Source: Saprospiraceae bacterium (GTDB taxonomy: Bacteria > Bacteroidota > Bacteroidia > Chitinophagales > Saprospiraceae). From it: a stretch of DNA of 38,483 nt. This document shows, one piece after another, positions 1 through 38,483 of the stretch (position 1 is its first letter; every line of letters starts with the position of its first letter). A program made the position numbers and the translations under genes. The DNA lies in assembly GCA_029263015.1 (NCBI GenBank), contig JAJCYI010000059.1, forward strand, positions 1-38,483. The letters are read 5' to 3'. The notes beneath the pieces are model-generated. The model was not told the DNA's origin, did not search any database, and worked only from the letters and a program-made list of their open reading frames with translations.

Positions 1-141
1 AAACCACAACGGGAGCGGCCTTTTTGCCTTTTACCAGTTCAATATCGTAAATCCTTTTTTTTAATCAAACCACAACCGGTTGTAGTCAATGATGGGGGAA
101 GAAAAAATATCGTAAATCCTTTTTTTTAATCAAACCACAAC
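1..141. repeat. 36-bp direct repeat, two full copies and one partial
   Basis: Positions 41-76 and 106-141 carry the same 36-bp sequence: AATATCGTAAATCC, a run of eight T, then AATCAAACCACAAC. Positions 1-10 (AAACCACAAC) match the last ten bases of the unit, so the spacing is about 65 bp. Each copy is followed by a different sequence: GGGAGC after the first, CGGTTGT (forming the palindrome ACAACCGGTTGT) after the second, and a long GC-rich hairpin after the third. No coding frame is convincing in 1-189. The role is unknown; the array may continue to the left of the window. Confidence 0.75.
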
Positions 142-174
142 GGCGCCTGCGGCGCCGTTGTGGTTTGATTTTTT
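128..174 (+). terminator. 20-bp perfect hairpin with T-run
   Basis: Arms 128-147 and 151-170 are perfectly complementary (20 bp) around a TGC loop, and a T-run follows on the + strand. This is the form of an intrinsic terminator reading rightward, presumably for a gene left of the window. On the minus strand the hairpin is followed by A, so it is a poorer terminator for the hydrolase gene ending at 190. The left arm overlaps the end of the third direct-repeat copy. Confidence 0.6.
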
Positions 175-189
175 AGCATATAACCTCCC

Positions 190-1632
190 TTATTTCACCA
201 TCAGTTTATCCGTCCATATTCTATCCTGTCCTATTATTTCAAGAATATACATCCCTCCTGACAATTCACTTAAATACAGTTCATTGTTGCCTTTATGAAC
301 CCTTATTGCCTTTTTCATTTTACCATTCAAATCAAATAGGCGAAGTTCACCATCTGCGGGAAAATTTTTCAAAAATACTCGGTTGGCAGCAGGGTTGGGG
401 TAGAGGTCAAGGGCTGAGGCGATCACTTCCCTACTAGCAACCGTTGCATCTTCGATCACCTGATAATCTGCAAAAAAACCAACAGTGGCAAGGGAGGCAG
501 GAAGGGCACATAGAAAGTGGCCGAATACGGGGCTGGCACTGATGGCCTGCACGTCGGGGGCACCATTGGCTATCATGGCAGCTTCGGCCACCAAGCTGTT
601 TTCGTACGGTACTTCCTCGTCCATTTCACAATAATATAAACGGGTCGGCGCTTGTGGCGACCAGTCATAGACATTGTTTTCGAGCATGGCAAGGTTCATT
701 GGGTGGTCAGGATTGTCAACCACCGCTTGCACATAACTTTCCTCTAAAAGCCTCAATGGGATGACCACACCTTCATTCGTTTCCAACAGTCCAACCAATA
801 GGGAATCCATTTTACTTAAAGAAATAAGCTCGTTTGAGTAATCTTCTACCACTTGGCGGTAAGGTGCCCTGAATGCTGTTTCAACATCTGGATAAATATC
901 ACCATATACCGTTTGGTAGGAAATGAAGGTATTGATAAGGTAGCCGGGCCGGGTGTATTCTTCTTCGCTCAATATCAGGTCACGCATCACCTCGGCCACG
1001 CTGTATGGGCCAGACATGGGTGCAGCCGCCGTTACTATAAATTCATCTGCCATTTCGGCTTCCAAATGGCGGTGCAATGCCATTGCCGAGTGCCCACCCT
1101 GGGAATAACCGCTCACGAAAACCTGGTCATTTATGAAAATATCGTTCATGGCAGCATATTCCCGCCCCGCTTGCATCATGTCCACAGCGACCCATACTGC
1201 CGACGCTGCGTGTATATAAGGATGCACGCCAGGATGCACACCTAAACCCAATAAATCGGGCGCAACTGTCACATATCCTTTGCCGGCAAATGCAATGGGG
1301 ATGTCGGAATCAAGTCCAAGTCCCGATGGCACGTCATCATTGAACCCAGCTGTGCCGTGCTGGTAACAGGCAAAAGGATAAACCTTAGTTGGATCATCCG
1401 GCACTGCCAACATGCCCGAAACGGTAACGGTGTTGCCGTCAAGGTCCAAAGATTCATAAGTCACTTTATAGGCATCGGCGCCATAATCAAATGTGGTAAT
1501 GAAAAAGAATTTAGCGCCCAACTCCTCAGGTGTGAAGTGGACAAGGTGCTCAACGGTGAGAAAGCCCTGGGCATTGGTTATTTGGCAGGAGAGCAACAGC
1601 AATAAAAGAATTCGGGTAATTTTTTTTGACAT
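190..1632 (-). CDS. secreted alpha/beta-hydrolase (lipase/esterase-like) with T9SS sorting domain
   Basis: 480 residues from the ATG at 1632. An in-frame extension to 1677 would run through a hairpin repeat, and only the ATG at 1632 puts a signal peptide (MSKKITRILLLLLLSC...) at the N-terminus. The body is an alpha/beta hydrolase: nucleophile elbow GYSQG near residue 176, an acidic candidate in YYCEMDEEVP, and a candidate catalytic His in VFGHFLCA. An HGTAG motif before the elbow resembles the oxyanion region of secreted lipases. The last ~80 residues (LDLYPNPAANRVFLKN... to MVK) form a type A T9SS C-terminal sorting domain, so the enzyme is probably exported and surface-anchored or released. 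The substrate cannot be told; esterase or lipase activity is inference. It diverges from the gene at 1875. Confidence 0.85.
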   Translation of the reverse strand: MSKKITRILLLLLLSCQITNAQGFLTVEHLVHFTPEELGAKFFFITTFDYGADAYKVTYESLDLDGNTVTVSGMLAVPDDPTKVYPFACYQHGTAGFNDDVPSGLGLDSDIPIAFAGKGYVTVAPDLLGLGVHPGVHPYIHAASAVWVAVDMMQAGREYAAMNDIFINDQVFVSGYSQGGHSAMALHRHLEAEMADEFIVTAAAPMSGPYSVAEVMRDLILSEEEYTRPGYLINTFISYQTVYGDIYPDVETAFRAPYRQVVEDYSNELISLSKMDSLLVGLLETNEGVVIPLRLLEESYVQAVVDNPDHPMNLAMLENNVYDWSPQAPTRLYYCEMDEEVPYENSLVAEAAMIANGAPDVQAISASPVFGHFLCALPASLATVGFFADYQVIEDATVASREVIASALDLYPNPAANRVFLKNFPADGELRLFDLNGKMKKAIRVHKGNNELYLSELSGGMYILEIIGQDRIWTDKLMVK

Positions 1633-1645
1633 AAGAATTTGGTTA

Positions 1646-1705
1646 GAATGTAGTGCGAATCCCCAGATTCGCACCAACGCACACGAATCTGGGGATTCGT
1701 ATTAC
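1646..1705. repeat. hairpin repeat family 'GTGCGAATC', copy 1
   Basis: Perfect 16-bp inverted repeat (1656-1671 and 1684-1699, CGAATCCCCAGATTCG and its complement) with a 12-base loop. A diverged copy lies at 30854-30908. Both sit 14-24 nt upstream of the start codon of a minus-strand gene and begin AATGTAGTGC. Likely a small REP- or MITE-like element lying in the 5' leader of the hydrolase gene. Confidence 0.7.
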
Positions 1706-1743
1706 CTAGCGTTTTATTTGAACGTCACAATACGGTTTTCAAG

Positions 1744-1751
1744 CAAAGGTA
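1744..1751 (-). promoter_or_regulatory. candidate Bacteroidota -7 element for the hydrolase gene
   Basis: Reads TACCTTTG on the minus strand, matching the TAnnTTTG consensus, 112 nt upstream of the ATG at 1632. No clear -33 TTTG is visible. If used, the transcript leader contains the hairpin repeat at 1646-1705. Confidence 0.4.
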
Positions 1752-1816
1752 AAAACTGAAAGATGAAACAGGGAAAGAGAACTTCCCAACTGTCGGCATG
1801 CAGCAGATAGAAGGGT

Positions 1817-1824
1817 TATATTTG
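1817..1824 (+). promoter_or_regulatory. candidate -7 element for the EEP-family gene
   Basis: TATATTTG matches TAnnTTTG, 50 nt upstream of the ATG at 1875 and divergent from the minus-strand element at 1744. The -33 element is not obvious. Confidence 0.4.
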
Positions 1825-1874
1825 CATTTTTTTGATCAAACCTTAAAAGGCTAAGTTTTCCAAAATCATATTGA

Positions 1875-2921
1875 ATGAACACATTCCAGCGAATATCCGT
1901 CTTCTTATTCTCACTAACGATATTATCATCTTGCACATTTACGAGCAATGGCCAGAAGGGCAACAACCCCATGCGAATTGCCTTTTACAATGTCGAAAAC
2001 TTGTTCGACACGGAAGACGACCCACTGACTTTGGATGAGGATTTCACTCCTTCCGGCAAACAAAAATGGACGGACGAGCGCTACCGCACCAAATTGCAGC
2101 GAATCGACCAGGTGGTGACAGGAATGGAATACCCCGTCCTGTTGGGCCTGTGCGAGGTAGAAAACCAAGTTGTTTTGAATGACCTCTGCAAAACGACCAG
2201 TTTGGCAAAAAACAAATACCAATTTGTACATTTCGATTCACCTGACCGACGAGGCATTGACGTTGCGTTATTGTACCAGAAAAAACTGTTCAAAGTAATC
2301 AATGCTGAGAAAATCCATGTTGATTTCCCTGATGAAATAGTGCCCAACATGCCGGGATATACCAGCCGGGATATTTTGGTGGTGGAGGGTTATTTACCCA
2401 AAAAACAGAAAGTGCATGTGATCGTTGCTCATTTTCCATCCCGCCGGGGAGGGGTGAAAGAAAGTGAACCAAAGCGCACCCATGTCGCCAAACATGTGCG
2501 GGATAAAGTGGATGAAATATTTGCCAACGACCCCAGCGCCAACATCATATTTATGGGCGACTTGAACGACGAGACGACCAACAAAAGCGTTGCTGTCACC
2601 CTGCAAGCCCACTCCCCTATCGACAAGCCTTCTTCCAAGGCTCTTTACAATTGCTTCGCTGAATTGGACGCCACCGGAGCTGGTTCGTACAACTATCGGG
2701 GCAATTGGAACATGCTCGACCAGGTCATTCTTTCAGGTGGGTTTTTTCTATCCGATAGTCCTTTTAAATTCCATTCTGCCACCATTTATAAAGAGGATTA
2801 TTTAATGTATAAAGACAAAAAAAATGGTCTCCGCCCCAACCGGACTTATGGCGGACCAAACTACTATGGTGGGTATAGCGATCACCTGCCTGTTTTTATT
2901 GAGGTGGGAGGTGGTAAGTAA
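1875..2921 (+). CDS. endonuclease/exonuclease/phosphatase-family lipoprotein
   Basis: 348 residues, starting at an ATG. The N-terminus is a short hydrophobic segment ending in a lipobox (TILSSC), so it is probably an envelope lipoprotein. The rest carries the EEP fold (DNase I / Mg-dependent endonuclease-like) motifs in order: FYNVENLFD, GLCEVEN (metal-binding Glu), VAHFPSRRGG, IFMGDLND (catalytic Asp-Leu-Asn) and a final YSDHLPVF with the conserved Asp-His. Members cleave phosphodiester bonds in nucleic acids or phospho-lipids; the substrate is unknown here. A secreted or lipid-anchored nuclease used for nutrient scavenging is plausible but inferred. Convergent with the YihY-like gene, with a shared hairpin terminator between. 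Confidence 0.85.
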   Translation: MNTFQRISVFLFSLTILSSCTFTSNGQKGNNPMRIAFYNVENLFDTEDDPLTLDEDFTPSGKQKWTDERYRTKLQRIDQVVTGMEYPVLLGLCEVENQVVLNDLCKTTSLAKNKYQFVHFDSPDRRGIDVALLYQKKLFKVINAEKIHVDFPDEIVPNMPGYTSRDILVVEGYLPKKQKVHVIVAHFPSRRGGVKESEPKRTHVAKHVRDKVDEIFANDPSANIIFMGDLNDETTNKSVAVTLQAHSPIDKPSSKALYNCFAELDATGAGSYNYRGNWNMLDQVILSGGFFLSDSPFKFHSATIYKEDYLMYKDKKNGLRPNRTYGGPNYYGGYSDHLPVFIEVGGGK

Positions 2922-2955
2922 AATGGCAAGAAACGACTCTTTTGAGAGGAAACTC

Positions 2956-2988
2956 AGAAGCGACTTTTTTTAGAAAAGTGTCGCTTCT
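2956..2988. terminator. hairpin between convergent genes (AGAAGCGAC family)
   Basis: AGAAGCGAC (2956-2964) pairs with GTCGCTTCT (2980-2988), with T- and A-rich inner flanks extending the stem after a two-base mismatch. It lies in the 75-bp gap between the convergent stops at 2921 and 2997 and probably terminates both genes. A closely related, perfect hairpin is at 34453-34481. Confidence 0.65.
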
Positions 2989-2996
2989 AACAAATT

Positions 2997-3947
2997 TCAT
3001 TCATCCACATTCCGCTCCGATTTTAAGTCACGGTTCACGGCAATACTGGCATTGAGTTCAAAACCAACCAAGAGGATAAAACAATTGATTTGTATCCACA
3101 GCATGATGACGATGATGGTACCGATTGAGCCATAAATTTTATTATAGGTATTGAAGGCTTCTACATAAAGGGAGAATGCCACCGATGAAACGATTGAAAG
3201 GATTGTGGCGAGGGAGGCGCCGGGGGTAAACCAATTGAATTTTTGATGCAATGCTGCGCCATACCGGTAAATCAAGGCAATTCCAAAATAGAAAAGCGCC
3301 AGCGTAACCAGCCACCGAAACCCTCCGATCACATTGACGGCAAAGCGGGAAATGTTCGCCAAATCCAAAAACCAGGTAATTACGGTATTCCCTAAAATAA
3401 TGAGAAAAACAGACACGACAAGCAAGCCGCCTGACTGAATGGTAAGAAAAATGGAGATGAGCCTTTTTTTCCAAACCGGTCTTTTACGGAAAGCTTTGAG
3501 ATGTGTCTTTTCAAAACCAGCCATCAATGCCAACATGCCATTTGATGAAAAGAAAATGGCCAGGAAAAACCCAACCGACAGAAAACCCGAATTTGGTTTT
3601 ACCATGGTTTTGATACTCTCCTGCAATTGCTTGCCAGCATTGGAAGGCATTATTAATTCAATATACGCATTGATTTCGGTTTCGAAAGTATCGTAAATGG
3701 GCAATAATGTGGCTACTGTAAATAGAAAAATGATGGCAGGGAACAAGGATAAAAAGAAACTAAATGCCATTGCATTTGCCCGGGAGATAATCGTTACCCG
3801 TCGGGCTTCGTTGTACAAAAAAACAGCAACGTCATACACCGGAACTTTAAAAAACCCTGGGAAAGAATGAGTTTTTGACCAACTAAGCGCCCCCTGCACC
3901 AAAGGATGGCGTTCAATTGCTGTTGCTATTTGTTTTATGGTTTTCAT
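2997..3947 (-). CDS. YihY/virulence factor BrkB family inner-membrane protein
   Basis: 316 residues from the ATG at 3947. The open frame continues to 4133 but would then overlap the start of the divergent gene at 4114 and cover low-complexity repeats, so the shorter start is preferred. The protein has about six hydrophobic segments, beginning near ANAMAFSFFLSLFPAIIFLF and ending with a segment that includes TIIVIMLWIQINCFIL; the spacing and motifs such as RANAMAFSFFLSLFPA fit the YihY (formerly RNase BN) family. The biochemical role of this family is not settled; older nuclease and virulence names are not reliable. The C-terminal tail is charged. Confidence 0.85.
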   Translation of the reverse strand: MKTIKQIATAIERHPLVQGALSWSKTHSFPGFFKVPVYDVAVFLYNEARRVTIISRANAMAFSFFLSLFPAIIFLFTVATLLPIYDTFETEINAYIELIMPSNAGKQLQESIKTMVKPNSGFLSVGFFLAIFFSSNGMLALMAGFEKTHLKAFRKRPVWKKRLISIFLTIQSGGLLVVSVFLIILGNTVITWFLDLANISRFAVNVIGGFRWLVTLALFYFGIALIYRYGAALHQKFNWFTPGASLATILSIVSSVAFSLYVEAFNTYNKIYGSIGTIIVIMLWIQINCFILLVGFELNASIAVNRDLKSERNVDE

Positions 3948-4000
3948 GGTTTTTCGATATAATGGTTTTTCGGTGTAACGGTGTAACGGTTTTTCACAAA

Positions 4001-4008
4001 TAAATTTG
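4001..4008 (+). promoter_or_regulatory. candidate -7 element for the Clp-like gene
   Basis: TAAATTTG matches TAnnTTTG on the + strand, 105 nt before the ATG at 4114. It lies 7 bp from the minus-strand -7 element at 4016-4023, so the two promoters would overlap. No good -33 TTTG is present. Confidence 0.35.
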
Positions 4009-4015
4009 ATGGATT

Positions 4016-4045
4016 CAAAGGTAATTGTAAAATTGCTTTCGCAAA
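4016..4045 (-). promoter_or_regulatory. candidate promoter for the YihY-like gene
   Basis: On the minus strand TTTG (4042-4045) is followed after 18 nt by TACCTTTG (4016-4023), close to the Bacteroidota -33/-7 consensus. It sits 69 nt upstream of the ATG at 3947. This is the best-formed promoter on the minus strand of the window. Confidence 0.5.
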
Positions 4046-4113
4046 ATATTTCATCCCCAACTTCCGACGCACAACCTTGAACCTTGAAACAATAAACCCT
4101 GAACCAACAAAAC

Positions 4114-7100
4114 ATGCCACAAACCCTCACCATACCTTTTCATTCATTCAAATTGCACCTACCAGATGGTGGCTCGATCATCTTTCCGCTAGCGGACGCG
4201 AATGCCCTTCATTTGAAAAAATCCGCTGGGCAATTATCACAAAAGTACCGAGATAAGTTTCAGAAAAAATTACTCGATCTGGGCAAATATGCGCGGGTGC
4301 TGGATGAATTGCAGCACGGCGAATTCATCCAAAAGACTTTTCAAATGGAATTCCCTGCCGCAAAAGATGGAATGAGCTACCCTGCCTTTGAGCTGGAATT
4401 CGATTATTTCTTTCAGGAATTCAACGAAAAATTTTGGGCCGTCATACCTGCCTTGGGACTCGAAACAATGGCCGACAAAGAAGAGGAATTGGAAGAGCGG
4501 TTACGGGAAGTAGTAAAAGTGGATTTTACTTCCAAAAAAAGGTTAAGCCATGTGCAGCTCATTATCAGTGCAATCTGGTTCGATGCCATTTCGATAGAAA
4601 AAACGGAAATGGACCTTACCTTTTATTCCCCTACCGAATTGGTGGATTTGCAAAAAGAACAAAAACGGCAATTGTTGCCCAAGGTCGCTGACAAACTAAT
4701 AATAAAAAATAAAGTAGCTTATGGCAGGGAAGAAGAGTTGACTCATCTCGAAAGGATCGTTGCAAGTAATTTTTCCAAAAACACATTGCTTATTGGTGCT
4801 TCCGGTTCAGGTAAAACAGCACTTGTACGGGAATTGGCACACCGTCGGTTCGTACAAAAAGAACCCAACTACATCTGGGAGACCACCGCCTCGGTGCTGA
4901 TAAAAGAACTGACCATCGAATCGGGCTGGCAAGACAACCTAAGCCTGTTGGTGAACGAACTGACTGCAAACGGTGACATCTTGTTTGTGCGCAACCTGGC
5001 AGAGTTGTTTGAAGTGGGACAATACGAAGGCAATAAAATAAGTATGGCAGAATACATCCAGCCATATATCAGCCGCGGCGAGTTAACGGTCATTACCGAA
5101 TGTACCTCTGAAGAACGGGCGCGGATCGAAGTCCGCAGTCCAAATTACCTTTCGTTTTTCCAAACCATTCAATTGGAAGAGCCCAAGACTGGCCTGGAAG
5201 ATATTATCCGACAAAAAGTAGAAGACTTGGCTGGTGCGAAACAAATAGTTTTTGAGACAGATGCGATTGATGAAGTAATCAGGCTGCACCAACGGTTTTC
5301 GCCCTATTCGGGCATGCCTGGCAAGCCTATTCGTTTCCTAGAAAGCATCCTTTTGGCCAAAGCACCAACAGAACCATCCGGGCCAGAAAACCAAGTAAAG
5401 GTACACCGCCATTCCGTTTTGCAACATTATTGCGACGAATCAGGCCTGCCCATGTTCATGATCGACCCGTCGCTTCCCATGGAAGTTGAAGGAATCAAAT
5501 CCCAATTCAATGGCAATGTTTTTGGGCAAAAAACGGCAGTTGATACCGTGGTCGGTTTATTGGCCGCTGTAAAAACTGCCCTCACCCGAACAGGCAAACC
5601 CATTGCTTCCTTCCTTTTTGTCGGCCCAACAGGTGTCGGAAAAACAGAACTGGCAAAGGTGCTTGCAGATTTTATGTTCGGCAGCCGAGACCGTTTGCTC
5701 CGTTTCGACATGAGTGAATACAGTGATCCATGGATGGTCATGAGGTTGACGGGCCAGGGATACCACAGTGACGGGTTATTGACTTCGGCAGTCCGTCGGG
5801 AGCCCTTTTGTGTATTATTGTTTGATGAAATAGAAAAAGCTGATCCGAGTTTTTTCGATTTGCTTTTGCAAATAATTGGAGAGGGGCGTTTGTCTGACAG
5901 CCAAGGTAAATTGGTCAACTTTTGCAGTGCAATCATCATCATGACTTCCAATATTGGGACTGGCAAATTGCAGAACAACCGCATTGGCTGGAAAAAAGAA
6001 TTGGAGACCCAAGATGTGACCAGTCATTTTATCAGGGAAGTTGAGAAAAATTTCAAACCCGAACTATTCAACAGAATAGATTCTGTAGTTGCATTTGTAC
6101 CGCTTTCCAAAGAAACAGTGAGAAAGGTTGTTGAACGGGAAATTGAAAAATTCAAAAAAAGAGAGGGCATCCGGTTTCGCCGATTGGAAATGGAAATCAC
6201 CGATGAGGTGCTCGGTCACCTTGCCATAAGTGGGTACGACGCCCGATATGGTGCCCGCTACCTTCAACGGGTCATCAAGGAAAAACTCATCGTCCCAATG
6301 GCATACACCTTGAACCAATATGACTACGATGACCAACTTGTATTGAAAGTGGATTTGGAAAACGGCCAAATTGTACTCCACACATCTTCCGACCCAATGG
6401 CATTCGACATGCTCATGGAGCAGTGGGACAAGCTGACCCTGGCCGACCAAACATCTTTCCTCCGCCGTAAAATGATAATAATGCTGGAAGGAGCCCTTTA
6501 TATGCGGATGCAAAGCGAAATTGACATGATGGAGGGGGAAAAAAAGATAGATGAAAAACCATTCTGGAACGACCTTGAAAGGTCAAATCTTTATACCAAC
6601 TTGTTGAATGTCAGGGAAAAAGCAGAACACCTTTATAATAGGATCAAAAAATTGGAAGTTGAAATCGCATTGGTTGCTATGGACCAAGGTTCTTTCAACA
6701 CAAGTTTTGAGGAGCGGATCGAAGAATGGGAGACTGCCTATTTCATTTTGATCGTTGAGGCATTTAGCTTTCTTTATCCGGAGAACAATAAATGTTATCT
6801 TTCTATTTATGGCGTAGACCCTGAAGAGGTGGTCAAATTTTATTTTGATCTGATCGAAAGACAGGGTTTTGAAATTAAAACTGCGCAAGCAATATGGTAC
6901 CGCGAAGGTTTTATGGGTATAGATGACGACAACCCCGTCCCAGATGAGCAGTCAAAAGAACCTGGGACCTTTCTAAAACGTCTAATCGACCGCTCGGACA
7001 TTGCTAGAAAAGTGTATCTTCCTCCATCTTCAAGTGACCGCCTTTATGGCGTTGAGTTTTTGCTTTCAGGGCCAGCTTCCAATCTTTACTTTAATAGTGA

Positions 7101-7371
7101 AAACGGCATTCAACAATGGGAGGCCATTGCAAAAGAACCAATGAACAGTTACCTAATATTGGTTTCCAATAGCTATTCCCCCACCCCACCAAACATCATC
7201 CGGCAGCAATATTACCAAAAACCGAAACCCCGGCGCACCCTCACATCTACTGAACTCAGAGACATTCAAATAGGCATTCAGACACAAATAAAGCCCAAAG
7301 CCAGGGTAAAATATATAGCCGAAATATTGGATGAGATATTCAAAAGGGATATTGAAGATCTTGTCAAGTAA
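4114..7371 (+). CDS. Clp/ClpB-like double AAA+ ATPase with release-factor-like (PCRF) C-terminus
   Basis: 1085 residues, ATG start. Residues 1-200 are not a recognisable Clp N domain. AAA+ D1 (about 205-440) has Walker A GASGSGKT near 228, but the Walker B position reads ILFVRNLAEL where ClpB has ILFIDELHTM, and the arginine-finger position reads LSFF; D1 probably binds but does not hydrolyse ATP. D2 (about 465-760) is intact: GPTGVGKTELAK near 504, LLFDEIEKAD near 568, TSN sensor 1 near 610, NRID near 652 and a GARYLQR sensor 2. The pore loop keeps a Tyr (GYHSDG) but is shorter than in ClpB. After D2, FWNDLERSN near 816 and following helices resemble the RF2 N-terminal coiled coil. NNKCYLSIYGVD (near 891) and YFNSENGIQQWEAI (near 990) resemble the PCRF domain. 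No GGQ domain follows. Likely a remodelling ATPase acting on a ribosome-linked or other partner; the function is inferred. No operon partner is evident. Confidence 0.85.
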   Translation: MPQTLTIPFHSFKLHLPDGGSIIFPLADANALHLKKSAGQLSQKYRDKFQKKLLDLGKYARVLDELQHGEFIQKTFQMEFPAAKDGMSYPAFELEFDYFFQEFNEKFWAVIPALGLETMADKEEELEERLREVVKVDFTSKKRLSHVQLIISAIWFDAISIEKTEMDLTFYSPTELVDLQKEQKRQLLPKVADKLIIKNKVAYGREEELTHLERIVASNFSKNTLLIGASGSGKTALVRELAHRRFVQKEPNYIWETTASVLIKELTIESGWQDNLSLLVNELTANGDILFVRNLAELFEVGQYEGNKISMAEYIQPYISRGELTVITECTSEERARIEVRSPNYLSFFQTIQLEEPKTGLEDIIRQKVEDLAGAKQIVFETDAIDEVIRLHQRFSPYSGMPGKPIRFLESILLAKAPTEPSGPENQVKVHRHSVLQHYCDESGLPMFMIDPSLPMEVEGIKSQFNGNVFGQKTAVDTVVGLLAAVKTALTRTGKPIASFLFVGPTGVGKTELAKVLADFMFGSRDRLLRFDMSEYSDPWMVMRLTGQGYHSDGLLTSAVRREPFCVLLFDEIEKADPSFFDLLLQIIGEGRLSDSQGKLVNFCSAIIIMTSNIGTGKLQNNRIGWKKELETQDVTSHFIREVEKNFKPELFNRIDSVVAFVPLSKETVRKVVEREIEKFKKREGIRFRRLEMEITDEVLGHLAISGYDARYGARYLQRVIKEKLIVPMAYTLNQYDYDDQLVLKVDLENGQIVLHTSSDPMAFDMLMEQWDKLTLADQTSFLRRKMIIMLEGALYMRMQSEIDMMEGEKKIDEKPFWNDLERSNLYTNLLNVREKAEHLYNRIKKLEVEIALVAMDQGSFNTSFEERIEEWETAYFILIVEAFSFLYPENNKCYLSIYGVDPEEVVKFYFDLIERQGFEIKTAQAIWYREGFMGIDDDNPVPDEQSKEPGTFLKRLIDRSDIARKVYLPPSSSDRLYGVEFLLSGPASNLYFNSENGIQQWEAIAKEPMNSYLILVSNSYSPTPPNIIRQQYYQKPKPRRTLTSTELRDIQIGIQTQIKPKARVKYIAEILDEIFKRDIEDLVK

Positions 7372-7387
7372 GAAGCTATCTGTAGAT

Positions 7388-7497
7388 AGAATAGAACACG
7401 GATTGAACGGGTTTGACGGATTTGAACAGATTTTGATTCAAGGTTTGGTGTGAAACCGTTTTTATCTGTGGAATCAGTCCGATCCGTGTCCCATTCT
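7388..7497. repeat. imperfect inverted repeat in a 552-bp spacer
   Basis: AGAATAGAACACGGAT (7388-7403) pairs 14/16 with ATCCGTGTCCCATTCT (7482-7497), and the interior shows further partial pairing (GGTTTG.../...AAACCG). The left half contains degenerate repeats of the type TTGAACGG / TTTGACGG. It looks like a degraded fold-back element just downstream of the Clp-like gene. In the rest of 7372-7923 I see only AT-rich sequence with no supportable gene or clear promoter. Confidence 0.5.
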
Positions 7498-7923
7498 GTT
7501 CATTTCACGATCCTAATAAAAAAATCAGAAAATTAATCGTCCGGGGCATATTGAATCAACCGAGTTTAAGCTTTCATTTGGGTATAAAGTGTAAACCCCT
7601 GATAGTAAAGTCGTTTGGTAACATATTATGATTATTTATAAAGTCAAATTTTTATATACCATATCAAAAAAAAGAAAATGATCCTCTTCAAAAGACAAAA
7701 TAATCAATCGATGATTTCATTTTAGTTTCAAAAACCTATACCTTTCCGTTAATAACAAAAAGTTCTTTTCTTTAATGATATTCTTAACAACGCAGTCAAT
7801 TTAGGTGTTGAATCCAATGCTTTTCATTCCGGGAAATCTACACAAACACAAAATCCTATCCTCCCAAACCGGAACAGATAATGGCCAGCAACTAAGTGAT
7901 TGTGATAAAAAAACTAACCTAAT

Positions 7924-8190
7924 ATGTACATTACTTTCAAAGAGTTAAGAAACATCAAGCACAGTCTGCCCACTGGCAGCGTTGCCCGCATTGCCGACGA
8001 GTTAAACGTTGAACAACAAACCGTCAGGAATTATTTTGGCGCAAAAAAATATGACAAGGGGCAAATTGCGGGCATCGCTGTACATCCTGGGCCAGACGGC
8101 GGATTTGTTCAATTTGAAGATACACGTATTATCGACCTTGCAAAAAAAATAATTACTGAATCGATCGCACACACACCAAGTTCTAACTGA
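7924..8190 (+). CDS. small helix-turn-helix protein, probable DNA-binding regulator
   Basis: 88 residues, ATG start, followed by a strong terminator, so a complete monocistronic gene. Residues about 18-38 (GSVARIADELNVEQQTVRNY) read as a helix-turn-helix: an Ala-x-x-Leu first helix, a turn at Asn-Val and a recognition helix QQTVRNYFG. The C-terminal third (GGFVQFEDTRIIDLAKKIIT) ends in an amphipathic helix that might mediate dimerisation. I do not recognise a named family. It could regulate itself or the neighbouring symporter; that is inference. Base use is like its neighbours. Confidence 0.7.
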   Translation: MYITFKELRNIKHSLPTGSVARIADELNVEQQTVRNYFGAKKYDKGQIAGIAVHPGPDGGFVQFEDTRIIDLAKKIITESIAHTPSSN

Positions 8191-8207
8191 TACTAATAAC
8201 ACAAAAC

Positions 8208-8245
8208 AAAAAAAACGGGCTGATATATATCAGCCCGTTTTTTTT
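8208..8245. terminator. bidirectional intrinsic terminator, 38-bp perfect palindrome
   Basis: CGGGCTGATAT/ATATCAGCCCG (8216-8237) is flanked by eight A on the left and eight T on the right, so the whole 38 bp is a perfect palindrome with T-runs on both strands. It lies 18 bp after the HTH gene stop codon. Confidence 0.9.
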
Positions 8246-8341
8246 ATGCCTGAACCACAACTTTCAACGTTACTTTTTACTTCCCAATCAAATAGTTGGA
8301 CTTTCCCAATTTTTTCTTTTCTTGTGCCGTCGGCCCTGCCC

Positions 8342-8374
8342 AAAGGTGACACCTTTCTAAAAGGTGTCACCTTT
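8342..8374. repeat. AAAGGTGACACCTTT palindrome pair upstream of the symporter
   Basis: AAAGGTGACACCTTT (8342-8356) and AAAGGTGTCACCTTT (8360-8374) are perfect complements around a CTA loop, and each 15-mer is itself a 7-bp palindrome about a central base. It ends 32 nt before the symporter ATG, so it could be a leader hairpin or a double operator. The same 15-mer recurs at 38325-38339. Confidence 0.6.
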
Positions 8375-8406
8375 TATGGTATCAAATCACTATTCACTAA
8401 TCAATT

Positions 8407-9714
8407 ATGAAAAAACTTGCGTTACATTGGAAGATCATTATCGGGATGGTTGCAGGTGTCCTTTTCGGGGCGTTGTGCGTTCAATTTGATTTCAATCAAT
8501 TCGTTATTGATTGGATCAAACCATTTGGAACCATTTTCATCAACCTGCTGAAACTCATCGCCCTTCCATTGATCGTAGCTTCGCTGATCAAAGGCGTTTC
8601 TGACCTCCAAGACATTTCAAAATTGTCGAAAATGGGAGGCCGGACCATCGGTATCTACCTGATTACAACCATGATAGCCGTTTCCGTGGGTTTGCTCATC
8701 GTCAATATAGTCCAACCAGGAAAAACCATCAATGAAGCCACCCGGATAGAAATGATGGAAAAATTTGGAGGCGATGCTGCCGGAAAAATTGCCGCTGCCG
8801 AAGACCAAAAAGAAGCTGGCCCACTACAACCGCTCATCGACATTGTGCCAGACAATATTTTTGGTGCCGCTTCGAGCAATGGCAATATGCTCCAAGTTAT
8901 ATTTTTTGTCATCCTATTTGGTGTTGGAATGATCTTGATACCACAAGACAAAGCAGCCCCGGTCAAAGCCTTTTTTGATGGCCTGAACGAGGTCATCCTT
9001 AAAATAATAGACCTCATCATGCTCGCTGCCCCTATCGGTATTTTTGCCCTGATGGCTTCCCTGGTAGTTGAATTGCCAAGCGTTGATGTCTTTGTTGCCC
9101 TTCTTTGGTATGCAGCCTGTGTCGTTTTTGGGCTATTACTGCTCACTGGTATTTTTTATCCTTCTGTTGTAAAAATTCTTGTGAAACGCGATTACAAATT
9201 TTTCTTTAATGGTATTTCCCCAGCACAACTTGTGGCTTTCAGTACCAGCAGTAGTGCAGCCACATTGCCCGTAACGATGGAACGGGTAGAAGAACACCTC
9301 GGCGTGGATGAGGAGGTGGCCAGTTTTGTCTTGCCGATAGGCGCCACGGTGAACATGGACGGGACTGCCCTTTACCAAGGCATTGCAGCAGTGTTCATTG
9401 CTCAAGCTTTCAACCTTGATCTTTCGCTGGGTGCCCAATTGGGTATCATAATGACTGCCACTCTAGCTTCTATCGGATCAGCTGCCGTGCCAAGTGCTGG
9501 AATGGTCATGCTGGTGATTGTACTCGGTCAAGCAGGTATTCCCGAAGCTGGCCTAGCTTTGATTTTTGCTATTGACCGTCCACTCGACATGTTACGAACT
9601 GTGACCAATGTTACGAGCGATGCAATGGTAGCTATGTTGGTCGCCAAAAGTGTCGATAAATTAGGAGAACCAAAAGTGAAAGAGTGGGACGATAATTATC
9701 ATCCAGGAGAGTGA
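8407..9714 (+). CDS. dicarboxylate/amino acid:cation symporter (DAACS, GltP/DctA type)
   Basis: 435 residues, ATG start, usual length for the family. It has about eight transmembrane segments and the two diagnostic re-entrant/ligand motifs: the serine-rich AFSTSSSAATLPVTMER near residue 280 and NMDGTALY near 316. The C-terminal RTVTNVTSDAMVAMLV contains the substrate-binding Arg/Asn/Asp region. Family members couple uptake of glutamate, aspartate or C4-dicarboxylates to Na+ or H+. Which substrate is used cannot be read from the sequence. The segment between TM3 and TM4 carries a charged insert (AAAEDQKEAG). The stop codon overlaps a 7-bp tandem repeat. Confidence 0.92.
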   Translation: MKKLALHWKIIIGMVAGVLFGALCVQFDFNQFVIDWIKPFGTIFINLLKLIALPLIVASLIKGVSDLQDISKLSKMGGRTIGIYLITTMIAVSVGLLIVNIVQPGKTINEATRIEMMEKFGGDAAGKIAAAEDQKEAGPLQPLIDIVPDNIFGAASSNGNMLQVIFFVILFGVGMILIPQDKAAPVKAFFDGLNEVILKIIDLIMLAAPIGIFALMASLVVELPSVDVFVALLWYAACVVFGLLLLTGIFYPSVVKILVKRDYKFFFNGISPAQLVAFSTSSSAATLPVTMERVEEHLGVDEEVASFVLPIGATVNMDGTALYQGIAAVFIAQAFNLDLSLGAQLGIIMTATLASIGSAAVPSAGMVMLVIVLGQAGIPEAGLALIFAIDRPLDMLRTVTNVTSDAMVAMLVAKSVDKLGEPKVKEWDDNYHPGE

Positions 9715-9757
9715 GTGATGAGTGATGAGTGATGAGTGATGAGTGATGAGTGATGAG
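9713..9757. repeat. GAGTGAT heptamer array at the symporter stop codon
   Basis: Six complete GAGTGAT units (9713-9754) plus a partial unit; the first shares bases with the stop codon TGA (9712-9714). At the other end of the same convergent gap, 9838-9866 carries degenerate heptamers (e.g. ATCACTCAT), the inverse orientation, ending at the lpxK stop codon. The middle of the 152-bp gap holds no gene. Confidence 0.85.
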
Positions 9758-9866
9758 TTTATTCAAAAAAAATGATAAATAATTGATTGCCAAATATTTA
9801 TAGCTATAAATATTTTCACGTTTGCTGTTTTGCATCATTCATAAATCATCACTCATAAATTATTAA

Positions 9867-10988
9867 TCATTCTTTAAAATCTAAAAGGAACTGTTTGATA
9901 GATGCATCAAACACCTGTCCTTCCTCAAAATGAAAATATACTTCCACGGGCAGTATCAACATTGGAATTTTATGGTCGATAAGCCATTGCCGGTGAAGGC
10001 TGAACCGCATGGCATCTTTCTCGGTCGTTACAATCAACTTTTTCTGGCCTGGCATGGCCGCCAACATTTTTTCGATTTCTTCCAAATCCGTTTCTGTAAA
10101 ATAATGATGATCGGCAAAAGGCTTCACCCGCACCGTACCTACCCTTGATTCGAGGTAATCCCTCATGTAATCTGTGCCGGCAATGGCACAAACCATAAGC
10201 ACTGACATATTATCTACTAGCTCAAGGCGGTATTTGGGGTTCAAAATATAATAAGGAGTAAGATAGTGGTAACTCGAAAAAAACAATTTTTGATGCGGAT
10301 AAGGGTTGATTTCAAAGGTCAATTTGTTTTTTTCATTTTTTGTAATATCCTCTGGGCATTTGGTGACCACAATGATATCCGCACGGTGATAAGCACCTCG
10401 CCATTCCCGCAGCCTCCCCGATGGCAAAAGGTAGTCACGTGTAAACGGCCTTTTAAAATCAGTCAGCAAAATATTCAATCCAGGCTTCACCGCCCGATGC
10501 TGAAAAGCGTCGTCCAACAGGATAGCTTGAGTCCCTGGTTGATGTTGCAAAATCTGGGGGATTCCGAGTGCCCTTTGCTCATTGACCGTGACAAACACCC
10601 CGGGGTATTTTCTTTTGAACATCAATGGTTCATCACCTACCTCTTCCACTGAATTGTTTTGCTCAACGATGCGGTAACCAACCGTTTTTCTCCGATAGCC
10701 GCGGCTCAAGGTCGCCACATTCAAATAGGGCTGCAACAAGCGGATCAAATACTCTATTTGGGGAGTTTTTCCTGCACCTCCAACGGAGAGGTTCCCAACT
10801 GAAATAATAGGGATGTTGAATTTCGAACTGACCAATATCCTCCTTCGGTAAAAGAAATCCCGGAGGCTGACCCCAATGCCATAAAGCAATGAAACAGGTG
10901 CAAGCAGAATGCGTATGAGCGGGTCTTGAATCAAAAGGTAGAATTTTATAAATTGATGGTACTGGAAAGTTAAACCGCACAATCTCAA
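9867..10988 (-). CDS. lpxK: tetraacyldisaccharide 4'-kinase LpxK
   Basis: LpxK phosphorylates the 4' position of the lipid A disaccharide precursor at the inner membrane. The N-terminal hydrophobic helix (IRILLAPVSLLYGIG) is followed by the P-loop GNLSVGGAGKTP near residue 70 and TLSRGYRRKTVGYR. Further family motifs are GDEPLMFKRKYP, LDDAFQHRAV and the C-terminal VTTEKDAMR. No ATG is available upstream of the conserved part. The frame opens with TTG at 10988 (373 residues), and a second TTG at 10934 (355 residues) is closer to usual family lengths, so the start is uncertain. Divergent from the Omp85-like gene, a sensible envelope pairing. Presence of lpxK indicates that lipid A is made. Confidence 0.93.
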   Translation of the reverse strand: MRLCGLTFQYHQFIKFYLLIQDPLIRILLAPVSLLYGIGVSLRDFFYRRRILVSSKFNIPIISVGNLSVGGAGKTPQIEYLIRLLQPYLNVATLSRGYRRKTVGYRIVEQNNSVEEVGDEPLMFKRKYPGVFVTVNEQRALGIPQILQHQPGTQAILLDDAFQHRAVKPGLNILLTDFKRPFTRDYLLPSGRLREWRGAYHRADIIVVTKCPEDITKNEKNKLTFEINPYPHQKLFFSSYHYLTPYYILNPKYRLELVDNMSVLMVCAIAGTDYMRDYLESRVGTVRVKPFADHHYFTETDLEEIEKMLAAMPGQKKLIVTTEKDAMRFSLHRQWLIDHKIPMLILPVEVYFHFEEGQVFDASIKQFLLDFKE

Positions 10989-11085
10989 AAAAGATCAATG
11001 GCTCAGTAGGAAGACTGAATTAACGGTAGTTGATCGCAAATGTGTCAAATATTTCTTCCTTAATCTGATATTCCGACAGGAAGGC

Positions 11086-11093
11086 TAACTTTG
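11086..11093 (+). promoter_or_regulatory. candidate -7 element for the Omp85-like gene
   Basis: TAACTTTG matches TAnnTTTG, with only 9 nt between it and the ATG at 11103, so a transcript from here would be nearly leaderless. The -33 region (TCTG at 11064-11067) is weak. Confidence 0.4.
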
Positions 11094-11102
11094 CATTTTA
11101 CG

Positions 11103-12569
11103 ATGAAACACAAGACTCCGATAAAATACATTTTCAAAAATACAACCTACTGCCTCCTGTTTTTGGTGGTTATTTTATTTTCGTCCAACCCAATCCACTC
11201 TCAAACCAATGGTGCTGTCAACGATTCTGCATTAGATTATATCACCATTGACAAAATATACATACAAGGAAACAAACGGACCCGGTCCGAAATCATTTTG
11301 CGCGAACTTAACTTCAACATTGGCGACACCATTCGCCTCGGTCACCTGACCGCCCGTTTGAAGGAAAACGAATACAATGTAATGAATACGGGGCTTTTCA
11401 CGGCAGCAACCATGAGTTTCAAAGATTGGGAAGGGACAACCAACAAGGTCGGGCTGAACATCGAAGTGAAAGAGGATTGGTATATTTTCCCTTTCCCGAT
11501 TGTGGAATTATCCGACCGGAATTTCAATGTCTGGTGGAAGACCTATAACCACTCCTTAAAACGGCTGAACCTTGGCATCCGGTTTTACCATACCAATGTA
11601 ACGGGTAGGCGAGATTGGTTGAAAACAGTGGTTCAGTTCGGTTTTACAAAAAAATATGAGCTGATTTACACCCTTCCAGCTTTCAACAAAGCCAAAACTT
11701 TCGGCCTTAATTTTAATATCCTGCATACCAGGGAAAAAGAAATCGGCTATGCCACAGAAGACAACAGTCTTTTGTTTCACAGAAATGAAGATGATATCTT
11801 ATTGAAACGATTCAGGATTGGGGCAGGCCTAATTTATAGGCGCCAATTGGATGTGATTCATCAACTCAACCTCACTTATCGCAACCACACCATTGATGAG
11901 AGCATTGCCAATGAACTAAGTCCAAATTTTTTCCTCACAGGCACGGAACAAAAATATATTTCACTGAACTATCAATTCTCTTTGGATAAAAGGGACATCA
12001 AACCCTACCCCATGAATGGTTATTTCCTTTCAGGGGAAATAACAAAAAAAGGGTTTGGTGCTACCGATGATATCAGGGCTTTAGAAGTTGATGCTTCTTT
12101 CCAACAATATTTTACCCTGGCAAAAAAATGGAGTTTGGCACTGGCCATAAAAGGCAAAACGGGTTTACAGAGAGATCAACAACCCTATTATACAAGCAGG
12201 GCGCTGGGTTATGAGAATGATTTTGTCAGGGGATATGAATTTTATGTAATTGATGGACTGGATTATTTTTACCACAAACAAGCCCTGCGTTTCAATTTTT
12301 TCCACAGGGAATTTAATTGGGGGCATTACATGAAATTTGAATCATTTAAACTGATGCCCGTAAAATTGTTCTTGGTCCTCCACAATGAATTGGGTTTTGT
12401 GAACAATCCGTTTTACAAAAAGAACAATCCACTGAGCAATGAATTGTTATGGGGAACTGGTATTGGCCTTGACCTAGTTATTTATTACAATAAAGTAATT
12501 AACCTCGAATATTCCCGCAACCATTTGGGAGAAAATGGATTTTTCCTACATTGGACTTTTAGTTTTTAG
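11103..12569 (+). CDS. Omp85/BamA-TamA-like outer membrane protein with one POTRA domain
   Basis: 488 residues from the ATG at 11103; a TTG at 11091 is in frame but overlaps the -7 element. A signal peptide (about 1-35, ending near NPIHSQ) precedes one POTRA-like domain: ITIDKIYIQGNKRTRSEIIL to VGLNIEVKEDWYIFP. The remaining ~370 residues form an amphipathic beta-barrel ending in an aromatic residue (FFLHWTFSF). Near residue 374 FVRGYEFY matches the (V/I)RG(F/Y) loop-6 motif of Omp85 proteins. BamA itself has several POTRA domains, so this is a shorter paralogue, perhaps in protein or lipid insertion or transport. It is followed by nadK on the same strand after 90 bp. Confidence 0.85.
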   Translation: MKHKTPIKYIFKNTTYCLLFLVVILFSSNPIHSQTNGAVNDSALDYITIDKIYIQGNKRTRSEIILRELNFNIGDTIRLGHLTARLKENEYNVMNTGLFTAATMSFKDWEGTTNKVGLNIEVKEDWYIFPFPIVELSDRNFNVWWKTYNHSLKRLNLGIRFYHTNVTGRRDWLKTVVQFGFTKKYELIYTLPAFNKAKTFGLNFNILHTREKEIGYATEDNSLLFHRNEDDILLKRFRIGAGLIYRRQLDVIHQLNLTYRNHTIDESIANELSPNFFLTGTEQKYISLNYQFSLDKRDIKPYPMNGYFLSGEITKKGFGATDDIRALEVDASFQQYFTLAKKWSLALAIKGKTGLQRDQQPYYTSRALGYENDFVRGYEFYVIDGLDYFYHKQALRFNFFHREFNWGHYMKFESFKLMPVKLFLVLHNELGFVNNPFYKKNNPLSNELLWGTGIGLDLVIYYNKVINLEYSRNHLGENGFFLHWTFSF

Positions 12570-12656
12570 GGACTAGTAGATTAGGGACTAGTGATTAGTG
12601 GTTTTGAAAACTGGTTCACTATTTCCCTAATCACGAATCACGAATCACTGACCACC
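12570..12656. repeat. degenerate heptamer repeats after the Omp85-like gene
   Basis: Directly after the stop TAG come degenerate 7-mers (GGACTAG, TAGATTA, GGGACTA, GTGATTA). At the right end are three AATCACG/T units at 12629-12649 in the inverse sense (AGTGATT on the other strand). The two halves can fold back on each other. The repeats end just before the nadK ATG. Confidence 0.6.
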
Positions 12657-12659
12657 AAA

Positions 12660-13547
12660 ATGCAAATAGCTATATTCAGTCAGAAGTTGAAAGAGCAGGA
12701 TGAACCATTCATCCAGCAATTGTTCGATTCGCTTTTTGAGCACAGGATCGCCGCTTACGTGTATGCCCCATACTTTGAATCTTTGAAAGGCAGGATAAAA
12801 TTCCAAACAGATGTCGGTACATTTGAAGACCATGCCGATTTAAAACAGGGGCGTTTTGATTTTATGATAACACTCGGCGGAGATGGAACCATACTTGCTG
12901 CGGTTACGCATATTCGTGACCTGAATGTCCCTATTTTGGGTGTCAATCTTGGCAGGTTGGGTTTTATGGCTACCGTGGGGAAAAATCAAATTAAAGAAGC
13001 GATTGGATTGCTCCAAAATGGCCAATTTCAAATCGGCAACCGACGCACCTTGCACCTCGAATCCGACCCGCCCTTATTTGGCGACATACCTTTTGCGCTC
13101 AATGACTTCACCATATTGAAAAGGGATACGTCTTCCATGATTACGATCCATTGTTTTGTGAACGGCAGTTACCTCAATACCTATTGGGCCGATGGACTCA
13201 TCCTAGCCACGCCGACTGGTTCCACAGGCTATTCGCTGAGTTGCGGTGGTCCGATTGTCTTCCCCGATTCCAATAATTTTGTGCTTACGCCAGTTGCTCC
13301 ACACAATTTGAATGTGCGGCCTTTGGTACTCGCCGATTCATCAGTCATTGCATTTGAAGTCGAAGGCCGGGCCGATAATTTTCTTTGCACCCTTGATTCC
13401 CGCTTTGAAGTGATTAAATCAGGCCAACAAATTGCCATCCGGGGCGGTGATTTCTCTATCAAAATGGTTCACTTGAATGACATCGGATTCCTCGACACCA
13501 TTCGCAATAAATTGACCTGGGGAGTAGATTTAAGAAACCGGGGATAA
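12660..13547 (+). CDS. nadK: NAD kinase
   Basis: 295 residues from the ATG at 12660; an in-frame upstream start at 12591 would translate the repeat region and is rejected. NAD kinase makes NADP from NAD in the cytoplasm. The signature GGDGTILAA is near residue 73, followed by NLGRLGFMA (about 96), NDFTILKRD (about 150) and the glycine-rich TGSTGYSLSCGGP near 186, all in family order. C-terminal ISPL-like motifs are represented by VLTPVAPHNLNVRPLVL. Length is typical. The stop is followed at once by AATTGA-type repeats. Its co-direction with the Omp85-like gene may be only positional. Confidence 0.96.
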   Translation: MQIAIFSQKLKEQDEPFIQQLFDSLFEHRIAAYVYAPYFESLKGRIKFQTDVGTFEDHADLKQGRFDFMITLGGDGTILAAVTHIRDLNVPILGVNLGRLGFMATVGKNQIKEAIGLLQNGQFQIGNRRTLHLESDPPLFGDIPFALNDFTILKRDTSSMITIHCFVNGSYLNTYWADGLILATPTGSTGYSLSCGGPIVFPDSNNFVLTPVAPHNLNVRPLVLADSSVIAFEVEGRADNFLCTLDSRFEVIKSGQQIAIRGGDFSIKMVHLNDIGFLDTIRNKLTWGVDLRNRG

Positions 13548-13724
13548 ATTAATTGAAAATGGAGAATTAAGAATTAGGAAAGTCCAGCAAATGCACTACT
13601 GTCAAACTTGATTTTTCGTAGTATACCTTTGAACTTCTATCCAACATCCCTCTATACACCTTGATAAAAAATGGAGATTGCATAATTTTACATAACAGCC
13701 CTAATTCTCAATTCTCAATTAAAT
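13548..13724. repeat. AATTGAG heptamer repeats flanking a convergent gap
   Basis: Downstream of the nadK stop, 13551-13579 reads as degenerate AATTGAG/GAATTAG units. Downstream of the opposing gene's stop, 13702-13724 carries AATTCTC units, the complement. Read from either stop codon the sequence is nearly the same and ends in GAATTAGG, forming a 177-bp inverted structure. The unique middle holds no gene. Confidence 0.7.
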
Positions 13725-14654
13725 CTAGCTTCCTATATGGAAAAGCGCATCCCCTGGCCCAACTACTGGGGCATTATTATGACCAATAATAAATCCATTT
13801 CGGGGAGATGTAACCCGAATCTCCTCTTGTCCATAAGGATCATTGATGACACCGAGCGGCTCACCTTTCAATACTTTTTGACCCGACTGCTTCCACCAGC
13901 GGAACATGCCGGGACGTTTGGCTCGAACCCAAGTACGACTCTCGATATAGACACTGTTTTCAGCAACAGGGGCATTGGACAACATGCCATGATTTGTTAA
14001 TACTCGTCGGATTCCTGAAAGTCCCTTTTCAATACAGAAACCATCAAAGCGTTGATTTTCTCCTCCCTCATAAACGATGATGGGTTTCCCAGCATCAATG
14101 GCTGTTTTGCGGAGCGATTTAGGGATGGTCTTAGAGGAAATGGTAAATGGTGCAGCGAATGTATTGGCCAGTTGATTGCTCGTTTCGTTACCTTGTGTAA
14201 AACGGATTTGGGGAAAATTGTAGTTATTGCGCCCCCCCGTGTGAAAATCAATTCCAAAATCAATGAGCGGCAAAATATTTTTGGTGAAAATTCGGGCGAC
14301 CCGGGAAGCCAGCGATCCTGAAGCAGAACCTGGAAAACTCCGGTTCACATCTTTTCCATCGGGCACGTCCCGTGAGAAATTATTGAATCCATAGATATTC
14401 AGAATAGGGATAGCGATTACCGAACCCCTTAGTAATTGATCACAAATCCCTGTGGAAATGACCCGCCTGATTATTTCCACCCCGTTGATTTCATCGCCAT
14501 GCACGCCCCCCATCAGCAATACCACCGGGCCTTCCTCTGTACTTCTAAAAACATGGATGTGCATGTCAATCCTCGTATCAGATGGCAACCGCCCAACACT
14601 GAGGCGAACGATTTTATTCTCGCCCGGTTCGATAATTTGATTCTTGATTTCCAT
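13725..14654 (-). CDS. succinylglutamate desuccinylase/aspartoacylase-family metallohydrolase
   Basis: 309 residues from the ATG at 14654. The frame is open to 14900 but that part is the palindromic element, not protein. The family is a zinc carboxypeptidase-like fold: the metal site GGVHGDEINGVE (His and Glu near residues 60-65), NIYGFNNFSRDVPDGKDVNRSFPG, DFHTGGRNNYNFP (third ligand His) and a likely catalytic Glu in VYEGGENQ. The last ~90 residues form a barrel-sandwich-like domain typical of AstE-like proteins. Members hydrolyse N-acyl or amide bonds of amino acids. The gene follows rimK, a pairing seen in other genomes, so it may remove or process RimK-type glutamate modifications; that role is inferred. 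Confidence 0.88.
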   Translation of the reverse strand: MEIKNQIIEPGENKIVRLSVGRLPSDTRIDMHIHVFRSTEEGPVVLLMGGVHGDEINGVEIIRRVISTGICDQLLRGSVIAIPILNIYGFNNFSRDVPDGKDVNRSFPGSASGSLASRVARIFTKNILPLIDFGIDFHTGGRNNYNFPQIRFTQGNETSNQLANTFAAPFTISSKTIPKSLRKTAIDAGKPIIVYEGGENQRFDGFCIEKGLSGIRRVLTNHGMLSNAPVAENSVYIESRTWVRAKRPGMFRWWKQSGQKVLKGEPLGVINDPYGQEEIRVTSPRNGFIIGHNNAPVVGPGDALFHIGS

Positions 14655-14728
14655 TTTAAACTGATGACTGATGTTATGCAGCAAACCAATAATAATTTTC
14701 TTCTCATTGCAATTAGGACAGGCCTGTA

Positions 14729-14933
14729 CTCGTGTGGGCGGGTGGCCCGGCGGCGTACTGCTTGAGCGGAGCGAGTTTACGCCGTCTTGAGTTTTTGCTT
14801 CCCTGCCTTCCGGTAGGCAGGGAAACAAAAACGCTTTTTGCTTACGCTCTTTGATCCGTTGGGATAAAGCAAGCGCAGAAAAAAAACTCGCTCCGCTCAA
14901 ACAGTTTTTTGGCGACCCACCCGCGCAGACGAG
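14729..14933. repeat. 205-bp nested palindrome between rimK and the deacylase gene
   Basis: Outer arms 14729-14748 and 14914-14933 pair imperfectly (CTCGTGTGGGCGGGTGG against CTCGTCTGCGCGGGTGG). Inner arms 14762-14778 and 14884-14900 pair perfectly over 17 bp (TTGAGCGGAGCGAGTTT). Inside are two hairpins: CCCTGCCTTCCGGTAGGCAGGG at about 14801-14822, and one around CTTTGATCC/GGGATAAAG at about 14849-14869. The layout is cloverleaf-like and more GC-rich than the flanks. Together with a decayed hairpin repeat it accounts for most of the 447-bp spacer 14655-15101. It could be a non-autonomous mobile element or a structured RNA in the rimK transcript. Confidence 0.75.
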
Positions 14934-15050
14934 CTCCGAAGAATGCTCGCTGACTATATTTAGTCACTGCGTACCATCAGTGATGAATTAGATTACGCTG
15001 TAACCTCCACGTGGCATGGTTTACATAATATAATTTCAAATGACATTGTA

Positions 15051-15083
15051 AGACATGATAGGATTGTAAAACCTGTCAGGTCT
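15051..15083. repeat. decayed copy of the AGACCTGACAGG hairpin
   Basis: The right arm AAAACCTGTCAGGTCT (15068-15083) is identical to 26535-26550. The left arm (AGACATGATAGGATTGT) has several substitutions relative to 26518-26533, so the hairpin is weakened. It lies 18 bp downstream of the rimK stop codon. Confidence 0.65.
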
Positions 15084-15101
15084 GCCCTTTTTGAAATACT
15101 A

Positions 15102-16004
15102 TCACCACTTTTTATTTTTGTTGAAATTCCGAATCCGCTTATCAAGATATTCTATGATGTCCCCTGCAATGTCCACTCCTGTTGTATTTTCGATGCCTTC
15201 TAAACCTGGAGATGCATTTACTTCCATAACCAATGGCCCTTTGTTCGACCTCAACAAATCTACACCAGCAATTTCCAGCCCCATTAATTTAGCTGACATC
15301 AAGACAATTTCTGTCTCTTTTGCAGTCAGCAGTTCAATAGTAGAGGTAGCTCCGCGGTGCAAATTGGAGCGGAACTCACCTGATTCGGCCTGGCGCTTTA
15401 TCGCTGCCACTACTTTTTTACCCACCACAAATGCTCGAACGTCAGCTCCGCCCGCTTCTTCAATGTACTCCTGGATGATGACCGGTTTGTTAAATTTGGA
15501 AAATGCTTCCACAATCGAAATGGCTGTGCTTCGGCTATGCGCGAGGATCACCCCTACCCCATGGGTGCTTTCCAGCAATTTGATTACCACGGGCACACCA
15601 CTTAAATTATCGATCAGCGCAGGCACATCTTCCACTGACCCAGCAATAAAAGTTTTTGGGACACTGATCCCAAAAGCAGAAAGCTTCTGCAAACATTTCA
15701 GCTTGTCGCGCGCGATTATGAGTGCCTCCGAACGAGTAGCCGTGTAAACACCCATCAACTCAAATTGGCGGATCACTGCAGCTCCATAATCTGTGATCGA
15801 AGCCCCGATCCTGGGGATCACGGCATCCACCCCTACCAACCGCTCGCCCTCATAAATGATGTGCGGCAGGTCTTTTTCAATGACTATGTTGCAGCGTTTG
15901 TGATCGATTACCCGCACGTAATGCCCTCTCATTCGCGATGCTCGGAACAAGCTCTGGGTGGAATACAATCCAGCCCCTCTTGATAATATGGCGATATTTA
16001 GCAT
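15102..16004 (-). CDS. rimK: RimK-family alpha-L-glutamate ligase
   Basis: 300 residues, ATG at 16004, the usual RimK length. The N-terminal preATP-grasp region (MLNIAILSRGAGLYSTQSL) is followed by the ATP-grasp: VDAVIPRIGASIT, TRSEALIIARDKLKCLQ, VVIKLLESTHGVGVILA, IIQEYIEEAGGADVRAFVVG and the Mg-binding MEVNASPGLEGIE. RimK adds glutamate residues to the C-terminus of ribosomal protein S6; relatives make other gamma/alpha-linked peptides, so S6 is the likely but not certain target. It precedes the AstE-like gene on the same strand. A retropepsin-like ATP-dependent zinc protease often found beside rimK is not in the window. No clear promoter is seen in 16005-16199. Confidence 0.9.
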   Translation of the reverse strand: MLNIAILSRGAGLYSTQSLFRASRMRGHYVRVIDHKRCNIVIEKDLPHIIYEGERLVGVDAVIPRIGASITDYGAAVIRQFELMGVYTATRSEALIIARDKLKCLQKLSAFGISVPKTFIAGSVEDVPALIDNLSGVPVVIKLLESTHGVGVILAHSRSTAISIVEAFSKFNKPVIIQEYIEEAGGADVRAFVVGKKVVAAIKRQAESGEFRSNLHRGATSTIELLTAKETEIVLMSAKLMGLEIAGVDLLRSNKGPLVMEVNASPGLEGIENTTGVDIAGDIIEYLDKRIRNFNKNKKW

Positions 16005-16199
16005 TCTTTCCCGTAATAGTAATACGCTAATTGGTAATCACAATTTGAGGCACTTAATACACAGTGTACTTAATTCCAGGTCAAAATCAAATGCCCAGTC
16101 GAGTATGGACAACAGACTTCCGAGCCAAGGAACAAAGAAAAAAAAGAAAAACAAAAATACATTATTCGAAATCCATACCTTGTCGCCAAACCCACTTCA

Positions 16200-17480
16200 A
16201 TGAACAATACCTCTGACATTAAATTGAACAACCCCAAAACCATCAACGGGTGGGCCTTGTTCGACTGGGCCAATTCCTCCTATGCGTTGGTTATCTCAGT
16301 AGCCCTGTTCCCTCCCTACTTTCTTGGGGTAACAGACGATAACTTCAATCTCTGGGGAATAGAAATGACCGATAGTGCCCTTTATGCCTTTGCTGTTTCT
16401 GCGGCCTATTTTCTGATCACCTTAGCCTCGCCTTTTTTGTCAGGGATTGCAGATTTTGGAGGGAGAAAAAAATATTTTTTACGCTTTTTCACCACAATGG
16501 GTGCGCTGGCCTGCATGTCACTTTGGTTTTTTACTGATATGGAAACACTGCCATTGGGCACGATTGCATTCATCTTGGCAACGATTGGCTTTGCAGGAGG
16601 ACTGGTTTTTTACAATGCTTATTTACCGCTAATTTCCACAGAAGATAAATATGATAGCGTAAGTGCAAAGGGTTTTACGTATGGCTACATTGGCAGTGTT
16701 ATTTTACTGATTATCAATCTCTTAATTATTACTTTCCACGATAAAATAGGCATCTCTGAAACGCTTGCCGTGCGTTCTGCCTTTATCATGGTCGGCCTTT
16801 GGTGGATCGGTTTTGCACAGGTTTCTTTTAGTCGCTTACCTGCTGATTTGCCTGATCCGCCAGGTGAGAATTTGATAAAAAAAGGTTTTGAAGAATTGAA
16901 AAAAGTTTGGCGAGCGCTCAAACAGCAGACTTTTACCAAGCGGTTTCTTTTCTCCTTTTTCTTTTACAATGCAGGAGTCCAGACTATCCTTTTCCTGGCA
17001 GCAACTTTCGCAGAAAAGGAGCTCAAATTCTCCACATCTGATCTTATCATTTTGATTCTTGTGCTACAGCTTGTGGCCATCGTCGGAGCACAGGTCTTTT
17101 CCAAACTATCAGAATGGAAAGGCAATAAGTTATCAATAGCTACAATGCTGGTTATATGGATGTTTGTATGCATCGCAGCATTTTTGATACAGGATAAGCT
17201 ACAATTCTATGTTTTGGCTGTCGTACTGGGTTCGGTCATGGGGGGCATACAATCCCTCTCCCGTTCCACCTATTCCAAACTCATTCCTGAAAACACCCCA
17301 GACACAACTTCCTATTTCAGCTTTTATGATGTACTAGATAAAACCTCGACCATGATTGGTACATTTGGATTTGGATTAGTGCAGCTAATGGGCGGAATGC
17401 GCCATGCAGTCCTGGCATTGAGCGTTTTCTTTTTAGCAGGGCTTCTTATATTATCAAAAGTGAAGATCGAACGGAGTTAG
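16200..17480 (+). CDS. MFS transporter, Atg22/UMF1-like
   Basis: 426 residues, ATG start, about twelve transmembrane segments. The N-terminal signature NGWALFDWANSSYALVIS is characteristic of the UMF1/Atg22 branch of the major facilitator superfamily. The MFS loop 2-3 motif appears as GIADFGGRKK, and a central cytoplasmic stretch (RLPADLPDPPGENLIKKGFEELKK) separates the two six-helix halves. Fungal Atg22 exports amino acids from the vacuole, but bacterial members have no settled substrate. It is 51 bp upstream of a DUF885 peptidase on the same strand; a peptidase and amino-acid or peptide transporter unit is a plausible inference. Confidence 0.88.
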   Translation: MNNTSDIKLNNPKTINGWALFDWANSSYALVISVALFPPYFLGVTDDNFNLWGIEMTDSALYAFAVSAAYFLITLASPFLSGIADFGGRKKYFLRFFTTMGALACMSLWFFTDMETLPLGTIAFILATIGFAGGLVFYNAYLPLISTEDKYDSVSAKGFTYGYIGSVILLIINLLIITFHDKIGISETLAVRSAFIMVGLWWIGFAQVSFSRLPADLPDPPGENLIKKGFEELKKVWRALKQQTFTKRFLFSFFFYNAGVQTILFLAATFAEKELKFSTSDLIILILVLQLVAIVGAQVFSKLSEWKGNKLSIATMLVIWMFVCIAAFLIQDKLQFYVLAVVLGSVMGGIQSLSRSTYSKLIPENTPDTTSYFSFYDVLDKTSTMIGTFGFGLVQLMGGMRHAVLALSVFFLAGLLILSKVKIERS

Positions 17481-17531
17481 AAATTTGGAAATTACCTGCC
17501 GGCCAGCAAGGCAGGGAAATTAGAATTAGCC

Positions 17532-19250
17532 ATGAAAAAAATTACTTTCTTTTTTGCTTTCGTCCTATTCGGTATTTGTCCATTAAATGCACAGAATAAT
17601 TTATTGGATGAAATAATCGAGCATTACCAAGATTTTCAAAAAAGTGAATTCAACGATCCTGAAAAGTATTTCCCATCAGAATCAGCAACAGATCAAAACC
17701 GCCGTGCTGATTTCTATAAAAAAATTTTGACCGACCTTTCCAAAGTAGAAAAAGAAGCATTGGATGAACAGGCCTTGATTAATTACGATCTGCTCAAATT
17801 TATCTTGGAAGATAAAGTCGCCATGATCAAATTCAAGGATTTCCTCGTCCCCTTGAATGCAGAGGGAGGTTGGTACACGAATTTTATTGTAAGCAATGAT
17901 CGTCAGCGACTTACAAACATTGAAGATTTCGAAAAATACATTAAGAAGCTCAATGCTTTCAAAGCCCATGCTGATGAGCAAATGGTGCTGATGAGAGAAG
18001 GGTTGAAAATCGGTAGAGTGGCTCCACAGGTTATTCTGGTTGGGCGGGAAAACATCATGGACAACCAATTGGTGATGAATCCCGAAAACAGCCCTTTTTA
18101 CAAACATTTCAAAGAAATGTCTTCCTCTTTTTCGGAAGAAGAAAGATCAAGATTGCAAACCGATGCAAAAAATGCTATCAGAACCAGCATAATACCTGCC
18201 TACCTGAGTTTCACTAAATTTTGGAAAGAAGAATACATTCCAAATGCCCCAAAAGAAATCGGCATCTCCGTCCAACCAAATGGCCGGAAATTTTACGAAC
18301 AACGAGTGCGATTTTATACTACTTTGAACATGACACCCGAGGAGGTGTACGAAACGGGAAAAAAGGAAGTGGCCCGAATCCGAAAAGAAATGGAGGCGAT
18401 CATCACAGAGGTTGGTTTCGATGGCAGTTTTGCTGAGTTCCTGAATTTTCTGCGCACCGATGAGCAGTTTTATGCCAAAACCCCTGACGAGCTATTGAAA
18501 AAAGCCAGTCATTTATCTAAAAGAATTGATGGCATTTTGCCGAGGTATTTTGGCAAACTCCCCCGCAACTCTTATGGCGTGCAGCCAGTCCCCGCAGCCA
18601 TTGCTCCAACTTATACAAGTGGTCGATATAGCGGTGGTTCGCTAGCAAAAGGCAACGCTGGAAACTATTGGGTGAATACTTATAATTTGCCCGCCCGCCC
18701 GCTCTATGCCTTGCCTTCATTGACATTGCACGAAGCAGTCCCTGGCCACCATTTGCAGATTTCATTGGCGCAAGAGATGGAAAACGTGCCAACATTCCGC
18801 CAACAGACCTACCTCAGTGCTTACGGGGAGGGCTGGGCATTATACTGTGAATGGCTGGGAGGTGAAATGGGCATTTACACCACGCCTTACGACCGCTTTG
18901 GCAAATTGACTTACGAAATGTGGCGGGCTTGCAGATTGGTTGTTGATCCAGGCATGCACGTGTTCGGCATGAGCCGTCAGGAAGCCATTGATTTCATGTC
19001 ATCCAACACCGCGTTGTCGTTGCATGAATGCACGACCGAAATTGATCGGTACATTGGTTGGCCAGGACAAGCAGTTTCTTATAAAATCGGTGAATTGAAA
19101 ATCAGGGAACTAAGAAAAATGGCCGAGGCAACTTTGGGCGACGAGTTCAATTTAAGGGATTTTCACGACCTTGTTCTGTCAAATGGCGCAGTGCCTTTGT
19201 TCGTTCTGGAAAGGATGGTAAATGACTGGGTGAGTGGTTTTGAGGAATGA
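17532..19250 (+). CDS. DUF885-family secreted putative metallopeptidase
   Basis: 572 residues with a signal peptide (MKKITFFFAFVLFGICPLNA). The body matches DUF885 in length and in its key motif LHEAVPGHHLQ near residue 400 (a His-Glu-x3-Gly-His-His arrangement suggesting zinc binding), followed by YGEGWALYCEWLGGEMG with a candidate third metal ligand. The end region (TTEIDRYIGWPGQAVSYKIG) is also conserved in the family. Members are thought to be metal-dependent peptidases; the substrate is unknown. Probably cotranscribed with the MFS gene upstream. Confidence 0.88.
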   Translation: MKKITFFFAFVLFGICPLNAQNNLLDEIIEHYQDFQKSEFNDPEKYFPSESATDQNRRADFYKKILTDLSKVEKEALDEQALINYDLLKFILEDKVAMIKFKDFLVPLNAEGGWYTNFIVSNDRQRLTNIEDFEKYIKKLNAFKAHADEQMVLMREGLKIGRVAPQVILVGRENIMDNQLVMNPENSPFYKHFKEMSSSFSEEERSRLQTDAKNAIRTSIIPAYLSFTKFWKEEYIPNAPKEIGISVQPNGRKFYEQRVRFYTTLNMTPEEVYETGKKEVARIRKEMEAIITEVGFDGSFAEFLNFLRTDEQFYAKTPDELLKKASHLSKRIDGILPRYFGKLPRNSYGVQPVPAAIAPTYTSGRYSGGSLAKGNAGNYWVNTYNLPARPLYALPSLTLHEAVPGHHLQISLAQEMENVPTFRQQTYLSAYGEGWALYCEWLGGEMGIYTTPYDRFGKLTYEMWRACRLVVDPGMHVFGMSRQEAIDFMSSNTALSLHECTTEIDRYIGWPGQAVSYKIGELKIRELRKMAEATLGDEFNLRDFHDLVLSNGAVPLFVLERMVNDWVSGFEE

Positions 19251-19273
19251 AAATTACTGAGCCATAATTCTGG

Positions 19274-19314
19274 TTCCTCGATCGAACCGGCGCTCAGCCG
19301 ATCCGATCGAGGAA
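19274..19314 (+). terminator. two-part hairpin after the DUF885 gene
   Basis: TTCCTCGATCG (19274-19284) pairs perfectly with CGATCGAGGAA (19304-19314), and inside CGGC pairs with GCCG across GCTCA. It lies 24 bp past the stop codon but has no T-run, so either a Rho-independent-like 3' end structure or a repeat. It is flanked by the direct repeat ATTCTG (about 19267-19272 and 19315-19320). A second small stem (TTGGTCAA/TTGACCAA) lies at 19376-19395. Confidence 0.5.
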
Positions 19315-19625
19315 ATTCTGTGCCATTCAAAAACAAGTATAGTAGAAAATCAAACTCCGCACCTCTCCCCCACTTTTGGTCAAGCCTTTGACCAACCTCG
19401 CATTACATGCTAAACTATTGTTAAAAACCGGATCATCAAGAAACCAAACCATCAACTCATTCGATTTATAAATAGAATTCCTGCTTGATCACCTTAATGC
19501 CTTGTTCAATCGATTTTTATTGAAATTGAAATAAATAAAAGCCAACTTAGTAACATTCAAATAATGAGTTGAACAATCTAACGACTTCTTATTTGACCAT
19601 TTCTTAACCTAAAACATCATTCACC

Positions 19626-19697
19626 ATGTTAGCTTTTTTTGGCATATTGATTTTGTTTGGAGCGATAAGTCGGTTGGCATTTTCTTCCCGCCAATGA
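19626..19697 (+). CDS. possible 23-residue hydrophobic mini-protein
   Basis: ATG to TGA encodes MLAFFGILILFGAISRLAFS plus three residues: a single hydrophobic helix with basic residues at the end. It is preceded by TTG (19569-19571) and CTTATTTG (19588-19595), a near-match to the -33/-7 promoter pair with 16 nt between. No homologue can be checked. Apart from this and the hairpins, 19251-19746 shows no gene. May be chance. Confidence 0.3.
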   Translation: MLAFFGILILFGAISRLAFSSRQ

Positions 19698-19746
19698 CAA
19701 CCGATCCTGCATATGGCCTGATTTCGTCCATTCCCAGTTGTCCCGT

Positions 19747-20760
19747 TTATTTCAATTCTGATGGGACAACATTCAATTGTAATTTTTTTCCGCTCCGCAA
19801 TACTGTCACCACAACCATCTTGTCGATCTCCTTTTCACCCAACAGCATGTGCAAGTCGTCAATAGAATGCACGGTATTCTCATAAAATCCGACAATAATA
19901 TCACCTTTCCGCAATTCAGAATTATAGGCTGGCCCATCAGGTTCCACACTTTGTATCATGACTCCTGACTTCACTTTAAGTTGGTACTGTTTCATCAACC
20001 GAGGGTTCAATGGGACAGTCTGACCTGCAATGCCGATATAGCCACGCCTTACTTTTCCTTTGAGGATCAAATTTCCAACAACATATTCAGCTAAATTGGA
20101 AGAAACGGCAAAACACAAGCCTTGTGCAGGTAAAATCACCGCCGTGTTGACACCAATCACATTTCCGTGGCTATCGACCAATGGGCCACCTGAGTTGCCA
20201 GGGTTGAGGGCTGCATCAGTCTGTATTACGTCGTCAATGAGCCGACCGCTCTCTGAACGCAACGTCCTGCCGAGTGCGCTCACTACTCCCGTGGTTACAG
20301 AATATTGGAAACCATATGGATTGCCAATTGCTACTGCAATTTGACCGACCTGAAGTTGATCGCTGTTGCCAAAACGGATTGAACGGAGGTTATTGGCATC
20401 GATCTGGACTACCGCCACATCGGTAGCAGGGTCTTCACCTATAAGTTTGGCCGGCATCTCACGACCATCCTGAAGTACCACGCCAATTTGGGTTGAATGG
20501 CTGACAACATGGCTATTCGTCACCACAAATCCATCAGAAGAAATAATGAAACCACTTCCAGTCCCAAACGGTTGGCCTTTGCCCCTCCTGCCTTTTTGGG
20601 CATTTGGTTTCTTTCTAACCTTAATCTGTACCACGGCAGGGCTGACATTTTTGGATACATTTACAATGGTGTTTGAATAAGCATCCAGCAATGAACCATC
20701 ATGGTTTGGTTGCGTGAAAGGTTGATCTATGGGATTTTCGGTCGAAATAAAATCTAACAT
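19747..20760 (-). CDS. HtrA/DegP-like trypsin-fold protease with PDZ domain, no signal peptide
   Basis: 337 residues from the ATG at 20760. An in-frame TAA eight codons upstream fixes the start, and the N-terminus (MLDFISTENPIDQPFTQPNH) is polar, so no signal peptide or membrane anchor is visible. The S1C catalytic triad is complete: His in VVTNSHVV near 82, Asp in ATDVAVVQID near 114, Ser in PGNSGGPLVD near 188. A basic linker (VRKKPNAQKGRRGKG) sits before the protease core. One PDZ domain (about 245-337: SGVMIQSVEPDGPAYNSELR, KGDIIVGF) ends the protein. HtrA proteins usually act in the periplasm; this one looks cytoplasmic, perhaps for protein quality control. A terminator separates it from the M28 gene upstream. 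Confidence 0.88.
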   Translation of the reverse strand: MLDFISTENPIDQPFTQPNHDGSLLDAYSNTIVNVSKNVSPAVVQIKVRKKPNAQKGRRGKGQPFGTGSGFIISSDGFVVTNSHVVSHSTQIGVVLQDGREMPAKLIGEDPATDVAVVQIDANNLRSIRFGNSDQLQVGQIAVAIGNPYGFQYSVTTGVVSALGRTLRSESGRLIDDVIQTDAALNPGNSGGPLVDSHGNVIGVNTAVILPAQGLCFAVSSNLAEYVVGNLILKGKVRRGYIGIAGQTVPLNPRLMKQYQLKVKSGVMIQSVEPDGPAYNSELRKGDIIVGFYENTVHSIDDLHMLLGEKEIDKMVVVTVLRSGKKLQLNVVPSELK

Positions 20761-20817
20761 GGTTGGGTGATTTTGGTGGGTTTAGATAATAGCTATCCTT
20801 GTATTAATCCCACTAGT

Positions 20818-20864
20818 AACAAAAAACAAAGAAGCCCCGTGAACAGAATCACAGCAGGCTTCTT
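20818..20864 (-). terminator. intrinsic terminator after the M28 peptidase gene
   Basis: AAGAAGCC (20829-20836) pairs with GGCTTCTT (20857-20864). Read on the minus strand the hairpin is followed by TTTGTTTTTTG. It ends transcription of the M28 gene and isolates the HtrA-like gene. Confidence 0.7.
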
Positions 20865-20982
20865 CGTTTTGCTTTTATTCCTTTTTGAGGAATTATATTC
20901 TCTCGGTGAAAATCATTCCAACCAATAATTTCGGCCAACTTGGCAGTTAAGCGTTTTTTTTTAGCCGGGCTGGCGGTTGTTT

Positions 20983-22212
20983 TTACAAAAAAACAACTTC
21001 CTTGGTGAGGGTTTTCTTTCCTCTCTTCACTTTCACTTTTGTTTTATCACCCTTTTTAAACTTGCTAAGTCCTTCCATATAATCATAGATCGTTTTCACT
21101 TCTATGTCACCGATTTTTATGACAATGTCACCATTTTCGATGCCACCAATTTTGGCAGGGCGGTCGTCCATTACCGCATCAATGCGCATGCCTTCGCCAT
21201 CATAGACATAATCGGGCATTACTCCGAGTGTTACTTTGAAACTTGCACCCTGCTGCTGCTCGTCTTTCGTTTTCGTGAATTCAAATTTGCCGGTGCTGTC
21301 GAAGTTCTCGACCAATTGGAGGAGGAATTCCGATACATCTTTGATGCCCTGATAATTTATCAGATCACTATCGTCGCTGGGCTTGTGGTAGTCGCTGTGT
21401 TGTCCGGTGAAAAAGTGGAGCACAGGGATGTCTTTCAGATAAAAGGAAGTATGATCGGATGGGCCGATCCCGCTTTCCGTGGTTTTGATCTTGAAATTTC
21501 CATTATTGATTTTTTCCAATGATTCCATCCAGGCTGGAGAGGTGCCCACGCCATAAACTGCCAGCACCCGTTCCTTGTTCAGGCGGCCTACCATATCCAT
21601 GTTCAACATGTAGTTGATGGAAGCAAGGTCGATGGTCGGGTTGTTGGTGAAATATTTTGAACCATAAAGCCCCAGTTCTTCGCCAGAAAAACCAATGAAA
21701 AGGTAGTTGTTATGTTTGGCTTCCGAACGGCCCAACAACTCGGCTAGGTGCAACATTGCCGCAACGCCGCTTGCATTGTCGTCAGCACCATTATGGATAG
21801 CAGGGTCGCCAGTATGGAGAGAGGCCATTGGAATGCCCATTCCCAAATGGTCGTAATGTGCTCCAACGACGATCGTATTCTGGGCGCCATTGTCCAAATA
21901 CCCAATTACGTTCTTCCCTGTTCTTTCCTCCGCACCCTCGGTAGCATGGGGGTTGTCTTTAAAATTAAAATCAAAGGGTTGAAACCAAGTCCCATCTTCT
22001 CCAATTGGCTGGAGCCCGATTTCTTTGAACCTGGAAACTATGTATTCGGCAGCCATTCTTTCACCTTCTTTCCCAGATTCACGCCCACCCAATAAATCCG
22101 ATGAGAGATACACCAAGTCCACCTGGATTTGCAGGTTACTATTCATGGCATCCTGAGAGAAACACAAGAACGCCATCAAGACAAAACTAAAAGTCGTAAT
22201 AACAGTTTTCAT
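20983..22212 (-). CDS. secreted M28-family aminopeptidase with C-terminal PDZ domain
   Basis: 409 residues from the ATG at 22212, which begins a signal peptide (MKTVITTFSFVLMAFLCFSQ); the longer frame to 22296 has no such start. The M28 di-zinc site is complete: GAHYDHLG (His, Asp), HNGADDNASG (bridging Asp), SGEELGLYGS (catalytic Glu and ligand Glu), NMDMVGR (Asp) and SDHTSFY (His). Residues ~330-409 form a PDZ-like domain (GMRIDAVMDDRPAKIGGIE, NGDIVIKIGD). It likely trims N-terminal residues from peptides outside the cytoplasm. The N-terminal VYLSSDLLGGRESGKEG is typical of the family. Confidence 0.92.
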   Translation of the reverse strand: MKTVITTFSFVLMAFLCFSQDAMNSNLQIQVDLVYLSSDLLGGRESGKEGERMAAEYIVSRFKEIGLQPIGEDGTWFQPFDFNFKDNPHATEGAEERTGKNVIGYLDNGAQNTIVVGAHYDHLGMGIPMASLHTGDPAIHNGADDNASGVAAMLHLAELLGRSEAKHNNYLFIGFSGEELGLYGSKYFTNNPTIDLASINYMLNMDMVGRLNKERVLAVYGVGTSPAWMESLEKINNGNFKIKTTESGIGPSDHTSFYLKDIPVLHFFTGQHSDYHKPSDDSDLINYQGIKDVSEFLLQLVENFDSTGKFEFTKTKDEQQQGASFKVTLGVMPDYVYDGEGMRIDAVMDDRPAKIGGIENGDIVIKIGDIEVKTIYDYMEGLSKFKKGDKTKVKVKRGKKTLTKEVVFL

Positions 22213-22504
22213 GAAAAAAGTATTTATGCGAATCTGTGGTTGGAAAAACTTTGGACTCCCAGACGAGCAGGAAGACATATAAAATAATATCCCCAAACCT
22301 TAATTTCTGATTTTCAAGCTTTTAAAACCAAAATTCCAGGTTCGCATTATTTATTATTAATAAAAATTGAAACTTTCCAATCCTTCTACCGTTAGCAATA
22401 TACATCCGTTCTTTACAACCACTTCAACACCTAAAAGTCTATTAAAGAAGAACTTTACGCAAATGATCGTTAACGACAGAGAGACAGAAGTTTTGTTAGA
22501 AAAT

Positions 22505-22536
22505 ATTGAATTAGTTCGCAATCTTAATTACTTTTG
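22505..22536 (+). promoter_or_regulatory. candidate promoter for a small RNA
   Basis: TTG at 22506-22508 and TACTTTTG at 22529-22536 (TAnnTTTG) are separated by 20 nt, a good Bacteroidota -33/-7 pair on the + strand, where no recognised gene follows before the terminator at 22673. Confidence 0.35.
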
Positions 22537-22541
22537 GGCAT

Positions 22542-22707
22542 CCAATCAGCTGATACTTACAGAATAAGCATTCAAACTCCGTTTAAATCACCTAAAATCC
22601 TTCAACTTTTTTTCTCAACCCCTGTATAATGCCCCAAATATAAACCCTAAAGAAATAGTGTTTCATAGTGTGAGGGGTAACCGCTTCGGTGGTTGCTCCT
22701 TTTTTTA
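22542..22707 (+). ncRNA. candidate ~165-nt small RNA
   Basis: The interval starts just after a promoter-like TTG-N20-TACTTTTG and ends at a strong intrinsic terminator, yet contains no convincing reading frame. An open frame at 22367-22567 (TTG start, or 34 residues from the ATG at 22463) ends before it and is not convincing. The rest of the 504-bp spacer 22213-22716 is AT-rich with nothing else recognised. No known RNA family is recognised; end position from the terminator, start from the promoter, so the coordinates are estimates. Confidence 0.3.
22673..22707 (+). terminator. UUCG-loop intrinsic terminator on the + strand
   Basis: AGGGGTAACCGC (22673-22684) pairs with GTGGTTGCTCCT (22689-22700) over 12 bp including G-U pairs, closed by the stable C(UUCG)G loop and followed by a T-run. 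The flanking genes are both on the minus strand, so it must serve a + transcript. Confidence 0.75.
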
Positions 22708-22716
22708 TTCCATATT

Positions 22717-23694
22717 TCAAACTTCACGCGACATCAGGGCATTGGCAAAACCCTCAAGAACCTTTTTCCTGCTGCCTTCTACCTCTATCTTGGCCAATTG
22801 ATGAAACGCTTCTTCGCGGTATTTTTCTTTGATGGCTTCAGTATGTTTTTTGATTTCAAGCTTATCAAATATTTGAATGACCTGATTGATTTTTGCTGTT
22901 TCGTCCTCAGGATTGGTCTCGAATAACTTTTCTAACAATTGACGCTCTTGTTTATTTGACAGCTCAATAGCTTTCAAATAGAGGAAAGTTTTTTTGTTTT
23001 GCGAAATGTCGCCACCTAATCTTTTTCCAAACTTCTCTGGATCGCCATAAGTATCCAAAAGGTCGTCTTGAAGTTGGAAGGCGATCCCAAGGTTTCGTCC
23101 AAACTGATACATCGCTTGTGCATCACCAGCCGACGCCCCGCCCAACATGGCTCCTATTTGCATGGCCCCAGCAACCAATACAGATGTCTTGAGTTCGATC
23201 ATTTTCAAATAGGCACTTATTTCAACAGTGTTCATGGTTTCGAAATCCATGTCCATCTGCTGCCCCTCGCACACCTCAATGGCCAGTTTAGTAAAAACCT
23301 GCATTATAGCCGGTATTGCTGACTGGTTCTCCAGATCCAATATCCTGTCAAACGCTTGCACCATCATCACATCACCTGAAAGAATCGCTTTATTGAGACC
23401 ATATTTTTCATGCACTGTTGATTTACCCCTCCTTAATGGTGCATGATCCATAATATCATCGTGGACTAAGGTAAAATTGTGAAAGACTTCAATCGCAAAA
23501 GCAGCAGGCATCGCCGCTTTATAACTTCCTTCAAAAAAGTAACACGACATTAATAACACAGCGGGTCGCAGACGTTTCCCGCCGATGTTTAGTACATAAT
23601 TCACGGGGTCGTACAATGCTACTGGGTCGTCCTGAAAAGGGTGCCCAATTAAATACTTGTCAAAATCTCGTTGGATTTGGTGTAAAATTTGCAT
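22717..23694 (-). CDS. polyprenyl synthetase (trans-isoprenyl diphosphate synthase)
   Basis: 325 residues from the ATG at 23694 (a TTG two codons earlier is also in frame). It condenses allylic diphosphates with isopentenyl diphosphate to make farnesyl-, geranylgeranyl- or longer diphosphates for quinones and lipid carriers. Seen in order: GGKRLRPAVLLM, the first aspartate-rich motif LVHDDIMDHAPLRRGKSTVH, the helix around GDVMMVQAF, and the second Asp-rich motif FQLQDDLLDTYGD followed by KFGKRLGGDI. Product length cannot be judged with certainty. A signature residue set before the first DDxxD (FHNFTL) suggests a medium or long product. Confidence 0.93.
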   Translation of the reverse strand: MQILHQIQRDFDKYLIGHPFQDDPVALYDPVNYVLNIGGKRLRPAVLLMSCYFFEGSYKAAMPAAFAIEVFHNFTLVHDDIMDHAPLRRGKSTVHEKYGLNKAILSGDVMMVQAFDRILDLENQSAIPAIMQVFTKLAIEVCEGQQMDMDFETMNTVEISAYLKMIELKTSVLVAGAMQIGAMLGGASAGDAQAMYQFGRNLGIAFQLQDDLLDTYGDPEKFGKRLGGDISQNKKTFLYLKAIELSNKQERQLLEKLFETNPEDETAKINQVIQIFDKLEIKKHTEAIKEKYREEAFHQLAKIEVEGSRKKVLEGFANALMSREV

Positions 23695-23730
23695 AATCAA
23701 GAAGCGGTGTCCTGTCTACATATTTGTGGG

Positions 23731-23738
23731 CAAATTTA
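23731..23738 (-). promoter_or_regulatory. candidate -7 element for the polyprenyl synthetase gene
   Basis: TAAATTTG on the minus strand matches TAnnTTTG, 37 nt upstream of the ATG at 23694. The -33 element is not clear. Confidence 0.4.
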
Positions 23739-23969
23739 GGTTTTGATTGATAAATGACACTTCTCCCCAATCTCTTTTTTTTTGAATCCCCAATTTTTAT
23801 AAAAATCGCCTTCCCTCCACTTTTGGCATATTTCTTTCTTCGATAGGAATTGACCAGATAACAAGATTTGCACTTAAGTAACTAAATTGAATAAATGCTC
23901 ATTTCAGCATAGTTCAATAGAGATAATAAAGAACGGTAGCCTGATCGGCCAATCAACTGAATTATTCTA

Positions 23970-24413
23970 ATGAAAATAACAAGACTCGTGAATATACTAC
24001 TAATTGAAGACAACCCAGGTGATGTAAGGCTTGCTCAGGAAGCATTTAAGGAAAGCAACATGGAAGTACACCTTGATGTAGCCATGGATGGTATTGAAGC
24101 TCTCAATTTCCTCAGAAAATCCCCGCCCTATTCGGATGCCGTGACACCTGACCTTGTGCTGCTGGATTTGAACCTTCCCAAAAAAGATGGACGGGAAGTG
24201 CTCAATGAAATTAAAGTGGACCCTATTTTACGAAGTATTCCAGTCATTATCCTCACCACTTCAAATGCCGAACAAGATATATTGAACAGTTACGATCTTC
24301 ATGTAAATTGTTATATCAACAAGCCAGTTGACTTTGACCGTTTTTTTGATATCATCCAAAAAATCGAAGATTTCTGGTTGAACACTGCCATCCTGCCCAC
24401 CATGGTGGAATGA
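23970..24413 (+). CDS. single-domain response regulator (Rcp1/CheY-like)
   Basis: 147 residues, only a receiver domain. The acidic pocket IEDNPGD (about residues 12-15), phosphoacceptor Asp in LVLLDLNLPKKDG, Thr in ILTTS and Lys in NKPVDF are all present, so it should accept phosphate. The NPGDVRL and YSDAVTPDLVLLDLNLP wording matches the Rcp-type receivers that partner phytochrome-like or other sensor kinases. No output domain, so it acts by protein contact or as a phosphorelay step. It lies 79 bp upstream of the hybrid kinase on the same strand and probably shares its transcript. Confidence 0.92.
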   Translation: MKITRLVNILLIEDNPGDVRLAQEAFKESNMEVHLDVAMDGIEALNFLRKSPPYSDAVTPDLVLLDLNLPKKDGREVLNEIKVDPILRSIPVIILTTSNAEQDILNSYDLHVNCYINKPVDFDRFFDIIQKIEDFWLNTAILPTMVE

Positions 24414-24492
24414 CCTTTTCCCAAAAAAACAAGGAACAAAAGAATGGCATTCACTAACTAAAAAGAATGATCTCCCTAAAGAGAAGCTTAGC

Positions 24493-26448
24493 ATGAATAC
24501 CAAGCAAAAGACTCCAATCTTACTTATCGAAAGCAATCCTCTCGATGCCCAAACAGTAAAAGGGTTTCTCAAAGACGCAGGCATCAAATACACTCTTTTC
24601 CAAGCTGAAACATTTATAGGGGGCATCGAGCATATCCAATCCAAGCACATCGGAATGGTCCTTTTGGAAATAAATTTACCCGATAGCCAAGGATTTAAGA
24701 CCATTACTGAATACCTGGAACGTGCGCCAGGTGTACCATTTATTGTCATTACCAATTCCTACAATGAAATAATCGGCAACCAGGCCATCAAAGCTGGTGC
24801 ACAGGATTTTCTGGTAAAAGGCCAGTTTGACAAAAAATTATTTGGTCGGACTTTGCGATATGCCCTCCAGCGATCAAAGGTTCAGATGAAGTTGGAGGAA
24901 ACTGCCCGTAAACTACAAAGCAATAAGAAGCGCTTCCTTGAGGCTCAGGAAATGGCTCGTTTTGGAAATTGGGAAATGGATTTGGTGTCTAATGAAATGA
25001 CATGGTCTGATGAGATTTACCGAATTTTTTCTTTGCATCCGGGGAGTTTATCACCCACCCTATCCGACTACATCACTTATGTTCATGTAGAAGACAGAGA
25101 AATTATTGAAGATTTTTTTGACAACCTTATCAAAGATGGGGAACAACTCCACTTGGAACACCGAATTATCCTAGAATGTATCAACACTCATTATCTAAAT
25201 ATTCAGGGCAAAATACAAGTAGAGGAAAGTACTGGGAGAATATTGTTAGTAGGCAGTCTTCAAGATATTACTGAACGCAAACTTTCGGAAAAACTCATCA
25301 TTGAAAAGAACATCTCCAGCAAAACGGCCAAAGTCCAAGAGGAAGTCCTTTCAGATTTGAGTTTTCAAATTAGAACGCCACTTTCTTCCATCGTCAACCT
25401 TTTGTTTTTGCTGGAAAATACTGACAAATCCCCAGATCAGGGGAACTATTTAAATGATCTTAAGACCTCTGTTGATGATCTCGCCCTTTCCGTCAACAAC
25501 CTGTTGAATTTCTCAGTCATGGTGACCGACAATGTGAAATTGGATGATGAAGAATTCAATATCCGGGAATTCCTGCAAGGGACTAAAAATGTGGTAGCAA
25601 TCAAAGCAGAAAATGCAGATCTGCAAATCGCACTCAACATTGCAGAAAAATTACCGAAAAAAATTATCTCGGACCAAAAGAAACTGACCCAGATACTTTA
25701 CAACCTCATTGACAACGCAATCCAGTACGGCAATAAGAAAGGACATGTAATAATAGCGGCACGAGCAGAGGAAATGGATGATTCAACGGTCAACCTAATA
25801 TTGTCAGTAGAGGATAATGGAATCGGGATAGAAAAAGACAAGGTTGCTCAATTACTGGAAGCAGATAAATTATTGATGGAAGCCACGCCAGTAGAAGAAT
25901 CAGGCAAAAAACGCCAATTGGGAGTCGCCATCGTTTCCAAGCTTACCAAATCGATGAAAGGCGCCATGGCAATCAAAAGCCAACTTGGCAAAGGGTCTGT
26001 ATTCACCATCACGATCCCGGTAAAATTACCATTGCAAGCCAAACACCTAAAAGGCGACAAACCCCTCGCCCCACTCAAAATATTGCTGGTGGAAGATCAT
26101 TTCCTCAACCAGATGGCGACCAAGAAGATACTCACCAATTGGTCAGAATTCGTGACGGTGGACATCGCAGAAAACGGACTCATTGGGGTAGAAAAATACA
26201 GAGAGTATGGTTATGACCTCATCCTGATGGATATCCAAATGCCCATCATGAACGGTTTGGAATCTTCTAAAAAAATCAGGGAATTCAGTACGGTCCCCAT
26301 CATCGCTCTCACCGCCAATTCCAACAAACAAGAACAGGACAAGTGCATGGAAATCGGCATGGACGATTACCTGTCAAAGCCTTTCAAACCACAAGAATTG
26401 TTTGACAAAATCATGAACATGATGGCAATGAAATTGATTGATGATTAG
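24493..26448 (+). CDS. hybrid sensor kinase-like protein with degenerate phosphorylation sites
   Basis: 651 residues, soluble (no membrane helices). Order: receiver 1 (about 7-125), PAS (about 150-265), HisKA-like dimer helices (about 270-345), HATPase (about 370-515), receiver 2 (about 525-648). Receiver 1 has Glu59 (VLLEINLPD) where the phosphoacceptor Asp belongs, and IESNP instead of an acidic pair. The H-box reads LSFQIRTPLSSI: Phe291 stands where kinases have the phosphoacceptor His. The HATPase keeps NLIDNAIQYGN and VEDNGIGIEKD, but the G2 box reads QLGVAIVSKL. Receiver 2 is intact: VEDH, LMDIQMPIMNG with Asp near 579, ALTAN, SKPFKP. It cannot work as a normal His kinase; it may be an ATP-binding scaffold with a phosphomimetic first receiver. 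Probably cotranscribed with the receiver protein upstream. Confidence 0.9.
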   Translation: MNTKQKTPILLIESNPLDAQTVKGFLKDAGIKYTLFQAETFIGGIEHIQSKHIGMVLLEINLPDSQGFKTITEYLERAPGVPFIVITNSYNEIIGNQAIKAGAQDFLVKGQFDKKLFGRTLRYALQRSKVQMKLEETARKLQSNKKRFLEAQEMARFGNWEMDLVSNEMTWSDEIYRIFSLHPGSLSPTLSDYITYVHVEDREIIEDFFDNLIKDGEQLHLEHRIILECINTHYLNIQGKIQVEESTGRILLVGSLQDITERKLSEKLIIEKNISSKTAKVQEEVLSDLSFQIRTPLSSIVNLLFLLENTDKSPDQGNYLNDLKTSVDDLALSVNNLLNFSVMVTDNVKLDDEEFNIREFLQGTKNVVAIKAENADLQIALNIAEKLPKKIISDQKKLTQILYNLIDNAIQYGNKKGHVIIAARAEEMDDSTVNLILSVEDNGIGIEKDKVAQLLEADKLLMEATPVEESGKKRQLGVAIVSKLTKSMKGAMAIKSQLGKGSVFTITIPVKLPLQAKHLKGDKPLAPLKILLVEDHFLNQMATKKILTNWSEFVTVDIAENGLIGVEKYREYGYDLILMDIQMPIMNGLESSKKIREFSTVPIIALTANSNKQEQDKCMEIGMDDYLSKPFKPQELFDKIMNMMAMKLIDD

Positions 26449-26517
26449 GAGTGTTAAGAGAAATTTCGGCCCTTAAAATTTCGGCTGCAATCTTTTTAAT
26501 CCTATGACTTATCGGCC

Positions 26518-26555
26518 AGACCTGACAGGTTTTGAAAACCTGTCAGGTCTTTTTT
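26518..26555 (+). terminator. intrinsic terminator, AGACCTGACAGG hairpin
   Basis: AGACCTGACAGGTTTT (26518-26533) and AAAACCTGTCAGGTCT (26535-26550) are perfect complements followed by a T-run. It lies 69 bp after the hybrid kinase stop and should end that transcript before the convergent RND gene. A decayed relative is at 15051-15083. Confidence 0.8.
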
Positions 26556-26650
26556 CCGGCAAACACTTACAACAAATTAGTTCACGTTACCGAAAGGTAC
26601 TATCACCAAAATTATACTTAACACCCCTGATTGATGGGAGCAATCATCAA

Positions 26651-29600
26651 TCATAATTCATCAACCACCTCCACCCTCGGCGGCAGCAATTTATACAGCA
26701 GCGGGGTCACGATCCTACTCAACAACATCGAGCTGACCAGGCCACCGATCAATACCCAAGCAAGTGGTGAGATTAATGGAGAATTCTCCAAGACCAATGG
26801 AATCAAACCGCCAATGGCCGTCAAAGTAGTCAAGAAAATCGGCAAAAACCTTGTCTCCGACCCCTCCAAAATTGCTTGTTCCAAAGGCATACCTTGCTCC
26901 CGCAACTGGTTGGTGTAATCCACTAAATAAATAGAGTTCTTAATCTCAATACCCACCAGAGCAATCATTCCTATTGTGGCAACAAAAGAAAGCGTTTCCC
27001 CTACCAGAAACAGTGCAGTCAATGATCCAATGATCCCTAATGGAATGACCGACAATACGATCAACGTACTTTTGAAAGTTCGGAATTCGAGTACCAAAAT
27101 GGCCAGTAGCAGAAAAGACGCAACAATTATTATCGTCTCCATTCCACCGAAGCTTTCTTGTTGGGTTTCCCGCTCCCCTGCCGCTTGAAAGCTGTAACCA
27201 TCTGGAAAATCATACGCTTCCAATTTTTCAATGATTTCATCAGTAAGGGCACTGGTATTGTAGCCAGTTTGGGTGAATGCGCTGACATTGGTAAAACGCT
27301 CTTTGTTGTAGTGCTGGATAAACGATGGGGAAGTCTGCAATTGCACCCTAGCTATATGCGAAAGCGGAACAAGGACACCCGAAAGTGAGGTAATGTATAT
27401 TTTGGAAAATGTGGCCAGCGCATCTTCTTCATTTTTTGAAATGGAAACATTGATGGCAAACTCCTCGCCTTCTTCATCCCTGAATTCACCAACTTCCAAC
27501 CCTGCTATTCCCAATCTGACAGTCCTTGCTACCTCTGCCAACGGGATTCCCAAAAGGCCTGCCTTTTCTTTATTGATGACCACTTCGATATCCGTTTTTT
27601 GCGTGCGCAACTGGTTTTCGACATAGATCGTCCCTTCTGTTCCTTTCATTATATTTTCTACGTCGAAGGCAATTCGGCGCAGTTCATCCAAGTTTTCCCC
27701 AAAAATCCTGAACTCGAGTGGGGCGGTGACGGGAGGCCCCTGCTGGAACATTTTCACCGTGATTTTAGCCCCAGCGTATTTGGAAAAATCTTCTTTTAAT
27801 ACATCGGTTAACGCCACAATTTCAGGCACTTGCAATTCCGGGTTCAAGGAAACCAACACCTGTCCAAAATTTGGGGAATTTTGCTGCTGGAATTCGTTGT
27901 AATAAACCCTTGGGTTGCCTTTTCCAATATTTGTACTCACACTGACCACCGCTGGGTCACCGATCAGTCGCTGCTCGACAAATGATATGGCCGTGTCCAC
28001 TTTTTCCATGTTTGAGCCAAGTGGGAGATCCACATTTATCAGGAACAATGGTTTATCAGAAGTCGGAAATAAGCTGAATCCGATCTTTGGGATCAAGCCT
28101 AAGCTGCCCACAAAAATGATAACTGCACTGAGCAGGGTAATGATAGGATGCTTGAATGCCCACCGCAAAATTTTCTGATAGGGTTCGTTCAAATATTTTT
28201 TGAACATTCTTAGGAACACGTTTCCTTCGACTCTTTCGTGTTTTTTCAAAATCATCCTCGATAAAAACGGAATGATCGTCAACGCCACAAAAAGAGATGC
28301 GATCACGGTCAGGATTACGGCAAGTGGCAGGCTTCTGATAAATTCTCCTGTCGCTTCTGGCAAAAATACGAGGGGCAAAAAAGCTAAAACCAAAGTGGCT
28401 GTACAACCAACCACCGCTATCCCGATCTGCTTTGTTCCTGCAATTGCTGCATCCATTCGGCTGTACCCCATCCGCATGAACCGTTCGATATTTTCAACCA
28501 CAACGATACTGTCATCGACCAAAAGGCCAAGTGAGACCACCATGCCGACAATACTTAACTGGTTGAGCGTAAACCCCATAAAATTGAGCAGTGCAAGCCC
28601 AATTGACAATGACAGAGGTATGGAAATCATCACCACGATGGAGGCCCTGAACCCAAGTGGCAGCAAGGTCAATAGCACCAGAAATACAGCGATCGTGAAA
28701 TCCCGTCCCAGCCCCGACAACCTCCGATCCACACTTTTGGCTTGGTCGAAAGATGTTTCCAGACGCATGGCCGGAGACAGTTGTTTTTTGAATTCCTCAA
28801 TAATCGGGTAAATCTTCTCACTGGTCTGAACGACATTTTTCCGGTCTTTCTGACGGGTCAAGATCCAAATACTCCGCTCGCCATTAAACCTGGCTAAATG
28901 GGTTTCCTCCTCATCTGCGAACCGCACGTTGGCAATGTCTTTCAAGAATACGATCCTGCCTTCAAGGGTAGTGCGGACAATGGTGTTTCTGACATCTTCA
29001 ATCGCCTCAAAACTGCTTGTGCTCTTGATATTGAATTTTTTCGATCCAATGTCAATACTCCCTCCTGGAATGTTCACATTGTTGGCATCAATAAGGCTGA
29101 GGACTTGGTTCAGCCCAAGTTGGTTTTGGGCCATTTTTTCCAGGTTTATTTCAACTTTCACTTCCCGCTCTGGAAATGCTTGAATGATTACCTGTTTTAG
29201 TTCTTTCAGCTTTTCCAATTTGGATTTCAACTTCTCAGCTTCCTTTTTCATGTCCTGGTAAGATGCCCCTCTCGATACAAGTGCGTGTTGAAAAATATTA
29301 ACATCGGATGACTGTGCCCTAATAATATTCAAGTCCAAAATATCATCCGGCAAGTCAGGCCGAAGCTTGTTGATCTCCCTGATAATGTCGTTGTATTTTG
29401 TTAGGTTGTTCACCCCATAGCCGAATTCTATCTGTGTGACTGAAACCCCATCGTAACATTCTGTCTTGATTTCTTTTACATCCTCCAGTTCATACAAAGC
29501 CTCCTCGACAGGTTCTGCGATCAGTTCTTCCATATCGTTTGGGCTGGTGCCCGGAAAAATGGTGGTGATTACATAAATCGGGGCATTGAAAACGGGATCC

Positions 29601-29707
29601 TCCCCTCTCGGCATATTGAACAGGGCATTGAGGCCGAGCAACAGCACCATGATGAACACCACGATGGTAAACTGATAATTTTTGACAGAAAAATCTGCTA
29701 TCTTCAT
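26651..29707 (-). CDS. RND efflux transporter permease (AcrB/MMPL-like HAE family)
   Basis: 1018 residues, ATG at 29707, full length for the family. The N-terminus (MKIADFSVKNYQFTIVVFIM) is TM1; two periplasmic porter loops follow TM1 and TM7. TM4 contains the proton-relay pair in GLLVDDSIVVVEN (near 397), and the N-terminal PGTSPNDMEELIAEPVEEAL is typical of RND pumps. The C-terminal half repeats the fold (ALVGIEIKNSIYLVDYTNQL). It exports drugs, detergents or lipids by proton antiport as a trimer with the adaptor and TolC-like protein encoded just upstream (transcript order TolC, adaptor, pump; gaps of 88 and 79 bp). The substrate is unknown. Confidence 0.95.
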   Translation of the reverse strand: MKIADFSVKNYQFTIVVFIMVLLLGLNALFNMPRGEDPVFNAPIYVITTIFPGTSPNDMEELIAEPVEEALYELEDVKEIKTECYDGVSVTQIEFGYGVNNLTKYNDIIREINKLRPDLPDDILDLNIIRAQSSDVNIFQHALVSRGASYQDMKKEAEKLKSKLEKLKELKQVIIQAFPEREVKVEINLEKMAQNQLGLNQVLSLIDANNVNIPGGSIDIGSKKFNIKSTSSFEAIEDVRNTIVRTTLEGRIVFLKDIANVRFADEEETHLARFNGERSIWILTRQKDRKNVVQTSEKIYPIIEEFKKQLSPAMRLETSFDQAKSVDRRLSGLGRDFTIAVFLVLLTLLPLGFRASIVVMISIPLSLSIGLALLNFMGFTLNQLSIVGMVVSLGLLVDDSIVVVENIERFMRMGYSRMDAAIAGTKQIGIAVVGCTATLVLAFLPLVFLPEATGEFIRSLPLAVILTVIASLFVALTIIPFLSRMILKKHERVEGNVFLRMFKKYLNEPYQKILRWAFKHPIITLLSAVIIFVGSLGLIPKIGFSLFPTSDKPLFLINVDLPLGSNMEKVDTAISFVEQRLIGDPAVVSVSTNIGKGNPRVYYNEFQQQNSPNFGQVLVSLNPELQVPEIVALTDVLKEDFSKYAGAKITVKMFQQGPPVTAPLEFRIFGENLDELRRIAFDVENIMKGTEGTIYVENQLRTQKTDIEVVINKEKAGLLGIPLAEVARTVRLGIAGLEVGEFRDEEGEEFAINVSISKNEEDALATFSKIYITSLSGVLVPLSHIARVQLQTSPSFIQHYNKERFTNVSAFTQTGYNTSALTDEIIEKLEAYDFPDGYSFQAAGERETQQESFGGMETIIIVASFLLLAILVLEFRTFKSTLIVLSVIPLGIIGSLTALFLVGETLSFVATIGMIALVGIEIKNSIYLVDYTNQLREQGMPLEQAILEGSETRFLPIFLTTLTAIGGLIPLVLENSPLISPLAWVLIGGLVSSMLLSRIVTPLLYKLLPPRVEVVDEL

Positions 29708-29786
29708 TTTGGTGGTTTATTATTTTAAATGCGAAACATAACAGCGTTGGAGCCAGGCGTCGGATTGGGTAGTCATACCCTTTTTT

Positions 29787-30830
29787 TCACTCCACCACTT
29801 TAACCTTCGCCCCATCAAACAAGTAAGGCGCGCCATCTGTCACCACATTTTTCACTCCTTCTAGTCCTGACTGGATGACCACTTCATCCTTGTGGAGGAA
29901 AGCAATCGTGACAGGTACTGCTACTGCCTTATTTTCTATTATGGTAAAAACCTTGGCTTGGAGGCGGTTGGTTTCCACTAAAGCATCTAATGGTATAACT
30001 ACCTGATTATCATTGTGTTCTGGGAAAATTTCAACAGAAGAAACAAGGCCTACAGCAAAGCGGGGGGCTGCCTCAGACAGCATGAGTTGCACATCGAAAG
30101 TACCGCTGCCAGGATTCCCTGTATCTGCTAACTTGGTCACTTTGGCGTTGAATATTTTGCCAGGATAAGCATCAAAACTTACCGTAGCACGATCGCCCAT
30201 AGCTACCCTGGCCCAGTCCCTATCTGACAATCCTGCTTTTATGACCCAGTCGTTTTTTGTATTGCCAAGAATGTAGTAGGCAGGCATTCCAGCGCCGACA
30301 ATTTCACCTGTGTTCACCAGTTTCTTAATCACTTTACCAGAAATGGGTGAACGGATTTCAGCATAGTTTTTATTGAAATTGGCCATACGAAGGTTTTGCT
30401 CGGCCACGTTGACACCAGTTTGAGCATCCTGGACATTTTCTAGAGTGGCAACACTATCGGCATACAGATTTTCGGCACGTTGCAAATCCCTTTCTGCCTT
30501 TGCCACTGCTTCATCAGCTTGTTGGACCTGGGCGCTAATTTCAGTTAGGTCTAAGCTCGCCAGCAATTGTCCCTTTTTTACAAAGCTCCCTTCTCCTGCG
30601 TCCATTTTGGCAACCACCCCCCCAATTTTAAATGCAGGCTTTGCTTCTCTATCAGAAGCAACTTGGCCCGATGCATGGATGCTAAGAACAATGTTTTTCT
30701 GTTCAACGGGTGCAATCCGTACTGGTATTGAATTGTCGCCGTTTGTTTCTTTTTTGGCAGTATCAGCAGAATCTTCTGTTCCACAACTGGCCAAGACCAA
30801 AAGGGCAAATATGGTGAACTGGTATTTCAT
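29787..30830 (-). CDS. RND efflux periplasmic adaptor (membrane fusion protein), lipoprotein
   Basis: 347 residues, ATG at 30830. The N-terminus ends in a lipobox (LLVLASC), so it is anchored to the inner membrane by lipid. The barrel-sandwich/lipoyl halves (GGVVAKMDAGEGSFVKKGQL and RSPISGKVIKKLVNTGEIVG) flank an alpha-helical hairpin rich in Gln/Ala/Glu (VQQADEAVAKAERDLQRAEN). A beta-barrel domain and a membrane-proximal domain (DALVETNRLQAKVFTI) follow. It bridges the RND pump and TolC-like channel encoded beside it. The start lies just downstream of the hairpin repeat at 30854-30908. Confidence 0.93.
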   Translation of the reverse strand: MKYQFTIFALLVLASCGTEDSADTAKKETNGDNSIPVRIAPVEQKNIVLSIHASGQVASDREAKPAFKIGGVVAKMDAGEGSFVKKGQLLASLDLTEISAQVQQADEAVAKAERDLQRAENLYADSVATLENVQDAQTGVNVAEQNLRMANFNKNYAEIRSPISGKVIKKLVNTGEIVGAGMPAYYILGNTKNDWVIKAGLSDRDWARVAMGDRATVSFDAYPGKIFNAKVTKLADTGNPGSGTFDVQLMLSEAAPRFAVGLVSSVEIFPEHNDNQVVIPLDALVETNRLQAKVFTIIENKAVAVPVTIAFLHKDEVVIQSGLEGVKNVVTDGAPYLFDGAKVKVVE

Positions 30831-30853
30831 TTGAAAGATTTTGATTGTTGGTC

Positions 30854-30908
30854 AATGTAGTGCCAAACTCCAGATTCGCAAAATGTGCAAATTTGGAAAT
30901 TCGCACTA
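30854..30908. repeat. hairpin repeat family 'GTGCGAATC', copy 2
   Basis: AATGTAGTGC...CCAGATTCGCA followed by TGCAAATTTGGAAATTCGCACTA, an imperfect inverted repeat clearly related to 1646-1705. It fills most of the 88-bp gap between the TolC-like stop codon and the adaptor start inside the efflux operon, so it may tune or attenuate expression of the downstream genes. Confidence 0.65.
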
Positions 30909-30918
30909 CTTCTTTGAA

Positions 30919-32259
30919 CTACGGCAAAGGATATGCTGCGGTCGCACGCTCCAATTCAGCTTGTTTTGTCAAAACAGCGAACATGGCAAGTGATTGTTGC
31001 AACTCAATGTCAGTGACTTGGGTGCGTGCATCCAGCAATTCTATATAATTGGAAACCCCCTCTTTGTATCGCCGGAAGGTGTCTCGGTATTGTCGTTTTG
31101 CATTTTCCAGTTGCGATTGATAACTCTTCCAAGTCTCTATTTCAGCAAACAAAGAATTCTTCGCCGTAGCTGTCTGCAATTCAATTTGCTTCTCGACCTG
31201 GGCAATTTTTTCATCTGTTGCCTTGATGTCAAGCTGGACCTGTTGAACCTGCAACTTGTTTCGGTTGGCTGTATAAAGTGGAATTTCAGCAGATAAGCCC
31301 GCTAACACATATCCACCATATTTGAAATCAAAATTTTGTGAACCCACTTCCACTTGCATGCCTATTTTTGGCAATTTGTATGTACGCTTGAGGCCTACGG
31401 CGAGGGTATTAATATTTTGTGTTGTGCGTAATTGTTGCAGTTCTTCCCGGTTTCCAAATTGGAATACCACTCCATTCCCGGCAAGGGCAGCCAAGGCAAC
31501 ACTGTCCGTTTCGATAGGTGATTCTAAATCCCGGTTCAGCAAGAAATTGAAATAGGCCAGTGCATTCTTCTGGTTGGCCTGAGCTTGGTTGCGTTGCGCT
31601 TTCACATTGATTATTTCACTTTCAATCCTGATCAGCACCGCAGGGATTACCTTGTCATTTCTCAAAAGATTCTCGTTGACCCGCTGGCTTTCAGCCAACA
31701 GCCCGAGGGCATTATCGTAAATACGGACTGCTTCAGAAGCTTGCAAATATTGATAGTAGCCCAGTTTCACGTCTTTCACCAATTCTCTCTTGAACACCTG
31801 TATTTCTATTGCCTTAAGGTCAATCAGTTCGCTCCTTATTTTTTTCAAGTAAAAAATTTCCAGGTTCAACAAAGGCTGAGTCAGCCGGAGCCGGGCATCG
31901 TAAAAATTGTTTGGCAAGAACGTGATCGTTTCGTTGTCGATCTGAGGGTATGCATTGCTCATGGTCAGAGAATTCAGTGCCGAATAAACGGGGTTCATCA
32001 GGTCACCCAATGGGAGTTGGAAATCCCTTCCTCCACTTGCCAAACTGTACGATGTAGTAAATCCGACCTCTGGGATCAAAAGCCTCTTGGCTTCCCTAAG
32101 AGCCAACATGTTTTTTTCGAGGAGGAAGTGTTGCTCCCGCAAACCATGGTTGCTTTGGATCGCTTGGTCAATATAATTTTCTAGAATCTCGTTCTGAGGC
32201 TGGGAAAAAGACATTTGCCCGAGCAGGCAAAAAAGAAAAATCGAAAGATGATATTGCAT
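30919..32259 (-). CDS. TolC-family outer membrane efflux protein
   Basis: 446 residues from the ATG at 32259, which begins a signal peptide (MQYHLSIFLFCLLGQMSFSQ). A longer frame to 32493 has no signal peptide and covers the divergent methyltransferase start. Long coiled-coil helices with two outer-membrane efflux (OEP) repeats are visible: one around QAIQSNHGLREQHFLLEKN to LIDLKAIEIQVFKREL, and the second around QLDIKATDEKIAQVEKQIEL to YKEGVSNYIELLDARTQVTD. It forms the trimeric outer-membrane duct for the RND pump and heads the operon. The stop codon is followed by the hairpin repeat. Confidence 0.92.
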   Translation of the reverse strand: MQYHLSIFLFCLLGQMSFSQPQNEILENYIDQAIQSNHGLREQHFLLEKNMLALREAKRLLIPEVGFTTSYSLASGGRDFQLPLGDLMNPVYSALNSLTMSNAYPQIDNETITFLPNNFYDARLRLTQPLLNLEIFYLKKIRSELIDLKAIEIQVFKRELVKDVKLGYYQYLQASEAVRIYDNALGLLAESQRVNENLLRNDKVIPAVLIRIESEIINVKAQRNQAQANQKNALAYFNFLLNRDLESPIETDSVALAALAGNGVVFQFGNREELQQLRTTQNINTLAVGLKRTYKLPKIGMQVEVGSQNFDFKYGGYVLAGLSAEIPLYTANRNKLQVQQVQLDIKATDEKIAQVEKQIELQTATAKNSLFAEIETWKSYQSQLENAKRQYRDTFRRYKEGVSNYIELLDARTQVTDIELQQSLAMFAVLTKQAELERATAAYPLP

Positions 32260-32419
32260 AAGGTGTAATTTCAGGAAAAACAACAGGGCGAAGGTGCAAA
32301 TAAAACCTTGAATTCCATTTGTCCTATTGAATGAACCGGCATTTACGGAGGATGATCTGGGACATGCGCAGCATGAATTGTTTGTGTGAAAATTTAAAAT
32401 ATTTATCCACCTTTGCCCA

Positions 32420-33362
<943 letters not shown>

Positions 33363-33364
<2 letters not shown>

Positions 33365-34364
33365 AATTTATTCCTCTTCTTTTTTTCTTTAAAATCCAAT
33401 CCACCGTTTCGGCCAACCCGTCTTCCAGTTTGGTGGGTTTATAGCCAAGTTCCTGAATTGCCTTATTCGATGAAGTTTCCCAATTGTACAGGTATTTTTG
33501 AACCCAAGGTGGTGTAATCAATGGAGGCTTGCCAGTAAGACTTGCTCGGAGTTCCATAAACTTAGCGGCCATGTTCATCACCCAGATGGGGATTTTGTAC
33601 ATTTTCACATCCTTACCAGTAATGTCGGAGAGCAGGTCAAAAAACTCGATGAAAGAAGCATTATCTCCACCCAAGATGTACCGCTCTCCCGACTGTCCAT
33701 GCTGCATAGCTTTGATATGTCCCTCGATCACATCATCGATAAAAACGTAATTGCCGATGCTCTGACCGTTCCCGGGCAAGAGGCGGAATTTACCTTTCAA
33801 ATACATTTTGATCATTTTCGTCACACCATTACTATCACTTAAAAGGCCAGGGCCATAAACCCTGGACGGATTGACCGTGACGACTTCCAGGCCATTTTCC
33901 GAAAACCATATTGCCTTTTCTTCTGCATCTGCTTTGGAGCGATCGTAATGTGTTGAATACGCAATCGAACGATTTGTTTTTTCGTCAGATGGGATTCCAT
34001 TCGATGGGCTGATTACGCCAGCCGTAGAAGTAAATACCACCCTTTTTACACTAGTATTTTTGGCTGTCTGAAAAACATTGAGTGCTCCCTGCACATTGAG
34101 GCGGTAAAATGTTTTGGAATCTTTGTGCCAAGGTTTGGCGAAAGCCGCAAGGTGGAACACCCCGTCACAGCCTTCCATTGCAGGTTGGAGGCTGTTCAAA
34201 TCCATGATGTTCCCTTTGAACAACATTACTCCTTGCACATTATTTAGTTCAGTTGTTTTGGATTCAGCGCGGTACAGGGCATGGACGGTATGGCCTTCTG
34301 AGGCCAAATGCTTGCAAAGTTGGGTACCAATAAAACCCGTTGCGCCGGTGATGAAATATTTCAT
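33363..34364 (-). CDS. NAD-dependent epimerase/dehydratase (extended SDR)
   Basis: 333 residues from the ATG at 34364. The frame is open upstream to 34511 but that part is a 29-bp palindrome, not protein. The start begins the Rossmann fold: MKYFITGATGFIGTQL (GxxGxxG). FTSTAGV supplies the catalytic Ser/Thr and YDRSKADAE the YxxxK pair; FIDDVIEGHIKAM is typical of extended SDRs acting on dihydroflavonol-like or nucleotide-sugar substrates. The substrate is unknown. It may be a 3-beta-hydroxysteroid or dihydroflavonol-reductase-like member. Separate from the metalloprotease upstream, with two hairpins between. Confidence 0.88.
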
Positions 34365-34382
34365 GTGGCGAGGTCTATGGGG

Positions 34383-34443
34383 ATTTTTATCGATTCCGAA
34401 AGGGCGGGAATTGGATTCCCGCCCTTTCGGAATCGATAAAAAT
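34383..34443. repeat. 29-bp perfect palindrome
   Basis: Arms 34383-34411 and 34415-34443 are perfectly complementary over 29 bp around TGG (core ATCGATTCCGAAAGGGCGGG). It begins 19 bp upstream of the epimerase ATG, so it lies in or near that gene's leader. No other copy is seen in the window. Confidence 0.85.
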
Positions 34444-34452
34444 AAAAAAGAA

Positions 34453-34481
34453 AAGCGACACTTTTGATAAAAGTGTCGCTT
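34453..34481 (-). terminator. hairpin terminator of the metalloprotease gene
   Basis: AAGCGACACTTTT (34453-34465) pairs perfectly with AAAAGTGTCGCTT (34469-34481) around GAT. On the minus strand it is followed by a T-rich stretch (TTCTTTTTTATTTTTA), so it should end the large gene that stops at 34504. Related to the hairpin at 2956-2988. Confidence 0.75.
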
Positions 34482-34503
34482 CCAATGTGCTCTATGAAGG
34501 CCA

Positions 34504-37500
34504 TTAATCAATAACTACCTTTTGGGCGACCACGCCATCAGAAGTAGCTATTTGAAGGAAATAAACCCCTGTTGTTAAGTGACTTACGTTCAATTCAGTT
34601 TTACCAAGGGTATTTTCCAAACGGTGCTGGAGTACCATCTGGCCTTGTGCGTTGTACAATGATACGCCTGTCAAACCAAGTCCCCCATCTCTCATTTCGA
34701 CCGTCAACAAGTCAGTTGTTGGATTGGGGTAAACGAGGATGTCTTGGTTTTCCAAAACACCTTCTACTGCATTCGGTCCTGCATTTTCGTCAATGACGAT
34801 ATTAAAAACAGGCAACCCGAAAAATCCACCGTTGCCATCTTCCACTTGGAAAGTAAAGCTGTCATCCAAGGCTGCGGCATCGGTGTTTGTATAGGTCAAT
34901 TGGCTGGCAAAAATATCGAACATGGTAAAATTATCACCTGCGCCAAGTTGTGTTCCACTCAAGGAAAGGAATCCGTTTCCAGTATTTTGGATAATGGTGA
35001 AAACCAATTCCCCAGGGCCATTGTCATCATCTTCTACGACTAAGTGTTCTTGTAAAATATTGTAAGTCTGGCTTGGGGGAAGTGCCAAGGTTTCATTGGT
35101 GACCAGATATGGATCGAGGGCGGCAAAAGCACCACAAATCTCCAATTCCCAACCATCCAGAGTGCCGCCGGCTCCAAAATTGGTAACTACCCTCACCTCC
35201 AATTCCCAATCACCAGCAGAATCTTCCCCATTAAATGCAGAAAGTGATTCATCGGGCTTGTAATTTGCTCCCCCGCCCGCCGGACATGGAATATCGGTCA
35301 GCGGAGATTCATCATCGAAGCCAAGATGAAAAGCTGATCCACTACTGCATGGTTGTTGTTTCATCAAAGAAACAGCCGTACCGGTTGGACTTGTCAGTTT
35401 AAACACGATGTCACCAAAAGCATTGTACTGACCATTGACATCCAATACGTTGACATCGCTGATGATGCCTCCAGTTGGGACATTGATCACTGATTCTTCA
35501 GTAGAACCATTGCTGGAAGGGAGGTTGACTTGATCCGTAGTTATCAAAGAATTACAATCTTGGGAGACCGTTTTGAATGCCCCAGCGTTACCGTACTCAC
35601 CTGGACCGCATTCGTTCGTCACCCGTACCCGCCAGTAGTAAACTGTATTTTCTTCCAGCACTGTGTTGCCAGCATAGCTCGGCACATCAAGTCCTGTTAC
35701 TTCATCAATTACGTTGGCAAAATCAGGATCGGTCGCAATCTGTACATCATAGATCAAACCATTTGGCAGATCGGTCCACTCGTAATTTGGCAAAGTGCTG
35801 TTGCCGGAGCCACCTGGAGAGGTCAATGTGAGTGCTGAGAAATCATTGTAAACAACATTTAGGTCAACCGTCCTTTCAGCATTCGGAACTCCATTGGCTT
35901 CCGCTGTGATGGTGATGGTGAAATCCCCATCATCGGTCACGTTGGCCAAGTCAATAGTCATCGTGGTTGACTCCCCTGGGTTAACTGGGTTGGAGCCAAA
36001 CGAAGCCATCGCTCCTGCTGGAAGTCCAGCTACTGAGTAAGTTATTGGCTCGGTGAACCCTAATAAAGCTGTGGTTTCCAAACTAATATCAAAAGTTTCA
36101 GGTGTACACGCCGTCCCCATTTCAGGGGAAGATAAAAGCGCATATCCTGGAGAAGTTGCATCAATGATCGAGAAATTGGCATTTGATATATCAAAGAAAA
36201 TATTGTCTGCGGCTCTTACTTTTACACGTGCGCCGTCGGTAAGCTCATTGGGGACTACAATATGTGTACTCCCATCGTTGTTTGTGCCAGCCAGCAAGGT
36301 AACCGGATAAGTAAAACCACCATCGGTTGAAAGTAAAACATCGACCGATTGGCAATTGACTTGAGTGCCATCTGTATTTGCCACATCCCATGTCACTTCC
36401 ACGTATTGGCCAACCTCCCAAATTTCTGTTCCAGCATTTGGGGCAGTTACCAGAAACGGCCCTGCCAATTCAGTAGAAGAAAATTCTATTTCATCAAAAT
36501 CATAGCCACCAGCATTATCGTGGTTGTCCCGAGTTATAAATCGGAAAGTAATTGGCCTGGTGGTAGTTGGCAATACTTCTGTCGTTTGGCTGGTGTTATT
36601 GACAATGGTTTCTATTTTAGGAAAAACCCTTGTTGGAGAATCACCTGGGATATTGGACCGGAACAAAGGTGCCGTGCCCATTGGTGAGCCAAGTACACTT
36701 TGGGTACCCAAGTCGTATTGTTCCCAAACATAGGTCAAGTTGTTGTCGCCGTCCATATCAGTAGCCAGGCCTGTCATTTCAAAAGGCGTACTGATCGGAA
36801 TTTTGAAACCGGCAGCATATGGAATAATGGATTCCGGTGTATTATTTCCTTCCGAACTGATCACCGCGCACGACCCACCTGAATTAGGGTCTCGACTGAA
36901 TGCCCTCATGCGCTCCAGTGAATTGATGTGGTAATAAGGGTCGCCATGATCATTTAGCCATTGCGTATTGCAGGTGCTCGCACCAGAATAAGACATTATA
37001 GTGCTGCCAGCACCAACCTCATAGCCGGTAGGAGGGCTTTCGTTAATGCCATCGCAAGAATTGAAAGTGTGCAAGGCATTGTATTGGTGGCCCATTTCAT
37101 GCGCCACGATCAAGTAAAACAATGGGCCAGTGAAAGCACCAAAAGTTGATGAAACTCCTCTTGCTTTACTCGAACTACAAACGGAGCCAGTCTGTGCCAA
37201 GCCTCCTGCATTCGTACCGAAAACATGGCCAATGTCATAATTGTCAATACCGATAGTATTGTTTAAAACAGGTGGGTTCTCATTGATCATTTCATCAGTT
37301 TGGCCATTGGTGTATGGATCAGAGCCATTTGAGCCAAAATGGAAGACGTCGGAAGTATTACCGACAAGTTCTAAATGAACCGCTACATCCCGTTCCAATA
37401 CAAAATTTACATTGTTTATTACCGTGGAAACTGATGAAAGAACACTTCCCACGGTGTTCCCGTGCGACGAGGAATACTCAACTGTGGTGGCAATTGCGAC

Positions 37501-38157
37501 CCTGTAAGTATATAAATCGACTACTGCAGCATTGCGATTGGATGATGTTAATTCTGGCTCAGTAGGCACATTTGAAAAATCAATGGGTAGGTCAGTATAG
37601 TTCTCGCCATGTGTGCCACAAATAAAATTTGGATTTGGTGCACCTTCGAGGTCAATATCTTCTTGATAAAAACTATGGTAAAATTCCGTTTGTCCTTCCG
37701 TTGCAGGCCAGATAAAAGCTGTTCCCATTGGAGCGGAAATCATTGCATGGAAACCATTGAGGTTGTAATCAAATTTTATACGTGTACCTGGATGTTGCAG
37801 ACTTGTTCCAGTAAAAGTTTTTATCATTGGGAATTGCGCTGCGAGGACTGGCGCAATCACCGGAGATTCCCATACGCCGAATTGTTCGGTGTTGCCATCT
37901 GGCAATGGCAGTTCCAACACCAACTGTTGGTTACGGGCATCCTCAGTTCCTATCATCGGTGCTTCCCGCAGATAATTAATAAGTGCTGGCAAGTCTAACG
38001 TAATCGTCCTATACGCAGAAATATATTGTGGAGACGATGTACTTTGAGGCAATACTGCCACCCCAGGTTCTACCTCCTGCCAGAGGTTTGAAGGTGATTG
38101 TGCCATCAAACAAATAGCGGCAAATAAGATGGTGCAAGTCGTGAAAATTTTCTTCAT
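34504..38157 (-). CDS. secreted metzincin (reprolysin-like) metalloprotease with P-domain, cadherin-like and T9SS sorting domains
   Basis: 1217 residues, ATG at 38157. A signal peptide (about 1-20) and a propeptide-like region lead to the catalytic domain (about 205-410): HEMGHQYNALH near 353 is the HExxHxxxxxH zinc site and IMSYSG near 388 the Met-turn, both diagnostic of metzincins. Next come beta-sandwich modules (a YVEVTWDVANTDGT region and a Fn3-like YYWRVRVTNECGPG). At about 866-1009 lies a proprotein-convertase P-domain (GDIVFKLTSPTGTAVSLM, DGWELEICG). A cadherin-like repeat follows (about 1016-1122: QLTYTNTDAA, FTFQVEDGNGG). The type A T9SS sorting domain (ILVYPNPTTDLLTVEM to VVID) ends the protein. 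It is probably exported through T9SS and degrades extracellular protein or matures other proteins. Own promoter candidate at 38239. Confidence 0.92.
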   Translation of the reverse strand: MKKIFTTCTILFAAICLMAQSPSNLWQEVEPGVAVLPQSTSSPQYISAYRTITLDLPALINYLREAPMIGTEDARNQQLVLELPLPDGNTEQFGVWESPVIAPVLAAQFPMIKTFTGTSLQHPGTRIKFDYNLNGFHAMISAPMGTAFIWPATEGQTEFYHSFYQEDIDLEGAPNPNFICGTHGENYTDLPIDFSNVPTEPELTSSNRNAAVVDLYTYRVAIATTVEYSSSHGNTVGSVLSSVSTVINNVNFVLERDVAVHLELVGNTSDVFHFGSNGSDPYTNGQTDEMINENPPVLNNTIGIDNYDIGHVFGTNAGGLAQTGSVCSSSKARGVSSTFGAFTGPLFYLIVAHEMGHQYNALHTFNSCDGINESPPTGYEVGAGSTIMSYSGASTCNTQWLNDHGDPYYHINSLERMRAFSRDPNSGGSCAVISSEGNNTPESIIPYAAGFKIPISTPFEMTGLATDMDGDNNLTYVWEQYDLGTQSVLGSPMGTAPLFRSNIPGDSPTRVFPKIETIVNNTSQTTEVLPTTTRPITFRFITRDNHDNAGGYDFDEIEFSSTELAGPFLVTAPNAGTEIWEVGQYVEVTWDVANTDGTQVNCQSVDVLLSTDGGFTYPVTLLAGTNNDGSTHIVVPNELTDGARVKVRAADNIFFDISNANFSIIDATSPGYALLSSPEMGTACTPETFDISLETTALLGFTEPITYSVAGLPAGAMASFGSNPVNPGESTTMTIDLANVTDDGDFTITITAEANGVPNAERTVDLNVVYNDFSALTLTSPGGSGNSTLPNYEWTDLPNGLIYDVQIATDPDFANVIDEVTGLDVPSYAGNTVLEENTVYYWRVRVTNECGPGEYGNAGAFKTVSQDCNSLITTDQVNLPSSNGSTEESVINVPTGGIISDVNVLDVNGQYNAFGDIVFKLTSPTGTAVSLMKQQPCSSGSAFHLGFDDESPLTDIPCPAGGGANYKPDESLSAFNGEDSAGDWELEVRVVTNFGAGGTLDGWELEICGAFAALDPYLVTNETLALPPSQTYNILQEHLVVEDDDNGPGELVFTIIQNTGNGFLSLSGTQLGAGDNFTMFDIFASQLTYTNTDAAALDDSFTFQVEDGNGGFFGLPVFNIVIDENAGPNAVEGVLENQDILVYPNPTTDLLTVEMRDGGLGLTGVSLYNAQGQMVLQHRLENTLGKTELNVSHLTTGVYFLQIATSDGVVAQKVVID

Positions 38158-38238
38158 GCTAATGTTTTTTTATTGGGAATGTTGATTAGTGAATGTTGTT
38201 CAATGTTAGGTGATTGCATTCAAGGGTCAGTTGACAAG

Positions 38239-38246
38239 CAAAGCTA
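38239..38246 (-). promoter_or_regulatory. candidate -7 element for the metalloprotease gene
   Basis: TAGCTTTG on the minus strand matches TAnnTTTG, 82 nt upstream of the ATG at 38157. No clear -33. The spacer 38158-38483 otherwise holds only the palindrome at 38325 and a weak ACGTTTTTTC/GAAAAACGT fold-back near 38375-38405; no gene is supported. Confidence 0.4.
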
Positions 38247-38324
38247 AACAACAGTTGTAGCTTTAGAAAATGTGGAGCAGGTTCCTTTTGGTTTAGTAAA
38301 GACAAAGTATGGAGGATTATTTAC

Positions 38325-38339
38325 AAAGGTGACACCTTT
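38325..38339. repeat. second locus of the AAAGGTGACACCTTT palindrome
   Basis: Identical to 8342-8356. It sits 168 nt upstream of the metalloprotease start; a partial match (AAGGTGTACAC) lies ~25 bp further right. Could be an operator, a hairpin repeat or its remnant. Confidence 0.55.
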
Positions 38340-38483
38340 CGGAAACATGAGTCATCCCATAAGTAAGGTGTACACGTTTTTTCGCTCTTTTGGACTGAAA
38401 AACGTGCAAATTCCAGTGGATAAAGGGATAAATGGGACATTTTAGGAAGAATCCTTTAGCTATTGTTCTAAATTATACTCCTG

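Follow-up and report, generated by a model that had tools for sequence, protein, structure and literature searches.

The window, a stretch of 38,483 nucleotides from a Saprospiraceae bacterium, carries a gene, here called A, whose product joins a Clp/Hsp100-like double AAA+ ATPase to a C-terminal body resembling a release factor (RF) devoid of its GGQ domain (Table 1). There is strong support for A being a Clp-derived ATPase with a tail composed of the RF N-terminal helices, the PCRF domain and the RF C-terminal segment. Ordinary RF1 and RF2 are encoded in the same genome as well.

Table 1 Gene A and its parts (nucleotide positions in the window, residues of the protein)
Feature	Position	Strand	Residues and remarks
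Gene A, Clp/Hsp100-like double AAA+ ATPase with C-terminal GGQ-less RF-like body	4114..7371	+	1085 aa
N-terminal domain	4114..4710	+	~1-199
D1 AAA module	4717..5403	+	~202-430
D2 AAA module and D2-small	5581..6318	+	~490-735
C-terminal extension, predicted class-I release-factor fold without GGQ domain	6346..7368	+	745-1085, pLDDT 91.2
RF2 N-terminal-domain-like helices	6511..6765	+	~800-884, FW at 817-818; boundaries approximate
PCRF-like core	6778..7143	+	~889-1010
RF C-terminal-segment-like tail	7186..7368	+	~1025-1085; P1025, D1050

Two AAA modules, the Walker A and B motifs of D2 and a D2-small domain are shared with the Clp/Hsp100 proteins ClpA, ClpB and ClpC, and a Pfam scan places two AAA regions and ClpB_D2-small within residues ~200-740. 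A ClpN repeat domain does not appear in the top 25 of 47 Pfam families for this protein, and the NCBIfam scores of the protein are far below the curated cut-offs (ClpA 310.5 versus 993.15 bits, ClpB 314.5 versus 1232.1 bits). In D1, Walker A is present (228-235), Walker B is replaced by LFVRNL (290-295) and the pore-loop tyrosine is lost; in D2, Walker A (504-511) and Walker B are intact and the GYVG pore loop is missing. The N-terminal domain shows a weak profile likeness to the corresponding domains of two paralogues, B and C (hhalign 22.6 and 31.6 %, respectively), which reach just 2.0 % with each other.

Release-factor likeness of the C-terminal tail

An earlier note on this DNA had described a Clp-like AAA+ ATPase fused to an RF2-like module without GGQ, and this description is backed by profile, intermediate-sequence and fold evidence. 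The strings on which it was based are present in the given order (residues 817-825, 894-902, 978-990 and 994-1002) and the proposed alignment is borne out: FW.D pairs with the N-terminal region of RF2, CYLSIYGVD with the beginning of PCRF, and the last strings with a PCRF strand and E.GVHR. In the PCRF-like core, G900, Y910, E996 and G998 are common to release factors. RF2 (PrfB) has the N-terminal helices with FW.D, the PCRF domain and the C-terminal segment in identical order; A differs from it by the missing GGQ domain, by the near absence of the SPF motif among A tails and by the fusion to a double AAA+ ATPase, since RF2 is free-standing.

The relation to release factors becomes visible with family profiles, through intermediate sequences or in the structure. 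Single-sequence searches of Pfam, NCBIfam and PDB detect no release factor in the last ~320 residues of A, and PCRF is absent from Pfam scans of 44 A and 11 B tails taken individually. A profile of 46 A tails compared by hhalign with 29 RF1/RF2 sequences of relatives reaches 85.6 % (E 5.6e-6 for that one comparison), with at most 1.8 % for 37 control families and 1.4 % for reversed profiles; against RF2 alone the value is 78.0 %, against RF1 alone 3.2 %. Searched against 177,635 distinct PDB sequences, a 44-tail profile has RF2 as its top two matches (E 0.06 and 0.07), and a 34-tail profile including five distant A tails has RF2 as its top six (E 0.0015 to 0.042). These five score 0.3-12.0 % against RF when taken singly, yet 94.5-98.0 % against the A profile, and two A tails from Thermoguttaceae (L070, L074) match neither.

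Among the 825 open reading frames (ORFs) of the fetched loci, an RF HMM matches the protein of locus L050 (E 0.00034) and, weakly, those of L056 and L048. The matching stretch in L056 (E 0.036) lies outside any such tail and was taken as chance. Both their best match and the A-tail HMM (E 9.6e-12 for L050, 1e-6 for L048) mark L050 and L048 as A-type. Pfam PCRF scores 24.8 bits (E 2.2e-5) in the tail of L050, over the cut-off of 24, and 23.1 bits in that of L048, which is below it; the E-values of both carry selection, because these two among 63 proteins sorted as A were picked for matching RF. Searched alone against PDB, L050 finds 12 sequences up to E 10, all of them RF2, and a profile of A including both proteins has RF2 as the 21 best of 26 matches (E from 1.4e-4). 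The PCRF domain that would place A with the class-I release factors is seen in the fold and in the family profile, and the Pfam cut-off is reached by the intermediate L050 only. From the profile check proposed in the earlier note, the RF2 matches in PDB and the PCRF hit of L050 were obtained, and a Pfam PCRF hit in the source protein itself was not.

Absence of the GGQ domain was examined by cutting the 96 residues that hold it from the RF alignment. This excision lifts the hhalign value from 85.6 to 92.6 % for A and from 49.7 to 92.8 % for B (25 tails). When a cut of the same size was slid along RF in steps of 10, the match of A peaked exactly at the GGQ cut (start 201), other starts from 180 on giving 85.3-89.7 %. 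The match of B peaked there too, with 85.1-92.7 % at starts 180-210 and 43.3-56.6 % beyond, and a five-tail B profile had its maximum a little before it (94.3 % at 180, 93.1 % at 201). With the cut placed in PCRF (starts 70-170), 1.5-32.4 % remained for A, 20.9-29.5 % for B and 6.5-55.0 % for the five-tail profile. None of the 37 control families exceeds 4.6 % against the GGQ-less RF. Alignment and excision scan agree that the catalytic domain is absent from the A tail, as the earlier note had claimed, and residues ~1025-1085 follow the PCRF part directly. With B, too, the alignment to the GGQ-less RF extends to the RF C-terminal segment, where B reads DLRTG. Three of 46 A tails contain the letters GGQ, at the PCRF start or at the E.G position; none of 25 B tails does. 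Furthermore, the stop-codon motif SPF is found in one of the 46 A tails (not that of the source protein) and in none of the 25 B tails, compared with 10 of the 29 RF1/RF2 sequences; because it is nearly absent, the contacts with the decoding site may be gone.

The predicted structure of A residues 745-1085 (AlphaFold, 44 sequences) has a pLDDT of 91.2 and a pTM of 0.85. In a Foldseek search of 350,542 PDB chains, the first 41 ranks are taken up by release factors, free or in complex with ribosomes (best E 4.7e-7), identities being taken from entry titles and the chain not being checked in every row; a PrfH structure stands at rank 41. Normalised by query length, the TM-scores to whole RF chains are just 0.20-0.39; we attribute these low values to the loss of the GGQ domain and to domains being arranged differently. 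For the B tail of locus L049, modelled with middling confidence from eight sequences (pLDDT 70.7), ranks 1-5 are entries titled RF1/RF2 (E 2.0e-6 to 8.9e-5) and rank 6 has an E of 0.18; the TM-scores are again low (0.20-0.25). The fold comparison proposed in the earlier note has thus come out in its favour, and the predicted model strongly supports a class-I release-factor fold without GGQ domain for the A tail.

A chance likeness of a coiled coil plus an alpha/beta domain to RF2 would agree with the silence of the single-sequence Pfam scans, with the printed PDB profile alignments, which lie mostly in the helices and the PCRF start, and with the N-terminal half of the A tail, which alone gives 2.0-20.2 % against the RF sets, near the control level (best control 3.7 %). 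This explanation is nevertheless hardly credible and already contradicted: the PCRF half alone reaches 68.4 % with the GGQ-less RF and 32.7 % with the complete one, where no control exceeds 0.6 %, the best of 200 block-shuffled RF profiles gives 19.2 % for A and 37.1 % for B (two of the 200 reaching at least 20 % with B), and the Foldseek results for both tails speak against it. Of 19 A columns conserved to at least 85 %, a low-threshold alignment places 14 on RF columns; nine of these share the RF residue, including all six whose RF column is conserved to at least 97 %. The common residues may be those of the fold core only.

Three paralogues and their inheritance

There is strong support for three paralogues, A, B and C, that are inherited together. 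The earlier reading missed this paralogy as well as the match of residues ~1025-1085 to the RF C-terminal segment. An RF-like body is present in A and B, and C, judged by length, is without one. The tails of A and B are alike over most of their length (88.3 %, 284 columns). No release factor is among 17 PDB matches of a B-only profile, a smaller B profile has RF1 in third place (E 0.96), and the hhalign value of B against full RF fell from 71.8 to 49.7 % once more B sequences were added.

In a midpoint-rooted tree of 49 hand-picked D2 domains (14 of A, 13 of B, 15 of C and seven of ordinary Clp proteins), each group lies on one side of a branch, with support values of 99/94 for A, 91/85 for B, 100/95 for C and 100/100 for Clp, and A and B fall together at 92/82. 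The same bacterial groups, spanning several phyla, recur within A, B and C. Because the RF body occurs in A and B and not in C, a single fusion before the A-B split would be the simplest account, given the midpoint root.

The family search, run on contigs of one genome per species, kept the best 80 of 478 confirmed stretches. Within these, BLAST with the A tail (E up to 1e-2) matches 46 ORFs, which occur mainly in Saprospiraceae-type Bacteroidota as well as in Hahella and other Gammaproteobacteria. Gene A is the first of three adjoining genes A, B and C in Hahella (L039), L049 and L053. The three are also adjacent in Sericytochromatia (L043), Acidobacteriota (L046/L052 and L054), Verrucomicrobiota (L057) and Thermoguttaceae (L070/L074), and in L062 (Acidobacteriota) the set is interspersed with other ORFs. 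In the source genome, B and C are located on contigs other than that of A. Among 60 related genomes, A is present in 21 by our reading, B in 22 and C in 20. All three occur together in 18 of the 48 near-complete relatives (at least 90 % complete, at most 5 % contaminated) and none in the other 30, with no mixed case; these relatives are not independent and the counts rest on E-value cut-offs. A is found in 48 of 120 genomes of the family, 45 of them with three matches at E up to 1e-66 and three with two. Among 392 genomes sampled from the whole phylum, A at E up to 1e-100 is restricted to the source genome.

The survey of homologues' neighbourhoods suggested in the earlier note revealed no conserved gene neighbourhood of A among the relatives' loci, only the A-B-C adjacency in several phyla. 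The neighbours looked at are ordinary genes, with no translation gene as a constant companion, and in six proteins PADLOC gives no specific anti-phage match, just matches on the AAA modules. A role in RNA conflicts, also put forward in the earlier note, is therefore left unsupported.

ATPase modules of A, B and C

Walker A and B of D2 are intact in 47 A, 25 B and five C sequences. The D1 Walker B pair is degenerate: DE occurs in none of the 47 A sequences (RN in 34, gaps in two), B has DN in 19 of 25, with the standard D1 Walker A pattern missing in 20 of 25, and the five C sequences have xD. The D2 pore loop GYVG was found in none of 95 sequences, compared with five of six readable Clp controls out of ten given. 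The 95 comprise 52 of the 63 proteins assigned to A, 30 B sequences (21 taken from relatives, plus nine of the 18 in loci) and 13 of the 34 assigned to C, most of the others in that last set being different Clp proteins placed there by their best hit. All 13 C sequences keep the tyrosine of the D1 pore, as do six of the 30 B sequences; none of the 52 A sequences has it (two gapped). In addition to their separate tree groups, the missing D2 pore loop and the degenerate D1 Walker B thus set A, B and C apart from Clp/Hsp100, and A further by its tail.

Because GYVG is absent, ordinary threading through D2 is argued against, and the term unfoldase used in the earlier note is weakened by this and by the degenerate D1 Walker B; judged by these motifs, such a role for A-B-C seems doubtful. 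If the protein were an ordinary unfoldase of the Clp type, or a partner of ClpP, with an unusual adaptor tail, this would agree with the intact D2 Walker motifs and with a hydrophobic-glycine-aromatic triplet, recognised by pattern at the site where ClpA and ClpC carry the ClpP loop. The triplet is present in 22 of 25 B, nine of 10 C and 23 of 47 A sequences, 19 of them having IGW. With the pore loop missing throughout, the D1 tyrosine gone in A and most B, and scores so far under the NCBIfam cut-offs, we regard this explanation as very unlikely.

A possible role at the ribosome

PrfB3 of land-plant plastids is free-standing and not known to carry an ATPase, the hibernation factor Balon is not known to have AAA+, and the partner of PrfH is an RNA ligase. 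An ATPase of the kind found in A is therefore not the partner of PrfH, an unusual bacterial class-I RF relative which reportedly forms a two-gene operon with RtcB2. The nearest precedents found for GGQ-emptied factors are PrfB3 and Balon. PrfB3, RF2-related and without GGQ like A, is reported to have lost SPF too and to protect petB 3' ends (PMC5897788). Balon is described as a GGQ-less release-factor homologue that occupies the A site and was found with EF-Tu; it is a homologue of aeRF1 and not of RF1/RF2, in which it differs from A (PMC10901736). The main text of a survey of release-factor evolution contains neither "Clp" nor "PCRF" (PMC6514570), and "release factor" does not occur in PMC7159879. 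No description of a Clp-type ATPase with a GGQ-less RF tail in a co-inherited trio was found in searches of open PMC text.

The explanation to which we incline slightly is a heteromeric A-B-C AAA+ machine that would dock on the ribosome via RF-like arms without peptide release. From the co-inheritance of the three proteins we infer that they form a heteromeric, two-tier AAA+ ring, in which the D2 tier would hydrolyse ATP and the D1 tier would mainly bind nucleotide. The arms of A and B would dock at the factor/A-site region, where they would presumably read no normal stop codon and release no peptide; ATP-driven movement might then remodel, clear or hold an idle or stalled ribosome, so that the machine would resemble a switch or clamp more closely than an unfoldase that threads peptides. 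The RF fold of both tails, the RF2 profile matches, the excision scan, the triad, the Walker and pore-loop pattern and the GGQ-less precedents count for this explanation. Against it count the near absence of SPF, the missing constant translation neighbour, the negative B-only PDB profile and the low TM-scores. A putative role in translation quality control or rescue, as proposed in the earlier note, fits the RF-like module.

It is possible, if less probable, that the RF body was kept as a scaffold only, on which the A-B-C ring is put together or a protein partner is bound off the ribosome, while the ATPase remodels another complex. The loss of SPF in nearly all tails and of the GGQ domain, the lack of translation genes among the neighbours looked at and a C protein that, by its length, has no RF body would all suit such a scaffold. 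However, the body is kept in two paralogues across several phyla, in A including the N-terminal helices, and one might expect a body that serves as scaffold alone to have diverged more. Binding of mRNA or another RNA off the ribosome, with the ATPase remodelling a ribonucleoprotein, has its model in PrfB3; neither an RNA partner nor a locus link was seen for A, and we consider it improbable.

For the docking machine in its fullest form we see about even chances: A, B and C would be an as yet undescribed three-part AAA+ machine, two subunits of which dock by arms that are class-I release factors emptied of their catalytic part. As a non-hydrolytic mimic of a release factor, powered by ATP, it would inspect or clear the factor/A-site region of the ribosome and be inherited as a unit across distant phyla. 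The named strains among the A-family records, belonging to Hahella, Phaeodactylibacter and Acanthopleuribacter, could make this reading testable. If it is true, bacteria would own a large ATPase that reaches the ribosome via a release-factor body emptied of its catalytic head. Ribosome rescue, hibernation or surveillance would then have a new route, and the Hsp100 proteins a new lineage in which D2 has no gripping loop.

Genes accompanying A in the window

The small ORF that follows A, the gene of the Clp-like double-AAA+ ATPase with a GGQ-less release-factor-like body, belongs to a cluster represented in 7 of 47 compared sources; where its position was inspected, the member sits directly downstream of A. 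A Pfam search with this ORF gave no match; judged by eye, its sequence may be helix-turn-helix-like. Near the other end of the window, the large metallopeptidase combines a P-domain, a cadherin-like repeat and a secretion-tail domain.

Coordinates of the features
Feature	Location	Strand	Remarks
Small ORF	window 7924-8190	same as A	88 aa; downstream of A
Large reprolysin-like metallopeptidase	window 34504-38157	-	
B protein as two ORFs	L062:7526-10873		844 + 262 aa
B gene	L060:7326-10643		Saprospira genome
Ordinary release-factor gene	L060:11533-12462	opposite to B gene	Saprospira genome

Paralogues B and C in relatives

B, a paralogue which also carries a GGQ-less release-factor-like body, appears as two ORFs in L062; the HMM built from B tails matches both, and the release-factor-like end sits in the second. 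An ordinary release-factor gene of the Saprospira genome is found about 0.9 kb from B. In three relatives (L123-L128; G009, G004, G001) B and C, the paralogue without this body, share a contig at a distance of about 14-17 kb, with other genes (read by eye) between them.

Distribution of A and genome size

In Thermoguttaceae (L070, L074) the A, B and C genes are adjacent, and the A tails of both loci gave no match to the A profile. Among the 120 genomes of the family that were compared, the carriers of A (48 genomes, about 3.4-11.3 Mb) seem to be larger than those without an A match (2.8-5.4 Mb for 20 listed of 70 such genomes).
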